In this document: positions 1-46,470 of the stretch, piece by piece | Layout: the number at the start of each line of letters is the position of its first letter | Position numbering within the stretch: the first letter of the stretch is position 1 | Source: Pseudomonas sp. | GTDB lineage: Bacteria > Pseudomonadota > Gammaproteobacteria > Pseudomonadales > Pseudomonadaceae | Assembly (NCBI RefSeq): GCF_030696055.1 | Contig: NZ_JAUYNP010000329.1 | Coordinates: 1-46,470, forward strand | DNA length: 46,470 nucleotides | Reading direction: 5' to 3' | Program-made: the position numbers and the translations under genes | The notes under the pieces: model-generated | Told to the model about the DNA's origin: nothing | Seen by the model: only the letters and a program-made list of their open reading frames with translations | Database searches by the model: none

Positions 1-138
1 CATGGTGTCGCCACCCGCTACCTGCCGAATTATCTGGGCTGGCGGCGCATGCTTGAACGTTACCAACAGCGTATTCAGCCGGATTACTGCATCCAGGAAG
101 CGATGGGGCGAACCATGCAACACATAATTGGGACATAG
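1..138 (+). CDS. Transposase C-terminal fragment, probably IS1595 family (partial, runs off left edge)
   Basis: The frame is open from base 1 to a TAG at 136-138 and gives 45 residues beginning HGVATRYLPNYLGWRR. The GVATRYLxNYLGWRR block resembles the C-terminal end of IS1595-family DDE transposases as I remember them. The ORF track missed it because its start lies outside the window. A rho-independent terminator follows directly. Only the tail is visible, so whether the element is intact cannot be judged. No terminal inverted repeat was recognised between the stop codon and the terminator. Family assignment is by motif memory only. Confidence 0.6.
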   Translation, partial: HGVATRYLPNYLGWRRMLERYQQRIQPDYCIQEAMGRTMQHIIGT

Positions 139-146
139 CCATAAAA

Positions 147-178
147 AACGCCCCGCATTCGCGGGGCGTTGTTGTTTT
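147..178. terminator. Rho-independent terminator, bidirectional
   Basis: The arms AACGCCCCGC and GCGGGGCGTT flank an ATTC loop, with an A-run on the left and GTTGTTTT on the right. It lies between the convergent transposase fragment and the LysE gene and can serve both. Confidence 0.85.
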
Positions 179-188
179 AGCGCCTGGC

Positions 189-818
189 TCAGCGCAATTC
201 GCTGAACGCCAATTTGACGCCCAAGCCCACCAGCACTGCCCCCATCAGACGATCGAACCAGTGCCCCATGCGCGCGAAACCGGCGCGCACCCGCTGCTGG
301 CTGAACACCTGCGCCACCAGGCAGAACCACAGCGCGGTCGCCAGCGCCAGGTACAGGCCATAGCCCGCCTGCACCGGCAACGGCGTGTGCGGATTGATCA
401 CCACCGTGAACAACGAGAGGAAGAACAGAGTGGCCTTGGGGTTCAGACCATTGGTGATAAAACCCGCGGTAAAGGCCGCGCGCGGCGAACGCGCACCGGC
501 CACCAGGCCGAGTTCGGCGCTGGCCGGATCCGCCGGTTTGGCGCGCAGCGCCTTGATCCCGATATACAGCAGGTAGGCCGCCGCCAGCCATTTCAGGGCA
601 TTGAACAGGACAATCGATTGCGAAACGATCAGGCCGATACCGAGCAGCGAATAGGCCACATGGATAAAGATCCCGCAGCCCACGCCCAGCGCGCTGAAGA
701 TACCGGCACGCCGACCGAAACCCACGCTCTCGCGCACCACTATCGCAAAGTCCGGGCCCGGGCTGGCCACCGCGAGCAAGTGAATCAGCGCCACAGTTAA
801 AAACTCAGTCCAGTACAT
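189..818 (-). CDS. LysE/RhtB family amino-acid exporter
   Basis: This 209-residue inner-membrane protein is a LysE/RhtB-type translocator, a family that exports amino acids or related small molecules. The N-terminus has the family signature around ASPGPDFAIVVRES (about residues 18-31), followed by the typical pattern of about six hydrophobic segments and the conserved block GFITNGLNPKATLFF near residue 120. Length is normal for the family. The ATG at 818 is preceded on its strand by CGGAG at good spacing. It is divergent from hprA, with about 80 bp between them. The substrate (lysine, threonine, homoserine lactone or other) cannot be read from sequence. Confidence 0.93.
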   Translation of the reverse strand: MYWTEFLTVALIHLLAVASPGPDFAIVVRESVGFGRRAGIFSALGVGCGIFIHVAYSLLGIGLIVSQSIVLFNALKWLAAAYLLYIGIKALRAKPADPASAELGLVAGARSPRAAFTAGFITNGLNPKATLFFLSLFTVVINPHTPLPVQAGYGLYLALATALWFCLVAQVFSQQRVRAGFARMGHWFDRLMGAVLVGLGVKLAFSELR

Positions 819-899
819 AAGCGGCTCCGCGACGTGGAAATCTTTCTGCTAGGCTCGCCAGCTTACCCCCCGCCCAGACTCGCAGGAAAGATACAGCTG

Positions 900-1865
900 A
901 TGAGCAACAGTCCCCGCGCGGTATTTCTCGATCACAGCTCCCTCGATCTGGGCGACCTCGACCTGACACCCCTCCAGCAGTGCTTTGCCGAGCTGCAACT
1001 CTACCCGCAGACCACGCAGGCGCAGGTCATCGAACGCCTGCAAGGCGCCCAGGTCGCGATCAGCAACAAGGTGCCGCTGGACGCCGAGGTCTTTGCCGCC
1101 TGCCCCGAGCTGAAACTGCTGCTGGTCGCCGCCACCGGCACCAACCCCATCGACCTGGCAGCCGCCCGCGCCCATGGTGTCGTCGTGAGCAACTGCCAGG
1201 GCTACGGCACCCCCTCGGTGGCCCAGCACACATTGATGCTGCTGCTCGCCCTGGCCACCCGCCTGCCCGACTATCAGCGGGACGTACGCGCCGGCCGCTG
1301 GCAGCAAGCCCAGCAGTTCTGCCTGCTCGACCACCCCATAGTCGAGTTGCACGGCAAGACCCTCGGCCTGCTCGGCCATGGCGAACTCGGCAGCGCGGTG
1401 GCCAAGCTGGCCGAAGCCTTCGGCATGCGCGTATTGCTCGGCCAACTGCCGGGGCGCCCGCCGCGGGCAGACCGCCTGCCACTGGATAAACTGCTTCCGC
1501 AGGTCGACGCCCTGAGCCTGCACTGCCCGCTGAACAGCGACACCCTGAACCTGATCGACGCTCGCGAACTGCACCTGATGAAACCCGGCGCCTTTCTGGT
1601 CAATACCGCCCGTGGCGGTCTGGTCAACGAGCAGGCCCTGGCCGACGCCCTGCGCAGCGGCCATCTGGGCGGCGCGGCCAGCGACGTACTGACCCAGGAG
1701 CCGCCGACAGCGGGCAACCCGCTGCTCGCCGCCGATATCCCGCGCCTGATCATTACCCCGCACAGCGCCTGGGGCAGCCGCGAGGCGCGGCAACGCATAG
1801 TCGGCCAGCTGAGCGAGAACGCTCAGGCCTTTTTCAACGGCGCGCCCGTGCGCGTTGTCGGCTAA
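900..1865 (+). CDS. hprA: D-2-hydroxyacid dehydrogenase (glycerate/hydroxypyruvate type)
   Basis: A 321-residue NAD(P)-dependent D-isomer-specific 2-hydroxyacid dehydrogenase, probably reducing hydroxypyruvate or glyoxylate in the cytoplasm. The nucleotide-binding motif LGHGELG lies mid-protein. The catalytic Arg is in [10 protein letters not shown], the Glu in DVLTQEPP and the His in TPHSAWG, in the family order. The ORF track begins at 834, but the ATG at 900 ([12 protein letters not shown]) has AGGAAAG at 884-890, so I use it. rsmC follows 28 bp downstream, and the pair resembles the P. aeruginosa arrangement as I recall it, which is why I use the symbol hprA. Exact substrate is inferred. 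Confidence 0.88.
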
Positions 1866-1893
1866 GCTACGCGACTTTTTTCAAGGAACGCTT

Positions 1894-2892
1894 ATGGACC
1901 CGCGAAGCGAAGTACTGCTGCGCCAAGCCGAACTGTTCAGCGGCCCACTGCTGCTCGCCGGCTTGCCGGCCGATGACCTGCTCGGCCAGCTTCCCGAGGC
2001 CCAGGGCTGGAGCTGGCATGCCGGCGAACACGCCCTGCTCGCAGCCCGCTTTGCCGGGCGCTGCCAGTTCGGCGTCAGCCCGCCTGAGAGCGACTGCAGT
2101 GCCGCCGTGGTATTCCTGTCGAAATCCCGCGAACTGACCGATTACCTGCTGGGCGTCCTGGCGGCACGCCTGGCCGGGCGCGAGTTGTTTCTGGTCGGCG
2201 AAAAACGCGCCGGCATCGAGCGCGCCGCCAAGCAACTGGCGGCTTTCGGCCAGGCGCGCAAACTCGACAGCGCACGCCATTGCCAGCTGTGGCAGGTACG
2301 CGTGGAGCAAGCGCCGCCGGCGCCGCACCTGGAAAGCCTGGCGCAGCATTATCAACTGCAGCTAAGCGACGGACCACTGGCAGTGGTCAGCCTGCCCGGC
2401 GTCTTTAGCCATGGCCGCCTGGATATCGGCAGCGCCCTGCTGCTGGAGCACCTCGAACAGCTGCCCACCGGCCACTTACTGGACTTCGGCTGTGGCGCCG
2501 GGGTTCTCGGCGCGGCGCTCAAGCGCCGCTATCCGGACTGCCGGGTGAGCCTGCTGGATGTCGATGCCTTTGCCGTCGCCAGCAGCCGCCTGACCCTGGC
2601 CGCCAACGGCTTGCAGGCTGAGGTGATCTGCGGCGATGGTATAGATGCCGCGCCATTCGAGCTCAGCGCCATTCTCAGCAACCCGCCCTTCCATCAGGGC
2701 GTGCACACCCACTACCAGGCCACGGAGCAGCTGCTGCGCCAGGCCGCCAGGCACCTGAAGGCCAAGGGCGAGCTGCGCCTGGTGGCCAACAGCTTTCTCA
2801 AATACCCGCCATTGATCGAGCAGCACCTCGGCCCCTGCCAGACCCTGACCGAAGCCAAGGGATTCCGCATCTACCGGGCGGCGAAGCGCTGA
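1894..2892 (+). CDS. rsmC: 16S rRNA (guanine(1207)-N(2))-methyltransferase RsmC
   Basis: 332 residues, the usual length for RsmC, which methylates N2 of G1207 in the 30S subunit using S-adenosylmethionine. The protein has a degenerate N-terminal methyltransferase-like half and a C-terminal catalytic half. Motif I is [12 protein letters not shown] (about residue 196) and the catalytic NPPF motif of N-methyltransferases appears as [14 protein letters not shown] (about residue 265). The ORF track start at 1855 overlaps hprA; the ATG at 1894 ([11 protein letters not shown]) has AAGGAA just upstream and matches the expected N-terminus. It is probably cotranscribed with hprA. Confidence 0.93.
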
Positions 2893-2930
2893 CTTGCCCA
2901 ACGCTCCCCTAGCGGGCAGAATGCGCCCGT

Positions 2931-3104
2931 CCTAGGGGAGTAGTCTCCCGCGAGCGCCAGCTCGCCCGGCACGCGTCAACATACTTGCTCAACCGAGCAT
3001 GGCGCGTGCGACCCAAGGCCCACATATAAATGTGGCCTGCGGTTTGACCAGACCTATGACACGCACACCTTACCCGGGGCGGAAGGCTGTACGTGTCATA
3101 GCCA
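2931..3104 (+). promoter_or_regulatory. yybP-ykoY (manganese) riboswitch leader
   Basis: Between rsmC and the TMEM165-family gene lie the conserved elements of the yybP-ykoY class in order. GGGGAGTAG is at 2935-2943, CGTCAACATAC at 2974-2984, and a GACC...AGACC segment near 3046-3054, followed by a pairing TATGACACG/CGTGTCATA (3055-3063 with 3092-3100). This class senses Mn2+ and is known ahead of Mn exporters. Boundaries are approximate. The start codon of the exporter is 27 bases past the 3' stem, so control could be of translation or of termination; no strong terminator hairpin with a U-run was seen. Confidence 0.85.
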
Positions 3105-3130
3105 TGTCGACCCGCCCTTTAGGAAATCCG

Positions 3131-3709
3131 ATGCTCGAATCCCTGTTTATCCCGACCCTGATAGTCGCCTTGGCCGAAATCGGCGATAAGACGCAATTGC
3201 TTGCCTTGCTGTTGGCCGCGCGCTTTCGCCGGCCCTGGCCGATCATCGGCGGCATAGTGGTCGCCACCTTGGCCAATCACTGGGCCGCAGGTGCCCTGGG
3301 CAACTGGGTGGCCGGTTGCTTTTCCGCCGCCAGCCTCGGCTGGATTCTCACCGCCAGCTTTGTCGCGGTAGCGCTCTGGACCCTGATCCCGGACCAGCTG
3401 GATGACGACGAAAGCTCCAGTCTCAAGCGCTATGGGCCTTTTATCACCACCCTGATCGCCTTCTTTATCGCCGAGATGGGCGACAAGACCCAGGTCGCCA
3501 CCGTCATGCTGGCCGCGCAATATCCCTACTTGCTCCTGGTGGTCATAGGCACCACGCTGGGCATGCTGCTGGCCAACGTGCCGGTGGTGCTGGCCGGCAA
3601 TCTTGCCGCCGAACGCTTGCCACTGACGCTGATTCGCCGCAGCGCGGCCTGCGCCTTTCTGGCCCTGGCGCTCTATGCCGGCTATCAGGCCTTTAGACTC
3701 GGCGCTTGA
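3131..3709 (+). CDS. TMEM165/GDT1 (UPF0016) family cation exporter, probable manganese exporter
   Basis: A 192-residue membrane protein with the two hallmark repeats of the UPF0016/TMEM165 family: ALAEIGDKTQLLALLLAAR near residue 14 and FIAEMGDKTQVATVMLAAQ near residue 113, each in a hydrophobic helix. The E-x-G-D-K-T motifs line the cation path in this family. Bacterial members (MnEx type) export Mn2+. The ATG at 3131 has AGGAAA at 3121-3126; the ORF-track start at 2999 falls inside the riboswitch and is rejected. The upstream yybP-ykoY leader independently supports a manganese role. Confidence 0.92.
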   Translation: MLESLFIPTLIVALAEIGDKTQLLALLLAARFRRPWPIIGGIVVATLANHWAAGALGNWVAGCFSAASLGWILTASFVAVALWTLIPDQLDDDESSSLKRYGPFITTLIAFFIAEMGDKTQVATVMLAAQYPYLLLVVIGTTLGMLLANVPVVLAGNLAAERLPLTLIRRSAACAFLALALYAGYQAFRLGA

Positions 3710-3812
3710 AAGGACGCCGACTCACCGGCGTTTCGGCCAATAGGCTTGTGCCCCTACGACTGCTAAAGTGCGCTAAATCCTGCTCACCTAGACAACTCCC
3801 AGGGAGACAAAC

Positions 3813-4256
3813 ATGTCGCTGGATGATCGAAAAAAACTGGTGCGCCAGCATATCGACCTGTCTTGGAACAAAGGCCGCACGGCCCTGGCCGAACAGCTGC
3901 ACAGCAAGGACTTCCTCTATAAGAGTTCCTTTGTCGGCCACCCCCTGAGCAGCCTGGCGTTTGCCCAGATGGTGCAGGACGTTCGCCATGCCATGCCGGA
4001 CCTGCAGGTGGTGATAGAGGAATGCATCGCCGAAGACTACAAGGTGGTCACCTGGAGCACCCTGATCGGCACCATCCAGAAGCCGGCGCTGGGCTACCCG
4101 CCGAGCGACAAGATCCTCAGTATTTCGGCCATGGCCTTCTGGAGCCTGACCCCGGCCAACGAGATTCAGGAAATCTGCACCATATTCGATATGGAAAGCT
4201 TCCGCTCGCAACTGGGCCTCGCCACACAACCCTTCGCCGCCAAGGCCTTGCCTTAG
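3813..4256 (+). CDS. SnoaL-like / ester cyclase family protein
   Basis: A 147-residue single-domain protein that reads as a SnoaL-like (NTF2 fold) member: an N-terminal helix, then a body containing DVRHAMPDLQVVIEECIAEDYKVVTW and a C-terminal strand, as in ester-cyclase or polyketide-cyclase-like proteins. An AGGGAGA sequence sits just before the ATG. A rho-independent terminator follows. No catalytic assignment is possible: in this superfamily outside polyketide clusters the substrate is usually unknown. It is a stand-alone gene between the exporter and the convergent M48 protease. Confidence 0.75.
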   Translation: MSLDDRKKLVRQHIDLSWNKGRTALAEQLHSKDFLYKSSFVGHPLSSLAFAQMVQDVRHAMPDLQVVIEECIAEDYKVVTWSTLIGTIQKPALGYPPSDKILSISAMAFWSLTPANEIQEICTIFDMESFRSQLGLATQPFAAKALP

Positions 4257-4292
4257 GCACGGAACCCGAGGCGACAGCCCACCCCTAATAAG

Positions 4293-4316
4293 AAAGCCCC
4301 CGATTCGGGGGCTTTG
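4293..4316. terminator. Rho-independent terminator between convergent genes
   Basis: A perfect AAAGCCCCCGA...GGGGGCTTT stem sits between the SnoaL-like gene and the M48 protease gene, which converge on it. Confidence 0.85.
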
Positions 4317-4330
4317 TCGTCTCTGCCGGC

Positions 4331-5143
4331 TTAACGGGCCTGCTCGTATAGCGGCAGCACTTTCGGAATGGCGGCCTGCAAAGCCGCAATCCGGCTGCTC
4401 GACGAGGGGTGGGTGCTCATAAATTCCGGCGGCGCCCCGCCACCGGCCCGGGCCATCTTCTGCCACAGGCTGACCGCCGCATTGGGGTTGTAGCCGCCGC
4501 GCGCGGCCAGCTCCAAGCCCAGCAGGTCGGCCTCGTTCTCATTGCCGCGACTGTTCGGCAGGGTCAGGCTGTACTGCGCCACGGCATCGGCCAGGGCCAT
4601 GCCACCCTCACCCAGGCCGAGCAATGCACCGGCACCCTGCTTGGCCAAGGCCACGCCATAAGCCCGGGACATTGCCTCACGGCTGTGCTCGCGCAGGGCA
4701 TGGGCCATTTCGTGGCCCATGATCGCGGCGATCTCATCGTCGCTCAGCTGCAGCTGGTCGATGATGCCCGTGTAGAAAATGATCTTGCCGCCGGGGCCGC
4801 AGTTGGCATTCAGCTCGGGACTCTTGATCAGGTTGACCTCCCACTGCCACTGCGCGGAGTCGGGGCGGAACAGCGGCGCCTGCTTGATCAAGCGGCCGGC
4901 GATCACTCGCAGGCGCTTGGCATTGGCACTGCTGTTATCCAGCACACCCTTGCTGGACGCTTCGCCCAAGGTCTGCTGGTAGGACTGCGCATACATCTGA
5001 TTGACCTCTTGGGTCGAGAGCATGCTGAACATGTACTGCTTGCGCTCGACGCCCACTGCGCCGCCGCTGGTGGTATTCACCGCCTGGCAGGCCGTCAGCA
5101 GGCAGCAGAGCGCCAGACCGGTCAGGCGAAATGGGGTATTCAT
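4331..5143 (-). CDS. M48 family metalloprotease, lipoprotein (LoiP/YcaL-like)
   Basis: 270 residues. The N-terminus is a lipoprotein signal peptide with lipobox LLTAC (Cys about 19), so the mature protein is probably membrane-anchored in the periplasm. The zinc site is HEMAH (about residue 144) in IMGHEMAHALREH, with the third ligand region at NENEADLLGLELAARGGYNP. This matches M48 periplasmic proteases that act in outer-membrane quality control. The ATG at 5143 has GGAGGACTGAC upstream. It is divergent from the chemoreceptor gene, with 177 bp between the starts. Confidence 0.92.
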   Translation of the reverse strand: MNTPFRLTGLALCCLLTACQAVNTTSGGAVGVERKQYMFSMLSTQEVNQMYAQSYQQTLGEASSKGVLDNSSANAKRLRVIAGRLIKQAPLFRPDSAQWQWEVNLIKSPELNANCGPGGKIIFYTGIIDQLQLSDDEIAAIMGHEMAHALREHSREAMSRAYGVALAKQGAGALLGLGEGGMALADAVAQYSLTLPNSRGNENEADLLGLELAARGGYNPNAAVSLWQKMARAGGGAPPEFMSTHPSSSSRIAALQAAIPKVLPLYEQAR

Positions 5144-5320
5144 GTCAGTCCTCCATCACAACAGGGCACGTATGCTAGGCCGAGCTTCACAGCAAAACAA
5201 CCAGCACTCCTTGCACTATGACCCTTAGCCTTCTTTGCTAGTTGCATAGTGTGCTAATGCTTTATCGCCAAGCTGCCGATAAGCCAGGGACAGGCGCAAC
5301 CATACCGTTGAGGAGTCCCC

Positions 5321-7459
5321 ATGCGATTCAAGTCGATCCAGTTTTCCGTAGTCACCATGGCGGGGGCCAGCATCCTTGCGGTGGTCGTGGCGCTGGTGCT
5401 CTACGCCCTGTTTGCCGGATCGCGCACCCAGACCCTGGTGCAAGAACGCACCCAGAGCCTGCTGAAAGACGTGATAGATCAGCGTCTGGTGGCCCTGGCC
5501 GAAGCCCAGGTAGGCCAATTGCAGCGCCAATTCGAACACCCCATGAGGGTGGCAAAAGCCCTGGCCACCCTGAATAGCCGAATGGGCACTAGCAACGACG
5601 GCACGTCCAGCCTCAGCCTCAGTCGCGAGGAATTGACCGCACTGGTCGGCGACTACCTCAAGGCCAACCCGGAACTGCTCGACATCTATATCGGCTGGGA
5701 GGCCAACGCCTTCGATCAGGACGATGACCTCTACGCCGGGCAGAAGGAAAATGGTTACGACCAGAGCGGCCGCTTTATGCCCTGGTGGTATCGAGACGGC
5801 GATAGGCTGAAGCTCGAGCCCCTGACCGTGGAGCAGATGGAAAGCCAGGAAGTCCAACCCACCGGAGTCCGAACCGGCGAGTACTACCTGTGCCCCAAGG
5901 AAACCGGCAACCCCTGCGTGATCGACCCCGCTTCATTCGAGTTCGGTGGCAAGCAGGTGCTGGTCGCCTCCTTCAACGCCCCGATCATGGTCAACGGCCA
6001 GTTCCGTGGCATCACCGGCAACGACCTGGCCCTGGACTTTATCCAGGGACTGCTGAACACCGCCAAGGGCGAGCTGTACGATGGCGCCGGCGAGCTGGCC
6101 CTGATCGCCGCCAATGGCACCCTGATTGCGGCGACCCAGGACGCCAGCCTGATCGGCCAACCGGCCAGCAAAGCCCTCGATGCTGAACTGCTGGACCAGC
6201 TCAAGCGAAGCAGCAACGACCAGCCGATCAACAAGCTCGACGAGGAACACCAGCTGCTCCAGTTGCTGCTGCCGTTCCAGGTCGCCGGCACCTCGACCCG
6301 CTGGACCCTGGCCATAGTGCTGCCGACCAGTGCGGTGTTTGCTGACCTGAAAGAACTCCAGGCCGGCCTCACCGAGCAAGCCCAGGAAGATACCCTGGGC
6401 ATGACCCTGGTAGGTCTGCTGGTGGCCGGTGTCGGCCTGCTGGTGATCTGGTTCGTCGGTTACGGTATCGCCCGCCCGCTCCGGCAGATGGTCGTGATGC
6501 TCGAGGATATCGCCCAGGGCGACGGCGACCTGACCCGCCGCCTGGAGGTCGACCGCAGCGACGAGCTGGGGGATATCGCCAAGGGCTTCAATACCTTTCT
6601 GGGCAAGTTGCAGAGCATGATCACCCAGGTGGTCAGCTCGGTGCAGAAGGTCAGCGACTCCTCCGAGCACACCGCCGATATCGCCATTCGCACCAACCAG
6701 GGCGTGCAGAAACAGCTGTCCGAGATCGAACTGGTCGCCACTGCCGTGCATGAAATGACCGCCACCGCACAAGACGTGGCGCGCAACGCCACCCATGCCG
6801 CCGAAGCCGCCAATCACGCCGACCAGGCCGCCAACCAGGGCCGGAAGACGGTGCAGCAGACCGCCGATGCGATTGCCGCCCTGGCCCAGGAAATCAGCCG
6901 CGCCGTCGGCGTGGTGCAAACCCTGGCCAAGGACAGCGAGAACATCAATGCCATTCTGGTGGCGATTCGCGGCATTGCCGAACAGACCAACCTGCTCGCG
7001 CTCAACGCCGCGATCGAGGCGGCGCGCGCCGGCGAACAGGGTCGCGGCTTTGCCGTGGTGGCCGATGAGGTGCGCAACCTGGCGCAGAAGACTCAGCAGG
7101 CCACCGAAGAAATCCAGAGCATGATCCAGCAGTTGCAGCACGGCACCCGTGAGGTGGTGAGGGTCATGGAAGACAGCCAGGACAAGACCGAGATCAGCGT
7201 GCAGCAGGCCAACCAGGCGGCCCATGCCCTCGAGTCGATTACCCAGGCGGTGTCGGTGATCAACGACATGAACACCCAGATCGCCAGCGCCGCCGAGGAA
7301 CAGAGCGCGGTGGCCGAAGACATCAACCGCAACGTCACCAATATCGGCCAGGTGGCCAACGAGGTGGCCGGCGGCGCCGATGAAGCCAGCCAGGCCAGCG
7401 CCGAGCTGACCAAACTGGCCGAGCAGCAACGGCGCCTGATCAATCAGTTCAAGGTCTAG
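5321..7459 (+). CDS. Methyl-accepting chemotaxis protein with dCache-type sensor
   Basis: A 712-residue chemoreceptor. TM1 lies at about residues 13-32 and a large periplasmic double-Cache-like ligand-binding region at about 33-355. TM2 is at about 361-382, HAMP at about 384-436 and the cytoplasmic signalling domain beyond. The conserved hairpin tip [20 protein letters not shown] lies near 556-575. It binds a small ligand outside and controls CheA through CheW. The C-terminus ends INQFKV, so no CheR/CheB pentapeptide tether is present. RBS GAGGAG precedes the ATG. It is monocistronic, ended by the following terminator. Ligand unknown. Confidence 0.95.
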
Positions 7460-7476
7460 CTAGTCGCGTAACAAAA

Positions 7477-7511
7477 GGGCGGACTGCCACAGACAGTCCG
7501 CCCTGTTTATT
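7477..7511. terminator. Rho-independent terminator
   Basis: The arms GGGCGGACTG and CAGTCCGCCC are separated by a 7-nt loop and followed by TGTTTATTT. It lies after the chemoreceptor gene and before the convergent YedK-like gene. Confidence 0.8.
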
Positions 7512-7546
7512 TATGCGGCATAACGCTGCCTTAACGCCGCATCGAC

Positions 7547-8164
7547 CTAGGCCGGGGTCAGGCACTCCGGCCCATCCAGCTTGGGATCGTTGACCAGATT
7601 GGCCAGCACCCGTTCACGCAGCGCGGGCTGCGGACTCGCCAACAGAGCCTGCAGTTCCGCCAATGGCGTATCGGCCGCCAGCCAGGCCTCCTGCCCCGCC
7701 GCATCGAGGAGCAAAGGGCGGCGCTGACTGGCGGCGGCCTGGGTCACCACAGCCGCGCTCAGGTAGACGCACCCCTCAACCGGATAGGCTTCCCACAGCG
7801 CGGCGAAATACAGCGGCGTGCCCTCGCCGGTCAGCCAGTAGGGGCGCTTGCGCGCCGCACCGCGCCACTCGTAAAAGCCGTTGGCCGGCAACAAACCCCG
7901 GCGCAGGCGGAACGCCTCGCGAAACATCGGCTGTTCGGCCAGGGTTTCCGCCCGCGCCTGCGCCGGGGTCTTCGACAAGTCGGTCAGCCAGGGCGGGGTC
8001 AAGCCCCAACGCGCGCGGGTCAGCTGCCGCTCGCCAGCGATGCTACGCAGCAGCAGTACTTGGGAATTGGGCGAAATGCTCCAGTGCGGCAACTGGTCAG
8101 CAGGAAAACCGGGAATAGCCGCGAACGCGGGCGTCCAACGGAACAGGGCAAAACGTCCACACAT
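7547..8164 (-). CDS. SOS response-associated peptidase family protein (HMCES/YedK-like)
   Basis: 205 residues. The protein begins MCGRFALF; Cys2 is the catalytic residue that forms a thiazolidine crosslink with abasic sites in single-stranded DNA in this family. Other family marks are ARAETLAEQPMFREAF, the RGLLPANGFYEWRG segment with its Glu, and a later histidine-poor C-terminal part. The track's start at 8209 adds 15 residues before MCGRF; since Cys2 must be N-terminal after Met removal, the ATG at 8164 is used. Length is typical. It protects abasic sites during replication; local SOS control (a LexA box) was not recognised. Confidence 0.93.
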   Translation of the reverse strand: MCGRFALFRWTPAFAAIPGFPADQLPHWSISPNSQVLLLRSIAGERQLTRARWGLTPPWLTDLSKTPAQARAETLAEQPMFREAFRLRRGLLPANGFYEWRGAARKRPYWLTGEGTPLYFAALWEAYPVEGCVYLSAAVVTQAAASQRRPLLLDAAGQEAWLAADTPLAELQALLASPQPALRERVLANLVNDPKLDGPECLTPA

Positions 8165-8224
8165 GGGGAAACTCGATAACGGTCGGGGGCTGCCCGCAAC
8201 TTCAATCAACCAGTAGAAGTTGAT

Positions 8225-8485
8225 CTAGCACAGCAGTTCGCCGAGAAAACTCTCCGGCTCATCGCCGGGTAGCGGTTGCGCGGCATTGTACGCGGCGATC
8301 AGCCGTTGTGCCTGGTGCGCCTGAGCATCCTCGACCAGCACCCCGAGCAGACCGCAGGCCGGCAACTCACCCACGGCGCCGGACAGGTGCTGCCCGGTCA
8401 GGTAGGCCTCGATGCCCTCGCTGGCCAACATGCTTAGCAGCAACTCACCTTCCATCTGGTCTTGTGGCTCATACACTCGCTGCAT
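8225..8485 (-). CDS. DUF2007 domain protein (putative signal-transducing protein)
   Basis: 86 residues. MQRVYEPQDQMEGELLLSML followed by GIEAYLTGQHLSGAVGELP matches the small DUF2007 domain, which has a ferredoxin-like layout and no established function. Its ATG at 8485 shares the A of the upstream TGA stop (TGATG), so it is translationally coupled to the CPXCG protein gene. Confidence 0.85.
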   Translation of the reverse strand: MQRVYEPQDQMEGELLLSMLASEGIEAYLTGQHLSGAVGELPACGLLGVLVEDAQAHQAQRLIAAYNAAQPLPGDEPESFLGELLC

Positions 8486-8667
8486 CAGTCATTCTCCCCG
8501 CGCACATCCAGCGTCCAGTCACGGCCATCGGTTTGCAGCGTAAAGATGATTGGCCGGCAGCACACCGGGCAATCCTCGATGTACTCCTGGTCACCCGCCG
8601 ACAGATCCAGCACGGCTGCAACCTGCTCGCCGCAGTAGGGGCATTGGTAGTCCTGACTTTCCAGCAT
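8485..8667 (-). CDS. CPXCG motif-containing cysteine-rich protein
   Basis: 60 residues beginning MLESQDYQCPYCGEQ. The pairs CPYCG near residue 9 and CPVCCRP near residue 38 make a probable zinc-binding fold of the CPXCG family. The track's start at 8748 lies in the upstream promoter region; the internal ATG at 8667 fits the family N-terminus. The stop overlaps the start of the DUF2007 gene. Function unknown. It is divergent from the acyltransferase gene. Confidence 0.85.
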   Translation of the reverse strand: MLESQDYQCPYCGEQVAAVLDLSAGDQEYIEDCPVCCRPIIFTLQTDGRDWTLDVRGEND

Positions 8668-8691
8668 CGCGGCCTCCGTGTGACTTGGGCG

Positions 8692-8697
8692 TATAAT
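8692..8697 (+). promoter_or_regulatory. Candidate -10 element upstream of acyltransferase gene
   Basis: A perfect TATAAT lies 62 bp upstream of the acyltransferase ATG in the short divergent intergenic region. No convincing -35 was found at 17 bp, so this is a weak prediction. Confidence 0.4.
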
Positions 8698-8759
8698 CGC
8701 CGGTCTATAGCTGGCTCCATCCACCGGAGCGCTCCCACAGCCAACCACAACAAGAGAGC

Positions 8760-9926
8760 ATGATGGGCGAATTCGATGCCATCCGACCTTACGCCGACAC
8801 CGAAGTCCCTGCCGTGCTGGCGCGCTTGCTGGCGGACGAGGCGTTTCTCGACATCCTCACCCAGTTCCGCTTTCCACGCCTGGCGGCCCCGTTGGGTTGG
8901 TTGCTTAAACCACTTATAGCCTATCGCCTGCGTCTTGAGTTCCGCGACATTCGCTCGGTGGCGGCGCTGCAGGAAAAAATCGAGGCCTATGTCGACCGCA
9001 CCATAGAGCGCGCGACGGACGGCGTGACCTATTCCGGTATCGAACGCCTGCAGGCCGGCAATGCCTACCTGTTTCTCGCCAACCACCGTGACATCGTCAT
9101 GGACCCGGCCTTCGTCAACTACGCGGTGTATCACGCCGGCCTGCCGACGCCGCGCATTGCGATTGGCGACAACCTGCTGCAGAAGCCCTTCGTCAGCGAC
9201 CTGATGCGCCTGAACAAGAGCTTTATCGTGCACCGCTCGATCGCCGGCCGGCGTGAGAAACTGGCGGCCTACCAGTTGCTCTCGGCCTATATCAATCACT
9301 CGATCCGCACGGACTGCGAGTCGATCTGGATCGCCCAGGCCGAAGGCCGCGCCAAGGACGGCGACGACCGCACCGACTCGGCGATCCTCAAGATGTTTCA
9401 TATGAGCCGCAAGAACGAGCCCTTCGCCGACGTCATAGGGTCTCTGCACATGACGCCGGTATCGATCAGCTACGAGTACGACCCCTGCGACCAGGCCAAG
9501 GCCCGCGAGCTGTTTATCCGCGCCAGCAGCGGCAGCTACACCAAGGCACCCGGCGAGGATGACCAGAGCATCGCCCTCGGCATCACCGGCTATAAAGGCC
9601 GCGTGCATATACACTTCAGCGCACCTGTCGCTCAGGGCTTGGAAGACAGCAAACAGCTGGCGGCCGAGATGGATCGGCAGATTCTCAGCGGTTACCGACT
9701 ATTCCCCGTGCACTACCTGGCCTACGCCATGTGGAGCGAGCGCGACCCTGAGCTGGCCGTGCCCGCTGCCGCCGAACTCTTCCCCGCCGCCGAACTGGCG
9801 GCGGCGCAAAGCGAATGGCACAAGCGCCTGGGCAACTGCCCGGCCGAGCAGCAGCCTTACCTGATCCTGCAATACGCCAATCCGGTGCGTAACCAGTACC
9901 GGATCAAGGCGGGCCTGCCACTGTAG
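8760..9926 (+). CDS. 1-acyl-sn-glycerol-3-phosphate acyltransferase-like protein
   Basis: 388 residues (two adjacent ATGs at 8760 and 8763; AAGAGAG upstream does not separate them). The acyltransferase block I motif appears as LANHRDIVMDP, an H-x4-D variant (about residue 112), and the following TPRIAIGDNLLQKPFVSDLMRLNKSF fits the PlsC superfamily acceptor region. The protein is longer than PlsC (about 240 aa) and resembles a conserved Pseudomonas lysophospholipid-acyltransferase-like family. Expected role is acyl transfer to a glycerolipid at the inner membrane; the actual acceptor is unproven. It ends at its own terminator. Confidence 0.82.
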   Translation: MMGEFDAIRPYADTEVPAVLARLLADEAFLDILTQFRFPRLAAPLGWLLKPLIAYRLRLEFRDIRSVAALQEKIEAYVDRTIERATDGVTYSGIERLQAGNAYLFLANHRDIVMDPAFVNYAVYHAGLPTPRIAIGDNLLQKPFVSDLMRLNKSFIVHRSIAGRREKLAAYQLLSAYINHSIRTDCESIWIAQAEGRAKDGDDRTDSAILKMFHMSRKNEPFADVIGSLHMTPVSISYEYDPCDQAKARELFIRASSGSYTKAPGEDDQSIALGITGYKGRVHIHFSAPVAQGLEDSKQLAAEMDRQILSGYRLFPVHYLAYAMWSERDPELAVPAAAELFPAAELAAAQSEWHKRLGNCPAEQQPYLILQYANPVRNQYRIKAGLPL

Positions 9927-9942
9927 CTGGCCAGCAGCATAA

Positions 9943-9972
9943 AAAACGGCAGCTCTAGGGCTGCCGTTTTTA
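9943..9972. terminator. Rho-independent terminator
   Basis: The stem AAAACGGCAG / CTGCCGTTTT has a 7-nt loop. It sits between the acyltransferase gene and a convergent small membrane protein gene. Confidence 0.85.
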
Positions 9973-9991
9973 TTGGTTCGGGATAACGTCT

Positions 9992-10279
9992 TTAGAGCTG
10001 CGTGCTGGCCCAGGATACCGTCAACGCCACAACCAAGCAGGTATAACCGAAGCGATAGAAGAAGCGATTCAAGCGCGCAGTCGGCTCATCGATCACATAG
10101 GTTGGTTCGGCCAACTCTTCCATCTCGCTGCTGGCCAGCAAACGGGCCACCGCGCGCTGCTCGCGCATCCGGGTCGCCAGCAGCAGCCAGGCACCGGCCA
10201 TTGCGAAGAACAGCGCCAAACCATTGAGCAGCTGCCCAGGGTAGGCCAGAAAGAGCGACCACAGCGCTTGCACAGACAT
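9992..10279 (-). CDS. Small conserved membrane protein
   Basis: 95 residues starting MSVQALWSLFL. Two hydrophobic segments are visible: LLNGLALFFAMAGAWLLLA near residue 18 and CLVVALTVSW near the C-terminus. A charged middle contains RMREQRAVARLLASSEMEEL. The track's start at 10291 adds four residues; the ATG at 10279 has GAGG at better spacing. No family recognised. Upstream lies about 270 bp of non-coding DNA shared with the next gene. Confidence 0.65.
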   Translation of the reverse strand: MSVQALWSLFLAYPGQLLNGLALFFAMAGAWLLLATRMREQRAVARLLASSEMEELAEPTYVIDEPTARLNRFFYRFGYTCLVVALTVSWASTQL

Positions 10280-10425
10280 TATCGACCTCAACCCCTGACT
10301 GCATGCGGCGAGCGCCGCGGCGACAATAACGGCCCTGCGCGCTGCTGGAACGGACAGGGTGAATACGGCCGCGGAGTCTACCTAAGCCAGCTGTTGCCAG
10401 GTTTCGTTTCCGACGAATTGCAGTA

Positions 10426-10460
10426 GATATGACCAAGCGGTCTAAACACTGTCATATCCA
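10426..10460. promoter_or_regulatory. Inverted repeat in intergenic region (possible operator)
   Basis: GATATGAC and GTCATATC form a perfect 8-bp inverted repeat around a 17-nt spacer that itself contains ACCAAGCGGTC. It lies about 95 bp upstream of the small acidic protein gene. The geometry fits a repressor site, but no regulator is adjacent, so this is only a candidate. The rest of 10280-10552 shows nothing I can name. Confidence 0.35.
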
Positions 10461-10552
10461 TGGTCTATGGTTGAACACTTGTCCCCGCGAGCATGACCCA
10501 AGCCCCATGGCTTGCGGGAACAGGCCATAACATTCCACGGAGGAACTCCAAG

Positions 10553-10759
10553 ATGCTGCATGCTCAACCCCAGGATCGCGACTATCTGATCGACTCGCTC
10601 GACGACGTGGAGGCAGTGATAGATGAGCTGTCCTTCAACGTGCAAGACCATAACTGGCTGGTGTATTGCGCCTTGGGCGGGCATGAACACTATGCCCTGC
10701 CAGAGGTAGATGAACTGACGGGCTTCAGCCCGCCGGAGCTCTACCACGAGGCGGCATAA
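10553..10759 (+). CDS. Small conserved acidic hypothetical protein
   Basis: 68 residues, MLHAQPQDRDYLIDSLDDVE at the start, rich in Asp/Glu, with LYHEAA at the end. No motif or family recognised. A strong SD (GGAGGAA) lies just before the ATG at 10553, which decides against the track's start at 10493. A terminator follows within 65 bp. The tight SD and own terminator argue that it is real and expressed as a single small protein. Confidence 0.7.
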   Translation: MLHAQPQDRDYLIDSLDDVEAVIDELSFNVQDHNWLVYCALGGHEHYALPEVDELTGFSPPELYHEAA

Positions 10760-10821
10760 ACCCCGCCAACGGCCTGGGTCAGGCAGCCGCGACAGGCAGG
10801 CCCAGTACAGTGCCCAGATGC

Positions 10822-10850
10822 AAAAAGCCCGGAATAATCCGGGCTTTTTC
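10822..10850. terminator. Rho-independent terminator
   Basis: The perfect stem AAAAAGCCCGGA / TCCGGGCTTTTT has an ATAA loop. It serves the small acidic protein gene and the convergent YajG gene. Confidence 0.88.
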
Positions 10851-10870
10851 TATTCTGGCGGGAGACAAAT

Positions 10871-11455
10871 TTACTGCGCCAGCATTTGCCCGATGGTCGG
10901 GTCCTTGAACGCGCGGGTCAGCGCATCGCTCAGCACATCGCTGATCAGCTTGGTGTTGGTTTCCTGGTTCGGTGCCATGCCGAAACGCTGGTTCAGCGAG
11001 GAACCGTAGCGACCACTGTAACGCCGGCTGCTGTTCTGCACATCGGCGCGGAAAGTCGCGGTGATGTTGGCTTCGGTCACGTACAGCCCTTCTTTTGGCG
11101 ACTGGTATTTCAGCTCCGCCAGAGTCAGGGTCAACTGCGGCGCATTGTAGGCACCCGGGGTCGGGGTAAAGCCGAGCAAACGTACCGCCGCTTCAGCCTG
11201 GGCCTGCAGCTTGGGCAGGATGTCCTGGCCGGTCACGCTGATCGCACTGGTTTCCGGATAGAGGCCACCCCGGGTGCCCAGCACCGGCGATGGACGGCCG
11301 TCAGCCACGCGAACCACCACAGGCTGGCCCTGACCAACAGCCGTCAACGGGCTATTGATCTTCGGTTGCGGGCTGAGTTGTTGCGGGCTGTGGGCGCAGC
11401 CGACCAGAGTCAGGCTGGCGACAGCCATCAGGCCAAACAGCAGACGATGCAGCAT
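10871..11455 (-). CDS. YajG family lipoprotein
   Basis: 194 residues from the ATG at 11455. The signal peptide ends with lipobox LTLVGC, so it is a predicted outer-membrane-type lipoprotein. The body resembles YajG: VVVRVADGRPSPVLGTRGG followed by ALTRAFKDPTIGQMLA at the end. The track begins at an ATG six bases upstream, but GGAGAG abuts that codon directly and is spaced six bases from the ATG at 11455, so the latter is preferred. Function of the family is unknown. Confidence 0.88.
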   Translation of the reverse strand: MLHRLLFGLMAVASLTLVGCAHSPQQLSPQPKINSPLTAVGQGQPVVVRVADGRPSPVLGTRGGLYPETSAISVTGQDILPKLQAQAEAAVRLLGFTPTPGAYNAPQLTLTLAELKYQSPKEGLYVTEANITATFRADVQNSSRRYSGRYGSSLNQRFGMAPNQETNTKLISDVLSDALTRAFKDPTIGQMLAQ

Positions 11456-11643
11456 GCTCATCTCTCCAAATAAAAAGGGGGCGAAAGTGCCGCGCAGTAT
11501 AACCAGCGCTTACTAGGCCTGACAGCACTGCCTAGCGGGCGCTGTTGAGGTAAGACTTTTAAGCGGGCCGTGGGTTCCCGTCACAGGCCTGTCATGGCGC
11601 CATGGCATAAGACTTTAGTCATCCGCCCCCTGAGTCATCCGCC

Positions 11644-11877
11644 ATGTTTTCACTGCGTGCCCTGCTGGCTCCAGCTCGCCCCCTGCGCTCCTTTGCCCTG
11701 CTGGACAACCACGGCCTGTGCCGCGCGCTACGTCAGTCAGCCAAGGCGCCACTAGGTGCAGGCTGGGTCGAGGTGGCGCAGATAAACCCGAGCTGGCTGC
11801 AGCACCCGCTGCCGGCCAGCGCGCGAGTCGCCCAAGTCACGGCGCACGCGCAAACCGGCAAGGCGCTGGCGGCCTGA
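11644..11877 (+). CDS. Small conserved hypothetical protein
   Basis: 77 residues, MFSLRALLAPARPLRSFALLD at the start and VAQINPSWLQHPLPASARV near the end. It resembles small Pseudomonas proteins of unknown function as I recall them. Basic and Pro/Ala-rich, with no signal peptide cleavage site or metal motif. No clear SD precedes the ATG, so the start is tentative. It stands alone before a long non-coding stretch. Confidence 0.55.
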   Translation: MFSLRALLAPARPLRSFALLDNHGLCRALRQSAKAPLGAGWVEVAQINPSWLQHPLPASARVAQVTAHAQTGKALAA

Positions 11878-12335
11878 CCGACGGAAGAAGAAAAGTCACG
11901 CCAAGCGATCAATTTTCCTGCTTTGCCCTTATAATCTCGCCCCGATTATAAGGACGCCTCCTGATCGGGCCTTGCCGTAGCGCTGATGCATCATTCATCG
12001 GCCACGCCCCAGAGAGTCGCCCACTTCGCGCTGCCTTCCGGCTGCCGCTTTCACCCATCACGTAGAACGCCTTGCAACTGGCAATGGTGGCTTTACGCCG
12101 GTGAAAAGGCTGCCCCTCGCAGACGTGCTTATTGAGGCTCACTGCTCCAAAAGAGCGTGAAAAAGGTTTTAAGAACTTCACAAGAGTGTGGCGAACATGA
12201 ACGATCTTGCGGCTGGCATCTGCACCCAGGGCCATTTTTCCTTTAATCCAGATTATTTCGGCGACTACCGAGCGACTGTGTTTCACGCACAGGCTACCTA
12301 ACGTCTATTGAGTGCTGGTTTGCGGAGAAGTGGTA
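11878..12335. other. Long intergenic/leader region upstream of mqo
   Basis: About 458 bp without a convincing gene. It contains the perfect inverted repeat at 11927-11953 and a 34-codon open frame (12197-12301, MNDLAAGICTQGHF...) ending 34 bp before mqo. It is less GC-rich than its surroundings near 12090-12300. A 125-residue minus-strand ORF covers most of it but has no family features. It may be a long 5' leader of mqo. Confidence 0.4.
11927..11953. promoter_or_regulatory. Perfect 10-bp inverted repeat containing TATAAT
   Basis: CCTTATAATC-TCGCCCC-GATTATAAGG. Each arm contains TTATAAT, so it could act as a paired -10 region, a repressor site or an RNA hairpin. It lies about 385 bp upstream of mqo. 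Confidence 0.45.
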
Positions 12336-13847
12336 ATGGCGCAGAACGATTACGAAACGATGGATGTGGTGCTGGTCGGAGCCGGCATCATGAGTGCGAC
12401 CTTGGCCGTACTGCTGAAAGAACTCGACCCCAGCATCAAGCTGGAAGTGATCGAGCTGATGGAGTCCGGAGCCATAGAAAGCTCCAACCCGTGGAACAAT
12501 GCGGGCACCGGCCATGCCGGCCTGTGTGAGCTGAATTACACCCCTGAGTCGGCCGACGGTTCGATCGACATCAAGAAGTCGGTGACCATCAACACCCAGT
12601 TCGAAGAGTCCAAGCAGTTCTGGGCCTATCTGGTGGAGAAAGGCCGCTTCGGTTCGCCCAAGTCCTTTATCAACCCGGTGCCGCACCTGAGTTTCGTGCG
12701 CGGCCAGGAAGGTATCGACTACCTGAAGAAGCGCTTCAAGGCGCTGACCGCGCACCACGCCTTCGCCGAGATGGAATACACCGAAGACCGCGCCACCATG
12801 GCCAAGTGGATGCCGCTGATGATGCCGGGCCGCGACCCGCATGAGCCGATCGCCGCCACACGCGTGCTGGCCGGTACCGACGTCAACTTCGGCACCCTGA
12901 CCAAACACCTGCTCGACCACCTGGGCCAACAAGCGGACGCCAAGGTCACCTGCAGCCAGAAGGTCATCGGCCTCAAGCGCAATACGCAGGGCTGGCGCGT
13001 CAGCATCAAGAACCTGCAGAACGGCAGCATCCGCGAAGTTCAGAGCAAGTTCGTCTTCCTCGGCGCCGGCGGCGCGGCCCTGCCGCTGCTGCAAATGTCC
13101 GGTATCCCGGAAGGCAAAGGCTTCGGCGGTTTCCCGGTGAGTGGCCAGTGGCTGCGCTGCGACAACCCCGAAGTGGTCAAACAACACCAGGCCAAGGTTT
13201 ACAGCCAGGCCGAAGTGGGCTCGCCCCCCATGTCGGTACCGCATCTGGATACCCGTATGGTCGACGGCAAGACGTCCCTGTTGTTCGGGCCTTACGCCGG
13301 CTTCTCGACCAAGTTCCTGCGCCATGGCTCCTTCCTCGACCTGCCACTGTCGGTTCGGCCGAACAATATCGGGCCGATGCTGGCGGTGGCCCGCGACAAC
13401 TTCGACCTGACCCGCTACCTGGTCAAGGAAGTGCTGCAGTCCGAAGAACAGCGCCTGCAGACCCTGCGCGGCTTCTACCCTGAGGCGAAAGCCGAGGACT
13501 GGCGCCTGGAGATGGCCGGTCAGCGCGTGCAGATCATCAAGAAAGACCCCAAGCACGGCGGCATTTTGCAGTTCGGTACCGAACTGGTCGCCGCCGCCGA
13601 TGGCTCCATCGCCGCCCTGCTCGGGGCCTCGCCAGGCGCTTCGGTGACGGTATCGATCATGCTCGACCTGATCCAGCGCTGCTTCCCCGAGCAGGCTAAA
13701 TCTGCGCAGTGGAGCAGCAAGCTGAACGAAATATTCCCCGCCATGGGCAAGGTGCTCGCCAGCGACGCCGAGCGTTATCGCGAGGTGCAGGCGCGCTCGG
13801 ATGCACTGCTGCAACTGGAACCCTTGGAGCAGCCCGTCAGCGCCTAA
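12336..13847 (+). CDS. mqo: Malate:quinone oxidoreductase
   Basis: 503 residues. This FAD-dependent, membrane-associated TCA-cycle enzyme oxidises malate to oxaloacetate and reduces quinone. The N-terminal dinucleotide-binding motif is [14 protein letters not shown]. The family block [22 protein letters not shown] follows, along with [12 protein letters not shown] and the C-terminal [16 protein letters not shown]. The track's start at 12312 is replaced by the ATG at 12336 ([12 protein letters not shown]), which has GGAGAAG at good spacing. A terminator closes the gene. The upstream 458-bp region may hold its promoter and leader. Confidence 0.96.
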
Positions 13848-13864
13848 GCGCAGGCTCTACAAGA

Positions 13865-13892
13865 AAAAAACCGCCTCTCGGGGCGGTTTTTT
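13865..13892. terminator. Rho-independent terminator of mqo
   Basis: AAAAAACCGCC and GGCGGTTTTTT form the stem 18 bp after the mqo stop codon. Confidence 0.88.
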
Positions 13893-13943
13893 ATGGCCTG
13901 CCATCCATGGCGGCCACCCTTCGGGCCGTCGCTGCGCGACGTT

Positions 13944-13967
13944 AAAAATTGTTCCAGACAATTTTTT
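13944..13967. terminator. AT-rich hairpin terminator of the PilZ gene
   Basis: AAAAATTGT-TCCAG-ACAATTTTT is a perfect 9-bp stem just past the end of the minus-strand PilZ gene. The low GC makes it a weaker terminator. Confidence 0.5.
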
Positions 13968-13981
13968 ATGGGCGGCCAGAA

Positions 13982-14344
13982 TCAGGCTGAGGCGGCCATC
14001 GGGTAGAAGCTGAAGTAATGGCGCAGGGCATCGACCATTTCCACATAGTCGGCCGGCGGCGCGACCAGCGCGAAGCCCGAGTCGTAACAGCCCGGGGTGA
14101 CATCCTCACGGCACCACTGGCAGGTGGCGGAAAAGTCGATGAAGTGCTGCTCATTCAGCCCGGGGATTTTCAGGCGCATGTCGAAGCGCGCACCAACCAG
14201 CATCGGCAACTGGCTGACCAACAGCAAGCCATCCAATGACACATTGCCGATATAGCCCATCGGCTTGTCGGTGATGCGGTTGAACACCTTCAGGTAGTAA
14301 GGCAACTGATGGCGTTCGATGCGGCGCTGGACTTGCATATGCAT
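13982..14344 (-). CDS. PilZ domain protein
   Basis: 120 residues, a single PilZ domain. An RR-x-x-R-like start (QRRIERHQLPYYLKV) is followed by the N/D-x-S-x-x-G motif in GNVSLDGLLLVS, the usual c-di-GMP contact residues. Such proteins bind c-di-GMP and act on partners in motility or matrix control. Start choice is uncertain: two near ATGs (14344, 14338) and no strong SD. A diguanylate cyclase lies 6 kb away but is not operon-linked. Confidence 0.88.
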   Translation of the reverse strand: MHMQVQRRIERHQLPYYLKVFNRITDKPMGYIGNVSLDGLLLVSQLPMLVGARFDMRLKIPGLNEQHFIDFSATCQWCREDVTPGCYDSGFALVAPPADYVEMVDALRHYFSFYPMAASA

Positions 14345-14405
14345 AGTGGCAAATCGCTATAAGTGGCCATTGAGTATGGTCCGACTACTGCGCTTAAACC
14401 AGATT

Positions 14406-14828
14406 TCAGGAACAGCGTTCGGACACCCGGTCGCGTAACTGACGACGAGCGGTATCGAGCTCTTCATCACTGTAATACTTACGCTGACCATCCGCCGCGG
14501 GCTGGTAATAGGTCGGCCCTTCGGCGATGTCCGCCAGCATGCTGCGCAGCTTGCGGCATTCGGTTTCGCGCTCGGCCTGCTGCTGTGCGGCAGCTGCCAT
14601 AGCCTGGGCCTGCTCCTCGCGGCGCGCCTGGTAGAAACGACTGGTGCGCTCTTCGCGCTCCCGGGTCAACTGATCCCGTTCGACCACCTGCGGCCTCACC
14701 TCGACCTGCTCGGCCCCAGACGCAGCGGGCCGTTGATCGAAGTGCACCTGACCACTGGCATCGGTCCAGCGATAGATTTCAGCGGTGGCCAACCCTGGCA
14801 CTAACAACAGGCAAAACAACAGACGCAT
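14406..14828 (-). CDS. DUF4124 domain-containing secreted protein
   Basis: 140 residues. A signal peptide (RLLFCLLLVPGLATA) is followed by the DUF4124 signature EIYRWTDASGQVHFDQRP. A charged, helix-prone Glu/Arg/Gln-rich tail follows (about 60-110), ending RQLRDRVSERCS. It is a predicted periplasmic protein of unknown function. A strong SD (AGGGAGGGAATCC) precedes the ATG. The gene for a small TPR lipoprotein lies upstream on the same strand, 69 bp away. Confidence 0.88.
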   Translation of the reverse strand: MRLLFCLLLVPGLATAEIYRWTDASGQVHFDQRPAASGAEQVEVRPQVVERDQLTREREERTSRFYQARREEQAQAMAAAAQQQAERETECRKLRSMLADIAEGPTYYQPAADGQRKYYSDEELDTARRQLRDRVSERCS

Positions 14829-14897
14829 GGATTCCCTCCCTTAAAACCCCAAGCTTAATGCTCCGCCCACAGAGCCTGGACATTCGACGACCAACGG

Positions 14898-15272
14898 TCA
14901 AGGGACGGCCGGGGAAACCTTGACCGCTGCCGAACTGCCGTCATGCCCTAGCTGACGCAAGGTGTCCATACGCGCGCGAGCGCGGTAGGCATATTCGCTG
15001 GCCGGGTAAGTGGTGACGATAAATTGGTAGGTCTGCATGGCATCGACGAACAACGCCTGACGCTCCAGACACTGGCCGCGCAACAGGGAGATCTCCGGCT
15101 GCATATAGCGACGCGAGCGGCTGGTTCGCTCGGCCTTGGACAGCGACAGCATGGCCGCCTCGCACTCACCGCGATCATAGGCCTGGTAGGCGCTGTTCAA
15201 ATGGTGATCGAACGAGAAACGGTTACAGCCGACCACACTCAACGTCAGCAGTAAAAGCACAAGTATTCGCAT
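14898..15272 (-). CDS. Small TPR-like lipoprotein
   Basis: 124 residues. Signal peptide with lipobox LSVVGC (Cys about 16), then two TPR-like helical pairs: HLNSAYQAYDRGECEAAMLS and ALFVDAMQTYQFIVTTYPAS. This resembles outer-membrane TPR lipoproteins of the tol-pal/YbgF or BamD style, but short. GGAAGGAGGG precedes the ATG. It may share transcription with the DUF4124 gene. Function unknown. Confidence 0.75.
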   Translation of the reverse strand: MRILVLLLLTLSVVGCNRFSFDHHLNSAYQAYDRGECEAAMLSLSKAERTSRSRRYMQPEISLLRGQCLERQALFVDAMQTYQFIVTTYPASEYAYRARARMDTLRQLGHDGSSAAVKVSPAVP

Positions 15273-15402
15273 AAAGCCCTCCTTCCAATGTGCAGTGTAT
15301 CGACTGCCCTGGAAAAATCTGCAGCCATATCCTCCGATGGGTAATGGCCGAGCGCCCTTGGCCTGGCCTCGTGCGCCTGGCTAGACTGCCACTCCATGGC
15401 CG

Positions 15403-15669
15403 AGGGTCTGTTCCCGCTTCATCGCGAGGCGCGTTGCTGCGAGAAATGGCCCCCGGTTAGGCGCAGGACGCAGGTAATGGTTATTCCCTTGCCAAGTCCT
15501 GCAACAACAGCGGGGGCCATTTCCCGCACAACCCGAAGGGCCGGGCCTGTTTTTGCGCGATGCGGCGTTTCTCGTCGCTTATTTGGAACAACCAAACCGC
15601 GCTCCTCGGGCCTTGCCTCGCGCAAAAACAGGCTCCGGCGCGACCGCGAATGAAACGGAAACAGACCCT
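15403..15669. repeat. MITE-like nested inverted-repeat element (267 bp)
   Basis: The ends AGGGTCTGTTCCCGCTTCATCGCG (15403-15426) and CGCGAATGAAACGGAAACAGACCCT (15645-15669) are near-perfect inverted copies. Inside are two further hairpins. The first pairs GCTGCGAGAAATGGCCCCCG with CGGGGGCCATTTCCCGC. The second pairs GGCCTGTTTTTGCGCGA with CGCGCAAAAACAGGC. A small internal GCAGGAC...GTCCTGC palindrome is also present. No ORF of substance fits. It fills most of the 414-bp gap 15273-15686. It looks like a non-autonomous Pseudomonas intergenic repeat; no clear target duplication was seen. Confidence 0.75.
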
Positions 15670-15686
15670 AACGCCCAGGAGTTGTC

Positions 15687-16493
15687 ATGTCGTCCGCCCG
15701 TATCCTGTTGCCTCTGCTCTGCGCCAGCCTGCTCAGCGCCTGCTCCCCCACCACCCCGCTATTTATCGCCCAGATCACCACCAACGAAGTGGTCGAATAC
15801 AAGACCCTGAAGAACAACCGCATGCTCGCCGCCATCGAGGATGAGGGCGACCTGCTGACCTACAGCGCCCAGGCCATCCGCGACGCCAAGAGCGAGCAGG
15901 CCGAGCGGCTGTACCTGAGCGGCTACCACGACGCCAAACTCAGCAGCGAGGTGCGCGCCATCGCCCTGTACCAGATCGGTCTGCTGTATATGAACCGCTT
16001 CAACGAGCAGCGCGACGACAACCAGGCGCTGAACTATTTCTACCAGGTGCTTAACCAGTTCCCCGCCAGCCGCGCCGCCGCACGCGCCGAGGCGCGCATC
16101 GCGCTGATCCGCGCACGCGCCAATAAGCCCCTGCACAAAACCTCGCGCGAGCTGCTCGCCCACTGGCAGCCCAATCAGCAGTTCGATCTGTACAAGCCCA
16201 GCCTCGATCCAGATATGACCCTGCTGTCGCGCCGCGCCGTGCTAAAGAACCGCGTCGGCGAGGCCGAGGAGTTGTATCTGCTGGCGCTTAGCGACAGCGG
16301 CATTGCCGCCGAGATCAAGCAGAAGGCCCTGTATCAGCTCGGTTTGATGCACCTGGCCAGCGATAACCGCAACGCCAATCGCGACCAGGCCATCGACTAT
16401 CTGCGCCGGTTGTTGGCGGAGTATCCGCAAAGCGAGCTGAAGGCTAAGGCCGCCCGCCATCTGGATCAGGCGCTCAATCGCGGCACGCTATAA
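15687..16493 (+). CDS. TPR repeat lipoprotein
   Basis: 268 residues. The signal peptide ends with lipobox LLSAC (Cys about 19). The mature part is helical with several TPR/Sel1-like units, for example AIALYQIGLLYMNRFNEQRD, ALNYFYQVLNQFPAS and QAIDYLRRLLAEYPQSE. This is a probable envelope lipoprotein acting as a protein-interaction scaffold. AGGAG lies 7 bp before the ATG, and the nested-repeat element ends only 17 bp upstream. Its promoter must therefore lie inside or beyond that element. Pyruvate kinase follows 135 bp downstream. Function unknown. Confidence 0.78.
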   Translation: MSSARILLPLLCASLLSACSPTTPLFIAQITTNEVVEYKTLKNNRMLAAIEDEGDLLTYSAQAIRDAKSEQAERLYLSGYHDAKLSSEVRAIALYQIGLLYMNRFNEQRDDNQALNYFYQVLNQFPASRAAARAEARIALIRARANKPLHKTSRELLAHWQPNQQFDLYKPSLDPDMTLLSRRAVLKNRVGEAEELYLLALSDSGIAAEIKQKALYQLGLMHLASDNRNANRDQAIDYLRRLLAEYPQSELKAKAARHLDQALNRGTL

Positions 16494-16628
16494 GGCGCCC
16501 GCCCGAGCCTGATTAAACGCCCGCAAACGCCGGGTTGAAGGACAGCCGTATAGGTAGTGCAGAGGAACAATGACTACAGGGTTGCGGCATAGTAGCCTCG
16601 TGCACAGTCGCAATTCAGGAGTCAGTGC

Positions 16629-18080
16629 ATGACCTTTCGCCGCAGCAAAATCGTCGCCACCCTCGGCCCAGCCAGCAACTCCCCCGAAGTTCTCGAGCAG
16701 CTGATCATCGCGGGCCTGGATGTCGCCCGCCTGAACTTCTCCCACGGCTCGCCCGACGAGCACAAAGCCCGCGCCAAGCTGGTGCGCGAGCTGGCCGCCA
16801 AGCATGGCCGCCACGTCGCCCTGCTCGGCGACCTGCAGGGGCCGAAGATCCGCATCGCCAAATTCGCCAATAAGCGCATCGAGCTGAAAGTCGGCGACCG
16901 TTTCACCTTCTCCACCAGCCATTCGCTGACCGCCGGCACCCAGGACATAGTCGGCATCGACTACCCGGACCTGGTGAAAGACTGCGGTGTCGGCGACGAA
17001 CTGCTGCTCGACGATGGCCGCGTGGTGATGCGCGTGGAAACCGCGACTGCCGACGCCCTGCACTGCGAAGTGCTTATTGGCGGCCCGCTGTCCGATCACA
17101 AGGGCATCAACCGCCGCGGTGGCGGCCTGACCGCCCCGGCGCTGACCGAGAAAGACAAGGCCGACATCAAGCTGGCCGCCGAGATGGAGCTGGATTACCT
17201 GGCCGTGTCCTTCCCCCGCGACGCCGCGGACATGCACTATGCGCGCAAGCTGCGTGACGAAGCCGGCGGCACGGCCTGGCTGGTGGCCAAGATCGAACGC
17301 GCCGAAGCGGTAGCCGACGATGAGACCCTGGACGGTCTGATCCGCGCCAGCGATGCGGTGATGGTGGCCCGTGGCGATCTGGGCGTGGAAATCGGCGATG
17401 CCGAACTCTGCGGCATCCAGAAGAAGATCATTCTGCACGCGCGTCGGCAGAACAAGGCGGTGATCACCGCGACCCAGATGATGGAGTCGATGATCCAAAA
17501 CCCCATGCCGACCCGCGCCGAAGTCTCAGACGTAGCCAACGCCGTGCTCGACTACACCGATGCGGTGATGCTCTCGGCGGAAAGCGCCGCCGGTGCCTAC
17601 CCGCTGGAAGCGGTGCAGGCCATGGCGCGGATTTGCCTGGGCGCGGAAAAGCACCCGACCAGCAAAACCTCCAGCCATCGCATGGGCACCGAGTTCGAGC
17701 GCTGCGATGAAAGCATCGCCCTGGCCGCCATGTACACCGCCAACCACTTCCCCGGCGTCAAAGCCATCATCGCCCTGACCGAAAGCGGCTACACCCCGCT
17801 GATCATGTCGCGCATCCGCTCCTCGGTGCCGATCTTCGCCTTCTCCCCGCACCGCGCCACCCAGGCCCGCGCGGCCCTGTTCCGCGGCGTCTACCCCGTG
17901 CCCTTCGATCCGGCGGCACTTCAGCCGAGCGAAGTCAGCCAGGCGGCGGTGGACGAACTGCTCAAGCGCGGCGTGGTGCAGACCGGCGACTGGGTGATCC
18001 TGACCAAGGGCGACAGCTACCATACCATCGGCGGCACCAACACCATGAAGCTGCTGCATGTGGGTGAAGCGCTGGTGTAA
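16629..18080 (+). CDS. pyk: Pyruvate kinase
   Basis: 483 residues. It converts phosphoenolpyruvate plus ADP to pyruvate plus ATP at the end of glycolysis/Entner-Doudoroff. It starts with RRSKIVATLGPASNSPE and LNFSHG. The K+/Mg site region is around KIERAEAV and VARGDLGVEIG, and the active-site helix is TATQMMESMIQNPMPTRAEVSDVANAVLD. The C-terminal domain is complete. The size and start fit the PykA type. AGGAG precedes the ATG, and a strong terminator follows. Confidence 0.96.
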   Translation: MTFRRSKIVATLGPASNSPEVLEQLIIAGLDVARLNFSHGSPDEHKARAKLVRELAAKHGRHVALLGDLQGPKIRIAKFANKRIELKVGDRFTFSTSHSLTAGTQDIVGIDYPDLVKDCGVGDELLLDDGRVVMRVETATADALHCEVLIGGPLSDHKGINRRGGGLTAPALTEKDKADIKLAAEMELDYLAVSFPRDAADMHYARKLRDEAGGTAWLVAKIERAEAVADDETLDGLIRASDAVMVARGDLGVEIGDAELCGIQKKIILHARRQNKAVITATQMMESMIQNPMPTRAEVSDVANAVLDYTDAVMLSAESAAGAYPLEAVQAMARICLGAEKHPTSKTSSHRMGTEFERCDESIALAAMYTANHFPGVKAIIALTESGYTPLIMSRIRSSVPIFAFSPHRATQARAALFRGVYPVPFDPAALQPSEVSQAAVDELLKRGVVQTGDWVILTKGDSYHTIGGTNTMKLLHVGEALV

Positions 18081-18097
18081 CAGCTGCTGCGCCATGC

Positions 18098-18126
18098 AAA
18101 AGGCCGCTCAATCGAGCGGCCTTTTT
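18098..18126. terminator. Rho-independent terminator of pyk
   Basis: AAAAGGCCGCTC-AATC-GAGCGGCCTTTTT, a perfect 12-bp stem with U-run, 18 bp after the pyk stop. Confidence 0.92.
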
Positions 18127-18141
18127 GTTGCCGTGCACATG

Positions 18142-18260
18142 GCCGTGTTGGGCTGAGCTGCGCGAAGCCCAACACGGCGTTCGAGGGCCACAAGTCAGGC
18201 CGCCGAGCGGAGCGCTGCGCGCTCCTCGTTGGGCTTCGCAGGCTCAGCGCCAACCTACAC
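18142..18260. repeat. REP-like inverted repeats
   Basis: GCCGTGTTGGGCT...AGCCCAACACGGC (18142-18178) is a perfect 13-bp stem. A second GTTGGGCTTCGC...GCGCCAAC unit lies near 18225-18255. Such GTTGGGCTTCGC units are common between Pseudomonas genes. They fill the convergent gap between pyk and the enoyl-CoA hydratase gene. Confidence 0.6.
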
Positions 18261-18304
18261 AGCCTGGAAAATCCGTAGCCGAATACAATCCGGGGCCAGG
18301 AGCA

Positions 18305-19078
18305 TCAGGCAAACTTGGAGAAGTCCGGCGTGCGCCGCTGCATAAAGGCGGTCAGCGCTTCGATGGCTTCCGGCGAACGCAGGCGCTGGCCGAACAGCGC
18401 GCCTTCCTCCTCTATCACCCGGCGCAACTCCTCGCGCCCCGGCGCACGCATCAGGCGTTTGCTGTCGGCCACCGCCGCAGGCGCCAGTTGCTGGAAGCGC
18501 AAAGCCATTTCGCGGGCCTTGGCCAGGGTCGCGGCGCCGTCGTCCAGAGCCTGATTGGCGATACCCCAGTTGGCGGCCTGCTCGCCGGTGAAACTCTCGC
18601 CGAGCAGCAGCAACTCGGCCGCCCGCGAATGACCGAGCAGGCGTGGCAGGATCAGGCTGGAGCCGTATTCGGGGCACAGGCCAAGATTAACGAAGGGCAT
18701 CTTCAGGGTCGCAGTGCGGCTCACGTAAACCAGGTCGCAGTGCAGCAACATTGTGGTGCCGATGCCCACCGCCGGGCCGCTGACCGCCGCCACCACCGGC
18801 TTGCTGAACTCGAACAGCGCCAGCATAAACTGGAACACTTCACTGCCCAGCCCGCTGGGCGGCGCCTGGATAAAGTCGGCCACATCATTACCGCTGGTAA
18901 AGCACTGCTCGCTGCCGCTGATCAGTACGGCGCGCACGCTCCTGTCTTGATCGGCCTGGCGCAGCACCTCGGCCATGCCGCTGTACATGGCGCGGGTCAG
19001 GGCATTCTTCTTGTCCGGACGGTTCATGCGCAGGCACAGCAGCCCCTGTTCGCGCTCAACCAGCAGATGCTCGCTCAT
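18305..19078 (-). CDS. Enoyl-CoA hydratase/isomerase family protein
   Basis: 257 residues, crotonase fold. The N-terminal LCLRMNRPDKKNALTRAMY and oxyanion-hole regions LISGSEQCFTSGNDVADF and AAVSGPAVGIGTTMLLHCDL are present. Asp at the end of the second block and the following LKMPFVNLGLCPEYGSS fit enoyl-CoA isomerases/hydratases. It acts on acyl-CoAs in fatty-acid turnover; the exact reaction is not determinable. The track's start is a GTG at 19081; the ATG at 19078 (MSEHLLVEREQ) has GAGGA upstream and is used. Confidence 0.9.
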   Translation of the reverse strand: MSEHLLVEREQGLLCLRMNRPDKKNALTRAMYSGMAEVLRQADQDRSVRAVLISGSEQCFTSGNDVADFIQAPPSGLGSEVFQFMLALFEFSKPVVAAVSGPAVGIGTTMLLHCDLVYVSRTATLKMPFVNLGLCPEYGSSLILPRLLGHSRAAELLLLGESFTGEQAANWGIANQALDDGAATLAKAREMALRFQQLAPAAVADSKRLMRAPGREELRRVIEEEGALFGQRLRSPEAIEALTAFMQRRTPDFSKFA

Positions 19079-19109
19079 CACTTATCCTCGCAGGGCCGCC
19101 CCGCCAGGC

Positions 19110-20051
19110 TCAGCTAGCGTGCGGCAAAAATACATCGGCGAATACCTGGTTACGCGGCAAACCGGCCAGATACAGGCGGCGCGCGAAGGCTTCGACACTC
19201 TTGGGGTGGCCGCAGAGTAAGGCCAGGGTTTGCCGCGAGACAAGGCGCAGTTCGGCCAAAGCCGCTGGCAACTCGGCCGCCGTGAGCAGCTCGAGCTGCA
19301 CCTGGGCGTGGCTGCGGGCCAGCGCCCGCAAGTCGTCCGCCAGGTAATGCTCGCTGGACTCATGAGCCAGGTGAATAACCCGGATAAGGCCTTGGTGATC
19401 CTGGCGCAGCGCCTCGCGCAACACCCCGTACAGCGGCGCCAGACCGGTGCCGGCGGCCAGCAGCCAGAGCGGGCGCTGCTGCCAGCCCGGGTCGTAATGC
19501 AGGGCGCCGCTGCGCAGGTCGCCGAGGCGCAACCCATCCCCAGCTTTGAGTTGGCGCGCGGCATCGCTGAAGGCGCCGCTGTGGCGGCAATCCAGGTGGA
19601 ACTCCAGCCAGGGGTCTTCCCCCGGCAGGCTGGCCAGGGAATAGGGCCGGGCAATGCCCGTGCCGGTCCACAGCACCAGGTGCTGGCCGGCGCTGTAGCG
19701 CAGCGGCTGCTCCGGGGCCAGGCGCAGGCGCAACACGCTGGGGCTGAGCCAAGCACTGGCGACGACGCGTGCGGGGCGGCCATCGCGGGCCGGGTCGAAC
19801 ACCTCGACCTCCAGGTCATCGACAATCCGGCACTGGCAGGCCAGCCGCCAGCCTTGCTCACGCCGGGCATAGTCGAGGGCTTCGGGCTGGTCATCCAGCG
19901 GTTCGCCGCGCACGCAACGCACCAGGCAGGCATGGCAACTGCCGGCCCGGCAGCTGTAAGGCACGGCAATCCCGCCGCCGTGCAGGGCATCCAAGAGATT
20001 GCTGGCGACCTCGACCTGCAGACACTGCTCCCCGACCCGCAGCTCAGGCAT
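19110..20051 (-). CDS. 2Fe-2S ferredoxin plus FAD/NAD(P)-binding oxidoreductase
   Basis: 313 residues. The N-terminal plant-type [2Fe-2S] domain (1-90) has CRAGSCHAC and a later CQC. A ferredoxin-reductase-like FAD domain follows with RPYSLAS. The NAD(P) domain has LLAAGTGLAPLYGVLR and, near the end, LLCGHPKSVEAF. This is the layout of electron-transfer components of oxygenases or of stand-alone iron-sulfur reductases. The ATG at 20051 is placed six bases after GGGAGG; the track's start at 20150 is inside the cyclase gene. Its start overlaps the cyclase stop by 8 bp. No oxygenase partner is in view. Confidence 0.88.
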   Translation of the reverse strand: MPELRVGEQCLQVEVASNLLDALHGGGIAVPYSCRAGSCHACLVRCVRGEPLDDQPEALDYARREQGWRLACQCRIVDDLEVEVFDPARDGRPARVVASAWLSPSVLRLRLAPEQPLRYSAGQHLVLWTGTGIARPYSLASLPGEDPWLEFHLDCRHSGAFSDAARQLKAGDGLRLGDLRSGALHYDPGWQQRPLWLLAAGTGLAPLYGVLREALRQDHQGLIRVIHLAHESSEHYLADDLRALARSHAQVQLELLTAAELPAALAELRLVSRQTLALLCGHPKSVEAFARRLYLAGLPRNQVFADVFLPHAS

Positions 20052-21171
20052 CGACATCCTCCCAGGTCGCCGCGCAACGGTTACGCCCGTCACGCTTGGC
20101 CTGGTACAGCGCCTGGTCGGCGCGCTGCAGCGCCTCGTCCAGGTCGTCATTTTTACTCAGCAGGGTCATGCCGATGGACACGCTCAGGCTCTCCACCTTC
20201 ACCCCCAGCGGCTCGGCGCGGCTGAAGGCCTCGCGCAGGCGCTCGCAGCAGGCGGTGAACTGATCGGCCTCGGTGTTGGGCAGCAGCAGCACGAATTCTT
20301 CGCCGCCATAGCGGGCGATCACATCGCCATCGCGCAGGCAGGCCCGCGCTACCGCGGCGAAGGTCTGCAGCACACGGTCACCGGCGGCATGCCCGTGCAC
20401 ATCGTTGATCCGTTTGAAGTGATCCAGATCGAGCAAGGCCAGCCCGTGCTGGCGGCCACCGCACAAACCTTGCAACTCATGGCCGGCCAGACGCAGAAAA
20501 TGCCGGCGGTTGCACAGCCCGGTCAGCTCGTCGGTGGCGGCCAACTCTTCCAACTGATGCATCATGCCGCGCAAGGTGTCCTGGTGCGCCTGCAAGGCAT
20601 AACGGCGCTGGCGCATGCGTTGGCGCATGGCCTGGGCGTAGCTGGCGAACAGGCTCAACCAGACCAGCACGGCAGCCAAGACGCTGACCTGAAAGATCGC
20701 CACACCGGGATTGTCCAGCTGGAAGTGATAGGCCTCGTAGAGGTTCAGCCCGGCAAAGCCGAAGAAGGCGAACAGCGCGCAGCGGGCGAACACCCTGGGC
20801 GGCAACTGGAACACGCCGAACAGCAGAACCAGCACATAGATCACCAGCATGCTGCCGCGCCCTTCGCCGAACAGCGCCAGCAACACCGTCACCCATGCCA
20901 GGGCCACCAGCACCTGGGGCTCGGTCAGACTGGGGTCGACGCAGCGCAGATTCAGCTTGGAGAGGAACAGTCCGAGGAACACCAGCTGGCTGACGGCGGC
21001 CAGCAGGGTGAGCAACAGGGTGCTGGTCGGCGAGGCATGGAACAGCCCATTGAACATCGCCACCCAACACAGCAGTGCGCTCAAGGCATAGCTCGCCACC
21101 GCCATGCCGAAACGTTTCAGCAGCAGGCTTTGTAACGTTCGCTGAGTGACCCTCTGGCTGATTAGGCTCAC
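20044..21171 (-). CDS. Membrane diguanylate cyclase (GGDEF)
   Basis: About 375 residues. The N-terminal half has about six hydrophobic segments (LSALLCWVAMFNGLFH, LLTLLAAVSQLVFLGLFLS and others). The C-terminal half is a GGDEF domain with the catalytic site as ARYGGEEFVLLLP. The preceding DLDHFKRINDVHGHAAGD and LTGLCNRRHF are conserved, so it should make c-di-GMP. An RxxD inhibitory site was not seen. There is no ATG start in the track's version (GTG at 21204); the GTG at 21171 (VSLISQRVTQRTLQ) looks more natural, but the start is uncertain. It overlaps the ferredoxin-reductase gene. Confidence 0.88.
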   Translation of the reverse strand: MSLISQRVTQRTLQSLLLKRFGMAVASYALSALLCWVAMFNGLFHASPTSTLLLTLLAAVSQLVFLGLFLSKLNLRCVDPSLTEPQVLVALAWVTVLLALFGEGRGSMLVIYVLVLLFGVFQLPPRVFARCALFAFFGFAGLNLYEAYHFQLDNPGVAIFQVSVLAAVLVWLSLFASYAQAMRQRMRQRRYALQAHQDTLRGMMHQLEELAATDELTGLCNRRHFLRLAGHELQGLCGGRQHGLALLDLDHFKRINDVHGHAAGDRVLQTFAAVARACLRDGDVIARYGGEEFVLLLPNTEADQFTACCERLREAFSRAEPLGVKVESLSVSIGMTLLSKNDDLDEALQRADQALYQAKRDGRNRCAATWEDVDA

Positions 21172-21347
21172 GGGTGGCGCCCCATACTGGCATCTAGCCG
21201 CCACTCTACCCGCGCGCCGCTGGAATGCCTAGGCTCTATTGAGACAAGCTTGCCAGCCTCTTGCGGACCCAGGTCGCGGGCCCCTCTAGAGGGCGACCGG
21301 CGCCCCAGGTCGACCGTCGGCGACTGTCCGCCCCGACGGCTGCGCGT

Positions 21348-21353
21348 TATACT
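21348..21353 (+). promoter_or_regulatory. Candidate -10 box of the fumarase gene
   Basis: TATACT lies in CGTTATACTGCC about 100 bp upstream of the fumarase ATG; no clear -35. Weak prediction. Confidence 0.35.
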
Positions 21354-21450
21354 GCCGCGCCTTTTTTACCGTAACAGCGCGCCGGGTTATGGTTCGGCGC
21401 CCCTCGAAGTTCCTGCCCACTCCTACCCTATACAAAAAGGAGCGCCAAGC

Positions 21451-22974
21451 ATGACCGTGATCAAGCAAGACGACCTGATCCAGAGCGTCGCCGACGCCCT
21501 GCAGTTTATCTCCTACTACCACCCCGTGGATTTTATCCAGGCCATGCATGAGGCCTACCTCAAGGAAGAATCCCCGGCCGCGCGCGACTCCATGGCGCAG
21601 ATCCTGATCAACTCGCGCATGTGCGCCACCGGCCACCGGCCGATCTGCCAGGACACCGGCATAGTCACGGTATTCGTCCGCGTCGGCATGGACGTGCGCT
21701 GGGATGGCGCCACCCTGAGCGTCGACGACATGATCAACGAAGGCGTGCGTCGCGCCTACAACCTGCCGGAAAACATCCTGCGCGCCTCGATCCTGGCCGA
21801 CCCGGCCGGTGCCCGCAAGAACACCAAGGACAACACCCCGGCGGTGATCCACTATCAAATAGTCCCCGGCGACAAAGTGGAAGTGGACGTCGCAGCCAAG
21901 GGAGGCGGCTCCGAGAACAAATCGAAGATGGCCATGCTCAACCCGTCCGACTCGATAGTCGACTGGGTACTCAAGACCGTCCCGGAAATGGGCGCCGGCT
22001 GGTGCCCGCCGGGCATGCTCGGCATCGGCATCGGCGGCACCGCCGAGAAAGCCGCGGTGATGGCCAAGGAAGTGCTGATGGAGTCCATCGACATCCATGA
22101 GCTGAAAGCCCGCGGCCCGCAGAACAAGATCGAAGTGCTGCGCCTCGAGCTGTCCGCCATCGTCATCCAGCTGGGCATCGGCGCCCAGGGCATGGGCGGC
22201 CTGACCACTGTGCTCGAAGGCATGATCATGGACTACCAGACCCTCGCCTCCTCGCTGCCGGTGTGCATGCTCCCCAACTGCGCCGCCACCCGTCATGCCC
22301 ACTTCGTGCTCGATGGCAGCGGCCCGGCCGAGCTGGAAGCGCCGGATCTTTCCGCCTACCCGGAAATCGTCTGGGAAGCCGGCCCGAGCGCGCGCCGCGT
22401 CAACCTCGATACCATCACCCCGGAAGACGTGCAGAGCTGGCAACCGGGCGAGACCGTGCTGCTCAACGGCAAGATGCTCACCGGCCGCGACGCCGCGCAC
22501 AAGCGCATGGTCGACATGCTGAACAAGGGCGAGCAGCTGCCGGTTGACCTGAAAGGCCGCTTTATCTACTACGTCGGCCCGGTCGATCCGGTCGGTGACG
22601 AAGTGGTAGGCCCTGCCGGCCCGACCACCGCCACCCGTATGGACAAGTTCACCCGGCAGATCCTGGAAAGCACCGGCCTCTTGGGCATGATCGGCAAGTC
22701 CGAGCGCGGTCCGATCGCCATCGAAGCGATCAAGGACAACAAGGCCGTGTACCTGATGGCCGTCGGCGGCGCCGCCTACCTGGTGGCCCAGGCGATCAAG
22801 AAGTCGCGCGTGGTGGCCTTCGCCGAACTGGGTATGGAAGCCATCTACGAGTTCGAAGTGAAAGACATGCCCGTCACCGTGGCAGTCGACACCAAAGGCG
22901 AGTCGGTACATATCACCGGACCGGCGATCTGGCAGAAGAAGATTCACGACAGCCTGGCGGTCGAGATCAAGTAA
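21451..22974 (+). CDS. Class I fumarate hydratase ([4Fe-4S])
   Basis: 507 residues. This iron-sulfur fumarase interconverts fumarate and malate in the TCA cycle. The Fe-S ligand regions are visible as HRPICQDTGI (about 62-71) and LPNCAATRHAHF (about 272-283). A C-terminal beta domain has KMLTGRDAAHKRM and YYVGPVDPVGDEVVGPAGPTT. The length is right for the fused FumA/FumB type. The ATG at 21451 has AAAAAGGAG upstream, so the track's start at 21250 is rejected. It is closed by a terminator. Confidence 0.95.
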   Translation: MTVIKQDDLIQSVADALQFISYYHPVDFIQAMHEAYLKEESPAARDSMAQILINSRMCATGHRPICQDTGIVTVFVRVGMDVRWDGATLSVDDMINEGVRRAYNLPENILRASILADPAGARKNTKDNTPAVIHYQIVPGDKVEVDVAAKGGGSENKSKMAMLNPSDSIVDWVLKTVPEMGAGWCPPGMLGIGIGGTAEKAAVMAKEVLMESIDIHELKARGPQNKIEVLRLELSAIVIQLGIGAQGMGGLTTVLEGMIMDYQTLASSLPVCMLPNCAATRHAHFVLDGSGPAELEAPDLSAYPEIVWEAGPSARRVNLDTITPEDVQSWQPGETVLLNGKMLTGRDAAHKRMVDMLNKGEQLPVDLKGRFIYYVGPVDPVGDEVVGPAGPTTATRMDKFTRQILESTGLLGMIGKSERGPIAIEAIKDNKAVYLMAVGGAAYLVAQAIKKSRVVAFAELGMEAIYEFEVKDMPVTVAVDTKGESVHITGPAIWQKKIHDSLAVEIK

Positions 22975-22987
22975 GCGCTGCTGCATA

Positions 22988-23024
22988 AACAACAAACCCG
23001 GCCTAGTGCCGGGTTTGTTGTTTT
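22988..23024. terminator. Rho-independent terminator of fumarase
   Basis: AACAAACCCGGC-CTAGT-GCCGGGTTTGTT followed by GTTTT. Confidence 0.88.
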
Positions 23025-23071
23025 GGGGGATGGGTATGGTGGGATACAGCTTTTGGCCAATCGCAGAAGCT

Positions 23072-23149
23072 GGTGGACAAGCAAGCGTTGTCCACCCTAC
23101 ACGCCACTCAAGTCAACGTAGGGTGGAAAACCGCAGAACGTTTTCCACC
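23072..23149. repeat. REP-like repeat pair (GGTGGAMAA units)
   Basis: GGTGGACAA...TTGTCCACC (23072-23097) and GGTGGAAAA...TTTTCCACC (23122-23149) are two hairpins with CCCTAC/GTAGGG between them. The units are in opposing orientation, as in bacterial interspersed mosaic elements. Confidence 0.55.
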
Positions 23150-23172
23150 AATGGCCATCCAGACTACCTCGC

Positions 23173-24135
23173 TTAACGCTCATCGGCTCGGTGCATGATG
23201 TATTCCGCACCTTCTCTCAAAGCTGTTATTCCTTGCCGCGGTGGCAGGGTGCTCGGCACATTGACCTCCCAGACCAGACCGAGTCGTTGCAACAATTGAA
23301 TGAAGTGCCAGCCTAGATCGATTTGCCCAGGGTACAGCCCGTGACGAGCAGAAGCGGGAAACGCATGATGATTGTTGTGCCAACTCTCACCAAAGGTAGG
23401 TATCGCGGCAATGGGGACGTCATGCGCCTGCACACCTGCGCCATCCACCTCCCAGCTCTGCGGTCCCCGCGTATGGGCGAAATATGAAATAAACCAGTGC
23501 ATGGTGGTGCAAGCAGCCACCCTTACCGATATTCCCCAAATGACCCACGGCACGCCGCCGATCACGTACAGGACGATAGCTATCGGCAATTGCTGCAGCA
23601 TCCAAGTTCGCTCAAGAAACTGGTAGAACCGGTCTTCCAATATCTCCTTCCCAGGATCAAACCCAGGCGGATGATCGAGAACAAACTTGCAGTGCAGGTT
23701 ATACCAAGCATCTTTGAGTAACCCTTGGCGGTGGGCCAAGTAATCGTGACAAGCCGGCTGGCGTTGCGACCAGTCACGGGTGTCATGGGTACGGATTGTC
23801 CAAAGGGGGCCGCCTATCCCGACTATGGTTCCCATCCACACGAGAAAACGCTCAAGGCCTTTCGAGCATTTGAAACTGCGGTGGATAAGACGTCGATGAA
23901 AACCCACCGAATGTCCCGCACAGAGGGTTGCAGCACTGAGCAGCAGGAACACCAGGAGCGCTCCCCAGCTGAAATACAGCGGGGCCAATATAAGCGCCGT
24001 GGAGAAAATGAAGCTGTTCCACAGAGAGCGCCATGTGTCCCAGACAATGATTCCAGTCAGCGGGCTGGCACCGTTGTCCAATATTAAAGAATTGACCTTG
24101 AAGGCACCTTCTGCGGCACCGGCATGAGTAGACAT
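23173..24135 (-). CDS. Membrane fatty-acid (acyl-CoA) desaturase
   Basis: 320 residues from the ATG at 24135. The membrane di-iron desaturase histidine boxes are visible: HSVGFHRRLIH (box 1) and SWHNNHHAFP (box 3). The second box is the variant RTHDTRDWSQRQPACHDYL instead of HRxHH. At least four hydrophobic stretches are present. It should put a double bond in a fatty acyl chain. The start overlaps the stop of the upstream Coq4-motif gene (TGATG), so the pair is translationally coupled. Base composition is visibly lower in GC than the neighbours, suggesting transfer. The track start at 24192 lies inside the upstream gene. Confidence 0.85.
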   Translation of the reverse strand: MSTHAGAAEGAFKVNSLILDNGASPLTGIIVWDTWRSLWNSFIFSTALILAPLYFSWGALLVFLLLSAATLCAGHSVGFHRRLIHRSFKCSKGLERFLVWMGTIVGIGGPLWTIRTHDTRDWSQRQPACHDYLAHRQGLLKDAWYNLHCKFVLDHPPGFDPGKEILEDRFYQFLERTWMLQQLPIAIVLYVIGGVPWVIWGISVRVAACTTMHWFISYFAHTRGPQSWEVDGAGVQAHDVPIAAIPTFGESWHNNHHAFPASARHGLYPGQIDLGWHFIQLLQRLGLVWEVNVPSTLPPRQGITALREGAEYIMHRADER

Positions 24136-24698
24136 CAAACTATCTCCGAGAAGGCCACATAGAGTGCGAGAAAAGGTAGGGCTATCACGCAAGCCGAGCA
24201 GGCAACGAGCACCAGATATTCGAGGTAGTGTCGGGGCTTCGCTGAAACTGGGCCATTGGGCAGTATCTCTGCCCTGATCTGCGCCACGCTCTTATCGAGA
24301 AGTTGCTCGTAGCTCCAGCCGGCATAAAGCGTCTTGCTGTGCTTACCGCGCACAAAGGCTGAGAAGGTGCGCTTGGGTACCAAGCATGCCCCCATGCTTA
24401 ACAACGGAATGCAGAAAAGCGTGGTGAGCGGATTGGGGTATCTGCCGGCTGCAAACTCCCAAGCCGCAATCTCGAACTCACCGCTTGGACGCAGTGGATA
24501 ACCGGTCAACACATGGTGGAGATCATGAAAAGGAATGGCCTTGCGCCGCCATGCGAAGTTGGGAAGATACACTTTCAAATCCCGACAGCCGAAAGGTGAC
24601 CACCTTTCGGCGTTGATACCGCCATCAACTGGGAAGCCATGCTGCTGATAGAACTGAGTTACTGCTTCTCTTAGAGAAGATCCCGGGTTGATCTCCAT
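24135..24698 (-). CDS. Coq4-motif membrane protein coupled to desaturase
   Basis: 187 residues. It carries HDLHH (residues 58-62) followed after exactly 11 residues by Glu74, i.e. the HDxxH-x11-E metal motif of Coq4 proteins. Two hydrophobic segments follow (LFCIPLLSMGACLV and a C-terminal LVLVACSACVIALPFLALYV), unusual for soluble Coq4. The known Coq4 role is in ubiquinone biosynthesis, but this one is coupled to a desaturase gene, so a role in lipid modification is equally possible. Function not known. Lower GC than flanks. No strong SD was seen before its ATG. Confidence 0.65.
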   Translation of the reverse strand: MEINPGSSLREAVTQFYQQHGFPVDGGINAERWSPFGCRDLKVYLPNFAWRRKAIPFHDLHHVLTGYPLRPSGEFEIAAWEFAAGRYPNPLTTLFCIPLLSMGACLVPKRTFSAFVRGKHSKTLYAGWSYEQLLDKSVAQIRAEILPNGPVSAKPRHYLEYLVLVACSACVIALPFLALYVAFSEIV

Positions 24699-24845
24699 AG
24701 CTCCAGACTCCTGTCAGGCTGCATTTTTCTAGCTGATTCATATTAGCGAGCCAGCACTATTTGACGACCCCTTTTTACCTGCTTCTGGCCGAACCAACCC
24801 GCCAGTCCCATAGGGCATGAGGCAGCAAGCCCCGCTTTGTCAGTT

Positions 24846-25187
24846 TCAATCATCCCTTGTTAGCACTTCCAGCAGCTCGATCTCGAAGATCAGATTGGAA
24901 TTGGGTTTGATATGGGCGCCGAACTGGCGTTCGCCATAGCCGAGATGAGCTGGGACGAAAAGTTTGCGTTTGCCGCCAACGCGCATGCCCATCAGGCCCT
25001 GGTCCCAGCCCTTGATCACCCGGCCGGTGCCGATCACGCATTGGAAGGCTTTGCCGCGATCATAGGAGGAATCGAACTTGCTGCCGTCTTCGAGAAAGCC
25101 GTTGTACTGGGTGGTGATCAAGGCGCCTTTGACCACCGCCTTGCCCTCGCCCAGTTGAATATCTTCGATCCGCAATTCGTTGTTCAT
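24846..25187 (-). CDS. FKBP-type peptidyl-prolyl cis-trans isomerase
   Basis: 113 residues, one FKBP domain. Conserved positions include YNGFLEDGSKFDSSYDRGK, VIGTGRVIKGWDQGLMGMRVGGKRKL and the AHLGYGE loop. It lacks an N-terminal signal, so it is cytoplasmic and catalyses proline isomerisation. The track's first codon is a GTG at 25190; the ATG at 25187 has GAGG at good spacing. Confidence 0.93.
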   Translation of the reverse strand: MNNELRIEDIQLGEGKAVVKGALITTQYNGFLEDGSKFDSSYDRGKAFQCVIGTGRVIKGWDQGLMGMRVGGKRKLFVPAHLGYGERQFGAHIKPNSNLIFEIELLEVLTRDD

Positions 25188-25241
25188 CACTCAACCTCAT
25201 CTAGTCGCCAGACCGCTGCCCGGCCTGGCTTTGCTCGGCAA

Positions 25242-25754
25242 TCACTCGGTCGCCGGTTCCAAAACCGTCAACAGCTCCGACAGCCGCTCATCCAGCTGCG
25301 CCAGCTGTGCCGCGGCTATAGGCGCGAGAATCCGCGCTTCGTTGGCGACATGAGCGGTCACCGCGCGGTCGATCAGCTCCAGCCCGGCCGGGGTCAATTG
25401 CACCAGCAGGCTGCGCGCGTCACTGGGGTTGGGCGTGCGACTGACCCAGCCGGCGGCCTCCAGTTGTTGCAGCTGCCGGGTCATGGTGCCGGAGGTGATC
25501 ATCAGGGCCGAGAACAGCGCGGTCGGCGCCAGGCAATGAGGCGCGCCGGAGCGGCGCAGGGTGGCCAGCACATCGAACTCCCAGGCGCTCAGGCCAAAGG
25601 CGCTGAAGACCTTGTCCAGCTCACGCTGCAGCAGCGCCGAGCAGCGCTTGATCCGGCCAATGGTGCCCATGGGGCTGACGTCCAGATCCGGGCGCTCGCG
25701 CCGCCACTGTTGAAGAATCATGTCGACCGCATCGGCCTGGCGCTGGATTGCCAT
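25242..25754 (-). CDS. MarR family transcriptional regulator
   Basis: 170 residues, winged helix of the MarR type: FGLSAWEFDVLATLRRSGAP, then LFSALMITSGTMTRQLQQLEAAGWV as the recognition region, and the wing RTPNPSDARSLLVQLTPAG. It probably represses the divergent EamA/nitroreductase operon, with two palindromes in the shared gap as likely operators. The SD GAGGTGAG precedes the ATG. Inducing ligand unknown. Confidence 0.93.
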   Translation of the reverse strand: MAIQRQADAVDMILQQWRRERPDLDVSPMGTIGRIKRCSALLQRELDKVFSAFGLSAWEFDVLATLRRSGAPHCLAPTALFSALMITSGTMTRQLQQLEAAGWVSRTPNPSDARSLLVQLTPAGLELIDRAVTAHVANEARILAPIAAAQLAQLDERLSELLTVLEPATE

Positions 25755-25771
25755 TTGCTCACCTCTCGAAG

Positions 25772-25795
25772 ATTTATCTTGAACTCAAGATAAAT
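25772..25795. promoter_or_regulatory. MarR operator 1 (perfect palindrome)
   Basis: ATTTATCTTGA-AC-TCAAGATAAAT, perfect 11-bp arms in the MarR/EamA divergent gap, 18 bp before the marR start codon. Confidence 0.8.
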
Positions 25796-25811
25796 CACTA
25801 CTAGCCTCTAG

Positions 25812-25833
25812 TTTATCTTGAATGCGAGATAAA
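25812..25833. promoter_or_regulatory. MarR operator 2 (near-perfect palindrome)
   Basis: TTTATCTTG-AATG-CGAGATAAA, a second copy of the operator-1 half-site with one mismatch. It ends three bases before the EamA ATG, so binding would cover the ribosome-binding region. Confidence 0.78.
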
Positions 25834-25836
25834 TAC

Positions 25837-26772
25837 ATGGGCAAGTTAAGCACCCGCAGCTCCTGGCTGGATGTCCTGAGCACGGCGCTGGCCCCGGCCA
25901 TCTGGGGCTCGACCTATATAGTCACCACCGAACTGTTGCCGCCGGACCGGCCCTTTACCGCCGCCTTGCTGCGCGCGCTGCCGGCCGGCCTGTTGCTGGT
26001 GCTGTACAGCCGGCATCTGCCCAAGCGCGCCGATTGGCTGCGCCTGCTGATCCTGGCGGCGCTGAATATCGGCTTCTTCCAGGCCCTGCTGTTTGTCGCC
26101 GCCTACCGTTTGCCCGGCGGCCTGGCTGCCGTGGTCGGGGCCATCCAACCGCTGCTGATGACGGGCCTGGTGTGGACGCTGGACCGCCAGCGTCCTGCTT
26201 ATCTGGCAGTCGGCGCCAGCGTGCTGGGGATAGTCGGGATGGCCGCGCTGCTGCTAGCGCCGGGCGCCTCCTGGGACCCGCTCGGCATAGCCGCGGCCTT
26301 TATCGGCACCGCCTGCATGGCGGCCGGCAACTACCTGACGCGGCGCTGGCAGCCGGCGCTACCGCTGCTGGCCTTTACCGGCTGGCAGCTACTGGTGGGC
26401 GGCCTGTTGCTGCTGCCGGTGGCCTGGTTGGTCGATCCGCCGCTACCGAGCCTAAGCCTCAGCCAGTGGCTGGGTTACGCCTACCTGTCGCTGTTCGGCG
26501 CGCTGCTGGCCTATGGGTTGTGGTTTCGCGGGATTGCCCGGTTGGCGCCGGTGGCGGTGTCCTCCCTGGGTTTGCTCAGCCCGCTGGTGGCCGTGCTGCT
26601 GGGCTGGGCGCTGCTGGGGCAGAGCATCACCGGCCTGGCGCTGCTGGGGCTGATCACCGTGCTGGGCAGTATCCTCGCGGTGCAATGGGCCTCAACCCCA
26701 GGCGCGCCGGCCAAGAAAAAACCAACCGATTCACCCACTCTAGAAACCCCTGTGCAACGGAGAATGCTATGA
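25837..26772 (+). CDS. EamA/DMT family transporter
   Basis: 311 residues with about ten hydrophobic helices in two EamA repeats (LAPAIWGSTYIVTTELLPP at the start; LSLFGALLAYGLWFRGIARL in the second repeat). A drug/metabolite exporter of the inner membrane. The ATG at 25837 (MGKLSTRSS) is preferred over the track's 25822, which lies within operator 2; the SD is weak (GAGA). The stop overlaps the nitroreductase start by 4 bp, so the two are cotranscribed. Regulated by the adjacent MarR by context. Substrate unknown. Confidence 0.9.
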   Translation: MGKLSTRSSWLDVLSTALAPAIWGSTYIVTTELLPPDRPFTAALLRALPAGLLLVLYSRHLPKRADWLRLLILAALNIGFFQALLFVAAYRLPGGLAAVVGAIQPLLMTGLVWTLDRQRPAYLAVGASVLGIVGMAALLLAPGASWDPLGIAAAFIGTACMAAGNYLTRRWQPALPLLAFTGWQLLVGGLLLLPVAWLVDPPLPSLSLSQWLGYAYLSLFGALLAYGLWFRGIARLAPVAVSSLGLLSPLVAVLLGWALLGQSITGLALLGLITVLGSILAVQWASTPGAPAKKKPTDSPTLETPVQRRML

Positions 26773-27386
26773 ACACTGCCATCAAGGAGCTTATCGAATC
26801 ACGGGTTTCCACCACCCGTTACCAGGCCGGTCGCGATCTGCCCGAGCCGCTTATCCGCGAGCTGGTGCAGCTGGCCACCCGTGCGCCTACGGCCTACAAC
26901 CTGCAGAACTGGAAATTTATCGCGGTGCGTTCGGACGCTGCCAAGGCCCGCCTGCATGCCGTGGCCTACCAGCAGCGCCAGGTCCTGGATGCCCCCGTGA
27001 CCTTTATCATCTGCGGCACCCTGGCGGCCCACGAGACCTTGCCGCAGAGGCTGCAGCCCTCAGTCGACGCCGGCATCCTGCCGCCCGCCACCCTTGATGG
27101 CTGGGTGGCCATGGCCAGCGAATCGCACGCGGGCAATCCGCAGCTGCAGCGCGACGAGGCGCTGCGTTCGGCCTCCCTCACCGCCATGACCCTGATGCTG
27201 GCGGCGCAAGGCATGGGCCTGGCCAGCGGGGCCATGAGCGGCTTCGATGCCGAAGGCGTGGCGCGGGAGTTCGGCCTGGCGGCCAATGAGCTGCCGGTCA
27301 TGCTGGTCACCACCGGCTACCCGGCCGCCGGCAACTGGCCGCAAAAAGTGCGCAGGCCACTGCATGAGGTGCTGGCGTTCGCCTAA
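26769..27386 (+). CDS. Nitroreductase family protein
   Basis: 205 residues. The FMN-binding start SRVSTTRYQAGRDLP, the ATRAPTAYNLQNWKF region and LMLAAQGMGLASGAMSGFD fit the NfsB/nitroreductase fold. It reduces nitro compounds or quinones with NAD(P)H. Encoded in an operon with an EamA exporter, overlapping by ATGA. The operon plausibly answers a toxic aromatic compound sensed by MarR. GGAG lies just upstream. Its stop codon abuts the MITE. Confidence 0.92.
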   Translation: MNTAIKELIESRVSTTRYQAGRDLPEPLIRELVQLATRAPTAYNLQNWKFIAVRSDAAKARLHAVAYQQRQVLDAPVTFIICGTLAAHETLPQRLQPSVDAGILPPATLDGWVAMASESHAGNPQLQRDEALRSASLTAMTLMLAAQGMGLASGAMSGFDAEGVAREFGLAANELPVMLVTTGYPAAGNWPQKVRRPLHEVLAFA

Positions 27387-27526
27387 GAAGCTGTCTCGGA
27401 TCTGCTGCGCGTCGGCGATACTGCGTTAAAAACAGCCTCGGAATGCTCATTTACAGCCAGTAAACTCCGCTTCCTCGGCTGTTTTTGCCTTGTCTCGCTC
27501 TAGCTCGCGAGATCCGAAACAGCTTC
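27387..27526. mobile_element. MITE-like element, 140 bp
   Basis: The ends GAAGCTGTCTCGGATC and GATCCGAAACAGCTTC are inverted copies. Inside, AAAAACAGCCTCGGAA pairs with TTCCTCGGCTGTTTTT. It starts directly after the nitroreductase stop TAA, and TAA also follows the right end (possible 3-bp target duplication). Too short to code for anything. Confidence 0.75.
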
Positions 27527-27564
27527 TAAGCGCCAGCGCTTACCGACAAGGGGCGCAGCGCGTG

Positions 27565-27867
27565 CTATTGCGCCCGCTGCGCCAAGGACAGCTCGCGCAC
27601 ATTGCTCGGCCGCTGGCTGAGGAAACGGGTGCAGCTGACGCGCAGAAAGGAGGCGAAGTTGACCACTTCGCCGCGGTACTCCATGACCTCGTCATACAGC
27701 TTGCTGATCAGCTGGTTGGTGGTCATGCCGTCGACTTCGGCGATCTCGCGCAGGATGTCCCAGAACTGGTTTTCCAGCCGCAGGGTGGTGACCACGCCGC
27801 GGATGCGCAACGAGCGCGAGCGCGACTCATAGAGAATCGGGTCGGCTTTGACATAGAGTTCGCACAT
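27565..27867 (-). CDS. Ribbon-helix-helix domain protein
   Basis: 100 residues from MCELYVKADPILYE. RSRSLRIRGVVTTLRLENQFWDILREIAEVDGMTTNQLISKLYDE reads as a ribbon-helix-helix DNA-binding or Arc-like domain (the TTLRLEN strand then two helices). It could be a transcription factor; targets unknown. GAGGGG lies six bases before the ATG at 27867, so the track start at 27882 is not used. Confidence 0.8.
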   Translation of the reverse strand: MCELYVKADPILYESRSRSLRIRGVVTTLRLENQFWDILREIAEVDGMTTNQLISKLYDEVMEYRGEVVNFASFLRVSCTRFLSQRPSNVRELSLAQRAQ

Positions 27868-27976
27868 GCTATTGCCCCTCATCTATTGAACAGGTTTAAG
27901 GGCGCGTGAATGCCCCGGCCCGCGGCACCTGAACAGGTGGAACCTACTGCACAGCTGCCCGCCACAAGCCCGAGCA

Positions 27977-28258
27977 TTACCAGCGGAAGGGCAGCCAGCT
28001 AAACCAGCCGAAGCCGGGCCAGGCTTTACGTACCTGGCGCAGGCATTCCTTGAGCAAGGCCTTTTGCGCGGAGTTAAGCGGCCGACATTCTTTGCGGATG
28101 GCCAGCACCGCTACACCCAGCTCGGCAATAAGCTCCGATGAAGTGGTCCAGGTGCCATCGAGAATGCTTTCCAGACGGCTGCCGTGAGCGCTAAAGCCGC
28201 TCTCCTTTAAAGCCGCTGCCAACGCATAGAACGGCTCAGAGCTTACAGCTTCGGGCAT
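27977..28258 (-). CDS. Conserved hypothetical protein
   Basis: 93 residues; MPEAVSSEPFYALAAALKES at the start, WPGFGWFSWLPFRW at the end. Mostly helical, no signal or metal motif. No family recognised. It stands between the RHH gene and the PfpI-like gene, all on the minus strand but without tight spacing. Confidence 0.6.
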   Translation of the reverse strand: MPEAVSSEPFYALAAALKESGFSAHGSRLESILDGTWTTSSELIAELGVAVLAIRKECRPLNSAQKALLKECLRQVRKAWPGFGWFSWLPFRW

Positions 28259-28321
28259 ATATCACGCCTAACCAGTACGCGGGGAACAGCGCACTGCCGC
28301 CCCACCGCTAGAAGCAAAGCC

Positions 28322-28903
28322 TTAGAGGCTGATCACGGTGCCCAAGAGCAGCAGAAAAGCCGCCAACCAGTTCGGGTGCGCCGGCCAGGCCGGAGCGGTG
28401 ACCAGATTGCCTTGCACATGGGCCTGATCCACGGCTATGTCGATATAGCTACCGCCGGCCAGTTTCACTTCCGGAGCGCAGGCCGGATAGGCGCTGCATT
28501 CGCGGCCTTCGAGCACGCCCGCCGCCGCCAATAGCTGAGCGCCGTGGCACACCGCGGCGATGGGCTTTTTGGCTTTATCGAAGGCCTGCACCAGTTCCAA
28601 CACCTGGGCGTTCAGGCGCAGGTACTCGGGGGCGCGGCCACCGGGGATCAACAGGGCGTCGTAGTCTTCGGCCTTGACCCGGGCGAAGTCGAAATTCAGG
28701 GCGAAGTTGTGCCCGGGCTTTTCGCTGTAGGTCTGCTCGCCTTCGAAGTCGTGGATGGCGGTGCGCACACTTTGCCCGGCGGTCTTATCCGGGCAGACCG
28801 CATGCACATGGTGACCGACCATCAGCAGCGCCTGAAACGGCACCATGACTTCGTAGTCTTCCACGTAATCGCCAACCAGCATCAGAATCTTTTTCGCCGC
28901 CAT
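28322..28903 (-). CDS. DJ-1/PfpI family protein
   Basis: 193 residues, one DJ-1/PfpI domain. The nucleophile elbow is [13 protein letters not shown] (Cys about 118) and the acid-side loop [13 protein letters not shown] is intact. An earlier [20 protein letters not shown] contains the conserved Glu. Family members act as protease/deglycase or stress-protection enzymes; the substrate is unknown. Confidence 0.92.
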
Positions 28904-29006
28904 ATGCCTGCTCCCTCTAGTGGTTTGAGTAGCTTTCAGTGTCGTACCGCCACGCCCTGTGCGGGTAATAGCTGGGTACTACAGGACGAAAAACTGATAG
29001 GCGGTC

Positions 29007-29047
29007 TATCGCGGTTGCAGTCGCGTCCAGGCCGCGACTGCAACCGA
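29007..29047. terminator. Strong hairpin without U-run
   Basis: CGGTTGCAGTCGCG-TCCAGG-CCGCGACTGCAACCG, a long nearly perfect stem just past the end of the minus-strand gene 29053-29466 and about 105 bp upstream of the PfpI-like gene. No run of T follows on either strand, so it may be a REP-like hairpin or an RNA-stabilising structure and not an intrinsic terminator. Confidence 0.45.
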
Positions 29048-29052
29048 ATACC

Positions 29053-29466
29053 TTAGTCCAGCACCTCTTCATCACGGATCAGCACATAGGTGCAGCCGCT
29101 GTCGTCCTCCAGGTAGTCATGCACGTAATACATCAGCACCTCGCCCAGGCCCGGCATGGTCGCCACATAGTCGCCCACATCCACGGTGAAATACGCTGTC
29201 GAGCCCGGTTTGGCTTCGCATTCGATGCGCGCGTTAAGAAACAACTCGGGCTCGCTGTCGCCGAAGTACTCCTCGCGCTCGGCCGCGTCCCAATCCGCCG
29301 GGGCCTGGAACTGGCCGCTAAACAGGATCTTGGCGTCGCCCAGATCGATTTCCTCGGCTTGCGGGTCCTTGTCATCGGCGCGGTAGACCGTGCAGTCCTG
29401 CGCCTCGGGGTTTTGCACAATGGCCAGACGGGCCGCCAGTTGTTGCTCAGTATCCATAGGGGGCAT
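29053..29466 (-). CDS. Conserved acidic hypothetical protein
   Basis: 137 residues from MPPMDTEQQLAARLA. Very acidic; no signal peptide. LYFGD/YFGDSEPELFLNARIECEA and ATMPGLGEVLMYYVHDYLEDD are the recognisable stretches, but no known family comes to mind. The ATG at 29466 has GGAG seven bases upstream; the track's start at 29526 has no support. The ~180 bp upstream of it (29527-29709) is non-coding and AT-richer, probably its promoter. Confidence 0.65.
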   Translation of the reverse strand: MPPMDTEQQLAARLAIVQNPEAQDCTVYRADDKDPQAEEIDLGDAKILFSGQFQAPADWDAAEREEYFGDSEPELFLNARIECEAKPGSTAYFTVDVGDYVATMPGLGEVLMYYVHDYLEDDSGCTYVLIRDEEVLD

Positions 29467-29709
29467 AGCTATCTCCGAGCGTATGGCGCTTAAGGGCATG
29501 TTTTGCTGCTGACGCAGAAAAGGCAAAGCACTGCGAAAGGAAAACGCAGGCTAAGCCCGAGATAAATATTTTGCGACTTAATTTAGCGTTAAGCCTGGCA
29601 ATCGAGACTCGCAGCCAAGTTCACAGACGGGGTTCCAGTCGTGCGACTGCCTTGGGTGTAGCCAGACCGCGAGCCGCCGCTCAGCCTTTACCTGGCGCAG
29701 GACCGCGGG

Positions 29710-30483
29710 TTAGCGCGGCGACGTCCCTCGGCGCTGCGCCCGCTCTTCGCGGCGCGCCTGTTGCTGTACTTCGGCCAGCACTTCCTGCACATAGTCGATA
29801 TGCCGGTTGGAGAGTTGCCGGGCGTCTTCGGCGCGGCCCTCGATAATCGCCTGGTAGAGCGCGCGGTGCTGCTCGATCAGCATGTCGCGAGTCTCGTCGC
29901 GCTGGGCGTACATGCCGCCGATATTGGTCAGCACGTTGCGCTTGAGCAGGTCGAACAGGCCGCGGATGGTGTGCAGCAGCACGGCGTTGTGGCTGGCTTC
30001 GGCGATGGCCAGGTGGAAATTGGCATCGGCGGCGCCCTCCTCGGCGCGGCTCACCTTGCCGCTGCGGCTGTAGCAGTCCTGCAGCGCGGCGAAGGCCTCG
30101 CCCAGGCGCTGACGATCCGGCTCGGTGGCGCGCTGGGCGGCATAGAAGGCGCAGGAACCTTCCAGGGTGTGGCGAAATTCCAGCAGATCGCGCTGGGCCT
30201 CCGGGTTGCTTTCCAGCAGGTGCAGCAGCGGGTCGCTAAAGGTTGAGCCGAGGGACTCGGCCACATAGTTGCCGCCGCCCTGACGGCTGACCAGCAAGCC
30301 CTTGGCCGCCAGCTTCTGCATCGCCTCGCGCAACGAGGGCCGCGACACGCCGAACTGCTCGGCCAGCACCCGCTCGGCCGGCAGCCGCTCGCCGGCCTTC
30401 AGCGTGCCTTCCAGGATCATGGTTTCCAGCTGACTGACGATGTCATCCGACAAACGGCGCTGGCGCACCTGACCTACTTCCAT
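29710..30483 (-). CDS. lldR: FadR/GntR regulator, LldR-type lactate repressor
   Basis: 257 residues. N-terminal GntR winged helix: LSDDIVSQLETMILEGTL then LAEQFGVSRPSLREAMQKLAAKGLL. C-terminal FCD ligand domain with ADANFHLAIAEASHN and the metal/ligand His residues. Divergent from lldD; a perfect LldR-type operator lies between. In Pseudomonas LldR represses lactate-utilisation genes and is released by lactate. The track's first codon is a GTG at 30492; the ATG at 30483 (MEVGQVRQRR) has GGAG upstream. Confidence 0.9.
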   Translation of the reverse strand: MEVGQVRQRRLSDDIVSQLETMILEGTLKAGERLPAERVLAEQFGVSRPSLREAMQKLAAKGLLVSRQGGGNYVAESLGSTFSDPLLHLLESNPEAQRDLLEFRHTLEGSCAFYAAQRATEPDRQRLGEAFAALQDCYSRSGKVSRAEEGAADANFHLAIAEASHNAVLLHTIRGLFDLLKRNVLTNIGGMYAQRDETRDMLIEQHRALYQAIIEGRAEDARQLSNRHIDYVQEVLAEVQQQARREERAQRRGTSPR

Positions 30484-30649
30484 AACCCGCACTCCACTGG
30501 TTTTACCACCTCAAACGCCGGCATGCGGCCCTTTCCCGGCCAGCCTATAGCGCCGCCACAAGCCAGGCAAGGCGCGGCCCTTAGGCCCAAGTGGCACGCC
30601 GGCCAATTGACAACGGCGCACCCGCACTTTTACTCTGGCCAGGCCATTA

Positions 30650-30674
30650 TGTAAATTGGTATTACCAATTTACA
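30650..30674. promoter_or_regulatory. LldR operator (perfect 25-bp palindrome)
   Basis: TGTAAATTGGTA-T-TACCAATTTACA. The core AATTGGTATTACCAATT matches the AATTGGTnnnACCAATT type bound by LldR-like FadR regulators. It sits between lldR and lldD. Confidence 0.85.
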
Positions 30675-30861
30675 GCGAATTGCGGCCCGGCACGCCGCCA
30701 CCCGCCTGCGAGTGCGCCCGAGCCGCAACCGCAGCGCCACTAACAACACTGACCTCAGGCTGCGACTGCGCGCCCTCTACCATTTCTGCCGGGTCTCGCT
30801 CCAGCTCGCCAGAGCCGGCTGCAACTACCCAGCGCTACCACTTGCATCGGTAAGAACCGCC

Positions 30862-32007
30862 ATGATCATTGCCGCCGCCACCGACTACCGCGCCGCCGCC
30901 CAACGCAGGCTGCCGCCGTTCCTGTTCCACTACATAGACGGCGGCGCCTATGCCGAGCACACGCTTATGCGCAACGTCGCGGACCTGGCCGAGATCGCCC
31001 TGCGCCAGCGCGTACTCAGGAACATGTCCGAGCTAAGCCTGGAAACCCGCCTATTCAATGAAACCCTGGCCATGCCGGTGGCCCTGGCCCCGGTCGGCCT
31101 GGCCGGCATGTTCGCCCGGCGCGGCGAAGTGCAGGCGGCCAAGGCGGCGGCAGCCAAGGGCGTGCCCTTTACCCTGTCCACCGTATCGGTGTGCCCGATC
31201 GAGGAAGTGGCGCCGGCCATCGACCGGCCCCTGTGGTTCCAGCTCTACGTACTGAAAGACCGCGGCTTTATGAAGAACGCCCTGGAGCGGGCCAAGGCCG
31301 CCGGCGTCACCACCCTGGTGTTCACCGTGGATATGCCGGTGCCCGGCGCGCGTTACCGCGATGCCCACTCCGGCATGAGCGGCCCCAACGCGCCGCTGCG
31401 GCGCATGCTGCAGACCATGACCCACCCGCGCTGGGCCTGGGATGTGGGCCTGCTGGGCAGGCCCCATGACCTGGGCAATATCTCCGCCTACCGTGGCCAC
31501 CCCATTGGCCTGGCCGACTATATCGGCTGGCTGGGCGACAACTTCGACCCCTCGATCTCCTGGCAGGATCTGCAGTGGATTCGCGACTTCTGGGACGGGC
31601 CCATGGTCATCAAGGGCATCCTCGACCCGCAGGACGCCAGGGATGCCGTGAGCTTCGGTGCCGACGGCATAGTGGTGTCCAACCACGGCGGCCGTCAGCT
31701 CGACGGCGTGCTGTCCAGCGCCCGCGCCCTGCCGGCCATCGCCGCTGCGGTGAAAGGCCAGCTGGCGATTCTCGCCGACTCGGGCGTGCGCAGCGGCCTG
31801 GACGTGGTGCGCATGCTAGCCCTGGGCGCCGACTGCGTGCTGCTCGGCCGCGCCTTTATTTACGCCCTGGCCGCCGCCGGCGGCGCGGGGGTGAGCCACC
31901 TGCTGGAGCTGATCGAGAAGGAGATGCGCGTGGCCATGGTGCTGACCGGCGCCAAGTCGATTAGCGAGATCAGCGCCGAATCGCTGGTGCGTGAGCTGGG
32001 CCACTGA
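30862..32007 (+). CDS. lldD: L-lactate dehydrogenase (FMN, quinone-dependent)
   Basis: 381 residues. A membrane-associated flavoenzyme that oxidises L-lactate to pyruvate. The alpha-hydroxy-acid oxidase motif [10 protein letters not shown] with catalytic His is near residue 273, and FMN/substrate residues lie in [11 protein letters not shown] and [13 protein letters not shown]. The track's start at 30712 is upstream; the ATG at 30862 ([14 protein letters not shown]) fits known LldD N-termini. Unlike the common lldP-lldD-dld order, no lactate permease is found between the operator and lldD. A REP pair separates it from the D-lactate dehydrogenase gene. Confidence 0.95.
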
Positions 32008-32028
32008 GCAGGCCGTTGCACCGCCTTT

Positions 32029-32091
32029 GTAGGAGCCAGCTTGCTGGCGATGCTTTTGCAGCCCGCTGATCGCCAGCAAGCTGGCTCCTAC
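32029..32091. repeat. REP inverted pair
   Basis: GTAGGAGCCAGCTTGCTGGCGAT (32029-32051) and ATCGCCAGCAAGCTGGCTCCTAC (32069-32091) are perfect 23-bp arms, the classic Pseudomonas REP unit in inverted pair. It lies inside the probable lldD-dld transcript. Confidence 0.92.
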
Positions 32092-32123
32092 CGACACAGA
32101 ACAGCAGACCTTCCGGAGCCCAT

Positions 32124-34931
<2,808 letters not shown>

Positions 34932-35037
34932 TCCCCAGCCCCGCGGGGCTTTCCCCGGCGAGAAAGCAGACCAACGGCCGCAGCGCACCAGGGGCGCTTT
35001 CTATACTGAAAGCCCAGCCGTTTACAGGAGCACCACC

Positions 35038-35283
35038 ATGCGCCGCCTAGTCGCCTTTCTTGCCACAGCGCTGCTCAGCACCTCGCTCTGGGCCATGCAC
35101 TGCCCAGCCGATATGGCGAAGATCGATGCCCTGCTGAAAAGCGACCCACCGAGCGATGCCGCCGTACTGGCGCAAGTGCGCCAGCTACGCGCCGAAGGCG
35201 AATCCCTGCATAAGGCCGGCGATCACAGCCAATCGCTCAAGGTGCTCGGCAAGGCCCTGAAATTACTCGAAGCCAGTGAATAG
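35038..35283 (+). CDS. Small secreted helical protein
   Basis: 81 residues. Signal peptide RRLVAFLATALLSTSLWA, cleavage predicted near residue 20 before MHCPADM. The mature part is one or two helices, VLAQVRQLRAEGESLHKAGDHSQSLKVLGKALKLLEA, reminiscent of a single TPR. AGGAGCACC precedes the ATG. Predicted periplasmic; function unknown. Its stop lies 17 bp from the end of the convergent sensor kinase gene. Confidence 0.72.
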   Translation: MRRLVAFLATALLSTSLWAMHCPADMAKIDALLKSDPPSDAAVLAQVRQLRAEGESLHKAGDHSQSLKVLGKALKLLEASE

Positions 35284-35299
35284 CCCGAACAGTTGTGAG

Positions 35300-38215
35300 T
35301 TAAAGCTCCTGCCTCAACAAGCTCAGGGCGATGCGCCGCACCTGCGCCAGATCGATGGGCTTGGCCAGGCAGGCCTGGGCGCCGCGGCGCCGCGCCTCGA
35401 TAAAAACCGCCTCATCGGCGGCGGCGCTGATCACCAACACCGGCACGGCCTGCAAGCGCGGATGACGGCGCATGGCATCCAGCACCTGCAGGCCGTCGCC
35501 ATCGGGCAAGTCCAGGTCGAGCAGCAACAGGGACGGCGTGCACTGCTCCAGTTCGGCCATGGCGCGCTGGATCGAACCCACCCCGCGCACCTCGGCAAAG
35601 TCGCGCAGGGCCTCCTGGGCCACTTTCAGGCAAGCCGGGTGATCCTCTACGCAGAGCACCTCGGCCAACTGCCTGGATTGCGCGGTCTCCTGCGCGGCGT
35701 CCGGGGCACTCTGCAGCGACGGCGCCGCGGCCCCTGGCAGGTCGATCCAGAAGCGGCTGCCGCTGCCAGAGACGCTGCTAAAGCCCATTTCGCCGCCCAT
35801 CAGGCTGGCCAGCTCACGGCACAGCACCAGGCCGATACCGGTGCCGGGGATGCTGGAATTTTCCCGACCCAGGCGCTGGAACGGCTGGAACAAATTGGCC
35901 TGCTGCTCGGCGGTCAAACCCGAGCCGCTGTCCTCGACCCATAGCCGCACGCAGTCCGAGCGCACTTCATAGCCCATGCTGATCATGCCTTGCGGGCTGT
36001 TGTATTTGATCGCGTTGGACAGCAGGTTGAGCATCACCTGGCGCAGCCGGCGCATATCCGCCTGGACATAGAGGCCGGCATTGACGTCTGCCAGCACCTG
36101 CAGTTGCAGCTGGCGTTGCTGCACTTCCGGCTGCACCAGTTCGGCACAACCCTGCAGCAGCGCACAGACCTCGACGGGCTGCAGATTGAGCTGCTGCCTG
36201 CGGCTTTCGATGCTCGACAAATCGAGAATGTCATCGACCAGCGAGGTCAGGTGACGGCTGGCGTTGACTATCTCGTGGGCGTAATCGGCTTCCTGGCGGG
36301 CGTCCGGCTTGTCTTGGGTTTCCATCTCGATCAGCTGGCCAAAGCCGTAAATCGCATTGAGCGGCGTGCGCAGTTCATGGCTCATGCTGGAGAGGAAACG
36401 ACTCTTGGCCTGACTGGCCGCCTGGGCATCCAGGCTGGCGCGGCGCAGATCATCCTGCACCTGCTTGAGCCGGGTGATGTCGACGTGGGTACCGGCGATG
36501 CACAGGGCATTGCCCTCGGCATCGCGCTCCAGCACCTTGCCGCGGCTGAGCAACCAGGCGTACTCGCCCTGGGCATCGGCATAGCGGTACTCGGCCTCGA
36601 ACTGATCCTCGCCGCTGGCGGCGAACAGCTGGCGTAGATGGCGGATGCGCTCCAGATCATTGGGGTGCACGCGCTGGTTGAACTCGCTGAAACTCATGCG
36701 CTCGTGGCTCAAGCCGAAGCGTTTGAGGAAGTGCGCGCTGAGTTTGATGGTCATGCTCGGCGCATCCACCTCCCAGAGGCTTTCCGTAGTGCTTTCCAAT
36801 ACCAGCTGGAGAATCCGCTGCGCCTCACGGCGCTCGCTCTCGCTGAGCTGCAACTGCTCACCGGTGTGCAGCACCGCCTCGGCCATGCTGCTCAGCTCGA
36901 CAATCCGGCTGGGCGGTACATTGGGCTGGTAATTACCTTGGCCCAGTTGGCGCATCATCCCGACTATGCCGTCAATCGGCCGCACCAGCTGCTCGTTCAA
37001 ACGCCGCGAGCGCATCCACATCCAGGCGAAGAACAGCAGGTAGAACAGCAACAGACCGGCGATCAGCAGGTAGCCGATATGCAAATAGCGCGTCGCCAAA
37101 CGGTTGGTTTCACTGAAGATATTCTCCTCATCCACCACCAGCAGCAGACGCCAGCCGGTTTGTGGGATCTCGCTCCAGGCCACCAGCTGCCTGCGCCCGC
37201 CGAGCATGACCTCCTGCACCTTGCCCTGGCCGGTCGCCATGGCCTTCAACAGGGGCTGCATCTCGGCGCGCTTGTTCAGGCTGAAATCCTCGGGCTTGAG
37301 CACTTCGCGGCGCACCGCCTCGGCATAGGAATACTCGGTCAGCTCGCGCAGGCCGAAGTCCTCCTCGCCCGCGCGGGGCAGCGCCATGATGTTGTGATCG
37401 CGGCTGACCAGCATGGCATAGCCTTGCCAGGGCACATCCAGCTCGCCGATCTCGGCCAGCATCTGCCCCACCGTGATGTCCAGGCCGACCACCCCTTCGA
37501 GAAAGTCGCCCCGGTAAACCGGCGCCACCGCCGACAACATCCAGCCCTGACCGGCCGGGTCGAGGTAGACATCGGTCCAGGCGACCTTGCGCTCGGGGTT
37601 GTGCTGGGCATCGGCGAGGTAATAGAAGTTGAAGTCCGGAATCACCATGTCATGGGGATACTGCTCGGGCGTCATAAAGAAGGGATAGATGCGGTTGTAG
37701 CTGTCCCAACTATTGAAGTAGGACGCCGCGACCAAGGGGTTGGCCGCCCGGATCGAACGCATCAGCGGATCGATCTGCGCCAGGCGCAGTGCCTTGGCGT
37801 GATCCTGCTGCGCCGGCGGCGTGCTGTTGGCGTAGAAGGAGGCGGCCCGGCCATCATCGCTGCGGGTATAAAACACCCCACTGTCGGTCATCGCATGGCG
37901 CTGGCGCTCCAGCGCATCGGGCTGGAAATCTTTGTTGAGCAGGGCATTCACCGCCGCATCACGGAAGATCTGTACCTGCGCCTCGACCGAACGCAGGCGG
38001 CTGTCGATCACCTGCCCCTCACGCTCCACCGCGGCGGCAAGATCCCCAAGCGCACTCTGCTGTAGGTGGTCGATCTGCGCATCGCGAATCGCCGCATTGC
38101 TCAGCAGATAGACGCCAATCAGCACCGACTCCACGAGAATCAGCGGGATCAGCGCACTCTGTACAAAGGCGCGCCAGATCCACTGACGCAAGGGGTAACG
38201 CAACGCACGCGGCAT
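35300..38215 (-). CDS. Hybrid sensor histidine kinase (dCache-PAS-HisKA-HATPase-REC)
   Basis: 971 residues. TM1 lies near the N-terminus and a periplasmic double-Cache region at about 40-345. TM2 (YLLIAGLLLFYLLFFAWMW) is at about 378-400, then a HAMP-like linker and a PAS domain (about 460-570). The HisKA domain has its His at SHELRTPLNAI (about 610). The ATP-binding domain has NLLSNAIKYN and GTGIGLVLCREL. The C-terminal receiver domain starts at LCVEDHPACLK (about 850), with a phospho-Asp in LLLLDLDLPDGDG. All boxes are intact. It resembles Pseudomonas orphan hybrid kinases; signal and partner are unknown. No response regulator is adjacent. Confidence 0.93.
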   Translation of the reverse strand: MPRALRYPLRQWIWRAFVQSALIPLILVESVLIGVYLLSNAAIRDAQIDHLQQSALGDLAAAVEREGQVIDSRLRSVEAQVQIFRDAAVNALLNKDFQPDALERQRHAMTDSGVFYTRSDDGRAASFYANSTPPAQQDHAKALRLAQIDPLMRSIRAANPLVAASYFNSWDSYNRIYPFFMTPEQYPHDMVIPDFNFYYLADAQHNPERKVAWTDVYLDPAGQGWMLSAVAPVYRGDFLEGVVGLDITVGQMLAEIGELDVPWQGYAMLVSRDHNIMALPRAGEEDFGLRELTEYSYAEAVRREVLKPEDFSLNKRAEMQPLLKAMATGQGKVQEVMLGGRRQLVAWSEIPQTGWRLLLVVDEENIFSETNRLATRYLHIGYLLIAGLLLFYLLFFAWMWMRSRRLNEQLVRPIDGIVGMMRQLGQGNYQPNVPPSRIVELSSMAEAVLHTGEQLQLSESERREAQRILQLVLESTTESLWEVDAPSMTIKLSAHFLKRFGLSHERMSFSEFNQRVHPNDLERIRHLRQLFAASGEDQFEAEYRYADAQGEYAWLLSRGKVLERDAEGNALCIAGTHVDITRLKQVQDDLRRASLDAQAASQAKSRFLSSMSHELRTPLNAIYGFGQLIEMETQDKPDARQEADYAHEIVNASRHLTSLVDDILDLSSIESRRQQLNLQPVEVCALLQGCAELVQPEVQQRQLQLQVLADVNAGLYVQADMRRLRQVMLNLLSNAIKYNSPQGMISMGYEVRSDCVRLWVEDSGSGLTAEQQANLFQPFQRLGRENSSIPGTGIGLVLCRELASLMGGEMGFSSVSGSGSRFWIDLPGAAAPSLQSAPDAAQETAQSRQLAEVLCVEDHPACLKVAQEALRDFAEVRGVGSIQRAMAELEQCTPSLLLLDLDLPDGDGLQVLDAMRRHPRLQAVPVLVISAAADEAVFIEARRRGAQACLAKPIDLAQVRRIALSLLRQEL

Positions 38216-38321
38216 ACGTAGGTCTCATCCAGAAGACAGGCTAACTGGTAAAGTGCTAATCATAGCCGGCCGCGAGCCCAGACGTCCGCTTTGCCATTGC
38301 CGGGTCGACGCTGGGGAACCT

Positions 38322-38350
38322 TTGTCGTACACTCGCATCTTAGCTACAGA
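38322..38350 (+). promoter_or_regulatory. tmRNA promoter
   Basis: TTGTCG (38322-38327), 17-bp spacer, TACAGA (38345-38350). The mature tmRNA end lies 13 bp further, as expected if RNase P trims the precursor. Confidence 0.65.
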
Positions 38351-38362
38351 TGTAAAAGTTTT

Positions 38363-38750
38363 GGGGCCGATTAGGATTCGACGCCGGTAGCAAAACTTGA
38401 GGGGCATGCCGAGTTGGTAACAGAACTCGTAAATCCACTGTTGCAAAACTCTATAATTGCCAATGATGACAATTACGGTGCCCAACTAGCTGCGTAAGCA
38501 GCCTAGTCGCACTTCTGGTAGCTTCGGCTCCAGCAATCATTAGGGGATGTCTGTAAACCCGAAATGATTGTCATATAGAACAGAATCGTCGCCTAGTACG
38601 TTGTGGACGAAGCGCCTAAAACTTACACAACTCGCCCAAAGCACCCTGCCCGTCGGGCGGCCAAGGGTTAACTCAGTAGACACGGCTAAGCATGTAGAAC
38701 CGATAGCGGAGAACTGGCGGACGGGGGTTCAAATCCCCCCGGCTCCACCA
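38363..38750 (+). ncRNA. ssrA: Transfer-messenger RNA (tmRNA)
   Basis: 388 nt from GGGGCCGATTAGGATTCGACG to GGCTCCACCA. The 5' GGGGCCGA and 3' CCGGCTCCACCA pair as the tRNA-like acceptor. The T-arm is GGGGGTTCAAATCCCCC. The tag frame (38459-38497) reads ANDDNYGAQLAA then TAA. It rescues stalled ribosomes with SmpB. The 3' end is the probable island attachment site. A terminator follows at 38762. Confidence 0.97.
38727..38750 (+). other. Probable island attachment site in the tmRNA 3' end (attL side)
   Basis: GTTCAAATCCCCCCGGCTCCACCA is the tmRNA 3' end. A P4-type integrase gene begins 185 bp downstream and foreign-looking cargo follows, as in ssrA-targeted islands. A second copy marking attR was not found in the window, so it should lie beyond the right edge. 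Confidence 0.7.
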
Positions 38751-38761
38751 TTACACCATCT

Positions 38762-38787
38762 AAAGACGTCCACGGACGTCTTTTTTT
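38762..38787 (+). terminator. Terminator after tmRNA
   Basis: AAAGACGTCC-AC-GGACGTCTTT followed by TTTT, 12 bp past the tmRNA CCA. It lies on the element side of the attachment site. Confidence 0.9.
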
Positions 38788-38861
38788 GTGCCTGAAACCC
38801 AGTAAATACGGGGCTTTCAGCACCATCAGTGTCCGTGAGCGTCCAGCAAGATCTATGTCTT

Positions 38862-38935
38862 TTGGTATTCCAGATGGTATTCCAAGCCTTCAGGTGCTAA
38901 TTTTTGGAATACCAAAACATCTCGTGGAATACCAA
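38862..38935. repeat. Four TTGGTATTCC-type repeats upstream of integrase
   Basis: TTGGTATTCCA (38862) and TGGTATTCCAA (38875) are followed by two inverted copies TTGGAATACCAA (38904) and TGGAATACCAA (38925). The last overlaps the first base of the integrase ATG at 38935. Arrangement is two direct then two inverted. Likely integrase arm-type sites, a repressor operator set, or both. Confidence 0.7.
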
Positions 38936-40191
38936 TGTGCGCTCAAGCTACTCGCCTTTCTGAACTCAAGATCAGAGCCGCCAAGCCTTTAGAGAAGGAT
39001 TACGTCCTGGTTGATGGTGACGGCCTTCAGATGCGAGTGAGAATCAATGGCTCTAAGCTGTGGAACTTTAACTACTACCACCCTGTAACCAAGAAGCGCA
39101 TCAACATGGGGCTTGGCACGTACCCTGAGCTGTCTCTTGCCCAAGCACGAAAAATGACCATTGAGGCAAGGGAGCTCCTGGCTACTGGTATTGATCCGAA
39201 AGAGCATCGAGATACCCTGAAGCAGGCTAAGAAGGCTGAAACCGAACACACATTTCAGAACGTAGCGACGGCTTGGTACGAGCTCAAAAAAGACTCGGTC
39301 ACGCCTGCTTATGCTGAGGACATCTGGCGCTCGCTGACGCTGCACGTGTTTCCGGATTTGGGCACCACGCAGATCTCAACCATCAGCGCACCACAAGTCA
39401 TCAACCTGCTTCGGCCACTCGAAACCAAAGGCAGCCTTGAGACCGTTAAGCGGCTGTCACAGCGACTCAACGAGATAATGACGTACGGGGTCAACTCAGG
39501 ACTGATTCATGCAAACCCGCTTACCGGGATTCGCTCCGTCTTCAAAAAGCCGAAAAAGAAGAACATGGCAGCACTTGCTCCCGATGAGCTAAAAGAGCTC
39601 ATGGTGGCAATTGCCAATGCCAGCATAAAAAGGACCACGCGCTGCCTTATCGAATGGCAGCTCAACACCATGACCCGCCCAGCAGAAGCAGCCACCGTGC
39701 GCTGGGTCGACATCGACGTCGAAAAGCGAATATGGACGATCCCAGCTGAACGCATGAAGAAACGCCGCACGCACATCGTGCCGCTCACTGATCAAGCATT
39801 GGCGCTTTTGGAGGCGATCAAACCCTATAGCGGGCATCGAGAGTACGTATTTCCTGCAGACCGTAATCCACGCACCCACTGCAACAGTCAGACTGCCAAC
39901 ATGGCACTAAAGCGCATGGGCTTCGAAGGGCGCCTAGTCAGCCACGGCATGCGCTCAATGGCAAGCACGATCCTCAACGAACACGGCTGGGATGCTGAGT
40001 TGATCGAAGTAGCGCTCGCCCACGTCGACAAGGATGAGGTTCGCAGCGCTTACAACCGAGCGGAATATATCGAACGCAGACGCCCGATGATGGCTTGGTG
40101 GAGTGAGCACGTTCAGGAAGCAGCTACAGGCAATCTGTCGGTATCAGCCATCAAGGAAAACAGGGACAGGAAAGTCGTTTCGATACGTTGA
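38935..40191 (+). CDS. Tyrosine-type site-specific integrase (P4-like)
   Basis: 418 residues. An N-terminal arm-binding DUF4102-like domain (LSELKIRAAKPLEKDYVLVDG) is followed by a SAM-like core-binding region. The catalytic domain has Arg in NTMTRPAEAATVRW, His-x-x-Arg in SHGMRSMAS, His in LAHVDKDEVRS and the nucleophile Tyr in AYNRAEYIERR. It should recombine the element with the 3' end of ssrA. The ATG at 38935 sits right after the four repeats; no good SD, so an upstream start cannot be excluded. GC lower than the core. Confidence 0.93.
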   Translation: MCAQATRLSELKIRAAKPLEKDYVLVDGDGLQMRVRINGSKLWNFNYYHPVTKKRINMGLGTYPELSLAQARKMTIEARELLATGIDPKEHRDTLKQAKKAETEHTFQNVATAWYELKKDSVTPAYAEDIWRSLTLHVFPDLGTTQISTISAPQVINLLRPLETKGSLETVKRLSQRLNEIMTYGVNSGLIHANPLTGIRSVFKKPKKKNMAALAPDELKELMVAIANASIKRTTRCLIEWQLNTMTRPAEAATVRWVDIDVEKRIWTIPAERMKKRRTHIVPLTDQALALLEAIKPYSGHREYVFPADRNPRTHCNSQTANMALKRMGFEGRLVSHGMRSMASTILNEHGWDAELIEVALAHVDKDEVRSAYNRAEYIERRRPMMAWWSEHVQEAATGNLSVSAIKENRDRKVVSIR

Positions 40192-40389
40192 TTAGAGAGC
40201 TTCTCGTCGATAGCAACAGGCAAAAATCCGACCAAAACCGGACATTCGCCTCCAGCATGTCGGCGCTGCGCTGACTTAAACGCCGCGCTGCCGTGTAGCG
40301 GTCTAGTGAAACCGGATATTCATTTAGCGGCGACCACTCGATCTCAAGAAACGGACAAGATCGCTTCTAGCGCTCAGCGCTGTTCCTAC
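40192..40389. other. Gap between integrase and ABC-3C operon
   Basis: About 200 bp between convergent genes. Nothing gene-like; no clear terminator hairpin. GACCAAAACCGGACATTCGC at 40230-40249 has an inverted near-match at 46218-46246. Confidence 0.4.
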
Positions 40390-43300
40390 TCACTCACCGC
40401 TAACAGTTCTACCCGGCCATGGACTTTCTGAGGCCGTAACGCCCCCAGGGGTTGGGGCGAGTGACCATATGCGTGCTTCGATCCCGTCATTTTGTAGCTT
40501 ACGCATGAAGTAACGGGCTTGAAGGGCGTCATGGGTTGCAATCACGACCTGGAAACCATGATCGACGATGTAATCACGAAGCACGTCGAATACCGACGCT
40601 GCATGTACCAGGTCATGATGCTGGGTTGGGTCGTCTAGAAGCAGGCCGCGCCAGGAAGACCACTGATGATCCAGCGCCATTGACAGCAGGAAGGTTAGCT
40701 GCAAATCCGTCAGCTGCGCCTCACTGGCTATCGCCGGTACCGGGACTAATTCCCCGTGTAGCGGCACCGACACTTCAGCACGCTCCTTTCTATAGAGGCT
40801 GCGAAAATCCAGATTCGTTCCGGTAAAACGCTGCTCTCTAACCACTCGTTTCAAGAGCGCCTGCCATCGCGGCACCACGGAGAGCACGTGTTTTTGAACG
40901 TTAGCGATTTCGGTGGATAGGTACTGATTGAGCGTGTCCATCGCATCGGATAGCAGCGACAGACGCTTCTGGCCCGATTGTTCTTTCTCTACTCGCTGAC
41001 AAAGATTGGCGGTGAACTCATCCTCCGACAACTCGCCGCGCCGACGATCTAGGAGACCCTGAGCCAGGCGCGCCTGCTCCAATTTGCCCCAGGCACCAAT
41101 CTCGACTTTGATAGTTTGAAGCGTTTCTGAGTGTCGAGCCAGCTCGGTGACGGAGGACTGCAACTGAGCCTCTCGACTGCTCGCAACCTCGGCAGTTGGA
41201 TCGCCGGGGAACGATAGCTGGCGCCAGGAAGCTCGGACAGTAGCGAGTCGAGATTGGGAATCGGATAGCTGTGTTTCCAGGTCAGATACCCTATTCGTCA
41301 CGTCGGTCAGTTGAACCTGCTGCCGATCCAAGGCGAATTGCTCGGCCGTCACCTTGGCGCTCAGGTCAGTTATCTGATTGGCATTTTGGTTTTGCTCCAA
41401 GGACAACTCTTCAAGCGTTTGCGCTGGCGGAGCGTCTGCAGTGATTGCTGCCAATGCCGCCGTCGCCTGTTCGAGCCTGCTGCTGGCCTCTGATCGGCCC
41501 TGCCGCGCGGAATCCAATGCACGAACAGCCGAATCGTAGGCGTTTTTGGTCTGATCAAAGACATCGGTGGCTAGTGGGGGCGCAAGATTACGCTGCTTCT
41601 CGTCGAGCAGAAGCTTGGCTGAAGCATTTGCATCTTCGCGACGTCGGATCGACTCTTTCGCGAGGGGTACCGTATCGCCGCCGAGCAGAACATTGGTTCT
41701 TAGACCGTCGATGTCCGCCGCCAGGCCCGCCTGCTGGAATTTCAGTTCAACAACCCTACCCTTGCATGCTCTCAATTCTGCTTCGGCGTGTGTTATCGCC
41801 TCTGTGCACTCACGCAAAGCATCAGTTGCCTTCTTGACGCGTCGCTCGGCGTCGACAACATTGGGGTCGATTGCCTCTAAAGCCTTGGCAACACGTTCAT
41901 GAAGACCTACTGCTCCGTGCTCTTCGCCACATAAGGGGCAGTCACCACGATCGCTTGGCAGGTGGGCCGCGATGGACGCAACGGCTTGCCTTATCGAATC
42001 AGCGGCTGAGGTCAAAGTGTCGTAATGGCTCTTCGCGGCCAGCTCCTCAGCTTCAGCGGATACCCTGGACGAAACTGCGGTTCGAAGCTGTTCTTGAAGG
42101 ACATCCTCTTGCGCTTCTTCACCACTGATAGAGCCCGTAACATCTGCAACGTGCTGAAGTGTCTGCTCCCAGCGTTCCAGGAGTTGATGAGCGGTGAGAA
42201 GGTCAGCGTCTATCTGTAGCAACGCCTTGCGCTGTCTATTGATGAGGTCATGTTGGACGCCGAGCTGCTCGTTGCCTTCATGCTCGCTACGCAAGGTGGA
42301 GGCTACCAACTCAGCGCTGGTCAGAGTTTTGTCAGCGGTCTCCAGTACCTGCTTGCGTAGATCGACCGCCTCTTTGGCCTGACTCTCATTCACGTGCCGA
42401 TTGAGCTGCTGACCAATAGCATCACGCTCACCTTCTGCAGCGACCAACTCCTGCTGGAGTCGCTCATGATTGGCAGCGACTAAGGCGCGATCTTGTTTCT
42501 TCTGTGCAAGCTCCTGCCTAACAGTGATGAGATCGTTCCCAAGCTGCTCAGAACGTGCTTGCTCAGACACGAACCGGCCTATGAGCCCGTCAACCTCAGC
42601 CAGCGCCGTGATCTGATCACGAAGTCGGTCTAGCTTGGCTTGTACCAATTGCTCCAACGCATCGTGCACCGTTTCCAAGCCATCCTGGCCCAGTGGCGGC
42701 ACCAGTAGGCCGGCGGGCAACTGCTCGAAGCTCTGCGCCTGGCGCGCGATGCCCGAAATGGATTCAGCGATGTTTTCTTTGCTACGAAGTGCACCTTGAG
42801 ACTGAGAAGCCGCCAGATCCCGTTCAAGGGTCAAGCTTTGCCATTCACCAAATTCTGCTTCGAGTGTTTCGAGAGCGCTCTTGGCTTGTTTCAGTTGCTC
42901 TGTGAGCGCGCGACGAATGCCGCCAAGGGCAGAGCTTACCTGGGTGCCATCTTTGCCAATCGGCAACCTGGCCAACTGAGAGCCTGCAACTTTGGCATCT
43001 GCCTTTACCAGCCATTCCCCTTCGCGCTGATCAAGCAGATGGGTAAGCCTCAGCAGAAATGGAATGTCCTCAGGGTTTGTATCTGGAAAAAGAGGGCTGA
43101 GATCGCCCGTTCTTTCAACGTCACCAATTTTGCTCACCTGAGCAGAGGCTTGCACATCACCGAAATCCAGGCTCACTCGAGCCATGGTTTGAGTGTCTCG
43201 AATGATTGGTGAAAGATTCTCGCCAAGCCGGGAGATCTTGCCGGTGAGACCGAACTCGATGGCTTCGAAGATCGCCGTCTTTCCGGTGCCATTGGGGGCA

Positions 43301-43392
43301 AGGAGAATGGTTGCACCGCGGCTAAGCTCAATCGTGGTGTCGGCGCCAAACCTGCGGATGTTGGAAAGCGTAATGGACTTCAGCTGTTTCAT
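40390..43392 (-). CDS. SMC/Rad50-like ATPase of ABC-three-component system
   Basis: 1000 residues. Walker A APNGTGKT at 32-39. A long coiled-coil body rich in Gln/Glu/Leu (about 160-840) is split in the middle by CPLCG (about 484-488), a Rad50 zinc-hook-like CxxC. A degenerate signature region (SEAQLTDLQLTF, no LSGG) precedes Walker B LLLDDP and the H-loop IATHD near 917-945. This is the ABC ATPase of the conflict-system type (ABC-3C). The start overlaps the stop of the middle gene by 4 bp (ATGA). GC is lower than the core genes. Confidence 0.85.
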   Translation of the reverse strand: MKQLKSITLSNIRRFGADTTIELSRGATILLAPNGTGKTAIFEAIEFGLTGKISRLGENLSPIIRDTQTMARVSLDFGDVQASAQVSKIGDVERTGDLSPLFPDTNPEDIPFLLRLTHLLDQREGEWLVKADAKVAGSQLARLPIGKDGTQVSSALGGIRRALTEQLKQAKSALETLEAEFGEWQSLTLERDLAASQSQGALRSKENIAESISGIARQAQSFEQLPAGLLVPPLGQDGLETVHDALEQLVQAKLDRLRDQITALAEVDGLIGRFVSEQARSEQLGNDLITVRQELAQKKQDRALVAANHERLQQELVAAEGERDAIGQQLNRHVNESQAKEAVDLRKQVLETADKTLTSAELVASTLRSEHEGNEQLGVQHDLINRQRKALLQIDADLLTAHQLLERWEQTLQHVADVTGSISGEEAQEDVLQEQLRTAVSSRVSAEAEELAAKSHYDTLTSAADSIRQAVASIAAHLPSDRGDCPLCGEEHGAVGLHERVAKALEAIDPNVVDAERRVKKATDALRECTEAITHAEAELRACKGRVVELKFQQAGLAADIDGLRTNVLLGGDTVPLAKESIRRREDANASAKLLLDEKQRNLAPPLATDVFDQTKNAYDSAVRALDSARQGRSEASSRLEQATAALAAITADAPPAQTLEELSLEQNQNANQITDLSAKVTAEQFALDRQQVQLTDVTNRVSDLETQLSDSQSRLATVRASWRQLSFPGDPTAEVASSREAQLQSSVTELARHSETLQTIKVEIGAWGKLEQARLAQGLLDRRRGELSEDEFTANLCQRVEKEQSGQKRLSLLSDAMDTLNQYLSTEIANVQKHVLSVVPRWQALLKRVVREQRFTGTNLDFRSLYRKERAEVSVPLHGELVPVPAIASEAQLTDLQLTFLLSMALDHQWSSWRGLLLDDPTQHHDLVHAASVFDVLRDYIVDHGFQVVIATHDALQARYFMRKLQNDGIEARIWSLAPTPGGVTASESPWPGRTVSGE

Positions 43393-43988
43393 TGAGAGTC
43401 CTCTTCACCAAACGCTGAAACCTTCAGGGCTTCAGCGATATCACCGCCTGATTTTCCAGACAACAGTAATTCTCGCCACGTTTCGAGATGCGGAACCACC
43501 CAGGAATGCGCCAAGCCCAGTGAGCCCAGGGACGCTAGCAGTGGATCGCTGATGTTGCCTGAGCTACCGGAGGGCGAAAGGGTCGCCAAGAAACTACGGT
43601 CTAGAAAGGAGCCGACGTCTTCCTGCTCTCTGACCACTATCTTTCTGCAGAAGCGATCGTCCGTCTCGAGGCGAGCTGCGTCTTCTGACGCAATGCCTTC
43701 GATGAGCATGAACATATAGAGGTCGGCTGTTTGCGGCTCCGCAAGCATGTCACGGACATCCGCTGCCCACCGAAAGGCGCCTTGGATTTTTGCCGAATCG
43801 AAGGGAAAAGCTGCGATCAACACAGTCCGCCAGCCCGCACCTTCCTGATTGACTCGTTTGAGCTGCACTGTAGTAGAGTCGATCTCGATCGACGGCGAAG
43901 CCAGTTCAAACGTATCGGACGAGAAAACTTCATAGCGACCTTCGGCACGCTTTGAGATGGCCGCAACCATCTCCGGGATTGTTAGCAT
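43389..43988 (-). CDS. ABC-3C middle component (possibly MC1-like)
   Basis: 199 residues, no known enzymatic motif. LETDDRFCRKIVVREQEDV near residue 128 resembles the CRK(I/V)V segment I associate with middle component 1 of ABC-three-component systems. Position between the large effector-like gene and the ATPase gene, one base after the upstream stop and overlapping the ATPase start by 4 bp, also fits. Its role is probably a link between ATPase and effector. Assignment rests mainly on context. Confidence 0.65.
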   Translation of the reverse strand: MLTIPEMVAAISKRAEGRYEVFSSDTFELASPSIEIDSTTVQLKRVNQEGAGWRTVLIAAFPFDSAKIQGAFRWAADVRDMLAEPQTADLYMFMLIEGIASEDAARLETDDRFCRKIVVREQEDVGSFLDRSFLATLSPSGSSGNISDPLLASLGSLGLAHSWVVPHLETWRELLLSGKSGGDIAEALKVSAFGEEDSQ

Positions 43989-43989
43989 T

Positions 43990-46020
43990 TCAGAGTCCTT
44001 TCGCGTTCGTCTCGATGGCTGACTTGCGGGCGAGCAGTCGATCTTGCCATTGCTTAGTGAAGTGTTGTCGCACAGAGGCCAGGCTCCCCTTACGCAGATG
44101 ATTAAACGCCCCAGACCGGGTTACGAGCAGGTGCGGCTGGCGCTCTGCCGCCATGCTGGTAGCCGCCTCGGCGTCGTCAGCCATCCCTATATTCAATAGC
44201 TCTGAGGGGGAAGCGCTCACGCCTGACAGGATTACGACCGGAGCAGGGGAAGGGCCGATAACCATCATCAAAGGATCGTCAGACAGCTCACGGACTTCTG
44301 GAGCGCTGCCTGCGGGGCCAGACCAGTACTTAAGCGCGATGCTCAGCACCTGCCCACAATCCGGGAAGGACGCCCAGTCGCTGCCGCTTCCACCGACCCC
44401 AACCGCAACCAGCAACAGAATTTCAACGGCGGTGACCAGCAAGTCTAAGGTGCGGGGGCCGAGGCGAAGCGCGTGCTTCGCGTTTTTCCCTTCCGTTTCC
44501 GGGTACAGAAGCTGTTCCAGAAATTTTCGGCGGCTCTCGGGATTCTTGGCGAATCCGTCCAACCATTCCAGCCAAACCGTTTCCATGGCGTCAGCGAGGG
44601 CCGGATCTGTAATCACGGTAAGCTTTTCAGAGACGCCTTGAATGAGGCGCTGCCACATTAGGTCGTCCATAGCGCTTTCGAGCGCATCAGCTTCCGTTCG
44701 GGCCGCGCCTTGTGTCTTGAATTCATGATCCAGCGCGCACGCAAGACGCTCAGGGTTTTCGAGCCACGGGAGGTTTTTCAGGTCGCTCTCTGTGCAACCG
44801 AGCGTGTGCCCGACTTCATGGCCGACGCTACTGCGCCACGTTGGTTCGCCTAGCATCAGACTTTGACTGCCATTAGGCAGGTGCAAAGCCATGCGCAGTA
44901 TTGCTGATGGAAGAGTGAGGTTTGCTCCGATGGAGGGCGTGTATGGGGCGTATATCCTGAGCTTCCGGTTTCCAGGCTGACTACTCCACATGTGCTCCAC
45001 AACCCCCTGCGCAGATCGGGGAGCCACCCCACCAAGATCATGAGTCCCTGCGAACGACCATGACCTGCCGGCCGGCAGAACTTCGTCGCCTAACAGATAC
45101 TGAGCCCAGGTTTCGATATCTGGGCGAAGCTCGTCCTTGAGCTCTCGGACTACCGCATGGCAGCCCAAAGCTGACACGTCAGATGTCTCGCCAGTGATGT
45201 ACGTTATCAGGCGTTCAAGCGCCCTTTTCGGATCGGTAAAGTGCCGGCCAAGAGATTCAGCGCAGCGTTGCTCCAAGGTCGCATCGTTGCCAACGCAGAC
45301 TATGGTGACTCGACGCAGGGTGTCACTGATCTGGGCCCAATCTTTGAACCCACACCATGTCGTGAGCCAAAGATAGGTTCGCTCTGTGGGGCCGTCCTTG
45401 CGATTGGCAAGTTCGTCCAGATCAAGTCCGTCCTGGCGACACAGTTTGCATAAAGCATCCACATGGTCGACGGTGAGTTCGGCCTTGACCTTCAGGCTAG
45501 CACCCACGAGGGTCAATTTGAATTGACGGTCGGGTAGGGCGTCGAATGTGCCCTGTCTGGCATGCTTCGCGAGGCTAGCGAACGCTGAATCCAGGACAGA
45601 TTCTACTTGTGGTGGTTTCTTGGGCTTGAGAGGTGCATTCAAAGGGGGAGGGTTGGGGCCAGCTACGGGCTGCAGCGTAGCAGTGGCAGATCCACTCTTT
45701 GCACGCTTGGCCAAGTACTTTGCCTTGTCGGGATCTTTGGTGCAGAAATCACTGGCTTGGCGTTTGACTTGCAGATGCTCAAGGGAGTTAGGGGAATGCT
45801 GGATCACGACGTCATCCCACTCCTCGATACCGCCCTGTTCGGCGCCGATCGCGAGTGGAGCGCGCCTCCCATCAAGGAACTTCTCAAGCATGTCCGACAA
45901 GCGCTGAGCAATCACTAGCCTCTCGTAGTGAGACTTCTGCTCCAGCCGGAACCTTCTGATCATACCGACATCCCTTACTTCATTATTGTCCCAACCAGCT
46001 CCGCCAGCAGTGTGCCACAT
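43990..46020 (-). CDS. ABC-3C effector-like protein with N-terminal nuclease motif
   Basis: 676 residues (start could also be the ATG at 45963, MIRRFRLEQK; both have an SD). N-terminus: GGIEEWDDVVIQ then LEHLQVKRQ (residues 64-88) reads as a PD-(D/E)xK-type site (E, D, Q-x-K), like DUF4297/Cap4-type dsDNA nucleases. The middle is unassigned and contains HEVGHTLG (about 400), an HExxH-like match. The C-terminal third should be the ABC-3C-specific part. It ends one base before the middle gene. Expected to cut DNA upon activation by the ATPase complex; inference. Confidence 0.6.
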   Translation of the reverse strand: MWHTAGGAGWDNNEVRDVGMIRRFRLEQKSHYERLVIAQRLSDMLEKFLDGRRAPLAIGAEQGGIEEWDDVVIQHSPNSLEHLQVKRQASDFCTKDPDKAKYLAKRAKSGSATATLQPVAGPNPPPLNAPLKPKKPPQVESVLDSAFASLAKHARQGTFDALPDRQFKLTLVGASLKVKAELTVDHVDALCKLCRQDGLDLDELANRKDGPTERTYLWLTTWCGFKDWAQISDTLRRVTIVCVGNDATLEQRCAESLGRHFTDPKRALERLITYITGETSDVSALGCHAVVRELKDELRPDIETWAQYLLGDEVLPAGRSWSFAGTHDLGGVAPRSAQGVVEHMWSSQPGNRKLRIYAPYTPSIGANLTLPSAILRMALHLPNGSQSLMLGEPTWRSSVGHEVGHTLGCTESDLKNLPWLENPERLACALDHEFKTQGAARTEADALESAMDDLMWQRLIQGVSEKLTVITDPALADAMETVWLEWLDGFAKNPESRRKFLEQLLYPETEGKNAKHALRLGPRTLDLLVTAVEILLLVAVGVGGSGSDWASFPDCGQVLSIALKYWSGPAGSAPEVRELSDDPLMMVIGPSPAPVVILSGVSASPSELLNIGMADDAEAATSMAAERQPHLLVTRSGAFNHLRKGSLASVRQHFTKQWQDRLLARKSAIETNAKGL

Positions 46021-46025
46021 GCTAA

Positions 46026-46205
46026 CCCTCGAGATGGCTCAGTGATGCGCACCTATTGACTCCACTCCAAGACGTCCCCGCTAACAATCTGTATCTGGCC
46101 TGGAACAAGACCTCAATGCGCAATCCACGTATTGTCTATGTACGCGATTTCATCTTGGGATTGTTTGCGGATGACGTAGGGTCTATCGCGTTAGCCGCTG
46201 AATAG
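46026..46205 (+). pseudogene. LysR-family C-terminal remnant
   Basis: A frame open from 46026 to TAG at 46203-46205 encodes LTPLQDVPANNLYLAWNKTS and then MRNPRIVYVRDFIL..., typical for the end of the LysR effector domain. There is no start codon or N-terminal helix-turn-helix, and a stop (TAA at 46023) sits just before it. It abuts the start of the effector-like gene, so the rest was lost when the cassette or the island inserted. Missed by the ORF track. Confidence 0.65.
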
Positions 46206-46383
46206 CTGAAACACCTCGCGAATGTCCCCTTAGGCCGGTTTTGGCCATTCACCACAGACAGCTTTGGGGCGATTGCTGCCCCTCGCCCCGTCCCTAGTCA
46301 CGATCTGATCGCCATCATTCGATTCAAAAAAATCTCAGCCCTACATAACTGCAATGACATCACCACCAAGAAGGTTCTCCCCA

Positions 46384-46470
46384 TGTCATTGCACTGCCCC
46401 CGCTGTCACTCACCCAAAGTCGCTTCCTTCCATCACGCCATGAAAATCGGCGCGGCCATCGGCACCGTGG
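46384..46470 (+). CDS. Small CxxC protein, N-terminal part (runs off right edge)
   Basis: The ATG at 46384 opens MSLHCPRCHSPKVASFHHAM, 29 codons to the window end. CPRC is a zinc-ribbon-like half motif; the following KIGAAIGTV starts a glycine/alanine-rich, probably membrane-associated stretch. GAAGG precedes the ATG. Resembles small conserved proteins found in Pseudomonas integrative elements, but only the N-terminus is visible. Confidence 0.5.

Follow-up and report, generated by a model that had tools for sequence, protein, structure and literature searches.

COQ4 is known as a Zn-dependent C1 decarboxylase that acts in vitro on a CoQ precursor through an HDxxH-x11-E motif (PMC7615680), and its Nostoc homologue (PDB 6E12) carries oleic acid together with Mg, the latter bound at the same motif (PMC9774615). 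The desaturase SCD1 uses nine histidines at its metal site (PMC12345192), with Asn265 used in addition (PMC8533217). The di-iron enzymes of the AlkB and FA_hydroxylase (PF04116) type resemble desaturases in being His-rich membrane iron oxidases that act on lipids or alkanes. In the window, that is, the whole 46,470-nucleotide stretch of Pseudomonas sp. DNA analyzed here (NZ_JAUYNP010000329.1), a relative of COQ4 and a relative of SCD1 are encoded by two directly overlapping genes:

24135..24698, minus strand: Coq4-like protein, 187 aa (translation; PF05019; AF2 model; PDB structure matches)
23173..24135, minus strand: desaturase-like membrane protein, 320 aa (translation; PF00487; invariant residues of alignment A4; SCD1 fold match)
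24133..24137, minus strand: TGATG stop/start overlap of both genes (window sequence; TAATG in the related loci L035 and L036)
23761..23796, minus strand: altered box 2 region IRTHDTRDWSQR, desaturase residues 114-125 (sequence, translation, alignment)

The ATG of the desaturase gene at 24135 shares its A with the TGA stop of the Coq4-like gene, so the overlap is a single base. A TTG at 24192 is only the mechanical start of the desaturase ORF, and the homologues in L035 and L036 begin at the overlapping ATG. The sequence-only reading had described a lower-GC pair joined by TGATG, and it was right in coordinates, gene order, overlap and composition: the pair has 54.5% GC, whereas the sequence preceding the tmRNA island averages 63.0%, and a value this low is reached by 2.6% of windows of the same size. 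Purifying selection acts on both genes (dN of about 0.17 for the desaturase and about 0.4 for the Coq4-like gene relative to L035/L036, with dS saturated).

By scanning 84,980 species genomes and a phylum sample with a pattern search, we found the pair in at least four other genomes, a lower bound because the scan was non-exhaustive. An uncultured Pseudomonadales genome (L035) and a Cellvibrionaceae MAG (L036) keep the gene order of the window with a TAATG overlap and have other flanking genes, which means that the one-base stop/start overlap is preserved in three genomes. The remaining two, both from one other family, carry the reversed order, with a GTGA overlap in G688 (L119/L177) and an 8-nt gap in G1286 (L176); within the family of G688 the pair occurs in 2 of 200 genomes. 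The gene-neighborhood check proposed by the sequence-only reading thus gave a divided answer, since the pair recurs and yet is rare in absolute numbers. That reading had counted rare adjacency elsewhere as evidence against a link. The absolute numbers do show such rarity, but it does not hold in the Coq4-like clade that matters here, in which five of five members adjoin a desaturase. A desaturase is absent from the vicinity of most Coq4-like genes, and nine genomes with unpaired desaturases of the altered-box clade have no Coq4-like gene.

The surroundings of the pair belong to the genus. The flanking DNA was matched in all 150 genus genomes searched; among the matches listed there, none but the window's own covers the pair. 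Only three other Coq4-like matches, all distant, were seen in 146 relatives, and none of them lies beside a desaturase of the altered-box clade. The pair is therefore an insertion-like, low-GC segment amid the genus's own genes, a setting that makes contamination unlikely. An exact empty insertion site was not found in relatives, where G1398 has both flanks listed on one contig, about 12 kb apart. The plasmid collection gave no Coq4-like match, and the desaturase matches opened there had no Coq4-like neighbor; the viral contigs yielded no relative of the Coq4-like protein.

The two partners also keep together in phylogeny. In a tree of 91 Coq4-like proteins, the five paired ones are split by a branch with a support of 98 (starred) from 78 unpaired short Coq4-like proteins, and the true bacterial Coq4 proteins stand far off as a group with a long branch of its own. 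The five paired desaturases also make up one group (support 89/86, not starred), whose two halves are the reversed-order pair and the same-order trio. A conserved association of the two genes, as first proposed from the window alone, is thus supported by five genomes, two gene orders and congruent clades.

The motif reported for the Coq4-like protein is exact: HDLHHVLTGYPLRPSGE, at residues 58-74, reads HDLHH-x11-E. It is the sole HDxxH-x11-E match among the six-frame ORFs of at least 100 aa in the window, and none appeared in 50 mononucleotide shuffles. The extra membrane segments described along with it were borne out in part, as there is one long C-terminal TM-like helix (residues 155-186), while the model places the hydrophobic helix 90-106 in the core of the domain. 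This C-terminal helix is missing in both reversed-order versions (family f255). The AlphaFold model, predicted with confidence (pLDDT 94.7), best matches two Coq4 homologues in the PDB, 6E12 and 3MSQ, with probabilities of 0.98 and 0.92, modest E values of 0.014-0.1 and TM scores of 0.35-0.41; no other plausible PDB match was found. Because the PF05019 profile (E=4e-4, 20.2 bits) stays under its 22.9-bit gathering cut-off, we do not class the protein as a confirmed Coq4. It has in common with COQ4/PF05019 proteins (human COQ4, Nostoc Alr8543 of 6E12 and N. punctiforme 3MSQ) the HDxxH-x11-E motif and a weak profile match across the motif domain, but it is shorter, scores below the Pfam cut-off and bears the C-terminal TM-like helix.

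The short Coq4-like family is widespread in Pseudomonadota, Myxococcota, Acidobacteriota, Planctomycetota, Bacteroidota and others, with the metal motif almost invariant over 66 members. PF05019 reaches E<=0.001 in just 7 of these 66 relatives, and none of the NCBIfam models reaches the family. No neighbor is common to the whole family, only lineage-specific ones. Myxococcota genes often lie next to a TetR-type regulator (18 loci, e.g., L038, L042, L044, L045, L048, L050, L053 and L055), and in the Acidobacteriota loci L079, L080, L088 and L095 the Coq4-like gene directly follows a methyltransferase gene, which in L080 has a match of the UbiE/COQ5 type.

The desaturase scores 37.4 bits with PF00487, above the 29.7-bit cut-off, and matches SCD1 in both sequence and fold (fold E of about 1e-9); its score with the DesA family model NF049918 is 39.9 bits, below the 400-bit equivalog cut-off of NCBIfam. 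It falls within a clade with 100/100 support whose metal site differs from that of canonical desaturases, among them the ones found on viral contigs. The latter (33 relatives in IMG/VR, L127-L159), which served as outgroup, all have canonical His boxes where aligned. With AlkB and PF04116 enzymes there is no detectable sequence homology, and PF04116 appears only as a neighbor of related loci.

Alignment A4, of 20 clade members whose identity to the window protein falls as low as 38%, reveals what separates the clade. Box 1 (HxxxxH) is retained with invariant H80 and H85, and so is the third box, WHNNHH (H253, H256 and H257), in most members. However, where canonical desaturases have HRxHHxxSDxxxDPH as box 2, the clade reads H-D/E-xRD[W/Y]xQRxxxCH (with CPPH in L021), and all 20 members are without HxxHH. 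Having tested for this box and found it absent, we do not class the protein as a canonical desaturase, and the atypical second histidine box noticed in the window gene proves to be a trait of the whole clade. The TWLVN segment ahead of the last helix His reads HWxxx in the clade, by which the Asn265 equivalent is gone. Exactly nine histidines are invariant in all 20 members (H75, H80, H85, H117, H213, H221, H253, H256 and H257), two of which, H75 and H213, are clade specific and lie on the helices that bear box 1 and H221. Compared with SCD1/PF00487 (4YMK, 6WF2 and 4ZYO), the clade therefore shares the fold, boxes 1 and 3 and a His equivalent to H269, but differs in box 2, in the missing Asn265 equivalent, in the new invariant H75 and H213, and in the invariant Cys129 and Asp121.

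The loss of box 2 histidines together with two invariant histidines at new positions suggests a relocated metal site, with H75 and H213 as candidate ligands. Because the desaturase structure is predicted with only moderate confidence (pLDDT 72, about or below 50 in the box 2 region), this rewiring is proposed from the aligned sequences; residue equivalence in box 2 is itself ambiguous, as MAFFT and HMMER place H117/D118/D121 differently against canonical desaturases. The open-licence literature searched yielded nothing relevant on a desaturase with an atypical box of this type or on a link between Coq4 and a desaturase.

Related loci supply the other two sides of a triangle, and their neighbors point to membrane-lipid oxidation. 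Coq4-like genes have a PF04116 FA_hydroxylase gene next to them in L180 (G1150) and L066 (a Bacteroidota MAG), as does a clade desaturase in L022 (G388); in L029 the gene adjoining the desaturase resembles these PF04116 neighbors. Together with the Coq4-like/desaturase pair itself, these three-way links suggest that Coq4-like proteins and membrane iron oxidases act on the same lipids. Therefore, we favor an O2-dependent acyl-lipid tailoring pair in which the Coq4-like protein acts on or presents the lipid. As a separate observation, ArsR/SmtB-type regulator genes, mostly divergent, are adjacent to or one gene off altered-box desaturases in L017, L018, L019, L021, L024 and L176; in L176 an ArsR-type regulator gene and an unassigned 199-aa gene lie ahead of the pair.

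With respect to metal content, activity, substrate and order of steps, the pair would work as follows. The two genes would be co-translated and move horizontally as one lipid-tailoring unit. The desaturase-like protein may be a FADS-fold membrane non-heme iron oxidase with a rewired metal site, whose probable reaction is the oxidation, by desaturation or hydroxylation, of an acyl chain in a lipid that is CoA-bound or part of the membrane. The Coq4-like protein, with the C-terminal helix as its putative anchor, would hold a divalent metal through HDxxH-x11-E, bind the same hydrophobic substrate or product, and perform or enable the next step, which by analogy with COQ4 may be a metal-dependent decarboxylation, lyase or hydrolysis-type reaction. 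We hold this picture of a co-translated, horizontally moving unit, with a rewired-metal-site oxidase and a membrane-anchored Coq4-like metalloprotein working on the same substrate or product, tentatively, at slightly less than an even chance. The rarity of the pair, the unpaired clade desaturases and the mostly solitary Coq4-like genes count against it.

The nearest competitor, which we consider rather improbable, makes the Coq4-like protein a non-enzymatic lipid-presenting or scaffold subunit that helps substrate reach or leave the desaturase. The oleic acid carried by 6E12 (PMC9774615) would fit such a role, as would the C-terminal membrane helix and the fact that Coq4 was at first considered merely a structural organizer of the CoQ complex (PMC12938788). 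However, the metal motif is near-invariant across the 66 members, as expected for a metal-using site, and the nine genomes with a related desaturase manage without a Coq4-like gene.

The sequence-only reading had left open a lipid or a quinone step; the lipid half remains plausible, given the desaturase fold and the PF04116 genes by related loci, and the quinone half is not supported. A pair that modifies ubiquinone or another quinone, with the Coq4-like protein as C1 decarboxylase, would fit the shared HDxxH-x11-E motif, the apparent Coq4-like fold and the known activity of COQ4 in eukaryotes. But a family search for ubi genes turned up UbiD and two UbiH/I-type hydroxylases in the host, and with these kept ubiquinone synthesis does not require a Coq4 decarboxylase. 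The Coq4-like protein is also under the Coq4 cut-off and separated from true bacterial Coq4, which sits on its own long branch, and the pair is missing from the other searched genomes of the genus. A quinone role is thus unlikely, and we give this version of it very little weight. No quinone gene was identified beside the pair, and the host genome has several other desaturases.

That the desaturase clade is catalytically dead, with a structural or sensing role, seems equally improbable: its members lack HxxHH and an Asn265 equivalent, but nine invariant His over 20 divergent members, two of them clade specific, argue for a conserved metal site. Finally, low GC and absence from relatives would suit two genes that only co-travel in a foreign segment with no common pathway, but this is equally improbable given the same partners in five genomes with two gene orders, differing flanks and congruent trees.

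The pair is real, conserved at low frequency and explained in part, and its most interesting part is the rearranged His set of the desaturase clade. Carried further, the tailoring reading would describe a FADS-fold clade in which two metal histidines have shifted from the cytosolic box 2 to TM helices (H75 and H213), so that the iron site is relocated or of mixed His/carboxylate type, and which acts on a bacterial lipid not yet described, together with Coq4-like metalloenzymes of a second, unnamed family anchored in the membrane; this fuller version is possible but on balance doubtful. If the ligand set is truly rewired, the clade would illustrate how the metal center of a membrane iron oxidase can be rebuilt, and it would bear on what decides between desaturation and hydroxylation. 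For the short Coq4-like family, present in several phyla and mostly missed by Pfam and NCBIfam, the pair is a first concrete functional context, and it allows a connection of the Coq4 fold with non-quinone lipids to be tested.

Several other features were seen elsewhere in the window. The region 38363-46020 is a defense island at a tmRNA gene: after this gene come a tyrosine integrase (38935-40191), then an AAA ATPase (40390-43392), a 199-aa protein and finally a CTD2/ABC-3C protein (43990-46020), with PADLOC matches of the Lamassu type (LmuB/LmuA). An Rfam match to the manganese riboswitch (yybP-ykoY) lies at 2923-3057 with 48.1 bits, slightly over the gathering score. The intergenic stretch at 23061-23180 holds a palindromic repeat (GGTGGAAAACCGCAGAACGTTTTCCACC at 23122-23149), and its approximately 120 bp are 82% identical to an Azotobacter plasmid.
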